NCBI GenBank assembly: GCA_947626825.1
Contig: CANQTM010000011.1
Location: 1-44,281 of the forward strand
Direction of reading: 5' to 3'
Length of the DNA stretch: 44,281 nt
Origin: an uncultured Bacilli bacterium
GTDB lineage: Bacteria > Bacillota_I > Bacilli_A > RFN20 > CAG-631
Position 1 is the first letter of the stretch; each line of letters starts with the position of its first letter. Shown piece by piece: positions 1 through 44,281 of the stretch. The notes beneath the pieces are model-generated. The model searched no databases. It was not told the origin of the DNA and saw only the letters and a program-made list of their open reading frames with translations. The position numbers were made by a program, and so were the translations under genes.

Positions 1-28
1 TATATATATTAACTTGTTAATATATATA
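1..28. repeat. Perfect A/T-rich inverted repeat at the window edge
   Basis: Positions 1-13 and 16-28 are perfect reverse complements (arm tatatatattaac) with a 2-base centre. A short T run follows at 32-36. It could be a weak intrinsic terminator of a gene to the left or an operator upstream of rpmF. The sequence cannot decide, because the left neighbour is outside the window. Confidence 0.5.
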
Positions 29-105
29 ATATTTTTAAAAATTGTCAAATCTATTGCACAAACCTCCAAAGATCCGTGTTTTATGAATGAATGGCATAAT
101 TTTGT

Positions 106-134
106 TTGACAATTAATTGCTTTTTCGTTATAAT
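106..134 (+). promoter_or_regulatory. Consensus sigma-A promoter of rpmF
   Basis: TTGACA at 106-111 and TATAAT at 129-134 are separated by exactly 17 bases, a perfect vegetative promoter. The start site should fall near 141, giving a leader of about 30 bases that carries the rpmF Shine-Dalgarno (ggaggtg at 159-165). Confidence 0.9.
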
Positions 135-171
135 CTATATGCTATTTAAGTCACTAACGGAGGTGTTAACT

Positions 172-369
172 ATGGCAGTACCAAAGAGAAGAGTATCTAA
201 AACAAAAAAATTACAAAGAAGAACACATGATGCTTTAGAAACTAAAACATTTGTTGTATGTCCAAATTGTGGTGCAAAAGTATTACCTCATCATGTATGT
301 GCTAAATGCGGATATTATGATGGCAAACAAGTAGTTGAAGTTGTAGACAAACAAAAAGATAAAGATTAA
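172..369 (+). CDS. rpmF: 50S ribosomal protein L32
   Basis: Encodes the small zinc-binding large-subunit protein L32 (65 residues). The N-terminus MAVPKRRVSKTKK is the family signature. Two CxxC pairs (CPNC and CAKC), spaced as in zinc-ribbon L32 proteins, follow in the second half. The ATG at 172 is chosen over an in-frame upstream start because it begins the conserved MAVPKRR and lies 6 bases after ggaggtg. The gene has its own consensus promoter and is followed by a terminator, so it appears monocistronic. In many Firmicutes rpmF follows yceD; that neighbour, if present, is outside the window. Confidence 0.97.
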   Translation: MAVPKRRVSKTKKLQRRTHDALETKTFVVCPNCGAKVLPHHVCAKCGYYDGKQVVEVVDKQKDKD

Positions 370-405
370 AACTTAAATGATTTATTCTTTATAAAGAAGA
401 TAACA

Positions 406-438
406 AAAGCTCTTGGATAAATTCATTCAAGAGTTTTT
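406..438 (+). terminator. Intrinsic terminator of rpmF
   Basis: Stem ctcttg (410-415)/caagag (428-433), extended outward by A-T and G-U pairs, with a 12-base loop and a run of T at 434-438. Confidence 0.8.
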
Positions 439-530
439 CTATTTTTATGATTTTTAAATTTGATGTGGTTATTTTTTAAAAAATAAATATAAATTTTTAT
501 TTATATATAAGATATATTATATTTACATTG

Positions 531-558
531 ATCTAATCTTAATTGGTTAGATTTTTTT
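531..558 (+). terminator. Second intrinsic terminator between rpmF and mraZ
   Basis: Stem atctaatc (531-538)/ggttagat (545-552), one U-G pair, 6-base loop, followed by T through 558. About 90 bases separate it from the rpmF terminator. The 370-640 stretch holds no ORF, only these two terminators, a 14-base palindrome (385-398) and A/T tracts. It is either a backup terminator or the 3' end of a small transcript. Confidence 0.65.
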
Positions 559-611
559 GTTTTAATAACAATTAAAAAAAAACAAATTTAAAAAAATTTT
601 TTAAAAAAGTA

Positions 612-639
612 TTGCAATTGTGTAAATGAATGGTATAAT
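612..639 (+). promoter_or_regulatory. mraZ promoter with extended -10
   Basis: TTGCAA (612-617), 16-base spacer, then TGG-TATAAT (631-639), an extended -10. Long A and T runs just upstream (560-610) could act as an UP element. The predicted start near 646 falls inside the MraZ repeat array. Confidence 0.8.
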
Positions 640-640
640 A

Positions 641-680
641 GTGGTAGAAAGTGGAAGAGAGTGGTAGAAAATGGTAGGAA
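641..680 (+). promoter_or_regulatory. MraZ operator: four 10-bp direct repeats
   Basis: Four head-to-tail decamers start at 641 (gtggtagaaa), 651 (gtggaagaga), 661 (gtggtagaaa) and 671 (atggtaggaa), each with a TGG core at the same place. MraZ proteins of Escherichia coli and Mycoplasma gallisepticum bind GTGG/TGGG-type direct repeats with about 10-bp periodicity in their own promoter, so autoregulation is the natural reading. The fourth repeat contains the mraZ start codon and the third lies where a ribosome binding site would be. Confidence 0.85.
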
Positions 681-1126
681 CATTATCGACTTTTCAAGGT
701 CAATATGCACATACACTTGATGATAAAGGTCGAATTGTTTTACCTTCAAAGTTTCGTGACCTTCTTAAAGCTGGTGGTGTTATAACAAACGGATATGAAG
801 GATGTCTAACAATCTACACAGTTGAAGGTTGGAACAAAAACCTAGAAAATCTACTTTCAAAATCAATGTCGTATGCAGCTGTTAGAAAAAACTTAAGAGT
901 TATTTCTGGCAATGCGAGTGAATTCGAACCAGATAAAATGGGGAGAATAAAAATTCCTGATTATTTATTATCTGCTGCAGGCATATCTAAAGAAGTCACA
1001 ATCGTCGGTATCGGCTCAGTTATCGAAGTTTGGGCAACTGATAGATGGCTAAAGGAAATTGAAAAAGATAAAAATGATTTTGAAGTTAATGCTGAAGAAG
1101 TAGCAAAACTTGATAGGAATTTATAA
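671..1126 (+). CDS. mraZ: Transcriptional regulator MraZ
   Basis: MraZ is a ring-forming DNA-binding protein related to AbrB folds that autoregulates the division and cell wall (dcw) operon. The 151-residue product has the two tandem SpoVT/AbrB-like MraZ repeats: YAHTLDDKGRIVLPSKFR near residues 13-30 and FEPDKMGRIKIPDYLL near 96-111, each with the DxxGR signature. The start at 671 is the only plausible one. The N-terminus is about 10 residues longer than the usual MFMGEYxH form. No strong Shine-Dalgarno is visible, only purine-rich repeat sequence that doubles as operator. rsmH begins one base after the stop, as in classical dcw operons. Confidence 0.96.
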   Translation: MVGTLSTFQGQYAHTLDDKGRIVLPSKFRDLLKAGGVITNGYEGCLTIYTVEGWNKNLENLLSKSMSYAAVRKNLRVISGNASEFEPDKMGRIKIPDYLLSAAGISKEVTIVGIGSVIEVWATDRWLKEIEKDKNDFEVNAEEVAKLDRNL

Positions 1127-1127
1127 T

Positions 1128-2054
1128 ATGTTTAATCATATTCCAGTCTTATTAAATGAATGTCTTTCAAATTTAAACATAAAACCTAACGGAATTTATG
1201 TAGACGCATGCCTTGGCGGGGCAGGTCATTCTAAAGAAATTCTAAAAAGACTAAATTCAAAAGGAATGCTATATTGTTTCGACAAAGATCTTGAGGCAAT
1301 TAAAATTGCTAATGAAAGATTATCTACGATAAGTCAAAATTATCAAATCATTCATGCAGATTTTAAAAATTTAAAGGAAGAATTAAAAAAATTTGGTGTT
1401 GAAAAAATTGATGGTATTCTATTTGATATAGGAGTATCATCATATCAATTTGACACACCAAGTAGGGGCTTTTCATATAAGTATGATGCTAGATTGGACA
1501 TGAGAATGGACCAAACACAAAAGTTATCAGCTTATGAAGTTATCAATACTTATAAAGAAGAAAAATTAGCACAAATTCTTAAAGACTATGGTGAAGAAAA
1601 ATATGCAAAAGCAATCTCGGCCAAGATTGTTAAATCAAGAAGAATTTCACCAATTGAAACAACATTTCAATTAGTCGATATAATTAAAAGTGCACTTCCA
1701 AATAAAGTATTAAAAGAAAAAGGGCACCCTGCAAAACAAGTTTTTCAGGCAATAAGAATTGAAGTAAATGGCGAGTTGACAGCTTTATCTAGTGCAATTG
1801 AGCAGGCATTAGAAATGCTAAACCATAATGGCAGATGTGCTATTATTACTTTCCAATCACTTGAAGATCGAATTGTCAAAAAGTTATTTTCCAAAGCATG
1901 CAGTGTTAACGATAATGTTAAAGGATTAGCAAGTTTAACTTCTGAGCAAAGTTTCAAACTTGTAAATCGTAAACCAATAATTTCTTCAAATGAAGAAATA
2001 TTAGCTAACAATCGTGCACATAGTGCTAAATTAAGAATTATTGAAAAATTATAA
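1128..2054 (+). CDS. rsmH: 16S rRNA (cytosine-1402-N4)-methyltransferase
   Basis: RsmH (MraW) methylates N4 of C1402 of 16S rRNA with S-adenosylmethionine. Visible signatures are HIPVLLNECL at the N-terminus, VDACLGGAGHS (SAM loop), DGILFDIGVSSYQFD, and RGFSYKYDARLDMRMD near residues 120-135. QVFQAIRIEVNGEL and the ITFQSLEDRIVK motif follow. At 308 residues it is of normal length. The ATG at 1128 starts the conserved MFNHIPVLL and is preceded by agga in the end of mraZ; an upstream in-frame start would overlap mraZ without a ribosome site. It is translated with mraZ. Confidence 0.97.
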   Translation: MFNHIPVLLNECLSNLNIKPNGIYVDACLGGAGHSKEILKRLNSKGMLYCFDKDLEAIKIANERLSTISQNYQIIHADFKNLKEELKKFGVEKIDGILFDIGVSSYQFDTPSRGFSYKYDARLDMRMDQTQKLSAYEVINTYKEEKLAQILKDYGEEKYAKAISAKIVKSRRISPIETTFQLVDIIKSALPNKVLKEKGHPAKQVFQAIRIEVNGELTALSSAIEQALEMLNHNGRCAIITFQSLEDRIVKKLFSKACSVNDNVKGLASLTSEQSFKLVNRKPIISSNEEILANNRAHSAKLRIIEKL

Positions 2055-2076
2055 GTGTAAGAAGGAGGAGCAACAG

Positions 2077-2298
2077 ATGAGATATGTTAATCTAAAGAAA
2101 AGAAATACATCTAAATTTCAATTTATGGTTAAACGTTTAGCAAGTTTTTCAATGCTTGCATTATTTATCGCAGCTGTTGTAATCGTACCTTTAACAGCTA
2201 GAGCAAATTATGTTCAAGCACAAGAAAATCAAAACAATGTTATCGAAATAGACAATGAATATCTAAATGATGACAATGTTGAAGCAATGAACAAATAA
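2077..2298 (+). CDS. Small single-pass membrane protein in the FtsL position
   Basis: This 73-residue protein has a basic N-terminus (about 24 residues), one hydrophobic segment (about 27-50, ASFSMLALFIAAVVIVPLTA) and a short acidic, Asn/Gln-rich tail. It sits directly after rsmH behind a strong gaaggagg site, the place where ftsL is found in dcw operons, and its inside-membrane-outside topology fits. The outer part is far shorter than the coiled coil of real FtsL and shows no clear heptads, so homology is not established. It may be a reduced FtsL or an unrelated protein. An upstream in-frame start (2041) lies inside rsmH and is unlikely. Confidence 0.75.
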   Translation: MRYVNLKKRNTSKFQFMVKRLASFSMLALFIAAVVIVPLTARANYVQAQENQNNVIEIDNEYLNDDNVEAMNK

Positions 2299-2323
2299 AC
2301 TAGAAACTTATAAAATTTCGCAT

Positions 2324-2359
2324 AAAGGGCATCAAAATGATGCCTTTTTATTTTTTTTA
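2324..2359 (+). terminator. Terminator ending the mraZ operon
   Basis: Stem ggcatca/tgatgcc with a 3-base loop (2328-2344), flanked by A and T runs and followed by a long T stretch. It ends the truncated dcw operon after the third gene. Confidence 0.9.
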
Positions 2360-2407
2360 GATGTTTTTTTTACTAAAAAGGAAAATAATACAATTAAAAA
2401 ATATAGC

Positions 2408-2432
2408 ATTATAAACTTTATTAGTTTATAAT
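2408..2432 (+). promoter_or_regulatory. Palindrome containing the -10 box of the apt promoter
   Basis: attataaact (2408-2417) and agtttataat (2423-2432) form perfect 10-base arms around ttatt. The right arm ends in TATAAT (2427-2432), a good -10 for the apt operon, with only a poor -35 (tagcat, 2404-2409). A palindrome that buries the -10 is a typical repressor operator layout, but no regulator is identifiable here. Confidence 0.5.
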
Positions 2433-2462
2433 AATTAATAAGTTGTAAGGGAGTGAACTACT

Positions 2463-2975
2463 ATGAATTTAAAAGATTATATTGCTTCAATTCAAGATTT
2501 TCCAAAAAAAGGAATTTTATTTAGAGATATGACACCTTTATTACAAAATAAAGAAGCCTTAAAATATGCACTTGACCAAATTTGTGATTTTGCAAAAAAT
2601 GTTAAGGCTGATATCATTGCAGGTCCTGAAGCACGTGGCTTTATTTTTGGTACTCCAGTTGCCTATGCGTTAAATATTGGTTTTGTTCCAGTTCGTAAGC
2701 CTGGAAAATTACCAAGAAAGACTGTCGAATATGCTTATGATCTTGAATATGGTCAAAATACATTATGCATGCATGAAGATGCAATAAAGAAAGGCCAAAA
2801 AGTAGTTATTATTGATGATTTACTTGCAACTGGTGGCACAGTAGAAGCAACAATAAAATTAGTTGAAAAATTAGGTGGTGAAGTGGTTGGCTGCGCCTTT
2901 TTGATTGAACTTGATGAACTTCATGGTCGTGAAAAATTAAAAAATCAAAAAGTATTAAGCTTACTACATTATTAA
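2463..2975 (+). CDS. apt: Adenine phosphoribosyltransferase
   Basis: Converts adenine and PRPP to AMP in purine salvage in the cytoplasm. It has 170 residues, the usual length. The N-terminal [18 protein letters not shown] is the APT signature, followed by [10 protein letters not shown] (about 54-63), [11 protein letters not shown] (about 77-87) and the PRPP-binding loop [13 protein letters not shown] (114-126). The ATG at 2463 has a ribosome site taagggag about 9 bases upstream. It is the first gene of a tight operon with rsh; the apt-rsh pairing is common in Firmicutes and links purine salvage to (p)ppGpp metabolism. Confidence 0.97.
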
Positions 2976-2976
2976 T

Positions 2977-5208
2977 ATGTCAGAAGATTCATTACAAATT
3001 CCTGCATCAATAAGTTCATTTGATGAAGTTTTAAAAGTTATTAAAACTTATATAAGTAAACCTGAGGCAATTGCTTTTGTCACTCGGGCTTTTGAATTTG
3101 CTAATGAAAAACATAAAAATCAACTTAGAAAAAGTGGTGAACCATATATTAATCACTGCTTATCAGTAACCTATATTTTAGCAATTTATCAATCTGCTCC
3201 TGATACATTAGCATCTGGATTATTGCATGATACAATTGAAGATTGTAAAGTAACATATGATGAACTTAAAAAATTATTTAATGTTGATGTAGCTGATATT
3301 GTGCAAGCAGTTACTAAAATTAAAAATTTACCTGATGTATCAAAAGAAGAAAGTAGTGCATCCACACATCGTAAATTAATTTTAGCAATGGCCAAAGATA
3401 TTAGGGCAGTTATTGTTAAATTATGTGATCGTTTGCATAATATGAGAACATTGCAATATTTCAATAAAGATAAACAAATAAGAATTTCTCAAGAAACACT
3501 AGATGTATATGCACCACTTGCCCATCGTTTGGGTATGGGAGCATTAAAAAACGAACTTGAAAATTTATGTCTTTATTACCTTCATCCAACTGAATACAAT
3601 ATTGTTAAATCGCTAGTTGAAGAAAGTTTGGAAAAACATAAATTTAGTATTGAAGAAACAATCAAAAATGTAAAAAAAGTATTAGATGATAATAAAATTC
3701 CAAACAGAATTGTAGGACGTACAAAGCATCTATATTCAGTATATAAAAAGATGTATTATAAACATACACCATTTGAAAAATTATTTGATTTACAAGCTAT
3801 AAGAATTATTACACAAACAAAATTGCAATGTTATGAAATACTTGGCATAATGCATACTATTTATAAACCAATATTAGGACGATTTAAAGATTACATTGCA
3901 ATGCCAAAAACAAATATGTATCAGTCTTTGCACACCACTGTATTTGATAATAGTGGAAATTTCTTCGAGATTCAAATTCGAACTGAAGATATGGACTATG
4001 TTGCAGAACGTGGTATTGCTGCTCATTGGATATATAAAGAAAGTTTTGGAGAAAATATTTCAAAAGCTCAAGAACTATCTGAAAAACAATTATCATGGTT
4101 ACGTGATTTAATTAATATTAGTAAAGAAAGTGAAGATGATTCTGATGTTGAATACATGAAACAAGTTCAAAAAGACATTTTTGAAACAAGTATTTATGTA
4201 TTAACTCCTAAAGGGAAAATCATTGACATGCCTAATGGTTCAACGCCTGTTGATTTTGCATATCGTGTACATACTGATGTAGGGAATAGTTGTGTAGGTG
4301 CATTAGTTAATAAAGTATTAGTTCCTTTAAACACTGAATTGCAATCAGGTGATATTGTTGAAATAAAAACAAGTAAAAATAATTATGGTCCAAGCGAAGA
4401 TTGGCTTTCATTTGTTAAAACAAATCTTGCTAAAAGTCAAATTAAAAAGGCTTTATTAAAAAGAAATAATGAAGAAAATGTTGATTATCAACAAACCATG
4501 TATGATAAAGGTTTCAAAATGTTTAATGATTATTTAAAAGATCACTTCATTAACCCTGATGATGGTTTAAAACAACTTGAATTTTTATCTACTTTGAATT
4601 TATTTGATGTTTCAAGTAAGAAAGAATTTTTTATTGCCATTGGCCAAAAATCATTAAGTTTATCAAATGTCGTAAGCAAATTATTTGAACAAAATCGCAC
4701 GGTTGAAGAACAACTTGATATAATTAGAAAAAAAGAATATTCAAATAACAAAACTAAAATAACTGGAAATATAATGGTAAGTGGTGCAAGCAGTGGTTTA
4801 AAAATTGAACCTGCAATATGTTGTAAACCTATTCCTGGTGATGATATTATTGGCTACATAACAAGAGGCAAAGGAATTAAGGTTCATCGTATTGTTTGTC
4901 CAAATATTTTAAATGAAACTAAAAGATTAATTCCCGCAAGTTGGAATAACAATGATAATACTACATCATATCCTGTTGATTTGGAAATACTAAGTTATGA
5001 TAGAAATAATTTAGTTGTTGATTTAATGGGACTTATTTCAACTATCAATATTCGTATTGATTCTTTAAATGCAAGATCTCATTATATTAATAAAACTGCT
5101 ACATTATCTTGTACAGTTTATGTAAATAATTTAGAAATGCTAAACTTTTTAATTAATCGAATAAAATCAATTGCTGGTATTATAGAAGTAAGTCGTGTAT
5201 TACATTAA
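2977..5208 (+). CDS. rsh: Bifunctional (p)ppGpp synthetase/hydrolase (RelA/SpoT homologue)
   Basis: Long RSH enzyme of 743 residues that makes and degrades the stringent-response alarmone. Domains in order: HD hydrolase (H60, HDTIED at 84-89, DRLHNM at 151-156), synthetase (GRTKHLYSVYKKM about 247-259; RFKD at 302-305; NMYQSLHTTV; EIQIRT 331-336), TGS (YVLTPKGKIIDMPNG, about 400-460) and a C-terminal zinc-finger/ACT region. The RFKD form of the synthetase motif and the intact HD residues are typical of bifunctional Rel rather than synthetase-only RelA. The ATG follows the apt stop by one base with no clear Shine-Dalgarno, suggesting translational coupling. Confidence 0.95.
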   Translation: MSEDSLQIPASISSFDEVLKVIKTYISKPEAIAFVTRAFEFANEKHKNQLRKSGEPYINHCLSVTYILAIYQSAPDTLASGLLHDTIEDCKVTYDELKKLFNVDVADIVQAVTKIKNLPDVSKEESSASTHRKLILAMAKDIRAVIVKLCDRLHNMRTLQYFNKDKQIRISQETLDVYAPLAHRLGMGALKNELENLCLYYLHPTEYNIVKSLVEESLEKHKFSIEETIKNVKKVLDDNKIPNRIVGRTKHLYSVYKKMYYKHTPFEKLFDLQAIRIITQTKLQCYEILGIMHTIYKPILGRFKDYIAMPKTNMYQSLHTTVFDNSGNFFEIQIRTEDMDYVAERGIAAHWIYKESFGENISKAQELSEKQLSWLRDLINISKESEDDSDVEYMKQVQKDIFETSIYVLTPKGKIIDMPNGSTPVDFAYRVHTDVGNSCVGALVNKVLVPLNTELQSGDIVEIKTSKNNYGPSEDWLSFVKTNLAKSQIKKALLKRNNEENVDYQQTMYDKGFKMFNDYLKDHFINPDDGLKQLEFLSTLNLFDVSSKKEFFIAIGQKSLSLSNVVSKLFEQNRTVEEQLDIIRKKEYSNNKTKITGNIMVSGASSGLKIEPAICCKPIPGDDIIGYITRGKGIKVHRIVCPNILNETKRLIPASWNNNDNTTSYPVDLEILSYDRNNLVVDLMGLISTINIRIDSLNARSHYINKTATLSCTVYVNNLEMLNFLINRIKSIAGIIEVSRVLH

Positions 5209-5229
5209 AAAGAAAGAAGGAATGGATAA

Positions 5230-6495
5230 ATGCCAAAATATTTAAAGCAAAGAGGAACAATAGACATTTATAACGAAGAAGCAAATGTATATCAAAAAAT
5301 AATTGATACATGTTGTAAATGTTCAAGAAACTTTAATTTCAATCAAATTGTGACTCCTACATTTGAAAGTAGTAGTCTTTATAGTCGTGCAACTGGCGAA
5401 AGTAGTGATATCGTAAGAAAAGAAATGTATGATTTTAAAGATAAAAAAGGTCGAGATATTACTTTAAGACCTGAAGGTACAGCTGGTGTAATTAGAGCAA
5501 TTATTGAAAACAAATTGTATGCCACTAATGATTTACCATTAAAATATTATTATCATGGTTCTTTTTTCCGTTATGAACGTCCTCAAATTGGTAGATTTCG
5601 TGAATTTATGCAATTTGGTGTAGAAATTGTTGGCAGTAATTCCTATCTTGATGATATAGAAAGTATTTTATTAATAACTAATATATTAAATGATTTAAAT
5701 ATAAAAGATTACACAATAAGAATTAATAGTTTTGGTAACGAAAAATGTAGAAATACACATCGTGATAATATTAAAAATTTCTTTACTCCACATATTGAAA
5801 ATTTATGTGAAGATTGTAAAGAACGTTTTGAAAAAAATCCTTTGAGAATTTTAGATTGTAAAGTAGATAAAGAATATATTGAAAAATTAAATATTCCTGT
5901 TTCATATGATTCATTAGATGAACAAAGCAAAAATGAATTTAATGAAATATTAGATATTTTAAAGAAAAATGAAATTAATGTTGTTGTTGATAAATATTTA
6001 GTTAGAGGACTTGATTATTACACTGGATTAATTTATGAAGTAGATATTACTTTAAAAGATGGAAAAACATTAACAATTGGTGGCGGTGGTCGCTATAGTT
6101 CTTTAGTTAAAGAATTAGATGGACCAGATTTAAGTTGTGTTGGCTTTGGACTTGGTGTTAATCGTTTAGCATTAGTATTAATTGATTTATTTGGTTTAGA
6201 TAGTTTTGCTATTAATCCAAAATTTTATATAATGCCATTTTCAAAAGAAACATACTCACTTGCTTTTAAAATTGCCAAAACATTAAGAGAAAATAACAAT
6301 AATGTTGTTTTAGAAACAAATAATAAATCAATTTCTAGTATGTTTAAATATGCATCAAAGCACAATTTTGAATATGCAATAATGCTTGGTGAAGATGAAC
6401 TTAAAAATAATCAAGTTAAAATTAAAAATTTAAAAACACAAGAACAATATTATATTACCTTAGATGATATTTTAGGAGGTAAATTTAATGGATAA
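5230..6495 (+). CDS. hisS: Histidyl-tRNA synthetase
   Basis: Class II synthetase that charges tRNA-His. The 421-residue product shows motif 1-type residues near the N-terminus, LRPEGTAGVIRA (motif 2 entry), RYERPQIGRFREF, the histidine-A motif RGLDYYTGLIYEV (about 258-270) and GGGGRYSSL (motif 3 region), followed by the anticodon-binding domain. The start is placed 8 bases after gaagga. hisS-aspS adjacency is conserved in Firmicutes; no T-box leader precedes it here, so expression appears to follow the apt-rsh operon. Confidence 0.97.
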   Translation: MPKYLKQRGTIDIYNEEANVYQKIIDTCCKCSRNFNFNQIVTPTFESSSLYSRATGESSDIVRKEMYDFKDKKGRDITLRPEGTAGVIRAIIENKLYATNDLPLKYYYHGSFFRYERPQIGRFREFMQFGVEIVGSNSYLDDIESILLITNILNDLNIKDYTIRINSFGNEKCRNTHRDNIKNFFTPHIENLCEDCKERFEKNPLRILDCKVDKEYIEKLNIPVSYDSLDEQSKNEFNEILDILKKNEINVVVDKYLVRGLDYYTGLIYEVDITLKDGKTLTIGGGGRYSSLVKELDGPDLSCVGFGLGVNRLALVLIDLFGLDSFAINPKFYIMPFSKETYSLAFKIAKTLRENNNNVVLETNNKSISSMFKYASKHNFEYAIMLGEDELKNNQVKIKNLKTQEQYYITLDDILGGKFNG

Positions 6496-8227
6496 TTTAT
6501 GTAAAAATAGAACCCATAATAATGGCGAATTAACAATTAATGATGTCAATAAAATTGTTGAATTAAAAGGATGGTGTGCCAAAAAAAGAAATTTAGGTTC
6601 TTTAATATTTATTGATATAAGAGATAAATATGGCATTACACAACTTAGATGTGATGATAATGTTAAAGATGTCGCTACTTTAATTAAAAATGAATATGTT
6701 ATTTATGCAAAAGGAAAAGTAGTAGAAAGAGAATCTAAAAATAAAAATATTCCTACTGGCGACATTGAAGTTGTAGTTAGCGATTTAAAAATTATTAATA
6801 GTGCAGAACAGCCACCTATTTATATAAGTGATGATTCAGAAGCAACAAGTGAAAATGTTCGCCTTAAATATCGTTATTTAGATTTAAGGCGTAAAACACT
6901 ACAGGATAATTTAAAATTGCGTCATCAAATTACAAGATCTGTTAGAGAATATTTAGATTCATTAGATTTTACTGAAGTTGAAACACCAATTTTAGGTAAA
7001 TCAACTCCAGAAGGTGCTAGAGATTATTTAGTTCCATCAAGAATTCATAATGGTTCATTCTATGCTTTACCACAATCACCACAAATTTTCAAACAATTAT
7101 TAATGGTCGCAGGTCTTGAAAGATATTACCAAATTGCAAGATGTTTCAGAGATGAAGATTTAAGAGCAGATAGACAACCAGAATTTACTCAAATTGATAT
7201 TGAAATGTCATTTGTTGATTTGGATACTTTATATACAATTTTAGAAAATATGTTTAGAAAGATTTTTAAAGATATTAAAGGCATTGATAATCTTTCTTTT
7301 CCAAAATACAGTTGGCATTATGTAATGGATAATTATGGCTCAGATAAACCTGATTTAAGATATGATTTAAAATTTATTGATATATCAAATCTATTTATTA
7401 ATTCAACATATGAATTCTTAAATAATAAAGTAGTTAAAGCTCTTGTTATAAAAAACAGTGCTAATTTATTTACAAGAAAAGAAATAGATAGTCTTACAGA
7501 TTTAGCAAAATTATTTAAAGCAAAAGGACTATGTTGGTGTAAATTAAATGAAAATAATCTTGAAGGAGCAAGTGCCAAATTAATTGATAATAAAGAAGAA
7601 TTTATTAAAATATTAGATTTGGCAAATAATGATTTAGTATTATTTACTGCTGACAATTGGCTAACTGCTACTACTTCTTTAGGACAAGTTAGAATAGCCG
7701 TTGCAAAAAAATTAAATTTAGCTAAAAAAGACGAATATAAATTTTTATGGGTTACAGAATTTCCAATGTATGAATATAATGATGATGGAAAACTTCAAGC
7801 CATGCATCACCCATTTACTGCTTACATTGAAGAAGATGAAAAATATATTGAAAATGAGCCATTAAAGGTACGTTCAAACGCTTATGATTTAGTTCTAAAT
7901 GGTTATGAACTTGGATCTGGATCAGTAAGAATTTATAATCAAGATATGCAAAGAAAAGTTTTTGAACGTTTAGGATTAAGTGATGATGATATCAAAAATA
8001 AATTTGGTTTCTTCGTTGAAGCTTTAAAATATGGAACACCACCACATATGGGAATGGGATTTGGACTTGAAAGAATAACAATGATTTTAGCAAATACTAC
8101 TAATATTCGTGATGTTGTAGCTTTTCCTAAAGTACAATCTGCTAGTGATTTAATGAATGAATGTCCATCTGAAGTTGATGAAGAAGCTTTAAATTTATTA
8201 GGCATTAAAGTTATAAATAAAAATTAA
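6488..8227 (+). CDS. aspS: Aspartyl-tRNA synthetase (bacterial type)
   Basis: Charges tRNA-Asp. It has 579 residues with an N-terminal OB anticodon-binding domain (VELKGWCAKKRNLGSLIFIDIRD, residues about 23-45), class II motifs (FTEVETPILGKSTPEGARDYLVP; RCFRDEDLRADRQPEFTQID), the GAD insertion typical of bacterial AspRS (about 270-400) and the C-terminal GMGFGLERI motif 3. It overlaps hisS by 8 bases behind a strong aggaggt in the hisS end, so the two are translationally coupled. Whether it also charges tRNA-Asn cannot be told from sequence alone. Confidence 0.97.
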   Translation: MDNLCKNRTHNNGELTINDVNKIVELKGWCAKKRNLGSLIFIDIRDKYGITQLRCDDNVKDVATLIKNEYVIYAKGKVVERESKNKNIPTGDIEVVVSDLKIINSAEQPPIYISDDSEATSENVRLKYRYLDLRRKTLQDNLKLRHQITRSVREYLDSLDFTEVETPILGKSTPEGARDYLVPSRIHNGSFYALPQSPQIFKQLLMVAGLERYYQIARCFRDEDLRADRQPEFTQIDIEMSFVDLDTLYTILENMFRKIFKDIKGIDNLSFPKYSWHYVMDNYGSDKPDLRYDLKFIDISNLFINSTYEFLNNKVVKALVIKNSANLFTRKEIDSLTDLAKLFKAKGLCWCKLNENNLEGASAKLIDNKEEFIKILDLANNDLVLFTADNWLTATTSLGQVRIAVAKKLNLAKKDEYKFLWVTEFPMYEYNDDGKLQAMHHPFTAYIEEDEKYIENEPLKVRSNAYDLVLNGYELGSGSVRIYNQDMQRKVFERLGLSDDDIKNKFGFFVEALKYGTPPHMGMGFGLERITMILANTTNIRDVVAFPKVQSASDLMNECPSEVDEEALNLLGIKVINKN

Positions 8228-8245
8228 TAAAGGAAAAATAATAAT

Positions 8246-10204
8246 ATGAATGACAATTTATGCGTAACAACATTACGTTGTTTAGCTTTAGATAGTATAG
8301 ATAAAGCAAATTCTGGTCATCCTGGTATGGCTTTAGGAAGTGCTCCTATTTTACATACAATTTTTTCTAGACATTTAGTCTCAACAGCAGCAGATGCAAA
8401 TTGGATTAAAAGAGATCGTTTTGTTTTATCATCAGGACATGCTAGTTCTTTATTATATGCTATGCTTCATTTAACAGGTTATGATATATCACTAGATGAT
8501 TTAAAAAATTTTAGACAATTACATTCTAAAACACCTGGTCATCCTGAATATAAAGTTACAGATGGAGTTGATATTTCAACTGGTCCATTAGGTCAAGGAA
8601 TTGCCAATGCTGTAGGTATGGCAATGGCAGAAGCACATCTTTGTGCCTTATATCCAAATTTAAAACATGTTTTGTCACATAGAACATATGTTTTATGTGG
8701 TGATGGTGATTTAGAGGAAGGTATTGCTTTAGAAGCCATGTCACTTGCTGGAACATATAAACTTTCAAAGCTTATAATATGTTATGACAATAACGATGTA
8801 ACTTTAGATGGGCCTTTAGCACAATCATCTACTGATGATATAGTTAAAAAAGTTGAAGCTATGGGTTTTAATGTTGTAGTTGTAAATGATGGAAATGATG
8901 TTGATAGCATTGATAATGCCATTACTTCTTGCAAAGAACAAAATGAAAAACCAAGTCTAATTGTTATTAAAACAATTATAGGATATGGTTCAGAAAAACA
9001 AGGTACAAATGCAGTTCATGGATCACCATTAACAAAAAGTGGTAGTAAAATTGCCAAAGAATTTTTTAATTGGAATTATGATGATTTTTATGTACCTGAA
9101 GAGGTAAAAGATGATTATAAAGATAGTTATGTTGCAAGAGGACTACTAGCTTATATGCAATATAATAAAGATGTTGATCGTTTAGATGATGAAAATAGAC
9201 AAATTTTAGAAAATTTATTAAATTGTGATGTGACATCTAAAATTAAAGAATTTATACCTAATTATGTTGAAGGATATTTTGAAGCGACAAGAAATGTATC
9301 ACAAGAACTTTTAAATATATATTCAGAACATACAAATTTACTATTTGGTGGTTCTGCCGATGTTGCATCATCAGTAAAAACTATTTTAAAAAACAAGACA
9401 ACATTTGATTCTAATAATTATCAAGGCCAAAATATTAATTTTGGTATTAGAGAACATGCAATGTGTGCTATAGCAAATGGTATTGCTGCACATGGTGGAT
9501 TAAGACCATATGTTGGTAGTTTCTTAGTCTTTTCAGATTATGCAAGAGGTGCCTTAAGAATGGCAGCTTTAATGGGACTTCCTGTTACTTATTTATTTTC
9601 ACATGATTCTATTGCTGTCGGTGAAGATGGACCTACTCATCAACCAATTGAACAATTATCCTCATTACGACTAATTCCTAATTTTAATGTTATTAGACCA
9701 TGTGATGCAAATGAAACAGCTGGTGCATATGAAATTGCCTTTTCATCAAAAAATACTCCAACAGCAATTATTCTTTCAAGGCAAAACTTGAAAACTATTC
9801 GAGGATGTTCTAAAAATAAAGTTAAACGTGGAGCTTATGTTTTGTCTTATGAGAAAGAACATCTTGATGCCATATTAATTGCAACAGGTAGTGAAGTATT
9901 TTTGGCATATGAAGCATCAGAAGCCCTTTTAGAAGAAGGTATAGATGTTCGTGTTGTATCTATGCCATCGACATTCTTATTTGATAAACAAAAAAATGGT
10001 TATAAAGAAAGTGTCTTACCATCAAGTTGCGAAAATATATTAGCTATTGAAATGGGAAAAGGCGATTTATGGTACAAATATGCTAAAAATGTAATGTCAA
10101 TTGATACATTTGGTTTATCCGGCCCATATAAAAATGTCATGAATTATTTTCATTTCAATGTTGATAATGTTATTGAAATTGTTAAACAAATGTTAAAAAA
10201 ATAA
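8246..10204 (+). CDS. tkt: Transketolase
   Basis: Thiamine-diphosphate enzyme of the non-oxidative pentose phosphate pathway, 652 residues. Visible: DKANSGHPGMALGSAP, SSGHASSLLYAML, STGPLGQGIANAVGMA, the TPP/Mg motif GDGDLEEGIALEA with the following N about 25 residues on, the catalytic-Glu region FGIREHAMCAIANGIA, and DGPTHQPIEQL. Last gene of the apt-rsh-hisS-aspS-tkt operon. Its stop codon lies inside the terminator stem. The ribosome site aaagga is about 11 bases from the ATG. Confidence 0.97.
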   Translation: MNDNLCVTTLRCLALDSIDKANSGHPGMALGSAPILHTIFSRHLVSTAADANWIKRDRFVLSSGHASSLLYAMLHLTGYDISLDDLKNFRQLHSKTPGHPEYKVTDGVDISTGPLGQGIANAVGMAMAEAHLCALYPNLKHVLSHRTYVLCGDGDLEEGIALEAMSLAGTYKLSKLIICYDNNDVTLDGPLAQSSTDDIVKKVEAMGFNVVVVNDGNDVDSIDNAITSCKEQNEKPSLIVIKTIIGYGSEKQGTNAVHGSPLTKSGSKIAKEFFNWNYDDFYVPEEVKDDYKDSYVARGLLAYMQYNKDVDRLDDENRQILENLLNCDVTSKIKEFIPNYVEGYFEATRNVSQELLNIYSEHTNLLFGGSADVASSVKTILKNKTTFDSNNYQGQNINFGIREHAMCAIANGIAAHGGLRPYVGSFLVFSDYARGALRMAALMGLPVTYLFSHDSIAVGEDGPTHQPIEQLSSLRLIPNFNVIRPCDANETAGAYEIAFSSKNTPTAIILSRQNLKTIRGCSKNKVKRGAYVLSYEKEHLDAILIATGSEVFLAYEASEALLEEGIDVRVVSMPSTFLFDKQKNGYKESVLPSSCENILAIEMGKGDLWYKYAKNVMSIDTFGLSGPYKNVMNYFHFNVDNVIEIVKQMLKK

Positions 10205-10224
10205 GCTCTAATGCTTATTTTTTT
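10199..10224. terminator. Bidirectional terminator between tkt and the protease gene
   Basis: aaataagc (10199-10206)/gcttattt (10213-10220) with a 6-base loop, flanked by A and T runs so that it reads as a terminator on both strands. It includes the tkt stop codon and serves the converging minus-strand gene ending at 10223. Confidence 0.8.
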
Positions 10225-11695
10225 ATTTAAGTGTAATGGTAATTGTTGCTGTTAAATTATCATTATTTATTTCATTAATTACAAAATTATATTTATTTGG
10301 AAGACGATAAGTTCTATTTAAAGTATAGAAAAAGTCTCTATTTTTTGCACAAATTTCAGTATATTCTGACGATGTATAATAATATGAGCCTAATGAAGGT
10401 GTTGAAGTATTATTAATAGCATTAATTAAATTTTTAGATGTATATGAATTATCATATTTTAAAGTTTCATATATTTCTCCATTTGATTTAATATTTTCTA
10501 ATACTCCATTTACTTCATAAATGCGAATGCCATTTTTATTTACATATAAATATTCATCTTTTAAAACAATGGAATTACAATTATTAAAACAAATTAAGTA
10601 ATATGTTTGGAATATACCATTTTTTGAATCAAACTCATCAATAGGTAATAAAATTGTATCCCCACCACGATCATAACTATTTAATGTATAAGTATATTTT
10701 TTTTCTTTTTCAAAATCAGGTATATATACATAATCTATCCATCCTAACATCATTTTAGATAAAGGATTAAAATCGCCAAAAGTGGCATCCATCATATCAT
10801 ATCCACCTAGTCCACCACGATTAAAGCCAACTCTTGAATCATAATCATAATAATCAGGCAAACCAAATAAATGACCACTTTCATGAATGTACGTTCTTGC
10901 ATTGCAAGATTCATCATCTTCAAATAAAAAATTTAAAGATGCAAAAACAAATTGAAAAGGATAAACTTTATCATATGATTTTGGTTCAAGAGTATATGTC
11001 TCATATGCCCACCAAAAACTATCATCTTTATAATCAATTGGATGATTATAAATAATGTGAATGCTATCAACAGCTTTATCATTATTACTATCATATTTAC
11101 TATAATCAATTAAATTATCATAAGCACTTATAACTTCATCAAAAATTTCATAAGCTCCAGCCATTTCATCATATATATTATTTTTTAAATTTTTATAATA
11201 TGAGCTTTTATGTGAAAGTGATAACCAGCCAAATACATCATAGCTTAAATTTAATTGTCCATATGAAATATTATAATAATATGAAGAAACACTTTGATAA
11301 GTTGGATAAATATTTTTATATTCATTATTTTTTAAAGGATAATCAGGAAAATCAACCAAAAATACAAGTCCTTTGATTTCTCCTTTTGAAGGTGTATTTT
11401 GTTCATTTATTTCTAAATCATACATATTTTTTGTAAGATGTGTTTTAGATGATAAATCAATTTGATATTTTTCATTACTAATCAAAGATTTGCCTCCATT
11501 ATCAACTAAAGAATTAAAAGCATTATTTACTAATGCAGTTGTATTACCATTATCTTCATGAAAAAAAGATTCAAAACTACTTGTATCAATTGATGTTGAA
11601 TTTTTAAAGACACTTAGTAGATCATCATAAAAACAAGAAGTTAATGATAAAATAATGGCAAAATTTATTAAAAAAGCAAACATTTTTTTCTTCAA
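10223..11695 (-). CDS. Secreted M6-type metalloprotease lipoprotein
   Basis: 490-residue extracellular zinc protease. Signal peptide 1-20 ends in lipobox LTSC with Cys21 as the lipidated residue. The catalytic motif HESGHLFGLPDYYD (271-284) matches the HExxHxxGxxD signature of M6/immune inhibitor A-like peptidases. GLGGYDMMDATFGDFNP followed by SKMMLGW is the second family hallmark, and DSNNDKAVD (202-210) resembles a calcium loop. The start is TTG at 11695: gaggtg lies 8 bases upstream of it but about 20 from the next ATG (11683). The substrate is unknown; feeding on host or environmental protein is an inference. Confidence 0.9.
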   Translation of the reverse strand: MKKKMFAFLINFAIILSLTSCFYDDLLSVFKNSTSIDTSSFESFFHEDNGNTTALVNNAFNSLVDNGGKSLISNEKYQIDLSSKTHLTKNMYDLEINEQNTPSKGEIKGLVFLVDFPDYPLKNNEYKNIYPTYQSVSSYYYNISYGQLNLSYDVFGWLSLSHKSSYYKNLKNNIYDEMAGAYEIFDEVISAYDNLIDYSKYDSNNDKAVDSIHIIYNHPIDYKDDSFWWAYETYTLEPKSYDKVYPFQFVFASLNFLFEDDESCNARTYIHESGHLFGLPDYYDYDSRVGFNRGGLGGYDMMDATFGDFNPLSKMMLGWIDYVYIPDFEKEKKYTYTLNSYDRGGDTILLPIDEFDSKNGIFQTYYLICFNNCNSIVLKDEYLYVNKNGIRIYEVNGVLENIKSNGEIYETLKYDNSYTSKNLINAINNTSTPSLGSYYYTSSEYTEICAKNRDFFYTLNRTYRLPNKYNFVINEINNDNLTATITITLK

Positions 11696-11724
11696 AATAA
11701 TTCACCTCTTTAAAGATTAATTAT

Positions 11725-11733
11725 ATTATACCA
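11725..11733 (-). promoter_or_regulatory. Extended -10 promoter of the protease gene
   Basis: On the minus strand TGGTATAAT forms an extended -10 about 30 bases before the TTG start, with no clear -35. Confidence 0.6.
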
Positions 11734-11777
11734 CGTATTTAAAATTTTGATATATTTATAATATTAAATAATATTTC

Positions 11778-11806
11778 TTGAGAATAAAGGCAAAATATAG
11801 TATTAT
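11778..11806 (+). promoter_or_regulatory. yneF promoter
   Basis: TTGAGA (11778-11783), 17-base spacer, TATTAT (11801-11806). The predicted start near 11813 gives a leader of about 59 bases. Confidence 0.75.
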
Positions 11807-11816
11807 ATTTACGACT

Positions 11817-11857
11817 AGGAGGAAAAGTTAATAAGTAACATAAATTTTACTTATTAA
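11817..11857 (+). promoter_or_regulatory. Shine-Dalgarno followed by a perfect hairpin in the yneF leader
   Basis: AGGAGG (11817-11822) is followed 5 bases later by ttaataagtaa (11828-11838), an 8-base loop and ttacttattaa (11847-11857), perfect 11-base arms. The only ATG in frame is at 11872, 49 bases after AGGAGG, and no other good ribosome site precedes it. Folding the hairpin would bring the two to about 19 bases apart. Confidence 0.6.
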
Positions 11858-11871
11858 TATAAAAAAAGATT

Positions 11872-12105
11872 ATGCATATAATTACATTAGTAAATGTTTG
11901 GGGATCAATTGGTTTTATAGCTTTAGGATTAGTAATAGGTTTAGTTGCTGGCTTTTTCATTTCAAGAGCTGTATTTAAAAGACAATTAAAGAAAAATCCA
12001 CCAATTACTGAAAAGCAAATAAGGGCATTATATATGCAAATGGGTAGAAAACCTTCAGAAGCTCAAATTAGAGCTGCTATGAGAGCAATGAATCAACAAA
12101 ATTAA
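11872..12105 (+). CDS. yneF: YneF family (UPF0154) small membrane protein
   Basis: 77-residue protein with one N-terminal membrane helix (about 10-33, glycine-rich, ending GFFISR) and a cytoplasmic tail with KKNPPITEKQIRALYMQMGRKPSE, the UPF0154 signature. Length and layout match Bacillus YneF. Biochemical function is unknown in the family. It is a single gene with its own promoter and a terminator shared with convergent plsY. The start codon is unusual for its distance from the only strong ribosome site. Confidence 0.92.
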   Translation: MHIITLVNVWGSIGFIALGLVIGLVAGFFISRAVFKRQLKKNPPITEKQIRALYMQMGRKPSEAQIRAAMRAMNQQN

Positions 12106-12106
12106 G

Positions 12107-12137
12107 AAAAAATCTCAGTTCATTCTTGAGATTTTTT
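12107..12137. terminator. Bidirectional terminator between yneF and plsY
   Basis: aaaaaatctca (12107-12117) and tgagatttttt (12127-12137) are perfect 11-base arms with a 9-base loop. A run on one side and T run on the other make it work in both directions. The plsY stop codon lies in the loop. Confidence 0.9.
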
Positions 12138-12839
12138 ATTTTCTAAATTTTTCTTCTTTGAAAATTTAAATTGCTTTTCTTCGTGTTTAAACAATCTTTT
12201 AATATTTGGTATGTGCCTACAAATAAGTAGCGTGCCAAGTATAAATATTGTAATACTAAAAATTATTTCAGGAATTTTATTATTTGGATCAAAATTTAGA
12301 TTATTAAATAAATAACTATTTCTTAAAAATGGTATAAAATGCAAAATCATAACAATAATAGCAGCACTAATTGAACTTAAAGAGACAATTCTTGAAATCA
12401 AAAATACAATAATAAATGTACCTAAGGCTAAAAGTGCTAAACGATAATTCATAAATATTAAAAAACCAAAAATACTTGCAACAGCTTTACCACCTTTAAA
12501 TTTTGTAAATATTGGAAAGCAATGACCAATACATACAAAAATTCCAGTAATATAATATATAGATGGTAAATAATCATTATAGGATGTATCAATTGCATTT
12601 TTTGATATTGTATACATTATAAAAGGGACTAAGCCACCTTTTAACGCATCTAAAATTAAAGTGATTAGACCTGCACCAATTCCTAATGTTCTAGCAACAT
12701 TAGTAGATCCTAAATTTCCAGATCCATATTCTCTTACATCTGTTTTATAAAAAATTTTACCAATAATTAAAGCAAACGGAATTGAACCAAATAAATATCC
12801 AACAACCATGCTTATTACAATAAAAACATATAATTCCAT
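12120..12839 (-). CDS. plsY: Acyl-phosphate:glycerol-3-phosphate acyltransferase
   Basis: PlsY transfers an acyl group from acyl-phosphate to glycerol-3-phosphate, the first membrane step of phospholipid synthesis. The 239-residue protein has several membrane helices and the three family motifs: GYLFGSIPFALIIGK, GSGNLGSTNVARTLG (about 40-54) and FTKFKGGKAVASIFG (about 111-125). The C-terminus extends about 25 lysine-rich residues past the last helix. The ATG is preceded by aagga. It is transcribed divergently from parE, a conserved Firmicutes arrangement. Confidence 0.95.
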   Translation of the reverse strand: MELYVFIVISMVVGYLFGSIPFALIIGKIFYKTDVREYGSGNLGSTNVARTLGIGAGLITLILDALKGGLVPFIMYTISKNAIDTSYNDYLPSIYYITGIFVCIGHCFPIFTKFKGGKAVASIFGFLIFMNYRLALLALGTFIIVFLISRIVSLSSISAAIIVMILHFIPFLRNSYLFNNLNFDPNNKIPEIIFSITIFILGTLLICRHIPNIKRLFKHEEKQFKFSKKKNLENKKSQE

Positions 12840-12876
12840 TAAAAATATTCCTTTTTTTTCTTTATTATTTTACTTT

Positions 12877-12894
12877 AATATATTATAATATATT
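12877..12894. promoter_or_regulatory. Palindrome carrying -10 boxes for plsY and parE
   Basis: aatatattataatatatt is a perfect 18-base palindrome with TATAAT/ATTATA at its centre, so it can supply a -10 on both strands between the divergent genes. Neither strand has a convincing -35. Confidence 0.45.
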
Positions 12895-12951
12895 TATTCA
12901 AAAGGCAAACAACATTTTGTTTTTTTTGTATGTGTAGGGAGGTAAGGATTA

Positions 12952-14922
12952 ATGAGTGAAAAGGTAATTGGCCAATATAATGAAGATGATATTCAGATAC
13001 TTGAAGGTCTTGAGGCAGTTAGAAAAAGACCAGGTATGTATATTGGTTCAGTTGATAGTCGCGGTCTTCATCATCTAATATGGGAAATTGTTGATAATGC
13101 AGTTGATGAAGCTTTAGCAGGTTTTGGTAAAGAAATTACTGTTAAAATTTTAAAAGATAATTCTGTTGAAGTTTCTGATAATGGTCGTGGCGTTCCAGTT
13201 GGAATGCATAAATCAGGAAAACCTACTCCAGAAGTTGTATATACTAAATTACATGCTGGTGGAAAATTTTCATCAACAGGTGGTTATAAAACAGCAAGTG
13301 GCTTACATGGTGTTGGTGCTAGTGTTGTTAATGCACTAAGTGAATCAATGGATGTAACTATTACAAGAGATTATAAAGTTTATCAAATACAATTTGAAAA
13401 AGGTGGCAAAATTAAAACACCTTTACATGAAATAGGAACAACTACAACTAAAAAAAGTGGTACTGTTGTTCATTTTAAACCAGATAGAACAATTTTTACT
13501 ACTACTAATTTTTCACATACTGTAATTGTAGAAAGATTAAAAGAAACTGCTTTCTTAATGCCAAGCATTAGTTTTGTATTCATTGATGAAACAATTAATA
13601 AAAAAGAAACATATTGTTATGAAAATGGTGTTGCTGAATTCGTTAAATACAATACTGAAAATAGAACAAGACTACATGATATAGTACAAATTAAAGGTGC
13701 CCAAGATGGTATTTCTATTGATATGGCATTTGTATATACAGATGATTATAATGATGATGAAAGTTCATTAAAATCATATGTCAATAATGTTAGAACAAAA
13801 GATGGTGGTACTCATGAAATTGGTTTAAGAAGTGCCATGACTAAAACATTTAATGCTTATGCTGAAGAAGCAGGATTGTTATCTAAAGCTAAAATTAAAT
13901 CATTAGATGCTAAAGATATCCGTGAAGGTGTTAATATTGTTTTATCAGTTAAAATACCTGAAGATTTATTACAATTTGAGTCACAGACTAAATCAAAACT
14001 TGGAACACCAATAGCAAGAACTGTTTGTGATAATGTCATTGGTGAAAAATTAATGTATTATTTAACAGAACATAAAGATGTTGCATTATTATTAGTTAAT
14101 AAATTTATTAAAGCTCAACAAGTACGTGAAGCTGTAAGAAAAGCTCGTGATGAAGCAAGAAATGGTAAAAAAGCTGTGAAACAAGAACGAATCATTTCTG
14201 ATAAATTAGCACCTGCTCAATCTAAAGATTCACGTATGACTGAACTATTTTTAGTCGAAGGTGATTCAGCTGGTGGTAGTGCAAAACAAGGAAGAAATTC
14301 AAAATATCAAGCCATTTTACCTTTAAGAGGTAAAGTCATTAATTCTGAAAAGCAAAAATTAGCTGATTTATTAAAAAATGAAGAAATAAATACAATAATA
14401 TACACAGTTGGTGCTGGCGTTGGGGAAGATTTTGATGCTAATCGTTCAAATTATGATAAAATTGTCATCATGACCGATGCTGATACAGATGGCGCACATA
14501 TTCAAGTTTTACTTTTAACATTTTTCTTTAGATTTATGAAAGGTCTAATAGAACAAGGAAAAGTATATGTTGCAATGCCTCCTTTATATAAAGTTTTTAA
14601 AAAGACAAGTAAAGGCGAAATATCAAGATATGCTTGGAATGATATTGATTTATCTCAAGCAAAAAAAGAAATTGGGGACAATGCCAAAGTACAAAGATAT
14701 AAAGGATTAGGTGAAATGAATCCTGATCAACTTTGGGAAACAACTATGAATCCAAAAACTCGTTCATTATTAAGAGTTGAAATAAATGATTATGATGTTG
14801 CTGATCGCCGTTTATCAACATTAATGGGTGACAATGCTGCTATTCGTCGTGAATGGATTGAAGAAAATGTTCATTTTACTTTGGAAGATGACTTTAGATT
14901 GGATGGTGATAATAATGGCTAA
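12952..14922 (+). CDS. parE: DNA topoisomerase IV subunit B
   Basis: ATPase subunit of topoisomerase IV, which decatenates daughter chromosomes. 656 residues: GHKL ATPase ([54 protein letters not shown]), transducer domain, then TOPRIM ([28 protein letters not shown]) and C-terminal [19 protein letters not shown]. The TKLHAGGKF form, the plsY neighbour and the following parC favour ParE over GyrB. A strong gggagg site precedes the ATG. Confidence 0.95.
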
Positions 14923-17530
14923 AAAGAAACAAGTAAATCAAAACGATTTAGACTTTTTAGGCGTTAATGAAGAAAATGTCATTAAATCGCCATTTGAAGA
15001 TGTTATTGGAGAAAGATTTGGGGATTATTCAAAATATATTATTCAAGATCGCGCCTTACCTGATTTAAGAGATGGTTTAAAGCCTGTTCAAAGAAGAATT
15101 TTATTTGGTATGAAAGAATCTGGTATGGTAGCTACAAGTGATTATAAAAAATCAGCACGTATTGTTGGTGATGTCATGGGAAAATATCATCCACATGGTG
15201 ATTCATCAATATATGAAGCAATGGTTCGTATGTCACAATGGTGGAAAAATTCAGAAACATTTATAGATATGCATGGAAACAATGGCTCAATGGATGATGA
15301 TCCAGCAGCGGCAATGCGTTATACTGAAGCTCGCTTATCGCCAATTGCCATGGAAATGCTTCGTGATATAGATAAAGATACAGTAGAAATGGCTTATAAC
15401 TTTGATGATACTTTATTAGAGCCAACAGTTCTACCTGCAAGATTTCCAAATTTGTTAGTAAATGGTGCAAAAGGTATTGCTGCAGGATTTGCAACAGATA
15501 TTCCTCCACACAATTTAGGTGAAGTTATAGATGGCGTTATTGCAAGAATAAAATCACCAAATTGTCGTTTAGAAACAATTTTAGATATTATCCCTGGCCC
15601 TGATTTTCCAACTGGTGGTATTATTATGGGCAAACAAGGTATTATTGATGCCTATACAACTGGAAAAGGAAGAATTATAATTCGTTCAAAATGCGATGTT
15701 ATAACAAATGATGAAAAACAAAGACAAATAGTTATTAGTGAAATACCTTATGATGTCATAAAAGTGCAATTAGTACGTCGTATAGATGAAATTAGATTTA
15801 ATAAAGAAATTTGGGGCATTGAAGAAGTTAGAGATGAAACAGATAGAAACGGCCTTAAAATTGTTTTAGATATAACTGATGATGCTAATGCTGATTTAAT
15901 CTTAAATTATTTATATAAAAATTCCGATTTACAAATTTCATATAATTTTAATGTAGTTACTATTGACAATAGAACACCTCGTTTAACAGGTATTTTAGAT
16001 ATTTTAGATTCATATATTGCTCATCAAAAAGATGTAGTGCTTCGTCGTTCACATTATGATTATAATAAATGTTCTGATAGATTACACATAGATGAAGGTC
16101 TAATTAAAGCAATTTCTATTTTGGATGATGTAATTAATACAATTAGAGCATCTAAAAATAAGGCAGATAGTAAACAAAATTTAATTGATAAATTTAAATT
16201 TACAGAACGTCAAGCCGAAGCAATTGTAATGTTGCAATTGTATCGTTTATCATCAACTGATATAACAACAATTCAAAATGAAATTATTGATTTAAAAAAT
16301 CAAATGAAAGAACTTAATTTAATAATTAATGATGAAAATGAATTAAAAAAAGTTATTATTTCAGAATTAAGAGAAATAAAATCAAAATTTGCACGTCCTA
16401 GAAAATCACAAATTGTTGATGAAATTGCTGAAATTGTTATTGATAAGATTTCAACAATTGTTAAAGAAGAATGTATGGTTGTTGTTACAAGAGATGGTTA
16501 TGCAAAACGAACAAATTTAAAATCATATAATTCAGCAACTTCAAAAATTCCTGGTTTTAAAGAACAAGATGCTATTGTATCTATTGTTAAAGCAACTACA
16601 CTTGATACATTATTATGTTTTACAAGTGGTGGAAATTATATTTATCTTCCTGTATATGAATTAACTGATAATAAATGGAAAGATGAAGGAACTCATATCA
16701 ATAATATTTGTTCATACGATGGCAGCGAAAAAATTATCAATGTCATTTGTGTTAATAAATTTAGAGATGATTTATATATAGTATTAGCCTCAAGTAATGC
16801 TAGTATTAAACGTACTTTATTGAGTGATTTTGTTGTAAATCGTTATAGTAAAGCTTTAAATTGTATGAAACTAGCAGAGAATGAAAAATTAGTTGGTGCC
16901 TTTTTAACAATGGGTAATACAGAAATTGCCGTCTTATATGCTGGTGGACAATTAATTCGATATGATGAAAATCAAATTCCAATTGTAGGTGTCAAAGCTG
17001 GTGGTGTAAGAAGTGGATCAAGAGCTATAACTACTCCATTAGTTGGTGCTGTTGCATTATATGCAGATAGTAAAGCACAAATGATGATTGCCACAGATAA
17101 AGGTGGAGTTAGACCAATTTATTTAAGAAATATAAATGTAACAAGTAGAAATACAATTGGTACATTATCATTTAAATCATTTAAAACAGATCATCACGAT
17201 GGTGTTGGTTTAATTACATATAATAATGATGATGTAATTCAAGTTGTATCTAACTTTAAATCAATATCAATAAATGCCAAAGATGTACCATATCAACCAA
17301 TGGATCGCATTATTAATCGCTATATTGATTTACAAAAACTTGAAAAAGTTTTAGCCATTACAAATAGTCATACTATCTATGTTGATGATACAATTAAGGC
17401 TGTTAAACCAACAAAAAAAGAAGAAAAAATGGCCTCATTTGATGAAAATAAAGCCATAGATGATGACGAAAAAAATGCAAAGAAAGAAAAATATAGAAAT
17501 CTTTCAATAGATGATTTATTTAAATTATAG
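14915..17530 (+). CDS. parC: DNA topoisomerase IV subunit A
   Basis: DNA-cleaving subunit of topoisomerase IV, 871 residues. The N-terminal winged-helix region has [39 protein letters not shown] and the active tyrosine in [10 protein letters not shown]. The tower and coiled coil lie around residues 370-510, followed by a beta-pinwheel C-terminal domain and a lysine/aspartate-rich tail. The quinolone-resistance region reads [10 protein letters not shown], the usual sensitive form. The ATG at 14915 overlaps the parE end by 8 bases and starts the Lys-rich MAKKKQ; a longer frame into parE lacks a ribosome site. Its end overlaps convergent sigK by 11 bases. Confidence 0.95.
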
Positions 17531-18221
17531 AATTTTCATTTTTACGAAATTCAAAAAGCAATTTATTTAAGGCTTTCTTTTCTATCCTTGAAACATATGA
17601 TCGGGAAATGTTTAACATCTTCCCGATTTCTTTTTGTGTATATTCTTTTTGATTATTTAGTCCATAACGCATTGAAAGAATTTTTAATTCAAAACTATCC
17701 AAACATTTTAAATATTTAAACAATTTTGAAATTTGATTTTCATTGTCAAGTTTTTCATTATAATCAATACTTTCAGATGCTAAAACATCTTCAAGTTTAA
17801 TTTCTTGTCCATCATCATCTTCACCAATTGCATCAAAAATTGATAATGTTGCAATATTCTTTTTGTTACTTCTAATATACATTAATATTTCATTTTCAAT
17901 ACATCTTGATAAATAAGATGATAACTTTGTTGATTTTTCATATGAAAATGTATCTATTGCTTTTATTAATCCTATTGTACCAACACTAATTAAATCATCA
18001 TTTAAAAGACCGCAATTATCATATTTTTTTACTATGTGAGCTACTAGACGCAAATTATGTGTTATTAATTTTTCTCTAGCTTCTTCTTTTTTTTCAGTTT
18101 GTAATAGTTTGATATATTTTTCTTCTTCTTCATCACTCAATTTAGATTTAAAGTTTGATGATTGGACATAACCTACAAAATAGGATAATTCTTTTAATAA
18201 ATTAATAATATTTTGAAACAT
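17520..18221 (-). CDS. sigK: Sporulation sigma factor SigK precursor (pro-sigma-K)
   Basis: 233-residue sigma-70 factor of the late mother-cell sporulation stage. The N-terminus [20 protein letters not shown] corresponds to the inhibitory pro-sequence of Bacillus pro-SigK (KELVFLVSYVK there), predicting processing between Gly17 and Tyr18. Region 2 has [36 protein letters not shown] and [12 protein letters not shown]; region 4 has [26 protein letters not shown]. The ATG at 18221 is chosen because gggggat lies just upstream; an in-frame ATG 12 bases earlier lacks one. Uninterrupted, so no skin-type element. Divergent from yqeG. Confidence 0.93.
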
Positions 18222-18266
18222 ATTATCCCCCATTAAAATATTATTTAAAATGTTTTTAAATTATGA

Positions 18267-18272
18267 TATACT
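18267..18272 (+). promoter_or_regulatory. -10 box of the yqeG operon
   Basis: TG-A-TATACT (18264-18272) is an extended -10 with a weak -35 (tttaaa, 18244-18249). It gives a very short leader carrying cggagg at 18278-18283. Confidence 0.6.
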
Positions 18273-18288
18273 TTCAACGGAGGCTTTT

Positions 18289-18801
18289 ATGAATAAAAAT
18301 CTCATTCCAACATTTACATGTTCAACAATTTATAACTTAGACATTGATAAAGTTAAAAAACTAGGATATCAATATATTTTAACAGATCTTGATAATACTT
18401 TGACAGGACCATATGAAAAAAATGCAAGCCAGGATGTTAAAGATTTAATTTCAAAATTTGTTAATAATGGTTTTAATGTTATTATATTATCAAACAATCG
18501 TCAAAAAAGAGTCAGTAATTTTGTCAAGCCTTTAAATGTCCCATTTTTATATCAAGTCAAAAAGCCAAAAACACATAAACTACAAAAATATTTAAACGAA
18601 AATAATATTGACACCAAAAAATGTTTAATAATTGGTGATCAAATAATGACCGATATTTTAATGGCTAATAGATTAAATATAGATTCAGTTTTAGTAAATA
18701 GACTAACTAAAATTGATCAAGTTATTACAATCATACCAAGATTTTTAGATAGATATTTTCGTCGTAAATTAAAAAAGAAAAAATTACTTAAGGAATTTTA
18801 A
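18289..18801 (+). CDS. yqeG: YqeG family HAD-IIIA phosphatase
   Basis: 170-residue HAD phosphatase with motif I LTDLDNTLTGPY (DxDxT), motif II IILSNN, the KPK lysine (KKPKTHKLQKYL) and motif IV IIGDQIMTDILMANRL. Family members are phosphatidylglycerophosphate-phosphatase-like or of unknown substrate; the substrate here is not known. The ATG at 18289 is supported by acggagg 6 bases upstream, whereas the earlier in-frame start at 18250 precedes the promoter. First gene of a conserved operon with yqeH one base after its stop. Confidence 0.92.
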   Translation: MNKNLIPTFTCSTIYNLDIDKVKKLGYQYILTDLDNTLTGPYEKNASQDVKDLISKFVNNGFNVIILSNNRQKRVSNFVKPLNVPFLYQVKKPKTHKLQKYLNENNIDTKKCLIIGDQIMTDILMANRLNIDSVLVNRLTKIDQVITIIPRFLDRYFRRKLKKKKLLKEF

Positions 18802-18802
18802 A

Positions 18803-19879
18803 ATGGAAGAATTATATTGCCTTGGTTGTGGAGTTAAATTACAATGTGAAAATGTTGATGATGAGGGTTATGTTGATCCTAATGCTTTTAATCATGAATT
18901 TGTTTTATGCAAAAGATGTTATCAATTAAAACATTATGGAAAATTTACTACAAGCAATATTGTAAAAAATAGTATTAGATTATTACATGAAAATGCCAAA
19001 AAAGATGATATTATTGTTCTTATTTGTGATGTTTCACTTACAATATGTCCATTGACAAAAGCACTTTTAGAATTAAATTATTTTCAAAATGTTATTTTAA
19101 TTGCCAATCGATATGATTTATATAAAGACTATATTAGTCCAGAAAAAGCACTTAAATTTTTAAAAAATGAAGCTAAAAGATGTCATTTTAAATTTAAAAA
19201 ATATTTTTTAGTAGATAATAATATTGAAGAAATATTTAATTATTTAGATGACAATTCATTAAATAAAGATATTTATGTAATTGGACTTGAAAATGCTGGT
19301 AAAACAACTTTTTTAAATAAAATATTAACAAAAATTGCTAATGAAAAAAATGATTATTTAACAAATTCAAAATATCCTGGTACTACTATCGATTTAGTTA
19401 AAATAAATTTAACTGACAATAACTATATAATTGATTCACCAGGTATTAAATCAAAAGGAAATTTTATGAATTTGGTTTCAAAAGAATTTATTAAAAATTA
19501 TGATTTAAATAAAATAAAGGCTACTAGTTTTCAAATTAATGAAAATCAATCAATTATTATTTCTAACATTCTTAAATTAGATTTTAAAGAAGGAAATAGA
19601 CAAACAATAATTTATTATGGTTCTAATATGTTAGAAATAACACGTTGTAAATTAGAAAAATCAAAAAAAACATTTAATAATTTAATTAAAGATTTAAAAT
19701 TAAAAGAAAAAAGCATTGACAATTTAGAAAGACTTGAAAAAAAACCTTTTAAAATAAAAGATAATGAAAAATATGATTTAGTAATTGAAGGTTTAGGATT
19801 TTTTAGTTTAACACAAGGAACGTATAACCTATATTGTCTTAAAGGCGTTAATGCCTTCTTAAGAAAATCCATGATTTGA
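18803..19879 (+). CDS. yqeH: Circularly permuted ribosome-assembly GTPase YqeH
   Basis: Needed for 30S subunit maturation in Bacillus. The 358-residue protein begins with a zinc finger (CLGCGVKLQ, then CKRCYQLKHYG). The permuted GTPase domain follows, in the order G4 (ANRYDLY, where most members have NKxD), G1 (GLENAGKTTFLNKI, about 163-176), G2 (YPGTTIDL) and G3 (IDSPGI). A C-terminal domain of about 150 residues follows. Slightly shorter than Bacillus YqeH. It follows yqeG by one base with aagga in the yqeG end. aroE, which normally follows in Bacillus, is absent. Confidence 0.94.
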   Translation: MEELYCLGCGVKLQCENVDDEGYVDPNAFNHEFVLCKRCYQLKHYGKFTTSNIVKNSIRLLHENAKKDDIIVLICDVSLTICPLTKALLELNYFQNVILIANRYDLYKDYISPEKALKFLKNEAKRCHFKFKKYFLVDNNIEEIFNYLDDNSLNKDIYVIGLENAGKTTFLNKILTKIANEKNDYLTNSKYPGTTIDLVKINLTDNNYIIDSPGIKSKGNFMNLVSKEFIKNYDLNKIKATSFQINENQSIIISNILKLDFKEGNRQTIIYYGSNMLEITRCKLEKSKKTFNNLIKDLKLKEKSIDNLERLEKKPFKIKDNEKYDLVIEGLGFFSLTQGTYNLYCLKGVNAFLRKSMI

Positions 19880-19891
19880 GGAGAAAAAACT

Positions 19892-20185
19892 ATGCTAGAT
19901 AAAAAAGATAAATATCATTTAAGATCACTTGCAAATACATTAAATCCAATAGTTACAATAGGAAAAGATGGACTTACTCAAAATGTCTTATCATCAATTA
20001 TTGATGCAATTACAGCCCATGAACTAATTAAAATTTCAATTTTAAAAACTTATCAAGGTTTAGAATTGAAAGAATTAGCTTCTTTGATTTGTAATACAAT
20101 AGATGCTGAACTTATATTTACAATTGGCAGAGTAATCGTTATTTATAAAAAGAATAAGGAGTTAAATAGATATGGCATCAAATAA
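19892..20185 (+). CDS. yhbY: YhbY/YqeI family RNA-binding protein
   Basis: 97-residue CRS1-YhbY (CRM) domain protein associated with pre-50S ribosomes. LRSLANTLNPIVTIGKDGLTQNVLSSI and the later ELIKISILK, ending with TIGRVIVIYKKNK, are diagnostic. Ribosome site gaggag about 7 bases upstream. The end overlaps the next gene by 14 bases, which implies coupling. Confidence 0.94.
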   Translation: MLDKKDKYHLRSLANTLNPIVTIGKDGLTQNVLSSIIDAITAHELIKISILKTYQGLELKELASLICNTIDAELIFTIGRVIVIYKKNKELNRYGIK

Positions 20186-21293
20186 AAAAGTCATGATCTT
20201 TGGAGGATCATATAATCCCATTCACCAAGGTCATATCAATGCAGCAATATCTGCAGCCAATTATTTAAAAGTTGATGAAGTCTGGTTAATGCCAAGAAAA
20301 TATAATTATGATGGTTCTTTACTTCTTGATGGTAAATATCGCATTGAAATGATTAATATGGCCATAGAAAATCTTAATAATTTTAAAATTTGCGATATAG
20401 AATTAAAAGATAAAAATGCTAAATTAATCTACACATATAATACTGCTAAAATAATTAAAAAAAAATATCCTGATATTGATTTTTATTTTTTAATAGGAAC
20501 GGATCAATTAAATAGTTTACCGCGATGGTATAAAGCAAATGAATTAACAAAATTATTTAAATTTGTATGTTATAAAAGACCAGGATATGATATTGATATA
20601 AATATTCAAAATGAATATGATGTAATGATTATTGATGGACCATTAGTTGACACATCATCAACAATAATAAGATCAGGTATTTTTCAAAAAATTGATGATG
20701 ATATTCAACAATATATCATTAAAAAGCAATTATATTTAAAAGAAAGAGTTATGCCAAAATTACCTGAAGAAAGATTTATTCATGTTTTATCAACTGCAAG
20801 ATTTGCAAAAAAAGTTGCCTTAAGCAATAATGTTAATACAAATAGAGCATATGTAGCTGGAATTTTACATGATATTGCTAAAGGTTTAACAAAAGATGAA
20901 ATATATGAAATAATGCAAAAATATTTTCATAATAAATTAAATTATCCAAAATATTGTTATCATGCATTTGCTTCAGCATATATTGCCTACTTTGATTTTG
21001 GTATTAATGATAAAAAAATATTAAAAGCAATTTGTAATCATGCTAAAGCAAATAAACATATGTCAAAATTAGATAAAATAATTTATTGTGCAGATAAACT
21101 TGAAGAATCAAGGCCATTTGCCAATACTTTAAATGATATAAGAGATTTAGCATTTAATAATATCGATCAATGTTTTATAGAAGTATTGAAATTTCAAATT
21201 GAATATTTAAAAAAACAAAATGATGAAATTGACCAATCTATTTTTGAAATGGTTGATTATTATTCAAGGAGACTTACTGAAAATGGAAGATAA
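20172..21293 (+). CDS. nadD: Fused nicotinate-nucleotide adenylyltransferase and YqeK HD hydrolase
   Basis: 373-residue fusion. Residues 1-195 are NadD, which makes deamido-NAD from nicotinate mononucleotide and ATP: GGSYNPIHQGH nucleotide-binding motif (about 11-21), FLIGTDQLNSLPRW, and SSTIIRSGI. Residues about 200-373 are the YqeK HD domain (HVLSTARFAKKVA, GILHDIAKGLT, HAFASAYIA, DKIIYCADKLEESRP); Bacillus YqeK hydrolyses diadenosine tetraphosphate symmetrically. In Bacillus these are adjacent separate genes. The start at 20172 follows aaggag. It overlaps rsfS by 11 bases. Confidence 0.95.
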   Translation: MASNKKVMIFGGSYNPIHQGHINAAISAANYLKVDEVWLMPRKYNYDGSLLLDGKYRIEMINMAIENLNNFKICDIELKDKNAKLIYTYNTAKIIKKKYPDIDFYFLIGTDQLNSLPRWYKANELTKLFKFVCYKRPGYDIDINIQNEYDVMIIDGPLVDTSSTIIRSGIFQKIDDDIQQYIIKKQLYLKERVMPKLPEERFIHVLSTARFAKKVALSNNVNTNRAYVAGILHDIAKGLTKDEIYEIMQKYFHNKLNYPKYCYHAFASAYIAYFDFGINDKKILKAICNHAKANKHMSKLDKIIYCADKLEESRPFANTLNDIRDLAFNNIDQCFIEVLKFQIEYLKKQNDEIDQSIFEMVDYYSRRLTENGR

Positions 21294-21621
21294 AGTATTA
21301 CTAGAAATTTTAAAAACAATGGATGAAAATAAAGCCAAAGATATCACATATCTTAATGTTTCAAATTTTAATCCATTAACTGAATATTATATAATCGGTA
21401 CTGTTATGTCAAATAGACAAGCTCTTTCACTTGCCAATCATCTTAAAGATGTTTTAGAAGAAAATGATATCAATGTAAAACATGTTGAAGGTAATCAAAC
21501 AAGTGATTGGATTTTAGTCGATGGAATGGATTATATTATTCATATTTTTGTTAATGATGCAAGAAATCGCTATGGACTTGAAAAAATTTTATCATCAAAT
21601 GATATATACAAGGTAGAATAA
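21283..21621 (+). CDS. rsfS: Ribosome silencing factor
   Basis: 112-residue RsfS/YbeB protein that binds L14 and blocks subunit joining when nutrients run short. Motifs: DITYLNVSNFNPLTEYYIIGT, SNRQALSLANHLKDVLEE, EGNQTSDWILVDGMDYIIHIF and RNRYGLEKI. The ATG at 21283 begins the conserved region and follows aaggag by about 10 bases; a longer frame inside nadD-yqeK is not needed. Confidence 0.95.
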   Translation: MEDKVLLEILKTMDENKAKDITYLNVSNFNPLTEYYIIGTVMSNRQALSLANHLKDVLEENDINVKHVEGNQTSDWILVDGMDYIIHIFVNDARNRYGLEKILSSNDIYKVE

Positions 21622-21622
21622 T

Positions 21623-22297
21623 ATGAAGAAAATATTAATCATTGTCGCTATGGAAAGCGAATTAGATGGATTTTTGAAAAATGATAATTATAAAATGCAA
21701 ATTATCTTAGGTCAAATTGTATTTTCAAAACAATTAAATAACAAAACAATTTATTTAAGTAAATGTAATGTTGGCAAAGTAAACGCTTGTTGTTTAACTA
21801 CTTCATTAATTTTAAAATTAAAACCAAATTATGTTGTTAATGCTGGTATTGGCGGTGGCTTAACAAATAATTTAAATTTATTAGATGTTGTTGCAAGTAG
21901 TAAGGTTGCTTATCACGATTTTGATCTAACAGCATTTAATTTAAAAAAAGGACAACTTAATGAATTTGAATATTATTTTAAGGCGTCAAAAAAACTTCTT
22001 GATTTATTAGATAATAATGTTAAAAAAGGACTAATTGTCTCTGGTGATCAATTTATTAGCGGACTAGAACCATTAAAACAAATTAAAAAAGATTTTCCAA
22101 AAGCATTAGTTTGTGATATGGAAGGTTGTGCAATTGCCCATACATGTTATTTATTATCAAAAAAATTTGTGGTTATAAGAGCAATTTCTGATAATGTATT
22201 TTTAGATAATCACATAAATATTTATCAAGACTATAAAGAATTAGCTATAGAAAAAGTAGTGCAAGTTGTTAATAATTTAATCTCAAAAATTTTCTAA
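21623..22297 (+). CDS. mtnN: 5'-methylthioadenosine/S-adenosylhomocysteine nucleosidase
   Basis: Cleaves adenine from MTA and SAH, recycling by-products of methylation. The 224-residue product has AMESELDGF at the N-terminus, VNAGIGGGL (about 73-81), VSGDQFISG, the purine/ribose motif CDMEGCAIAH with its Glu, and AISDN containing the catalytic Asp. The adenine product could feed apt. Last gene of the yqeG operon, one base after rsfS and followed by a terminator; it occupies the slot of the yqeM methyltransferase in Bacillus. Confidence 0.93.
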   Translation: MKKILIIVAMESELDGFLKNDNYKMQIILGQIVFSKQLNNKTIYLSKCNVGKVNACCLTTSLILKLKPNYVVNAGIGGGLTNNLNLLDVVASSKVAYHDFDLTAFNLKKGQLNEFEYYFKASKKLLDLLDNNVKKGLIVSGDQFISGLEPLKQIKKDFPKALVCDMEGCAIAHTCYLLSKKFVVIRAISDNVFLDNHINIYQDYKELAIEKVVQVVNNLISKIF

Positions 22298-22402
22298 ATT
22301 TTATTTATATTTTGTTTTTATTATACAAATTTATTAAAAAATATCAATTTTTACATCATTTTTGATAATAAAAAGTCAGTTATGTTACCAAATAAAATAA
22401 TT

Positions 22403-22430
22403 AAACATAGTTTTCTATGTTTTTTTTATT
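22403..22430 (+). terminator. Terminator of the yqeG-mtnN operon
   Basis: aaacatag (22403-22410), loop tttt, ctatgttt (22415-22422), then a long T run. Confidence 0.9.
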
Positions 22431-22459
22431 TTTTTATAGATAAGATTGCAATTTTATTA

Positions 22460-22465
22460 TATAAT
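22460..22465 (+). promoter_or_regulatory. -10 box before the LRR lipoprotein gene
   Basis: TATAAT at 22460-22465, about 35 bases before the start and after the terminator; the -35 (tagata, 22437-22442) is weak. The rest of the 22298-22498 gap shows only A/T-rich sequence. Confidence 0.5.
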
Positions 22466-22498
22466 AATAAATGAAATTCTATTTTAGGAGGATTTAAA

Positions 22499-25400
22499 AT
22501 GAAAAAACCTATAAAAGCCACAAGTAGCGCTTTATTAATTTCACTTTTATTTTTAGCATCATGTGGTGTTAAAAAATATTCACAAATTACTGATTCAAAT
22601 TCAGAAAGTAATGATGTTTATGTTGAAAGCGATTTTAGTAAGCCAGTTGCTCCTCAAAATTTATCATTTGATCCCGAAACAAATACATTATCATGGACTG
22701 CTGTTACAGGTGCAGTTGGTTATGATGTAATTTGTAATGGGCATAAAAGTACTTCAACTATTAAAACAAATAAATATAAATTACCTAATAATTTTTTAGC
22801 TGATGCTGATGAATATTTAATTGGAGTTAGAACTGTTGGAACTGATAATGTAAAATCAAACTATACAGTTTTCTCATATAATAGTAAAGATGAAGCAACT
22901 TCAACAAACGTTTTTACTTATGAAGTTGACTATACAAATAATGAATGTGCTATTAATGGTTTAAGCCCACTTGCAACACTTGATGATATTAGAGATATGG
23001 AAATGGGTGGTCAATTTAATGGCATGAATATTACAAAAATTGCAGATGGAGCATTTTTGGAATTAAATAAACTAACTAATTTCAATGTTACAATTTTACC
23101 TTCAATTAAAGTAATTGGTGCACATGCTTTTGAAAGAAGTTATGTTACTAAAATTAATTTTAATGAAGGGCTAGAAGAAATTGGTGATAATGCTTTTAAT
23201 AATGCCAGCCAATTAAATGGCTCAAAAGAAGATTTAAATGTTAAATTGCCTAATTCATTAAAAATCATTGGTGATAATGCTTTTTCAACATGTATGGCAT
23301 TAACTTCGGTAGTCTTAAATGAAAATTCTTTACTTGAAAAAATAGGTTCAAATGCATTTTATCGTTCTAAACTTACAACATTTGATTTACCAAGTTCAGT
23401 TAATGAATTAGGTGAAGGAGCTTTTTCAAGTTGTTCATCTTTAACCTCTTTTAATTTTTTAGGTACTACATCCTTAACTTCTTTACCAGCAAGTTGTTTT
23501 TCAGGAACTGTTTTAAGAGAATTTTATTTACCAGATCAAATTGAAGAAATTGGTAAATCATGTTTTGAATTTTCGTCATCAAATAATAATTTTAAATCTT
23601 TCTACTATACAAGTGATTCAAATTTAAAAACAATATCTGAAAATGCTTTTGCTAATTTAAGTCAAAATATATATTTTGGAATTCAAACAAGTGGTGAACA
23701 ACCATCTGGAGTTATTAATTTACCTAAAACGTTAGAAGTAATTGGTAATTCTGCATTTAAAGGTGGAAGATACACAACTGTAAGTTGTCCAAATGATTCA
23801 AAATTAAATAAAATAGGTGATAACGCTTTTAGTGGTGTTACGACATTAAAAGAAATTACATTACCTAGTTCATTAAAAGAAATTGGAGATAGTGCTTTTA
23901 GTGGTGATACAGTTTTAGAAACAGTAACTATGCCAAATGACATATCGTTAGATGTTTTATATTCAAATTCATTTAAGGATACTTCATACATAAAATCATT
24001 TGATAATACAAATCGAATTATTATTGCAAAATCATTATATGCATTGGCAAGTAATGAAACTTCAACAACTGATTTAGATTTATCTAATAGTAATGTAAAC
24101 ACTATTTCTGGAAAATTATTTGAAAATAAAACATTATTAAAAACTTTAAAATTAAATGATGGCTTGTTGAATATAAATGATTCTGCATTTAGCGGCTGTA
24201 CAAGTTTAACACAAATAAATATTCCTGAAAGTGTAATAAATATAGGAAATAATGCTTTTTATAATTGTTCAAGATTAGCAACATTAACTCTTGGAAATCA
24301 AACTACTGCTAAACTTGAAACTATTGGAGATGGTGCTTTTAGTAATAATATTTCAATTACAGAATTTGTATTGCCTGATAATGTTAGAACAATTGGTAAT
24401 GAGGCTTTTGAAGTTTCAAGTACAAATGTTAATAATTTAAAATTAGAAAGATTTGTTATTTCAAATAATTCAAAACTTGAAACTATTGGTGCAAATGCAT
24501 TTAATAATCAAAATAAAATAACAGAAATCAATATCCCAAATAGTGTTAAAACAATTAATGATAGTGCTTTTGTCAATTGTACAAACTTAACTAATATTAA
24601 CATTGATATGGCAAATTCAACTTTAGAAATTATTGGTAATAGTGCTTTTGAAAACACAAAAGTTGAAAATATAAATATACCTGGAACAATAACATATTTA
24701 GGAAATGCCGCATTTAAAAAATGTAGTTCACTTACAAATATTGAATTTGGTAATGGCGCCTTTACTAATTGGAATGTTAATGATAATACAAATGAAAGTG
24801 ATGAAGAAGATGAAGAAAATGTTCCTACTATCTTTTCTGAAACTTTTGCAAGTTGTAGTTCACTAGTAGCTATTTCATTACCTGAAAATATTAAAACAAT
24901 TGAAGATAACGCATTCTTAGATGCAAAAGAACTTGTTACTATTACAAGTAGTGCAACTAAAATTGGAAACTTAGCTTTTGCAAATACTGCATTTGAAAAA
25001 AGTTTTGCTGATGGTGTAGTTGAACATAATGGTATTGTTTTAAGATATATTGGCGATGGATCTCAACCAGTAGATCTTAGAGAAGGTTTAAAAATTAATG
25101 CTGGTGCTTTCGCGGATTCAGCATTAGTTATTATTAATTTACCAAGTTCATTACCAATTATTGATGATTATGCATTTGAAGATTGTACAAATTTAACAAC
25201 TGTCAATATTGATGATGATGCACAATTAACTGAAATTGGTACAAATGCTTTCAATGGTTGTACTAATTTAAAATTATTTAATTTTACAAGCAAAATTGAA
25301 AAAATTGCAGAAAATGCTTTTAACAGATGCCTTAGTTTAACTGAAGTTGATTTATCAAAAACTAAACTAACAGAAATTAGTTCAAATGCTTTTGCAAATT

Positions 25401-26515
25401 GTAATAATTTAAGTTCTGTAAAATTAAATAATGGTCTTGAAACAATTGGTGAATATGCTTTTTACCAAACTGCATTAAAAGATTTAGTAATTAAAAGTTC
25501 AATTACTACAATTAATAGTCATGCATTTGCTAGAATTGGAAAAGCAAATAACAATAGATTAGATCCTGTTAATTGGGAAATAACTCCTTCATTAGAAACT
25601 TTAACATTTGAAAACAATTCAAAATTAAATCACATTGGTAGTTATGCTTTTGAAAATAATATCATTAAAACAATAACATTACCTTCAAATGATGGCATGA
25701 AACTTGATGAATATTGTTTTGCAAATTCAAGACGAATTGAAGAATTTACAATTGAATTTGGCTTTGAAACATTAGAAGGTGTTATTAGTGGTGCAAGTAA
25801 TCTTAAGAAATTAGAAATACCAGGAAATATTCAAATTGCTTCAATATTTGGTGGCAAGATTTCAATGATTCCTACAACATTAAGATCTGTTACAATTGCA
25901 GATGATTCAGAAGCAATTACAGATAATGCCTTTTCAGGTCTTGGCATGGTTGAAGAATTTATTATTCCTAATACTGTTACAACAATTGGTGATTACGCTT
26001 TTTATGGTTGCCGTTCTATTAAATCAATAAATCTTGAAAGCATTACAAGTATTGGTAACAATGCCTTTAATGGATGCGTCAACCTAGAAAATATCAGTTT
26101 TGGAAAAGCTCTTGAATATATTGGTGACAAAGCATTGTTTGCCACAAAATATTTAAATTTAAAAGATGATGTTCAATTTGTTATTTTGGATGATATTTTA
26201 ATCCAATATAATGGTACTGATACTAATGTAACAATTCCATCGCAAGTAAAAGCAATAAGTGGTGGAGCATTCTCAGGAAATCAAACAGTAACAGAAATAA
26301 CATTAAGTAGCAATACTAAATTATTATGTAATGGTGCTTTTGATTCATGTTCAAAACTTTCAAAAATTACTATTCCATATGATGGTGTTGTAGAAATTGA
26401 ACTTGGTGTATTTGATACTTTATCTTCTAATTTGAAAATTTATGTTAAAAATGGCAAATTAAATGAATATAAAAATGATATTCATTGGTCATTATATGAA
26501 GATTATCTTGCATAA
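22499..26515 (+). CDS. BspA-like leucine-rich-repeat lipoprotein
   Basis: 1338-residue surface protein. The signal peptide ends in lipobox LASC (about residues 19-22). A fibronectin type III-like domain follows (PVAPQNLSFDPETNTLSW, about 50-130). From about residue 165 nearly to the end it consists of Treponema/BspA-type LRR_5 repeats of about 23 residues with the frame IGDNAF..CTSLTxIxIPxSVxxI, broken by a few acidic inserts (for example NESDEEDEENVP). There is no C-terminal wall anchor, so lipid anchoring at Cys22 is expected. BspA-type proteins mediate adhesion in several host-associated microbes; adhesion here is inference. A strong aggagg precedes the ATG. Confidence 0.92.
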   Translation: MKKPIKATSSALLISLLFLASCGVKKYSQITDSNSESNDVYVESDFSKPVAPQNLSFDPETNTLSWTAVTGAVGYDVICNGHKSTSTIKTNKYKLPNNFLADADEYLIGVRTVGTDNVKSNYTVFSYNSKDEATSTNVFTYEVDYTNNECAINGLSPLATLDDIRDMEMGGQFNGMNITKIADGAFLELNKLTNFNVTILPSIKVIGAHAFERSYVTKINFNEGLEEIGDNAFNNASQLNGSKEDLNVKLPNSLKIIGDNAFSTCMALTSVVLNENSLLEKIGSNAFYRSKLTTFDLPSSVNELGEGAFSSCSSLTSFNFLGTTSLTSLPASCFSGTVLREFYLPDQIEEIGKSCFEFSSSNNNFKSFYYTSDSNLKTISENAFANLSQNIYFGIQTSGEQPSGVINLPKTLEVIGNSAFKGGRYTTVSCPNDSKLNKIGDNAFSGVTTLKEITLPSSLKEIGDSAFSGDTVLETVTMPNDISLDVLYSNSFKDTSYIKSFDNTNRIIIAKSLYALASNETSTTDLDLSNSNVNTISGKLFENKTLLKTLKLNDGLLNINDSAFSGCTSLTQINIPESVINIGNNAFYNCSRLATLTLGNQTTAKLETIGDGAFSNNISITEFVLPDNVRTIGNEAFEVSSTNVNNLKLERFVISNNSKLETIGANAFNNQNKITEINIPNSVKTINDSAFVNCTNLTNINIDMANSTLEIIGNSAFENTKVENINIPGTITYLGNAAFKKCSSLTNIEFGNGAFTNWNVNDNTNESDEEDEENVPTIFSETFASCSSLVAISLPENIKTIEDNAFLDAKELVTITSSATKIGNLAFANTAFEKSFADGVVEHNGIVLRYIGDGSQPVDLREGLKINAGAFADSALVIINLPSSLPIIDDYAFEDCTNLTTVNIDDDAQLTEIGTNAFNGCTNLKLFNFTSKIEKIAENAFNRCLSLTEVDLSKTKLTEISSNAFANCNNLSSVKLNNGLETIGEYAFYQTALKDLVIKSSITTINSHAFARIGKANNNRLDPVNWEITPSLETLTFENNSKLNHIGSYAFENNIIKTITLPSNDGMKLDEYCFANSRRIEEFTIEFGFETLEGVISGASNLKKLEIPGNIQIASIFGGKISMIPTTLRSVTIADDSEAITDNAFSGLGMVEEFIIPNTVTTIGDYAFYGCRSIKSINLESITSIGNNAFNGCVNLENISFGKALEYIGDKALFATKYLNLKDDVQFVILDDILIQYNGTDTNVTIPSQVKAISGGAFSGNQTVTEITLSSNTKLLCNGAFDSCSKLSKITIPYDGVVEIELGVFDTLSSNLKIYVKNGKLNEYKNDIHWSLYEDYLA

Positions 26516-26532
26516 TTAATAGGTAGTTTATT

Positions 26533-26964
26533 ATGAATGAGTCAGATATTAGTAGGACAAAACTTCATGAACAAGCAATGATTTGTATTTTTCAATATTT
26601 ATTTTATAAATCATATAAAAATATAAGTAATTATAAAAAAATTGATGAGATTGTTTATGATGTTATGGATGTTAATTTTGATAATTGTGAAGATTTCTTT
26701 AAAGCAATAATTTTTGAGACTATATCAAATAGCAAACAATATATTACTATAATAGAATCACACTTAATAAAGTGGACATTTAAACGTCTTTGTTTAGTTG
26801 ATCAAGCCATTTTATTATTATTTACAAGTGAAATTATTAATAAAAGAGTTCCTATTCAAGTAGCTATTGATATGGCATGTGATTTAGCACATCGATATTG
26901 TGATGATAAATCATATAAATATATAAACAAAGTTTTAGATATAATTGGTAAAGAAAATGCATGA
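26533..26964 (+). CDS. nusB: Transcription antitermination factor NusB
   Basis: 143-residue NusB, which binds boxA RNA with S10 during rRNA transcription. LHEQAMICIFQYLF at the N-terminus and the C-terminal INKRVPIQVAIDMACDLAHRYCDDKSYKYINKVLD are the family signature. It starts only 17 bases after the lipoprotein stop without an intervening terminator. The ribosome site is weak (taggtag). Confidence 0.93.
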   Translation: MNESDISRTKLHEQAMICIFQYLFYKSYKNISNYKKIDEIVYDVMDVNFDNCEDFFKAIIFETISNSKQYITIIESHLIKWTFKRLCLVDQAILLLFTSEIINKRVPIQVAIDMACDLAHRYCDDKSYKYINKVLDIIGKENA

Positions 26965-28234
26965 TGAAGAATATATTAGTGTTAGCGAATTAAATAATTA
27001 TATAAAAACATATTTAGAAAATAATTACTTTTTGCAAGATGTTTATGTAAGAGGTGAAATATCTAATTTTAAATTGCATCAATCTGGCACTTTATATTTT
27101 GCTATCAAAGATGAAAAATGTGCCATTAATGTTGTTATGTTTAGAAATTATGCAGTTAAACTTCAAACACCTTTAAAAGATGGTGATGAAGTATTAATTA
27201 AAGGACGCATTTCAGTTTATGAAGCAAGAGGAACTTTTTCCATCAACGCAACAGAAGTAATTTTTGATAGTAAAGGAATGCTTTTAATCAAATTTGAGGA
27301 ATTGAAAAAGAAATTATTAGCAGAAGGTTTATTTGATGAACAATTTAAAAAACCTTTACCAAAATATCCTTTTAAAATTGGTTTAATAACTGCACCATAT
27401 GGTGCAGCAATTCAGGATATGCTTAGAACTATTAAAAATCGATGGCCAATTGCACAAATATATATTTTCCCAACATTAGTACAAGGAAATGAAGCCAAAA
27501 ATGATTTGGTAAAAAACATTCAAATTGCTGATAATTATCATCTTGATGTTTTGATTTGTGGACGTGGTGGCGGTTCAATTGAAGATTTATGGCCATTTAA
27601 TGAAGAAATAGTTGCTAGAGCATTTTATGAATGTAAAACACCAATAATATCCGCAGTAGGTCATGAAATTGATATATCAATTAGTGATTATGTAGCTGAT
27701 GCAAGAGGTCTTACGCCAACAGATGGTGCAGTAAAAGCCACTCCTAATATTAGTGATGTTATAACTAAAATATTAGATTACAAAAGTAAATTAATTCAAT
27801 CATTTAAAAGATATCTTGATAATTTAAAAACGAAAATAGCAAATTATCAAAATTCATATGTTCTAACAAATCCAACAAAAATATATGAAAATTATCGTTA
27901 TAAAATTGACGAATTAGAAAGCAGGCTTTTAGGATTAATCAAAGAATTAACTCATAAATATTATTTAATTATAAAAGATAATTCAAATAATTTGAATAAA
28001 TCGATGAATCTTGTAATAAATGATTCTCATAAAAAAATGTCAATGTTAATTGGAAAACTAGATGCCTTAAGTCCATTAAAAGTTTTAAATCGAGGCTATA
28101 GTTTTATAACTTATAATAAACAAATAATAAAAAGTGTAAATGATATTAATATTGATGATCAAATCGATTTATCATTAAAAGATGGCAATATCAAAGCAAA
28201 AGTAATATCTAAGGAGACAAATAGAAATGGATGA
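26957..28234 (+). CDS. xseA: Exodeoxyribonuclease VII large subunit
   Basis: Large subunit of the single-strand exonuclease, 425 residues. N-terminal OB-fold (VRGEISNFKLHQSGTLYFAIKD), catalytic domain with GLITAPYGAAIQDM and GRGGGSIEDLWPFNEE. The hallmark SAVGHEIDISISDYVADARGLTPT region follows (about 228-252), then a coiled-coil region. The ATG at 26957 overlaps the nusB end by 8 bases; a TTG 12 bases earlier is less likely because the conserved part starts after either. folD, often upstream in relatives, is absent. Confidence 0.94.
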   Translation: MHDEEYISVSELNNYIKTYLENNYFLQDVYVRGEISNFKLHQSGTLYFAIKDEKCAINVVMFRNYAVKLQTPLKDGDEVLIKGRISVYEARGTFSINATEVIFDSKGMLLIKFEELKKKLLAEGLFDEQFKKPLPKYPFKIGLITAPYGAAIQDMLRTIKNRWPIAQIYIFPTLVQGNEAKNDLVKNIQIADNYHLDVLICGRGGGSIEDLWPFNEEIVARAFYECKTPIISAVGHEIDISISDYVADARGLTPTDGAVKATPNISDVITKILDYKSKLIQSFKRYLDNLKTKIANYQNSYVLTNPTKIYENYRYKIDELESRLLGLIKELTHKYYLIIKDNSNNLNKSMNLVINDSHKKMSMLIGKLDALSPLKVLNRGYSFITYNKQIIKSVNDINIDDQIDLSLKDGNIKAKVISKETNRNG

Positions 28235-28442
28235 TTTAAGTTTTGAAGAAGCTTTAAACAAATTAGAAAATGCTGTAAGTAAACTTGAAAATGGTGAAAT
28301 AAAACTCGATGAAGCATTTAAAATGTTTGAAGATGGTATTAAATTTGCCAAAATATGTGAAGATAAATTAAAAGAAGTTGAAGAAAAAGTTACAAAAATT
28401 ATTAATGATGGTAAAGAAGAAGAATTTAAAGTAGAAGAATAA
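28227..28442 (+). CDS. xseB: Exodeoxyribonuclease VII small subunit
   Basis: 71-residue partner of XseA: LSFEEALNKLENAVSKLENGEIKLDEAFKMFEDG is the family signature, almost entirely helical. It overlaps xseA by 8 bases behind aaggagac. ispA, which usually follows, is missing and dxs starts 4 bases after the stop. Confidence 0.94.
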   Translation: MDDLSFEEALNKLENAVSKLENGEIKLDEAFKMFEDGIKFAKICEDKLKEVEEKVTKIINDGKEEEFKVEE

Positions 28443-28446
28443 TTTT

Positions 28447-30288
28447 ATGGATATCAAGCAAATTAAAGATGACAAATTTCTTAAAGATTTAAATAATAAA
28501 CAACTTGCGGAACTTGCACAAGAAATTCGCACTTTTTTGCTTGAAAATATTTCTAAGACTGGTGGTCACCTATCTTCAAATCTTGGTGATGTTGAATTAA
28601 TAATTGCATTACATAAAGTTTTTGATTTAGATAATGATAAGGTTTTATTTGATGTTGGACATCAAGCTTATACACATAAAATATTAACAGGACGAGTTAA
28701 TCAATTTAAAACATTAAGACAAATAGATGGATTATCAGGTTTTTTAAATAGCCAAGAAAGTCCTTATGATGTTTTTGAATCAGGACATTCATCAACATCA
28801 ATATCTACAGCAATGGGTATGGCTCTTGCTAGAGACTCTAATAAAGAAAAATATGAAATAATAAGTTTTATAGGTGATGCATCTATTGCTAATGGTGTAG
28901 CTTTTGAGGCTTTAAACAATATGAGCCATCAAAATAGTAAAATAATTATTATTTTAAATGATAATGACATGGCTATTAATAAGTCAGTTGGGGCTTTTGC
29001 CAAATCATTAAGTAGAGTCCGTTCATCAAAAACATATGTTAAATTTAAAAAAGGCTTTTTAAAGGCTTTTAAATTTGCTCCTAAATTTACAAATTTTGTA
29101 GAAAGAGTTGTTCATAGAATCGCTTTGATATTCCGTTCTGACAATATGTTCGATAATTTTAATATTTCTTATCTTGGGCCAATTGATGGACATAATTTTA
29201 AAAGATTAATCAAAGCATTTAAAATGGCTAAAAATTATCCAGGTCCAATTTTAGTTCATGTTAAAACAAAAAAAGGACATGGCTATAAATATGCAGAAGA
29301 TGATAAAATTGGCAAATATCATGGTGTTGGGCCATTTAATATAAAAACTGGTGAAATGATTACTAATGATATTAAAGGTTACGATAGCTTTACAAATATA
29401 GTTGCTAATTATATGTATGATAAACTTAAAAATGACAAAGATTGTTATTTAATTTCTTCAGCTATGATATATTGTACAAATTTATCAAAATGTTTTGATG
29501 ATTTTCAGAATCAATGTATTGATGTTGGAATTGCTGAAGAACATTCAATTGCTTTAGCAAACGGGCTTGCAATTAATAATAAAAATCCATATGTGTCTTT
29601 ATATTCAACATTTATGCAAAGAGGATATGATGAAATCGTTCATGATGTTTGTAGAATTAATTCTAATGTTACTTTTTTAGTTGATCGTGCTGGAATTGTT
29701 GGCGAAGATGGCAAAACACATCAAGGAATGTTTGATGTTTCATTTTTATATCCTTTAGAAAATTGTATAATAACTATGCCATCTGAAGGAAAATATGTAA
29801 AACCATTGCTTGATTGTTTAGACAAAATAAAAGGCTGCAAATTTATTAGATATCAAAAACATTTAACAAAATTAAGTGATGAAATTATAAATTTAGAATT
29901 TGGTAAATTTATTTTTGAAAATTATGATGTTCAAAATAAAATATCCATTATTGCCTGTGGAAATTCTTGTGCCGTTTTAAAAGAAATGATTATTAAAAAT
30001 AATTATAATATTAATTTAATTAATCCAATATTTATTAAACCTCTTGATGAAGAAGCATTAATGAAAATAGAAAACACTAATGTAGTTGTATATGATAATA
30101 CTTCAGTATTTGAAGGATTTGCTAGTGCAATTTTAAAATTTTATAATAAAATTAATAAAAAAATTGATACATATTGTTTACCAAATAAATTTATTAAGCA
30201 TGGAAGTTATGATACACTTTTAAAATATCTAAACTTGGATGAAGAAAGTGTATTAAATGACATTTTAAAAAAATATGGAAAAAACTAG
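28447..30288 (+). CDS. dxs: 1-deoxy-D-xylulose-5-phosphate synthase (divergent)
   Basis: TPP enzyme condensing pyruvate and glyceraldehyde 3-phosphate, first step of the MEP isoprenoid pathway. 613 residues with GGHLSSNLGDVELIIALHKVF, FDVGHQAYTHKILTGR, ESGHSSTSISTAMGMALARD, YLGPIDGHN, DVGIAEEHSIALANG (catalytic Glu) and DRAGIVGEDGKTHQGMFD. Deviations: the TPP/Mg motif reads GDASIANG rather than GDGAxTGG, and the usual PRG near the third domain is YQKH. The position after xseB is the conserved dxs locus, which supports Dxs over another transketolase-like enzyme. Confidence 0.88.
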   Translation: MDIKQIKDDKFLKDLNNKQLAELAQEIRTFLLENISKTGGHLSSNLGDVELIIALHKVFDLDNDKVLFDVGHQAYTHKILTGRVNQFKTLRQIDGLSGFLNSQESPYDVFESGHSSTSISTAMGMALARDSNKEKYEIISFIGDASIANGVAFEALNNMSHQNSKIIIILNDNDMAINKSVGAFAKSLSRVRSSKTYVKFKKGFLKAFKFAPKFTNFVERVVHRIALIFRSDNMFDNFNISYLGPIDGHNFKRLIKAFKMAKNYPGPILVHVKTKKGHGYKYAEDDKIGKYHGVGPFNIKTGEMITNDIKGYDSFTNIVANYMYDKLKNDKDCYLISSAMIYCTNLSKCFDDFQNQCIDVGIAEEHSIALANGLAINNKNPYVSLYSTFMQRGYDEIVHDVCRINSNVTFLVDRAGIVGEDGKTHQGMFDVSFLYPLENCIITMPSEGKYVKPLLDCLDKIKGCKFIRYQKHLTKLSDEIINLEFGKFIFENYDVQNKISIIACGNSCAVLKEMIIKNNYNINLINPIFIKPLDEEALMKIENTNVVVYDNTSVFEGFASAILKFYNKINKKIDTYCLPNKFIKHGSYDTLLKYLNLDEESVLNDILKKYGKN

Positions 30289-31069
30289 ATTAGATATATA
30301 TCTTGTTAAAAATAATTTAGCACCATCAAGAGCAAAAGCTCAAGAAATGATTAATAATGGAAATGTTATTGTTGATGATAAAATAATTACTAAGCCATCT
30401 TTTGAAATAACAAATAATAATATAAAAATATTAGAAAATGATTTATTAAAATATGTATCACGTGGTGGATTAAAGTTGCAAAAAGCTTTAGATATTTTTA
30501 ATATTTCATTAAATGATAAAATTATATGCGATATTGGTGCCTCAAAAGGTGGATTTACAGATTGTGCGTTACAACATAATGCTAAAAAGGTATATGCTAT
30601 TGATGTTGGTGAAAAGCAATTAGATGAATCATTAATAAATAACCCTAAGGTTATAAATCTTGAAAATCTTAATTTTAAAAATGTTACAAATGATATATTT
30701 AAAGAAACAATTGATTTATATGTTTGTGATGTTTCATTTATATCAATAAAAACAATTTTAGAAAAATTGCAGCAATTAGATAATAAATTCACTATAATAA
30801 TATTGTATAAACCACAATTTGAAGTGGGAAAATCAAATCTTAATGCTAAAGGAGTAGTCAAAAATTTAAAAGCATTAGAAAATTCATTAAATGAATTTAT
30901 TGATTTTTTAAATAAAAAAAATATTGGCATTATTAATGTTACTTTTTCACCAATTAAGGGACAAAAAGAAGGAAATATTGAGTTTCTATTTTATTTAAAA
31001 AATGAATATCAAAGCATTAAGATTAATACAAAAGAACTTATTAAAACTGCTACAAAAGTTTTGAGGTGA
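30275..31069 (+). CDS. tlyA: TlyA family rRNA 2'-O-methyltransferase
   Basis: 264-residue protein with an N-terminal S4 RNA-binding domain (TRLDIYLVKNNLAPSRAKAQ, residues 3-22) and an FtsJ-like methyltransferase domain (YVSRGGLKLQKAL, CDIGASKGGFTDCAL, CDVSFIS, YKPQFEVG). Homologues methylate ribose in 16S and/or 23S rRNA and some have haemolysin-like reports; the methylation role is better supported. It overlaps dxs by 14 bases. In Bacillus ahrC/argR follows; here recN follows directly. Confidence 0.93.
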   Translation: MEKTRLDIYLVKNNLAPSRAKAQEMINNGNVIVDDKIITKPSFEITNNNIKILENDLLKYVSRGGLKLQKALDIFNISLNDKIICDIGASKGGFTDCALQHNAKKVYAIDVGEKQLDESLINNPKVINLENLNFKNVTNDIFKETIDLYVCDVSFISIKTILEKLQQLDNKFTIIILYKPQFEVGKSNLNAKGVVKNLKALENSLNEFIDFLNKKNIGIINVTFSPIKGQKEGNIEFLFYLKNEYQSIKINTKELIKTATKVLR

Positions 31070-31074
31070 AATTT

Positions 31075-32730
31075 ATGCTTAAACAATTGACAATTAAAAA
31101 TTTAGCTATTATTGATGATATTACTATTGACTTTCAAAATAATTTAAATGTTTTATCAGGAGAAACTGGAGCAGGTAAATCAATAATTATTGATGCAATA
31201 TCGTTAATTTTTGGTGAAAGGGCAAATAGTGAAATAATAGCTTATGGGCAAGAATTTGCCTATATTAGTGTTTCTCTTGAAATAAATAAAAAGTTAATTG
31301 ATTATATCTTAAAAAATTATGATATAGATGTTAGTGAAGAATTTATTATTTCAAGAACAATTTCATCAAATAATAAAAATTCTTTAAAAATAAATGGCAT
31401 GATGGTACCGCTTAAAGTTGTTAAAGAAATTAGTGAATTATTGATTGATATTTCATCACAAAATGAATCACAATATTTGTTAAATCATAAAAATCATTTA
31501 AATTTATTAGATACATTTATATTAAATCAAAAAAATGATTTTTTAAATAATTATAAAATTGCCTATGATGAATATAAAAAAGTTAAAGATGAATATGAAA
31601 ATTTATTAAAAACTAATGTTGACAATGATGAAATTGAATTTTTAAATTACAAATTAAATGAATTAAAAGATTATAATTACACATTAGAAGATGAAGAAAA
31701 TATTATAAATGAATTTAAAGCTTTAAATACATATAGTCAAAATGCTAATTTATTTTCAGAAATTATAAATTATTTAGATGGAAATGATAATAATTCTAGT
31801 GTCAACTTTTCATTTTATAATGCTTTAAAACAATTAAATAAATTAGCAACAAATGAAAAAGTTAATCAATATTATGAAAAATTTAATGAAATCTATATTA
31901 ACTTTATGGATTTAACTGAATTATTTAAAAAAGATTTTTCTAATGATAATATTGATTTAAATCGTTTAGATTATCTTGAAAATGAAATAACAAAAATAAA
32001 TCGTTTAAAAAGAAAATATAACACAAATAATTTACTTGAATACAAAAATAATTTAATAAACAAAATAGAAATGATAAATGAAAAAGAAATCAAATTATCA
32101 AAACTAAAAAAATTACTTGATGAAAAATATGATATTGCTTATAAAGAAGCTATAAAAATAAGTCAAACAAGGCAAGATGAAGCCACTAAGTTATCAAAAT
32201 TAGTTGTTAAAGAATTAAATGATTTATATATAAATGATGCAAGTTTTTCAATTCATTTTACTAAAACAAATGAACTCGGATCATTAGGAATTGATGATGC
32301 AGAATTTTATATGTCTGCTAATAAAGGAGTTAATGAAATGCCTTTAATTAAAGTAGCGTCTGGTGGCGAAGTAAGTAGAATAATGCTAGGACTTAAAAGT
32401 GTTTTTAGCAAACTATCTATGGTGGATATCATTATTTTTGATGAAATTGACACAGGTGTATCTGGAAAAGTTGCTTTAGCAATGGGGCAAAAAATGGCAA
32501 ATATTGCTAAATATGCCCAAGTTTTGGCAATTACACATTTACCACAAGTTGCTGCAATGAGCAATCATCATTATTATATTTATAAAATAACTGAAAATAA
32601 TAAGACTAAAACTATTGTAAAGCCATTAAATAATGAAGAAAAAGAATTAGAAGTAGCAAGATTATTATCTGGAAATGAAATTACAGATAATTTTATAAAA
32701 GCTGCAAAAGAGTTAATTTCTTCCAAATAA
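31075..32730 (+). CDS. recN: DNA repair ATPase RecN
   Basis: SMC-like protein acting early in double-strand break repair. 551 residues: Walker A GETGAGKS (29-36), long central coiled coil (about 150-370), signature ASGGEVSRIMLGLK and Walker B IIFDEIDTGVSGKVA, then ITHLPQVAAMS. The ATG at 31075 is chosen because gaggtg, which overlaps the tlyA stop, lies 6 bases upstream; the GTG inside that motif is not a credible start. Confidence 0.95.
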   Translation: MLKQLTIKNLAIIDDITIDFQNNLNVLSGETGAGKSIIIDAISLIFGERANSEIIAYGQEFAYISVSLEINKKLIDYILKNYDIDVSEEFIISRTISSNNKNSLKINGMMVPLKVVKEISELLIDISSQNESQYLLNHKNHLNLLDTFILNQKNDFLNNYKIAYDEYKKVKDEYENLLKTNVDNDEIEFLNYKLNELKDYNYTLEDEENIINEFKALNTYSQNANLFSEIINYLDGNDNNSSVNFSFYNALKQLNKLATNEKVNQYYEKFNEIYINFMDLTELFKKDFSNDNIDLNRLDYLENEITKINRLKRKYNTNNLLEYKNNLINKIEMINEKEIKLSKLKKLLDEKYDIAYKEAIKISQTRQDEATKLSKLVVKELNDLYINDASFSIHFTKTNELGSLGIDDAEFYMSANKGVNEMPLIKVASGGEVSRIMLGLKSVFSKLSMVDIIIFDEIDTGVSGKVALAMGQKMANIAKYAQVLAITHLPQVAAMSNHHYYIYKITENNKTKTIVKPLNNEEKELEVARLLSGNEITDNFIKAAKELISSK

Positions 32731-32788
32731 AAAAATATGAATAATTAAAAAATAATAATCTATCAATACTATCTTTAGGAGGTATAAA

Positions 32789-33790
32789 ATGAAAGGATTA
32801 TTATTTTTTATTTTAAGTTTATTTAATACCTTACCATTTACTAATAATGTTTTAGATGTAACTAGTCTAATACCTGGTGGAGAAAATATTGGTATTGAAG
32901 TAAAGCCACATGGTGTTGTAGTCATTGGAGGTTATGATGTTGCAAACGAAAAAGAAACATATAATCCAATTAAAGATAGCGACATTAAAAAAGGTGATTT
33001 AATTTATCAAGTAGATAATGTTAATATTGAAAACATTAAAGAAATGTTAGATCAAATTCAAATTCACTTAAATGAAGATCAAGTCGCTGTTTCAATTTAT
33101 AGAAATGATAATGCTATTAAAAGAACTTTAAAGTTTTTAAAAACAAGTTCAGCAAATACAGTAAAAACTGGTTTATTAGTTAAAGAAAGAATTTTAGGAA
33201 TTGGAACAATGACATTCTATGATCCTGAAACTAAAATATATGGTGCGTTAGGGCATAAATTAGTTGATAGTGATTTTTCAAATATTACTGATATCAATTC
33301 TGGTACAATATTTAATAGTAAAGTAACTGGAATAAATAAATCAACTAATGGTAATGTTGGAGAACTACTAGCTTCAATATATGAAGATGACATTTTGGGA
33401 AATGTATTTGCAAATACTGATTATGGTCTTTTTGGACAATATGATACATGTCCTGATAAACAAGCATTAGAAGTAGCAAGTCATGATGAAATAAAACTTG
33501 GTGAAGCAAGTATCTACACAACCCTAAATGATAATAAGGTTAAAGAATATAAAATTGAAATTACTTCATTACAAAAACAAAATACATTATCAACAAAAGG
33601 TATTACTTTTAAAATAATAGATAAAGAACTATTAAATAAAACAGGTGGAATTGTACAAGGAATGAGTGGCTCCCCAATAATTCAAAATGGTAAGATAATA
33701 GGTGCTGTTACCCATGTATTGGTAGATTCAGTCAAAAAGGGTTATGGCATATATATTGACTTTATGTTACAAGTAGCAAAAAAAGGCTAA
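32789..33790 (+). CDS. spoIVB: Sporulation serine peptidase SpoIVB
   Basis: S55-family protease secreted by the forespore; in Bacillus it cleaves SpoIVFA and so releases SpoIVFB to process pro-SigK. 333 residues: N-terminal signal/anchor (about 1-15), IPGGENIGIEVKPHGVVVIG, PDZ domain (about 35-115, IKKGDLIYQVDN) and peptidase domain with GALGH (His156) and GMSGSPI (Ser293). THVLVDSVKKGYGIYIDFML lies near the C-terminus. Shorter than Bacillus SpoIVB, mainly at the N-terminus. It has its own aggaggt site 58 bases after recN. The recN-spoIVB-spo0A order is conserved. Confidence 0.95.
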   Translation: MKGLLFFILSLFNTLPFTNNVLDVTSLIPGGENIGIEVKPHGVVVIGGYDVANEKETYNPIKDSDIKKGDLIYQVDNVNIENIKEMLDQIQIHLNEDQVAVSIYRNDNAIKRTLKFLKTSSANTVKTGLLVKERILGIGTMTFYDPETKIYGALGHKLVDSDFSNITDINSGTIFNSKVTGINKSTNGNVGELLASIYEDDILGNVFANTDYGLFGQYDTCPDKQALEVASHDEIKLGEASIYTTLNDNKVKEYKIEITSLQKQNTLSTKGITFKIIDKELLNKTGGIVQGMSGSPIIQNGKIIGAVTHVLVDSVKKGYGIYIDFMLQVAKKG

Positions 33791-33865
33791 AAAATTCCTT
33801 TTTTTAAAATAAGATATTTTAAAATGACGATTTAAGAATGTTTTTGTTCTTAATCGTTTTATTTT
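33778..33865 (+). terminator. Two consecutive terminators after spoIVB
   Basis: The first is aaaaaaagg (33778-33786)/ccttttttt (33797-33805), overlapping the spoIVB stop. The second is acgatttaagaa (33827-33838)/ttcttaatcgt (33847-33857), with one bulged base and T-rich tail. Together they separate the nusB-spoIVB operon from spo0A. Confidence 0.8.
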
Positions 33866-33879
33866 GTAATTCATCAATT

Positions 33880-33885
33880 TATAAT
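33880..33885 (+). promoter_or_regulatory. -10 box before spo0A
   Basis: TATAAT sits 20 bases before the start codon and just after the terminator, with no clear -35. No sigma-H consensus or strong Spo0A box was seen. Confidence 0.4.
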
Positions 33886-33904
33886 CATTTTAGGAGGCAA
33901 AAAG

Positions 33905-34711
33905 ATGAATAATTACAAAGTAGTAATTGTCGATAATATTTTAGAAGATGCAAGGTTATTAGAAAATGTATTTAATAACAATAATAACTTTATAGTATAT
34001 AAAAAATTTGATAATGTTTCTTCGTTTTCAAATTTTATGAATACCAATACAACAACTATAGATTTTCTTGTTTTAAACATATTCATGCCTGATTATACGC
34101 CAATTGATTTATTAAAGAAAATTGCCACATATAATAAAAGAATAAATAAAATATTATGTACAGGAGTATTTTGCAGTAATGAAATTTTTAAATGCATGGA
34201 TCATTATAATGTTTCATATTTTATTCCTAAACCATTTAATGAAGCCACATTAGAAAACAATATTAATGAATTTTTATCATATTATCAAGATTTTGGTTTT
34301 CATCTTGATAAAGAAGATGGCACAATTGATGATTCAATATTAGAACATGAAATAACAAAAATCTTACACGATGTTGGAATTCCAGCACATATTAAAGGTT
34401 ATACATTTTTAAGAGAAGCTATATTTAGAGTTTATCGACAACCAAATTATTTAGGTCAGATAACTAAAAATTTATATCCAGATATTGCAAACAAATATCA
34501 ATCATCAGCATCACGTGTTGAAAGAGCAATAAGACATGCTATTGAAGTAGCATGGAATAGAGGTAATGTTGATTATATTGATAATATATTTGGTTATACA
34601 ATAAGTGCCGATAAGGCAAAACCAACAAATTCAGAATTTATTGCAATGATTGCTGATAAATTAACAATGGAACATAAAATTAAAAAAAGAAACATGCAAT
34701 TTACAAGATAA
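33905..34711 (+). CDS. spo0A: Sporulation master regulator Spo0A with degenerate receiver
   Basis: 268-residue response regulator. The C-terminal DNA-binding domain (about 145-265) is highly conserved: [40 protein letters not shown] with [31 protein letters not shown]. The N-terminal receiver aligns without gaps at its start ([10 protein letters not shown]), but the phosphoacceptor position reads VLNIFMP, Asn58 instead of Asp. The acidic pair is D10-N11 rather than DD. Thr86 and Lys109, the switch residues, are kept. Classical phosphorylation is therefore unlikely. A strong aggagg precedes the ATG. It stands alone between terminators. Confidence 0.95.
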
Positions 34712-34719
34712 TATCAAAT

Positions 34720-34745
34720 AAGCCCAATTTATGGGCTTTTTTAAT
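34720..34745 (+). terminator. Terminator of spo0A
   Basis: aagccca (34720-34726), 5-base loop, tgggctt (34732-34738), T run. Confidence 0.95.
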
Positions 34746-34829
34746 ATATATATTTAGATAAAAAATTTAATACTATAACTTTTTTTACAAAAAATCAATT
34801 TAAAAGATACCGCTTACATAAAATAATAA

Positions 34830-34858
34830 TTGCTTAATTGAAAAATAAAAAGTATACT
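34830..34858 (+). promoter_or_regulatory. Promoter of the riboswitch-controlled lipoprotein gene
   Basis: TTGCTT (34830-34835), 17-base spacer, TATACT (34853-34858). Predicted start near 34865 leaves about 16 bases before the aptamer and a leader of about 165 bases. Confidence 0.7.
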
Positions 34859-34880
34859 AAAGGTGTCTTAAATGATTCTT

Positions 34881-34944
34881 TGTCATATATTGCTTTAATT
34901 TGGAAAGCAGTTTCTACCCTAAACCATTAATTTAGGACTATGAC
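34881..34944 (+). ncRNA. Purine riboswitch aptamer, guanine class
   Basis: All parts of the purine aptamer are present. P1 is gtcata (34882-34887)/tatgac (34939-34944), J1/2 tatt, P2 gcttt/aaagc with loop aatttgg (34897-34903), J2/3 agtttcta (34909-34916), and P3 cctaaa/tttagg with loop ccattaa (34924-34930). The GG of L2 and CC of L3 can form the conserved loop-loop pairs. The specificity base before TATG (34938) is C, which in the Bacillus xpt aptamer pairs with guanine; adenine forms have U. J2/3 keeps the U51 equivalent, against the Mesoplasma deoxyguanosine type. Confidence 0.92.
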
Positions 34945-35010
34945 GGATATGTATTTCTTTTAAATTTATTATGAAATAATTCCGTCAATGATTGGAATCA
35001 TTTTGGAATG
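34941..35010 (+). promoter_or_regulatory. Riboswitch expression platform
   Basis: tgacgga (34941-34947), which includes the 3' strand of P1, is perfectly complementary to tccgtca (34981-34987), with an inner tatttc/gaaata stem (34952-34957/34973-34978). This alternative hairpin excludes P1. When P1 forms, attcc (34979-34983) is free to pair with ggaat (34994-34998) ahead of catttt, a weak terminator-like hairpin. That suggests ligand-induced repression, but the terminator is poor and the mode is uncertain. Confidence 0.55.
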
Positions 35011-35029
35011 AAAGAAAAAGGGAGAGAAT

Positions 35030-37105
35030 ATGAAAAAAAATTTGTTAAGAAAAGTTTTATTATGTTTTATGTTACCATTGGTTATTTATGGTTGTGGTAA
35101 CACCAATAATAGTTCTTCTACTTCTTCAACACCTTCTAATAGTAGTACATCAAGTAGTGAAGAAGATCTATTACCTTACATTAGTATTCAAGAAGCCATA
35201 AGTAAGGCAACAGAAGCTGGTGAAAGTGGTACAACTGAAGAATATTATATTAAAGGCATTGTTGAAGAAGTTACAAATCCAACATATGGGCAAATGACTG
35301 TTAAAGATGATACTGGATCTATCAATGTTTATGGTGTTTATGCTGCTGATAGAGAAACACGTTATGATGCTTTAGAGGATAAGCCAGTTGCAGGAGATGA
35401 AGTTAGCCTTCTTGGTAAATTAAAAACTTATAATGGTACTCCTGAAATGGATAGAGGATATCTACAAAAATTCAAACATAATAGCGCTAGTGATAAAGTT
35501 GATTTATCTACATATCCTGAAAAAACATTATTAGAAGCTCGTTCATTAAAAGAAGATGAAAAAGCTAAATTAACTGGTGTTGTATCATTTATTACTTATG
35601 GTCAAGGTATGAATCCTAATGGATTTTTCCTAACAGATAAAAATTCAGGTATTTATGTATATGGTGGTCAAGTTGCTCAACAAGTTAGTGTTGGTAATAC
35701 AGTTACAGTTGCTGCAGAAAAGACTTATTATATAGCAGATAATGAAAAAAATAATGCAGAAAAATTTGGTTACCAAGGTTGTTGTCAAATGGAAAATCCT
35801 GTATTAGTTGAAAACAAAAAAGATAAAGCAACAATTGATTTATCTTGGGCAAAAGAAACAACAATTAAAGATATTATTGATACTCCATTAACAAATAATA
35901 TTACAACAGAAATTTTTAAAGTAAATTCTTATGTTAGAAAAGCCCCAGGCAGTGGTTTTACAAATTATTATTTTAATGATTTAGATGGTAAAACTGGATC
36001 ATATACATATACATCAAATAATGGTAGTGATTTTAGTTGGCTTGATGAATTTGATGGTAAAATTTGTACAGTTTATTTATCACCATTAAATTGTAAATCT
36101 ACAGCTACTGGTTGCGTTTATCGTTTTATTCCTCTTCAAGTCAAAGATGAAAACTTTAAATTTGATGTTAAAAATGCTCCTCAATTTGCAATTGATTATT
36201 ATGCAAAAGATCAATTTAAAACAACATATACTGCAGATCCTGCATTAGAATTAATAACTAGTGTTTCATCTGATATTTTAGGATTTGAAGATGCAAAATT
36301 AACTTACACTTCAAATAATACAAATAGTGTTGATATAGTAAACGAAGATAGTAAAACTGTTTTACATACAAAAAATGTTGGTAAAGCTACAGTTACAATT
36401 AATGCTTCATATCAAACATATACTGCAACTGCTACAGTTGATATAGAAGTTAAAGAAGAAATTAAAGTTGATGCTGTTAATGTTAAAGCAGCGATTGATG
36501 CACAAGATGGCACTGAAATAACTGTTAAAGGCATTGTTATGTCATCTTTAGTTAACCAAACAGGTTTCTATTTAAATGATGAAACTGGAGTTATTTCAAT
36601 TAGATTAGCAAGTTCTGATACATTGTCTGATATTCATCTTGGTGATGAAGTTATCATTTCAGGAACTAAAGATCATTTCAAAAAGACTGAAGGAACATTT
36701 GCTGGTCAAGCAGCTATTGTTGATGCTGAATTAGTTACTAACAATTATGGAAATCATACTTATTCAGAAGCTTCTTTTGTTGAATCAACATTTGATGAAT
36801 TATATGCTAAAATTAATAATGTTACAGAAGATTACACTACAACAGTTTATAAGATTGAAGCTAAAATTACTTCTGAAACTTCAAAATATTTTTCAAATTA
36901 TTATGTAAATTCACCAACTACAAGTGATAGAATTACACTTTATTCTAGTTCAGGTAATCAATATTCATTCTTAGAACCATTTGTTGATCAAATAGTAACA
37001 ATTGAAATTGCTTTATGTAACTGGAATGCAAAAAATCCATATAAAGCATCTATCATTGCTGTTGTAACAGATTCTGGGAAAGTAATAAATTCATTTAATT
37101 TTTAA
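35030..37105 (+). CDS. Multi-domain OB-fold-like surface lipoprotein
   Basis: 691-residue lipoprotein: signal peptide ending VIYGC (Cys22), Ser/Thr linker (23-45), then OB-fold-like modules resembling those attached to secreted nucleases (YYIKGIVEEVTNPTYGQMTV, about 75-150; KLTGVVSFITYGQGMNPNGF, about 180-265). Next come a third module (about 285-375), an Ig-like domain (about 395-480), another OB-like module (TEITVKGIVMSSLVNQTGFY, about 495-580) and a closing module similar to the third. No catalytic motif was recognised. It is the only gene under the purine riboswitch, which suggests binding or acquisition of nucleic acid or nucleosides. Ribosome site gggagag. Confidence 0.85.
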   Translation: MKKNLLRKVLLCFMLPLVIYGCGNTNNSSSTSSTPSNSSTSSSEEDLLPYISIQEAISKATEAGESGTTEEYYIKGIVEEVTNPTYGQMTVKDDTGSINVYGVYAADRETRYDALEDKPVAGDEVSLLGKLKTYNGTPEMDRGYLQKFKHNSASDKVDLSTYPEKTLLEARSLKEDEKAKLTGVVSFITYGQGMNPNGFFLTDKNSGIYVYGGQVAQQVSVGNTVTVAAEKTYYIADNEKNNAEKFGYQGCCQMENPVLVENKKDKATIDLSWAKETTIKDIIDTPLTNNITTEIFKVNSYVRKAPGSGFTNYYFNDLDGKTGSYTYTSNNGSDFSWLDEFDGKICTVYLSPLNCKSTATGCVYRFIPLQVKDENFKFDVKNAPQFAIDYYAKDQFKTTYTADPALELITSVSSDILGFEDAKLTYTSNNTNSVDIVNEDSKTVLHTKNVGKATVTINASYQTYTATATVDIEVKEEIKVDAVNVKAAIDAQDGTEITVKGIVMSSLVNQTGFYLNDETGVISIRLASSDTLSDIHLGDEVIISGTKDHFKKTEGTFAGQAAIVDAELVTNNYGNHTYSEASFVESTFDELYAKINNVTEDYTTTVYKIEAKITSETSKYFSNYYVNSPTTSDRITLYSSSGNQYSFLEPFVDQIVTIEIALCNWNAKNPYKASIIAVVTDSGKVINSFNF

Positions 37106-37129
37106 TAAATAAAAATTAAATTTTATATT

Positions 37130-37169
37130 AAACTGTTAAGAATCTTTAAAGATTTTTGACAGTTTTTTT
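37130..37169 (+). terminator. Terminator of the OB-fold lipoprotein gene
   Basis: Two-part stem: aaactgt (37130-37136)/acagttt (37159-37165) outside, aatcttt/aaagatt inside, followed by a T run. Confidence 0.85.
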
Positions 37170-37199
37170 GTTATTTTTATTGGTTTTATTTTTATCGCG

Positions 37200-37267
37200 T
37201 TCACTTTTTTTTATAAGTATGATAAAATAAAGAAGCAATGAAAGGAATGTAAATTTTACTTTTACAT
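37200..37267 (+). promoter_or_regulatory. Promoter and leader hairpin of the membrane-protein gene
   Basis: TTCACT (37200-37205), 17 bases, TAAAAT (37223-37228) with upstream TG. The leader has aaagga (37241-37246), then atgtaaa (37247-37253)/tttacat (37261-37267) as a perfect 7-base stem, then agg before the ATG at 37277. It shares the 12-mer taaattttactt with the yneF leader. Confidence 0.5.
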
Positions 37268-37276
37268 AGGTTTATT

Positions 37277-38743
37277 ATGCTAGATTGGTTAAAATTCACT
37301 TTTGGAAGTTTTATTTTTAATAGATTTGCTAAAGAAGGGGCAACAAGAAAATTTTGGAATGTCATTTTTGCTTTATTTATGGTTTTATTAATTTTGACAA
37401 CTTTATTTTCTATGGGATTAAATTTATCTTTTTATTCTCACTTTAAAAAAGCTAATGAATTTAAAGACTTCGCTTATAACATATTTTGTGAAAATAAAAA
37501 TGGTGAAAACCTTAACATCAATGTTACTAAAGTAACAAATAGTAGTGGCGACACAGAAAATGCCATTTATTCATTTTACAACTCAAATAGAAATGAAAAT
37601 ATTGTTATTAATTCATACGAAGTTGAAAATGATAAAAGTTTTTCAAAAAATGGTTATAATGTCATTATAGATACAAGAAATCCTGATACAACATTTGTTA
37701 AATTTGATATTGTTATGTATTATCGAAGTGATAATACTGAAGTTGAAAATTTAGATTATGAAAAATATCTATCATTAAGTGATAGTGAAAAAAGTGATTA
37801 TAGTTATTATGCCAAACCAACAAATGAAGTAATCACTTTAACTGAAGAAGAAATTAATAATGATGTTGCAAAAATTGAAAAAGATATCGTTAATGATGAA
37901 TCACCAGATAGCCTTAAAGATGAATGGGAAAATATCAAAAAATTAAAAGATAGTAATCAAATAGATTATTTTAATAAAGTTTATGATTTCTATATTCGAA
38001 ATTATTATAATTTAAATTATTCTCCAAATATTGTTCATTATTATCAAGCAGTTTATGCAGATGTAGATGAAAAAGGTGAATATAAATACAACAATTTTTT
38101 GATATTAACTCAAAGATGGGGCATGGTTTCATTTAAAAATGATAAAAATGTTAAAATTACATATGATGGTTATTATACTGATTTAACAGATAATTTTTCT
38201 ATATCTGGTGATAAACAAAATGTTGATTATTTGGTAACATCAATTTATGAATCAGTATCTTATATAAGAGTAATGTTACTTGGCATTCAATTATTTACAA
38301 GATCATATTTTCTAATCATTGCCTTAGCAATTTTAGCCTTATTTATCTTTTGCGTAGGCAGAGCTAGAAAAAATCAATCAATGAGACATAAATATGCTGA
38401 AGACTTTAAGATTGTTTCAAGTTTTTTGATTGGCGCATCAGCACTTGCAGGAATTATTGCCCTTATTTGTTTCTTTATAACAGATAGTCAAATAGCTATT
38501 AGTGTAGGTATATGGAGTTTATTATCAATATTAAGTATTCGAACATTTATTTACACAATAATAGAAATTGTTAAAAATAAAAATGTAGTAGTTAACGCCA
38601 ATACAAATTCTGAAGCACCAATAGATATTAATGATAACAAAGAAAACAATCTTAATGATTTATCAAAAGTTGATACTGGTACTAAAGTTATTATCAATAA
38701 TGATGTTGATGATGACGATGATGAAAAAATGGAATTAATGTAA
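37277..38743 (+). CDS. Unidentified multi-pass membrane protein
   Basis: 488-residue protein not recognised with confidence. One N-terminal membrane helix (about 27-50, FWNVIFALFMVLLILTTLF) is followed by a large extracytoplasmic region (about 50-325) rich in Asn, Asp and Tyr. Then come three or four membrane helices (about 330-440) and an acidic cytoplasmic tail ending in a run of Asp. The layout, one helix, a long outer loop, then a C-terminal helix bundle, recalls DUF1189-type proteins, but I cannot confirm the family. A single gene between terminators with its own promoter. Confidence 0.85.
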   Translation: MLDWLKFTFGSFIFNRFAKEGATRKFWNVIFALFMVLLILTTLFSMGLNLSFYSHFKKANEFKDFAYNIFCENKNGENLNINVTKVTNSSGDTENAIYSFYNSNRNENIVINSYEVENDKSFSKNGYNVIIDTRNPDTTFVKFDIVMYYRSDNTEVENLDYEKYLSLSDSEKSDYSYYAKPTNEVITLTEEEINNDVAKIEKDIVNDESPDSLKDEWENIKKLKDSNQIDYFNKVYDFYIRNYYNLNYSPNIVHYYQAVYADVDEKGEYKYNNFLILTQRWGMVSFKNDKNVKITYDGYYTDLTDNFSISGDKQNVDYLVTSIYESVSYIRVMLLGIQLFTRSYFLIIALAILALFIFCVGRARKNQSMRHKYAEDFKIVSSFLIGASALAGIIALICFFITDSQIAISVGIWSLLSILSIRTFIYTIIEIVKNKNVVVNANTNSEAPIDINDNKENNLNDLSKVDTGTKVIINNDVDDDDDEKMELM

Positions 38744-38746
38744 TTT

Positions 38747-38778
38747 AAAAAGACATCAATGTGAATTGGTGTCTTTTT
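38747..38778 (+). terminator. Terminator of the membrane-protein gene
   Basis: aaaaagacatcaa (38747-38759)/ttggtgtcttttt (38766-38778), 13 pairs with one U-G, 6-base loop. Confidence 0.9.
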
Positions 38779-38779
38779 A

Positions 38780-38806
38780 AATAAAAAAGCCATTGAATAA
38801 CAATGG
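38780..38806 (-). terminator. Terminator of the minus-strand hydrolase operon
   Basis: On the minus strand tccattg, loop, caatggc followed by TTTTTTATTT; the arms are ccattg (38790-38795) and caatgg (38801-38806). Confidence 0.9.
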
Positions 38807-38807
38807 A

Positions 38808-39767
38808 CTAATTTTCAATTATTTTGGCTTCACCTAAAAATTTAATTAAATTTTTTTCATATTCTTTTTTGTAATCAACTACACTATGAGCATGAGAAGA
38901 TCCTTTATAAACACTAAGCATTTTAAATCCTGGTTTTGCATCATAATTTTTATAAACCATATATGATGGAACAAATTTATCATTATCACCATGAATAAAA
39001 TACATTGGTATATCATCACATGTAGCAATGCTTTTTATAGGATTTACTTTCCCATATGTTGACTTTGTTTTAACAAAAAAGATAAAATTTCCAAAGAAAA
39101 TAGTAGGAAATGTAGGTAAATGTTTTAATTCTTTACATTGGTATTTTAATAATTTTTCAAGTGATGAATAGCCACAATCTTCAACAACAAAATCTACGCT
39201 ATGATATCGACCAGCATTAATCATTACTGTTGCTGCTCCCATTGATTCTCCATGAGTTCCAATTAATACATTTTCACCAAATGTTTTTTTTGCATATTCA
39301 ATAACAGTTTGTAAATCATCAGCTTCTTTATCACCCATTGTTGTTACTTTTTTATCAGATTGAAAATGATTTCTATGGTCATAAATAAAAACATCAAAAC
39401 CTAAATTTAAATACATTTTTGCATAAACTAACATTGCATAGCGACTACTTGTCCAACCATGAGATAAAACAACAATTCTTTTTTTATTATCTGAAAAATT
39501 AATGTTTTGATTGTTTTTTAAATAACTACATTTTAGATTATATCCATATTGGGATTGTAAATCAAAATCTTCGAAATTAAAATAGTGTTCAAATTCATCT
39601 TTATTAATTCTTTGATATTTATATTCATGTTTTAAAACATCATCAATTGGAGCACAATATGGTTCCACCATTGTTTTAGTAATAAAATAAGCAATAATAA
39701 AATCACAAATTAACAATAAAACAATTACAGAAAGCAAAATAATAATAAATATAAAATACCACGGCAT
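38808..39767 (-). CDS. Membrane-anchored alpha/beta hydrolase
   Basis: 319-residue serine hydrolase with an N-terminal membrane helix (about 3-30). The catalytic domain shows LSHGWTSSRYAM (oxyanion region), the nucleophile elbow HGESMGAAT (Ser175), HGDNDKFVP (Asp263) and SSHAHS (His292). This resembles the YqkD/BAAT-like group of Firmicutes; the substrate is unknown. It starts 2 bases after the methyltransferase stop and uses ggtgat in that gene's end as ribosome site. Last gene of a three-gene operon. Confidence 0.9.
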   Translation of the reverse strand: MPWYFIFIIILLSVIVLLLICDFIIAYFITKTMVEPYCAPIDDVLKHEYKYQRINKDEFEHYFNFEDFDLQSQYGYNLKCSYLKNNQNINFSDNKKRIVVLSHGWTSSRYAMLVYAKMYLNLGFDVFIYDHRNHFQSDKKVTTMGDKEADDLQTVIEYAKKTFGENVLIGTHGESMGAATVMINAGRYHSVDFVVEDCGYSSLEKLLKYQCKELKHLPTFPTIFFGNFIFFVKTKSTYGKVNPIKSIATCDDIPMYFIHGDNDKFVPSYMVYKNYDAKPGFKMLSVYKGSSHAHSVVDYKKEYEKNLIKFLGEAKIIEN

Positions 39768-39770
39768 GAA

Positions 39771-40514
39771 TTAATCACCACACTTAAAATCTAAATAATA
39801 TAACATTATAGATGTTGCAACACCAACATTTAAAGAATCAATGTTTTGTGAATGTTTAATTTTAATTCTTTCATCAGACAAAGAAAAACTATCTTTTGAT
39901 ATTCCTTGTCCTTCATTACCAACTATTAATGCAAAACGTTTACTTGGATTAACATTTTTTAAATTAATGCTATCACTTGCTAAAGTTGATGCTAGTACTT
40001 TGATACCATTTTCTTTTAAATTTAAAATAGTTTCCTTTATATCAGCATAAATAATTGGTATTTTTAATATTGCTCCTTGTGATCCTCGAATTACTTTATC
40101 ATTATAGATATCAACTGAACCTTTACTTAAAATAATAAAATCTACATTAAAAGCCAATGAACTTCGAATTATTGTGCCTAAATTACCAGGATCGGAAACA
40201 CCATCACAAATCAAATAACGATTTTTATGATAATCAATTTGATAATTTCTCTTTTTAACTATTGCAACTATACCTTGATTTGCTTGTACAAAAGATAATT
40301 TTTTTAGAACATTTTCATTAACATTGTAAACTTTTACATTTTCTAAATTATAATTATCTTTAGTAGTAAAAATACATTCAATATCATCTTTACAACACAT
40401 TGAAATAAGATGTTCACCTTCAATTAAATATTTATTTTCATTATCACGATATTTTTTTTCTTTTAATGAATTTGCATACATTACCAACTTATTATTTATA
40501 GAAGTAATTTCCAT
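39771..40514 (-). CDS. TrmH/SpoU family RNA 2'-O-methyltransferase
   Basis: 247-residue SPOUT-fold methyltransferase. N-terminal substrate-binding domain (EGEHLISMC). Catalytic domain with motif 1 DPGNLGTIIRSSLAF (about 128-142), motif 2 ALIVGNEGQGIS and motif 3 IDSLNVGVATSIMLYY, which form the SAM knot. It probably methylates a ribose in 23S rRNA or a tRNA; the exact site cannot be told. The ATG follows agaggg at the end of the YgjP gene. Confidence 0.92.
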   Translation of the reverse strand: MEITSINNKLVMYANSLKEKKYRDNENKYLIEGEHLISMCCKDDIECIFTTKDNYNLENVKVYNVNENVLKKLSFVQANQGIVAIVKKRNYQIDYHKNRYLICDGVSDPGNLGTIIRSSLAFNVDFIILSKGSVDIYNDKVIRGSQGAILKIPIIYADIKETILNLKENGIKVLASTLASDSINLKNVNPSKRFALIVGNEGQGISKDSFSLSDERIKIKHSQNIDSLNVGVATSIMLYYLDFKCGD

Positions 40515-40518
40515 TTGT

Positions 40519-41148
40519 TTACCCTCTTAATTCTTTCCTTAATGTTTTATAATTAGGACAATATTTAACAACAATTTGATAAAATTTATTTGAATGATTA
40601 AATTCTTTTATATGAGCTAATTCATGGACGACTAAATAATCATAAACTTTTAAAGGTTTAAATAATATATTACTTGAATAAATAATTTCATGTTTTATTT
40701 TATCATAACTGCCCCATTTACTTTTCACATCTTTTATTACAATTTTAGGAAATGGACAACTATAATTCATTAATTGAAAATATTTTTTGGTTAAATTATA
40801 CATGTATTCCCAAAGTTGTTGCTTAAATAAAATTTTAATTTGTCCTTTTATATCATTATTTTCTAAAACAAAAATAAAATGTTCTGTAACTTTTATTTTA
40901 CCAATTGTAGCTACAATTTGATATGAATTATTAAGTATTTGGATATTTTGTCCACAGGAAATAAGACTATTTTCTTGGGCTTTTTGTTGCTGTTTTGCTA
41001 ATTGTTTATTAATAAAATCCATATTGTCATTAATCATTTTGTTAATTCGTTCTTTAGAAGCATTAAATGGAGCAGAAATACATATTGTTCCATCCTTAAC
41101 TCTTAAGTGACAATATTTAATTTTTTTATATGTAACTAAAACTTTCAT
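40519..41148 (-). CDS. YgjP-like zinc metallopeptidase (DUF45)
   Basis: 209-residue protein of the YgjP/WLM-like family: KSKWGSYDKIKHEIIYSSNI, then the zinc motif VVHELAHIKEFNHSNKFY with HELAH at 175-179 and His185. Members are often linked to restriction or DNA metabolism genes, but here the partners are an RNA methylase and a hydrolase. Function unknown. Ribosome site aaagga about 11 bases upstream. First gene of its operon. Confidence 0.9.
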   Translation of the reverse strand: MKVLVTYKKIKYCHLRVKDGTICISAPFNASKERINKMINDNMDFINKQLAKQQQKAQENSLISCGQNIQILNNSYQIVATIGKIKVTEHFIFVLENNDIKGQIKILFKQQLWEYMYNLTKKYFQLMNYSCPFPKIVIKDVKSKWGSYDKIKHEIIYSSNILFKPLKVYDYLVVHELAHIKEFNHSNKFYQIVVKYCPNYKTLRKELRG

Positions 41149-41193
41149 ATAGTATTATATCCTTTACATACTTATAATATCATTTTTATAATA

Positions 41194-41229
41194 TAAAAAA
41201 AAGATAACAAAAGAATATTTTGTATCTTT
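41194..41229 (-). terminator. Terminator of the aquaporin-L,D-transpeptidase operon
   Basis: On the minus strand aaagatacaaaa pairs with ttttgttatcttt (one bulged base) and is followed by a run of T; plus-strand arms are 41218-41229 and 41200-41212. Confidence 0.85.
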
Positions 41230-42016
41230 AATTTATTAAAATAGCAGTATCAATTGGTATATTGTCATATAAATATTTTGAATCATCAAATGTAAATCTT
41301 ACGCAACCACTAGAAACTCTTTGTCCTAATCTATCATCTAATATTTCTTTATTAAATGAATATGGAAATGAATGAAGTAAATAAGAACCATCATATTGTA
41401 AATAGTTATAGCAAATGTAGGTATTATCTCTACTATAAAAATGACTTCCTTTACTTTTTATTGTATACAATCCTCTTTTTGTTGGAGTTGTTAAACTTCC
41501 TGTTGAACATGATAATCTTTTTTCAAGATAAAAATATTGATTTTTTCTTTTTAAAATATAAGTTTCATTACGATATATATCAACAAATATAAAATAATCC
41601 GTTTTAGAAAGATAATGATTGTAATTAATATAAAATTCAATTTCAAAATTACTTAATGATTCTAATTTTTCTTCATTATTTTGTATAATATCAACATCAT
41701 AAAATGGCAGCCATTTCATAATATCATTATATTTAACATAATATGTTTGGCCATTTTGTTTATCTTCAATTATTTCTGCTAAATATGTTTCATTGTCAAC
41801 CATAACATTTGCTTTAACAATATAAGGAATTATCTTTTTAGATATTTTTTGGTATTCATTAATTATTTCATTATCATTAGTAAATTTTGGATTTTCCATA
41901 CTCTCAGTACTTTCTATAATACTAATTGTATTCTTATTTGGCCAAATAAATGCTATAAATAAAAATATTGTGATATATGCAGCTAAAATTGTTAAATATT
42001 TTAAAAATCTATTCAC
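41228..42016 (-). CDS. L,D-transpeptidase (YkuD family)
   Basis: 262-residue enzyme anchored by an N-terminal helix (about 7-26). The YkuD domain occupies the C-terminal 100 residues: TPTKRGLYTIKSKG, HSFPYSF (His215) and SSGCVRFTFDD with the catalytic Cys238. Such enzymes form 3-3 cross-links or attach proteins to peptidoglycan, or act in spore wall synthesis, so it implies peptidoglycan. It overlaps the aquaporin gene by 8 bases, so the two are co-translated. Confidence 0.93.
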   Translation of the reverse strand: MNRFLKYLTILAAYITIFLFIAFIWPNKNTISIIESTESMENPKFTNDNEIINEYQKISKKIIPYIVKANVMVDNETYLAEIIEDKQNGQTYYVKYNDIMKWLPFYDVDIIQNNEEKLESLSNFEIEFYINYNHYLSKTDYFIFVDIYRNETYILKRKNQYFYLEKRLSCSTGSLTTPTKRGLYTIKSKGSHFYSRDNTYICYNYLQYDGSYLLHSFPYSFNKEILDDRLGQRVSSGCVRFTFDDSKYLYDNIPIDTAILIN

Positions 42017-42713
42017 TTTTTTTATTTACTTTATTAACAAAAAATCTATATATAAAATATGCCAAAACTGCACCAATTAATGGACCAATAATAAAAATCC
42101 AAATTTGTTTAATACTTGTAAATCTTTCTCCAAAACATTCAAAAATAGCTGGAGCTAATGATCTTGCAGGATTAACTGATGTTCCTGTTAAATTAATGCC
42201 TAAAAAGTGTGTTAAAGCTAAACTTGCACCAATTACTAGACCATTTGTATTGTCATTTTTTCTATTTGAAACAAATAAGACTACCAATACAAAACCACAA
42301 GTTAAAATAATTTCAACAACTAAACCAATAATCATAGCTGATGCTTTATCATAATTATCAATTAAGAAATTACTTACTTGATTAGCTCCAAGTGATGTAA
42401 ATGAACCTTTAAACATGGCAACTTCTAAACTGCCAACCATTGCTCCCATTATTTGAGCAATAAGATAAAATATAAATTCTTTAATACTTATTTTTTTGTT
42501 TAATAACATTGCTAAGCTAACTGCAGGATTTAAATGACATCCTGAAATATGGTCAAATGCATAAATCATTACTAGTAATGCAAATCCAAAAGCTAAAGAT
42601 GTTAATAAAATAGAAAAATTATTAGCAGCAGTTGTTATTGCAGCAACTCCACAACCAAACAAAACTAAAAACATTGTACCTATAAATTCTGCTAGGTATT
42701 TTTTTATATTCAT
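42009..42713 (-). CDS. aqpZ: Aquaporin (AqpZ-like water channel)
   Basis: 234-residue major intrinsic protein with six predicted helices and both NPA boxes: SGCHLNPAVSLA (NPA 62-64) and TGTSVNPARSLAPA (NPA 181-183). Arg184, a histidine at 169 (ALTHFLG) and Phe near 42 match the narrow water-selective filter of AqpZ, and the residue after NPAR is Ser rather than the Asp of glycerol facilitators. A strong aggagg lies upstream. A likely promoter (ttgttt, 18 bases, taaaat on the minus strand) lies between it and the HAD gene. Confidence 0.92.
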   Translation of the reverse strand: MNIKKYLAEFIGTMFLVLFGCGVAAITTAANNFSILLTSLAFGFALLVMIYAFDHISGCHLNPAVSLAMLLNKKISIKEFIFYLIAQIMGAMVGSLEVAMFKGSFTSLGANQVSNFLIDNYDKASAMIIGLVVEIILTCGFVLVVLFVSNRKNDNTNGLVIGASLALTHFLGINLTGTSVNPARSLAPAIFECFGERFTSIKQIWIFIIGPLIGAVLAYFIYRFFVNKVNKKSE

Positions 42714-42767
42714 AACAAAATGCCTCCTTCTATAAATTTATTTTATCCAGAAAGAGGTAAAATAAAC

Positions 42768-42800
42768 AAAAAATTGTTAGAAATATAATAATTCTAACAA
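42768..42800 (-). terminator. Terminator of the HAD gene
   Basis: ttgttagaa and ttctaacaa form 9 perfect pairs (plus-strand 42774-42782 and 42792-42800), followed on the minus strand by TTTTTT. It includes the HAD stop codon region. Confidence 0.9.
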
Positions 42801-43697
42801 TGAATTTATTGTATATGTAGGTTTAATATTACTTTTATTTTCTTTAAAATCAAAATTAAACCAAATTGTATCAACATTGGCATTATTTCCAAGTTTGATA
42901 TCACTTGTTAATGAATCACCAACAATTAAAGTGCTTTTTAAATCAAAATTTTTAATATTTTCTTTTATATAATTGAAATATCTAATATCTGGTTTATGAT
43001 AACCAATAGCATCAGAAATAAAAGAATCAAGAAAATATTTATTAATTTTAGCTTTTCTTGCTCGCATTTTTTGAGTTTGACTTACACCATTAGTTATAGC
43101 ATATAATTGATAATTGTTTTTTAAAACATCTAATACTTTATGGGCATTTTTCTTTACATAAGCTTGCATATTTAAATATTTGCGATATGTTTCTTCAAAT
43201 GTATTTGGATCTATATCAATATTATATAATGGCAAAAATTCTTTAAATCTTAAAATTAAACATTCGTCACGAGTTATTTCTTTTTTTTCAACTTTTTCCC
43301 AATATTTAATATTAATTTTATGATAATTAGCAATCATAATATCATTTGGAATTACATTTATTGATTTTAAGGCCATATTTAAAGCATTTTTTTCGGATTT
43401 TTGAAAATCTAAAATTGTATCATCAATGTCAAATAAAATAGTTTTATATTTCCTTAAAAAATAAAATTCATTTTCTGTAACTTTTTGATTATTATAATAA
43501 ACAAAATCAACATTTTTGTTTTTAAATAAATAATTAGCAAACATTTTAAAAAAAATATTTTCATATTTAATATTGCTTAAATTAATTAAAATATTTAAAT
43601 CTTTATTTGTTAAATTTCCAATTAATTTATCTTCTATTAATAATTTATATGTATTATTTTTTTCTTTTTTTATTATATATTTATCTAATTTTATCAT
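42777..43697 (-). CDS. YjjG-type HAD phosphatase with an extra N-terminal domain
   Basis: 306-residue protein. The HAD core begins with FDIDDTILDF (90-99) and includes ITNGVSQTQKMRARKA (motif II), YHKPDIRYF (Lys) and LIVGDSLTSDIKLG (motif IV). This pattern fits the YjjG/YfnB group, whose members remove phosphate from nucleoside monophosphates, including non-canonical ones. Residues 1-84 are an extension not normal for that family, Lys/Asn-rich and mostly predicted helix/strand. The ATG at 43697 follows aaaggtg by about 6 bases; the upstream GTG lies within that site. Confidence 0.9.
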   Translation of the reverse strand: MIKLDKYIIKKEKNNTYKLLIEDKLIGNLTNKDLNILINLSNIKYENIFFKMFANYLFKNKNVDFVYYNNQKVTENEFYFLRKYKTILFDIDDTILDFQKSEKNALNMALKSINVIPNDIMIANYHKINIKYWEKVEKKEITRDECLILRFKEFLPLYNIDIDPNTFEETYRKYLNMQAYVKKNAHKVLDVLKNNYQLYAITNGVSQTQKMRARKAKINKYFLDSFISDAIGYHKPDIRYFNYIKENIKNFDLKSTLIVGDSLTSDIKLGNNANVDTIWFNFDFKENKSNIKPTYTINSLLELLYF

Positions 43698-43714
43698 TTG
43701 ATGCACCTTTTAAA

Positions 43715-43740
43715 GAAAAAACCAGGAATGAATCCTAGTT
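43715..43740 (-). terminator. Terminator of rpsO
   Basis: On the minus strand aactagga and tcctggtt pair (one G-U) around a 5-base loop, followed by T. The plus-strand arms are 43720-43727 and 43733-43740. Confidence 0.85.
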
Positions 43741-43749
43741 TTTATAATT

Positions 43750-44016
43750 TTAACCACGAATACCTAATTTTTTAATAAGTTCAGTGTAACGAGTATAACT
43801 AACTTTCTTTAAATAATTCATTAAAGAATGTCTTTGAGCAACAAGTCTTAATAAACCACGAGAATTGTGCTTGTCATTTGGATGAGTCTTAACATGTTCT
43901 GTAAGATATTTTATTCTAGCAGTTAATAATGCAATTTGAACTTCTGTAGAGCCAGAATCTTTCTCATCTTTACCATATTCTTTAACAATGGCTTGAGTAG
44001 CTTCTTTAGTTAACAT
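43750..44016 (-). CDS. rpsO: 30S ribosomal protein S15
   Basis: 88-residue S15, which binds the central domain of 16S rRNA. Signatures: DSGSTEVQIALLTARIKYLTEH, HPNDKHNSRGLLRLVAQRHSLMNYL and the C-terminal YTRYTELIKKLGIRG. The usual length is 88-89 residues. Strong aggagga 6 bases before the ATG. It has its own promoter and a leader long enough for autoregulation. pnp, its frequent neighbour, is not seen here. Confidence 0.97.
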   Translation of the reverse strand: MLTKEATQAIVKEYGKDEKDSGSTEVQIALLTARIKYLTEHVKTHPNDKHNSRGLLRLVAQRHSLMNYLKKVSYTRYTELIKKLGIRG

Positions 44017-44126
44017 AAATTTCCTCCTAAATATAATTTTATGGCGTATTCTTAGAAAACAACTGGAGACATTGTACTCATTGAAAACGTCTAGACTATT
44101 TTAACAAAATAAATATTAAATTTCAA
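44017..44126 (-). promoter_or_regulatory. rpsO promoter and 75-base leader
   Basis: On the minus strand TTGAAA (44121-44126), 17 bases, TAAAAT (44098-44103), start near 44091. The leader contains agacgtt and aatgtct (7 pairs, one G-U) around a 12-base loop. S15 represses its own mRNA through leader structure in several bacteria; a match to a known S15 leader class is not certain. Confidence 0.6.
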
Positions 44127-44194
44127 GAACTATTTAATTTTTGTAGTAATTACGCATGAAAATTTAATCAAAAAATAAAGTTTTTTTATTTTTG

Positions 44195-44223
44195 TTGACA
44201 TTGGTATTATACTATGATATAAT
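44195..44223 (+). promoter_or_regulatory. Consensus promoter at the right edge
   Basis: TTGACA (44195-44200), 17 bases, TATAAT (44218-44223): perfect consensus. Predicted start near 44230, only about 4 bases before the next ATG. Confidence 0.85.
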
Positions 44224-44233
44224 ACTTTATGTT

Positions 44234-44281
44234 ATGAAAAAAGAAATATTACCAGACTTTGCTAAACCTTATAAAACAAAA
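44234..44281 (+). CDS. 5' end of an unidentified gene (cut by the window)
   Basis: An open frame beginning MKKEILPDFAKPYKTK runs off the end after 16 codons. It directly follows a consensus promoter and has no ribosome site, so the mRNA would be nearly leaderless. The N-terminus faintly recalls some transposases (FAKxYKTKG), but 16 residues cannot support that call. Confidence 0.5.
   Translation, partial: MKKEILPDFAKPYKTK

Follow-up and report, generated by a model that had tools for sequence, protein, structure and literature searches.

Why should a guanine riboswitch head the gene of a surface lipoprotein? In the stretch of 44,281 nucleotides from an uncultured Bacilli bacterium analysed here (hereafter the window), a purine riboswitch is followed by a single gene, whose product is predicted to consist largely of OB folds. 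An earlier sequence-only reading of the locus had stated that this sole downstream gene is neither a purine enzyme nor a purine transporter, and indeed no purine enzyme is found downstream.

The guanine-class aptamer and its leader

Across the whole window, the only Rfam match above its gathering score is the purine riboswitch RF00167 at 34863-34960 on the + strand (62.7 bits versus a gathering score of 37, E = 1.1e-8). This covariance search, which the sequence-only reading had proposed, bears out its call of a guanine-class aptamer, as do the letters of the ligand pocket. Read from 34882-34944, these are U22, U51 (within the J2/3 segment GUUUCUAC, 34910-34917) and C74 (within GACUAUGAC). Because U22, U51 and C74 are the contacts of guanine-I aptamers (PMC9295807), we assign the aptamer to the guanine class. 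A 2'-deoxyguanosine riboswitch is excluded by U, not C, at position 51, and an adenine riboswitch by C, not U, at position 74. The P1/P2/P3 core, J2/3, the GG/CC pairs and C74 are all in place, but the earlier claim that every conserved element is present was slightly overstated, since L2 reads AAUUUGG (usually AAUAUGG) and L3 reads CCAUUAA (usually CCGUAAA); the GG/CC loop-loop pairs are kept despite these changed flanking letters. As a riboswitch it is genuine and of a usual kind; what is unusual is its target.

The source genome contains two purine riboswitches, the second of which precedes an azgA-type purine permease gene and scores similarly (63.1 bits). The leader of the lipoprotein gene, that of the genome's own azgA gene and that of azgA in a genome of the same family can be aligned from the cre-like box and promoter, through the aptamer, to the expression platform. 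In the lipoprotein leader, the following elements were identified:

34804..34819, no strand assigned: near-perfect cre-like (catabolite-responsive element) box ahead of the promoter, matching at 13 of 14 informative positions, putative function
34830..34858, + strand: promoter read from the sequence and aligned with the azgA leaders (-35 TTGCTT 34830-34835, 17-nt spacer, -10 TATACT 34853-34858)
34863..34960, + strand: guanine-class purine riboswitch aptamer (RF00167, 62.7 bits; P1 core 34882-34887 / 34939-34944; J2/3 34910-34917)
34941..34987, + strand: ligand-free hairpin of the minimum-energy fold, TGACGGA 34941-34947 / TCCGTCA 34981-34987, exclusive with P1
34954..35018, + strand: anti-ribosome-site pairing, TTTCTTTT 34954-34961 / GAAAGAAAA 35010-35018, predicted when P1 is held closed
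34979..35004, + strand: decayed intrinsic terminator with one stem mismatch and a T run down to four (leader alignment and local folding)
35020..35026, + strand: ribosome-binding site GGGAGAG, read from the sequence

The cre-like box recurs at aligned positions ahead of both azgA leaders (scores 14 and 13, scores of at least 13 being reached five times in the window with both strands counted). Conservation of this cre (CcpA) box before the lipoprotein and both azgA leaders suggests that they may be under joint control by carbon supply.

By folding, the lipoprotein leader adopts two mutually exclusive states, and the expression platform changes with P1. When free, the leader has the 3' strand of P1 paired with TCCGTCA, in a hairpin that both azgA leaders likewise contain, and its ribosome site is open. 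The unpaired probability of this site is 0.98 in the free state versus 0.19 with P1 enforced, and none of 300 linker shuffles gave an equally large change. Because folding closes the ribosome site together with P1, and no shuffle reproduced the effect, we predict a switch that turns the gene off mainly at the level of translation. The earlier proposal that the gene is off when guanine is plentiful thus finds support in folding. An OFF switch working through an intrinsic terminator, as in azgA, is weakened as a candidate: the azgA leaders have a clean terminator followed by a run of T, whereas the copied leader has lost stem pairing and part of the T run, and its local terminator hairpin reaches -8.9 kcal/mol versus -13.8 and -14.3 kcal/mol. 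Given the decayed terminator and the off-consensus L2 and L3, the function of the riboswitch is not assured. Guanine-I riboswitches (RF00167), such as that of B. subtilis xpt, share with this switch the architecture, U22/U51/C74 and the OFF logic. In contrast, they control a purine enzyme or transporter and not an OB-fold surface lipoprotein, and the platform here shows an apparent shift from termination to hiding of the ribosome site.

The association of riboswitch and lipoprotein gene is narrowly distributed. None of the loci of lipoprotein orthologs in 14 genomes of the order, the same genus included, carries a purine riboswitch, even at E < 5. Nearly all of 80 named relatives also lack one at the locus, some of their contigs starting near the gene, and the only nearby purine riboswitch among them is at a Clostridiales locus (L244, see below); more than 60 orthologs elsewhere have no upstream riboswitch. 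Because the three leaders align and the orthologs are devoid of the riboswitch, we take it as shown, at the level of sequence comparison, that an azgA-type permease leader, from promoter to platform, was copied ahead of a pre-existing lipoprotein gene. The link is nearly unique to the source species and, since more than 60 orthologs do without an upstream riboswitch, the basic role of the lipoprotein family is independent of it.

The lipoprotein and its predicted fold

The gene, its domains and the downstream terminator are positioned as follows:

35030..37105, + strand: OB-fold surface lipoprotein gene, 691 aa (ORF; signal peptide, lipobox cysteine C22; family alignments)
35186..35479, + strand: OB fold 1, residues 53-150 (PF01336, model)
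35522..35815, + strand: OB fold 2, residues 165-262 (model; homologous to OB fold 4)
35867..36145, + strand: OB fold 3, residues 280-372 (model; homologous to OB fold 5)
36245..36451, + strand: Ig-like domain, residues 406-474 (model; weak profile match to a domain of the S-layer protein Sap)
36482..36742, + strand: OB fold 4, residues 485-571 (BOF below curated cut-off, model)
36791..37069, + strand: OB fold 5, residues 588-680 (model)
37130..37165, + strand: intrinsic terminator after the lipoprotein gene

The upstream gene, spo0A, is closed by a terminator at 34720-34738. Because the lipoprotein gene has its own promoter and lies between this terminator and the one at 37130-37165, it looks monocistronic on sequence grounds.

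The sequence-only reading had described a lipoprotein of OB-fold and Ig-like modules and had proposed structure prediction as a check; family profiles, the lipobox and the model all agree with it. C22 is nearly invariant in an alignment with 47 relatives. Residues 74-140 match the Pfam OB fold PF01336 with 28.5 bits versus a curated cut-off of 27, and the same family is matched at E <= 0.01 in 31 of the 47 relatives; a second OB fold is indicated by a BOF match to residues 481-549 that lies below the curated Pfam cut-off. The AlphaFold model, built from 47 aligned sequences, has a mean pLDDT of 90 and contains five OB folds and one Ig domain, an assignment that is a reading of strand order backed by Pfam, internal profiles and Foldseek. 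The domain profiles also recognise one another, OB fold 2 with OB fold 4 and OB fold 3 with OB fold 5.

A sequence search of the PDB with the lipoprotein gave only a weak S-layer match. The best Foldseek matches to the model were p204 HINab with dsDNA (E 9.7e-8), RADX with ssDNA, RPA, Teb1 and Cdc13, with low TM-scores and from a structure library rich in DNA-binding OB proteins. These matches support the OB fold, and for function they provide a hint. HIN-200, RPA and RADX, the closest solved folds, have several OB folds in a row, as the lipoprotein does; unlike it, they are intracellular eukaryotic proteins, with about 10% identity and low TM-scores, and we claim no homology. Pfam and NCBIfam scans found no nuclease family in the lipoprotein. 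A BMP nucleoside-binding lipoprotein (PF02608) was considered and rejected, as no Bmp domain is among its Pfam matches.

Purine supply and riboswitch targets across the order

Of 58 genomes of the order, 56, including the source genome (95% complete), lack purC, which is present in the other two; controls were positive. In addition, purH was found in none of 14 genomes tested, while control genomes were positive; the source genome has neither gene. Both are also missing from every tested genome with a riboswitch-headed secreted-protein locus. Judged by gene content, the source bacterium appears to be a purine auxotroph, dependent on purines from outside. It has ComEC and one Endonuclease I gene, located away from the lipoprotein gene and without a riboswitch; no Bmp match occurs anywhere in the genome. 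Neither a nuclease nor a transporter gene lies beside the lipoprotein gene at the source locus. A conserved nuclease or transporter beside the orthologs can be discarded as well, their neighbours being varied across relatives except for an azgA-type permease at one locus (L229).

RF00167 was found in 98 of 279 genomes of the order, and the downstream gene was read for 116 purine riboswitches. The commonest targets are BMP lipoproteins (about 73), followed by azgA-type permeases (15), guanine-deaminase-like amidohydrolases (4), purE/purK (3), an NCS2 permease (1) and a phosphoribosyltransferase of the xpt type (1), with something else or nothing in six cases. The remaining 13 riboswitches, from four families of the order and including the one studied here, head large secreted or lipid-anchored multi-domain proteins. 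Some members of the survey are unusual in themselves. Ahead of the amidohydrolases (L097, L130, L146, L158), an OFF switch would be odd; in genome G068, a purine riboswitch lies about 140 bases before an M32 carboxypeptidase gene (L138). At L022, L023 and L026 (genomes G017, G005 and G026), an aptamer and terminator face a convergent gene, with no same-strand gene downstream, and are possibly orphan or trans-acting riboswitches.

In all eight secreted-protein loci of genera g48 and g35, the gene that follows on the strand encodes Endonuclease I (PF04231, with E-values of about 1e-24 to 1e-28). With gaps of 244-715 bases, the two genes may or may not be co-transcribed. Most genomes of the order (259 of 279) have Endonuclease I, but at a few copies per megabase genome one would be expected by chance downstream, on the same strand and within about 4.5 kb, with a probability of roughly half a percent per locus by our own arithmetic; the eight loci probably go back to a single ancestral event. 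The folding test used above revealed no ribosome-site switch in the eight leaders, whose platforms look closer to the terminator type. A further family (G035, L060) has an Ig-domain lipoprotein behind the riboswitch; this protein weakly matches the OB profile of the source protein, and its gene is followed by that of a Big_2 and metallo-beta-lactamase lipoprotein that looks ComEC-like. At L064:1548-1855, a riboswitch near-identical to that of L060 is followed by the apparent end of a gene otherwise lost, with a MATE transporter gene behind it. Overall, 7 of the secreted set's 11 complete proteins are matched by OB profiles of the source protein, as are two of the nucleases (E-values for 21 sequences).

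Outside the order, 50 genomes were searched. At the Clostridiales locus L244, the riboswitch is followed by an FAD-dependent gene and then, second in the cluster, by a lipoprotein ortholog with 42% identity. A second Clostridiales genome (L289) has the same arrangement, with a Metallophos lipoprotein in second place; this protein has a weak 5_nucleotid_C match and a faint OB match and is 5'-nucleotidase-like. As one such neighbourhood would arise by chance in the searched set with a probability that we estimate at a few percent, these clusters are suggestive only. Other Clostridia riboswitches (among L271-L290) precede a 567-aa protein of no assigned family or FAD-dependent oxidoreductases, neither being among the targets named in the purine riboswitch literature searched.

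Candidate roles of the lipoprotein

We lean slightly towards a lipoprotein that captures nucleic acids, whole or fragmented, from outside the cell and keeps them at its surface for purine salvage by an auxotroph, under a guanine OFF-riboswitch. Such scavenging, already put forward in the sequence-only reading, is favoured because of the purine auxotrophy, the permease-derived leader and the riboswitch-headed secreted OB proteins beside Endonuclease I elsewhere. The support is partial: no nuclease gene adjoins, the orthologs lack the switch, and OB folds can bind sugars or proteins. The system would have arisen when an azgA-type permease leader was copied before the existing lipoprotein gene. 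Without guanine, the P1 3' strand would pair with TCCGTCA and leave the ribosome site open; with guanine, P1 would close, the ribosome site would be drawn into a long hairpin and translation would stop. The five OB folds of the model, in their tandem arrangement, may bind DNA or RNA outside the cell. Relatives and genome content suggest the further steps: secreted nucleases, Endonuclease I for example, could cut this nucleic acid, and its purines could be taken in with the help of phosphatases and transporters (azgA in the source genome, BMP systems in relatives), guanine closing the loop.

The versatility of OB folds also accommodates another ligand, such as a glycan, a protein or a host surface, in which case the riboswitch would still answer guanine and guanine shortage would signal adhesion or foraging. 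The wide occurrence of the family in gut Bacillota without nuclease neighbours and the resemblance of the Ig-like part to S-layer domains fit such a role. We nevertheless consider it rather unlikely, given that the best fold matches are DNA-binding tandem-OB proteins, that the riboswitch derives from a purine permease gene and that the switches of relatives precede OB proteins beside nucleases. It is more doubtful still that the azgA leader was copied merely as a ready-made promoter, its riboswitch decaying without a selected role. The lineage-specific link, the mismatched terminator stem with its shortened T run and the L2 and L3 substitutions would agree with decay, but the P1/P2/P3 core is intact, its 62.7 bits about equal the 63.1 bits of the permease copy, P2 pairs better than in that copy (leader alignment), and folding reveals a clear ribosome-site switch that 0/300 shuffles reach. 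Finally, the prevalence of BMP nucleoside-binding lipoproteins among purine riboswitch targets in the order (about 73/116) could point to a nucleoside or oligonucleotide receptor feeding a transporter, and not to a binder of long nucleic acid; with no BMP gene in the source genome, no adjoining transporter gene and a fold unrelated to BMP, this is very improbable.

Capture of nucleic acid for purine salvage could belong to a wider scheme, to which we give slightly less than even credence. In purine-auxotrophic gut Bacilli, a guanine-riboswitch regulon for nucleic-acid feeding would comprise OB catchers, Endonuclease I or ComEC-like cutters, nucleotidases and nucleoside transporters, all shut by guanine; the lipoprotein, recruited by copying of the permease leader, would be the outside counterpart of multi-OB DNA-binding proteins. 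The present locus extends the targets of guanine riboswitches beyond enzymes and transporters of purines to surface proteins with a probable role in handling nucleic acids, by a copied permease leader in the source species and ahead of Endonuclease I loci in relatives. If true, the scheme would tell how bacteria without purine synthesis tune nucleic-acid feeding in the gut.

Known systems offer partial parallels. In Bacteroidetes, genes for ComEC and endonuclease I lie downstream of 2'-dG-II riboswitches (PMC8872408); as here, a purine-type aptamer is tied to DNA-handling proteins outside the cell or at the envelope. Those riboswitches differ in having C51 and binding 2'-deoxyguanosine, whereas U51 here leads us to expect guanine, and in phylum and target protein. 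The proposed regulon would parallel this unexplained link in another phylum and make it testable. The Shewanella extracellular nuclease ExeM needs its OB-bearing region for activity (PMC6085458), and B. subtilis uses YhcR to reclaim extracellular DNA for phosphate (PMC11458576). Like the lipoprotein, these proteins are surface-bound or secreted, ExeM having OB-fold regions and YhcR using extracellular DNA as a nutrient. In contrast, both are nucleases, which the lipoprotein, without a nuclease domain, is not, and the available YhcR account concerns phosphate and reports no riboswitch. Our literature search yielded nothing that connects guanine riboswitches with extracellular nucleases. Another large lipoprotein is encoded in the window at 22499-26515, a 1338-aa protein of the BspA type with leucine-rich repeats (LRR_5, 11 stretches).
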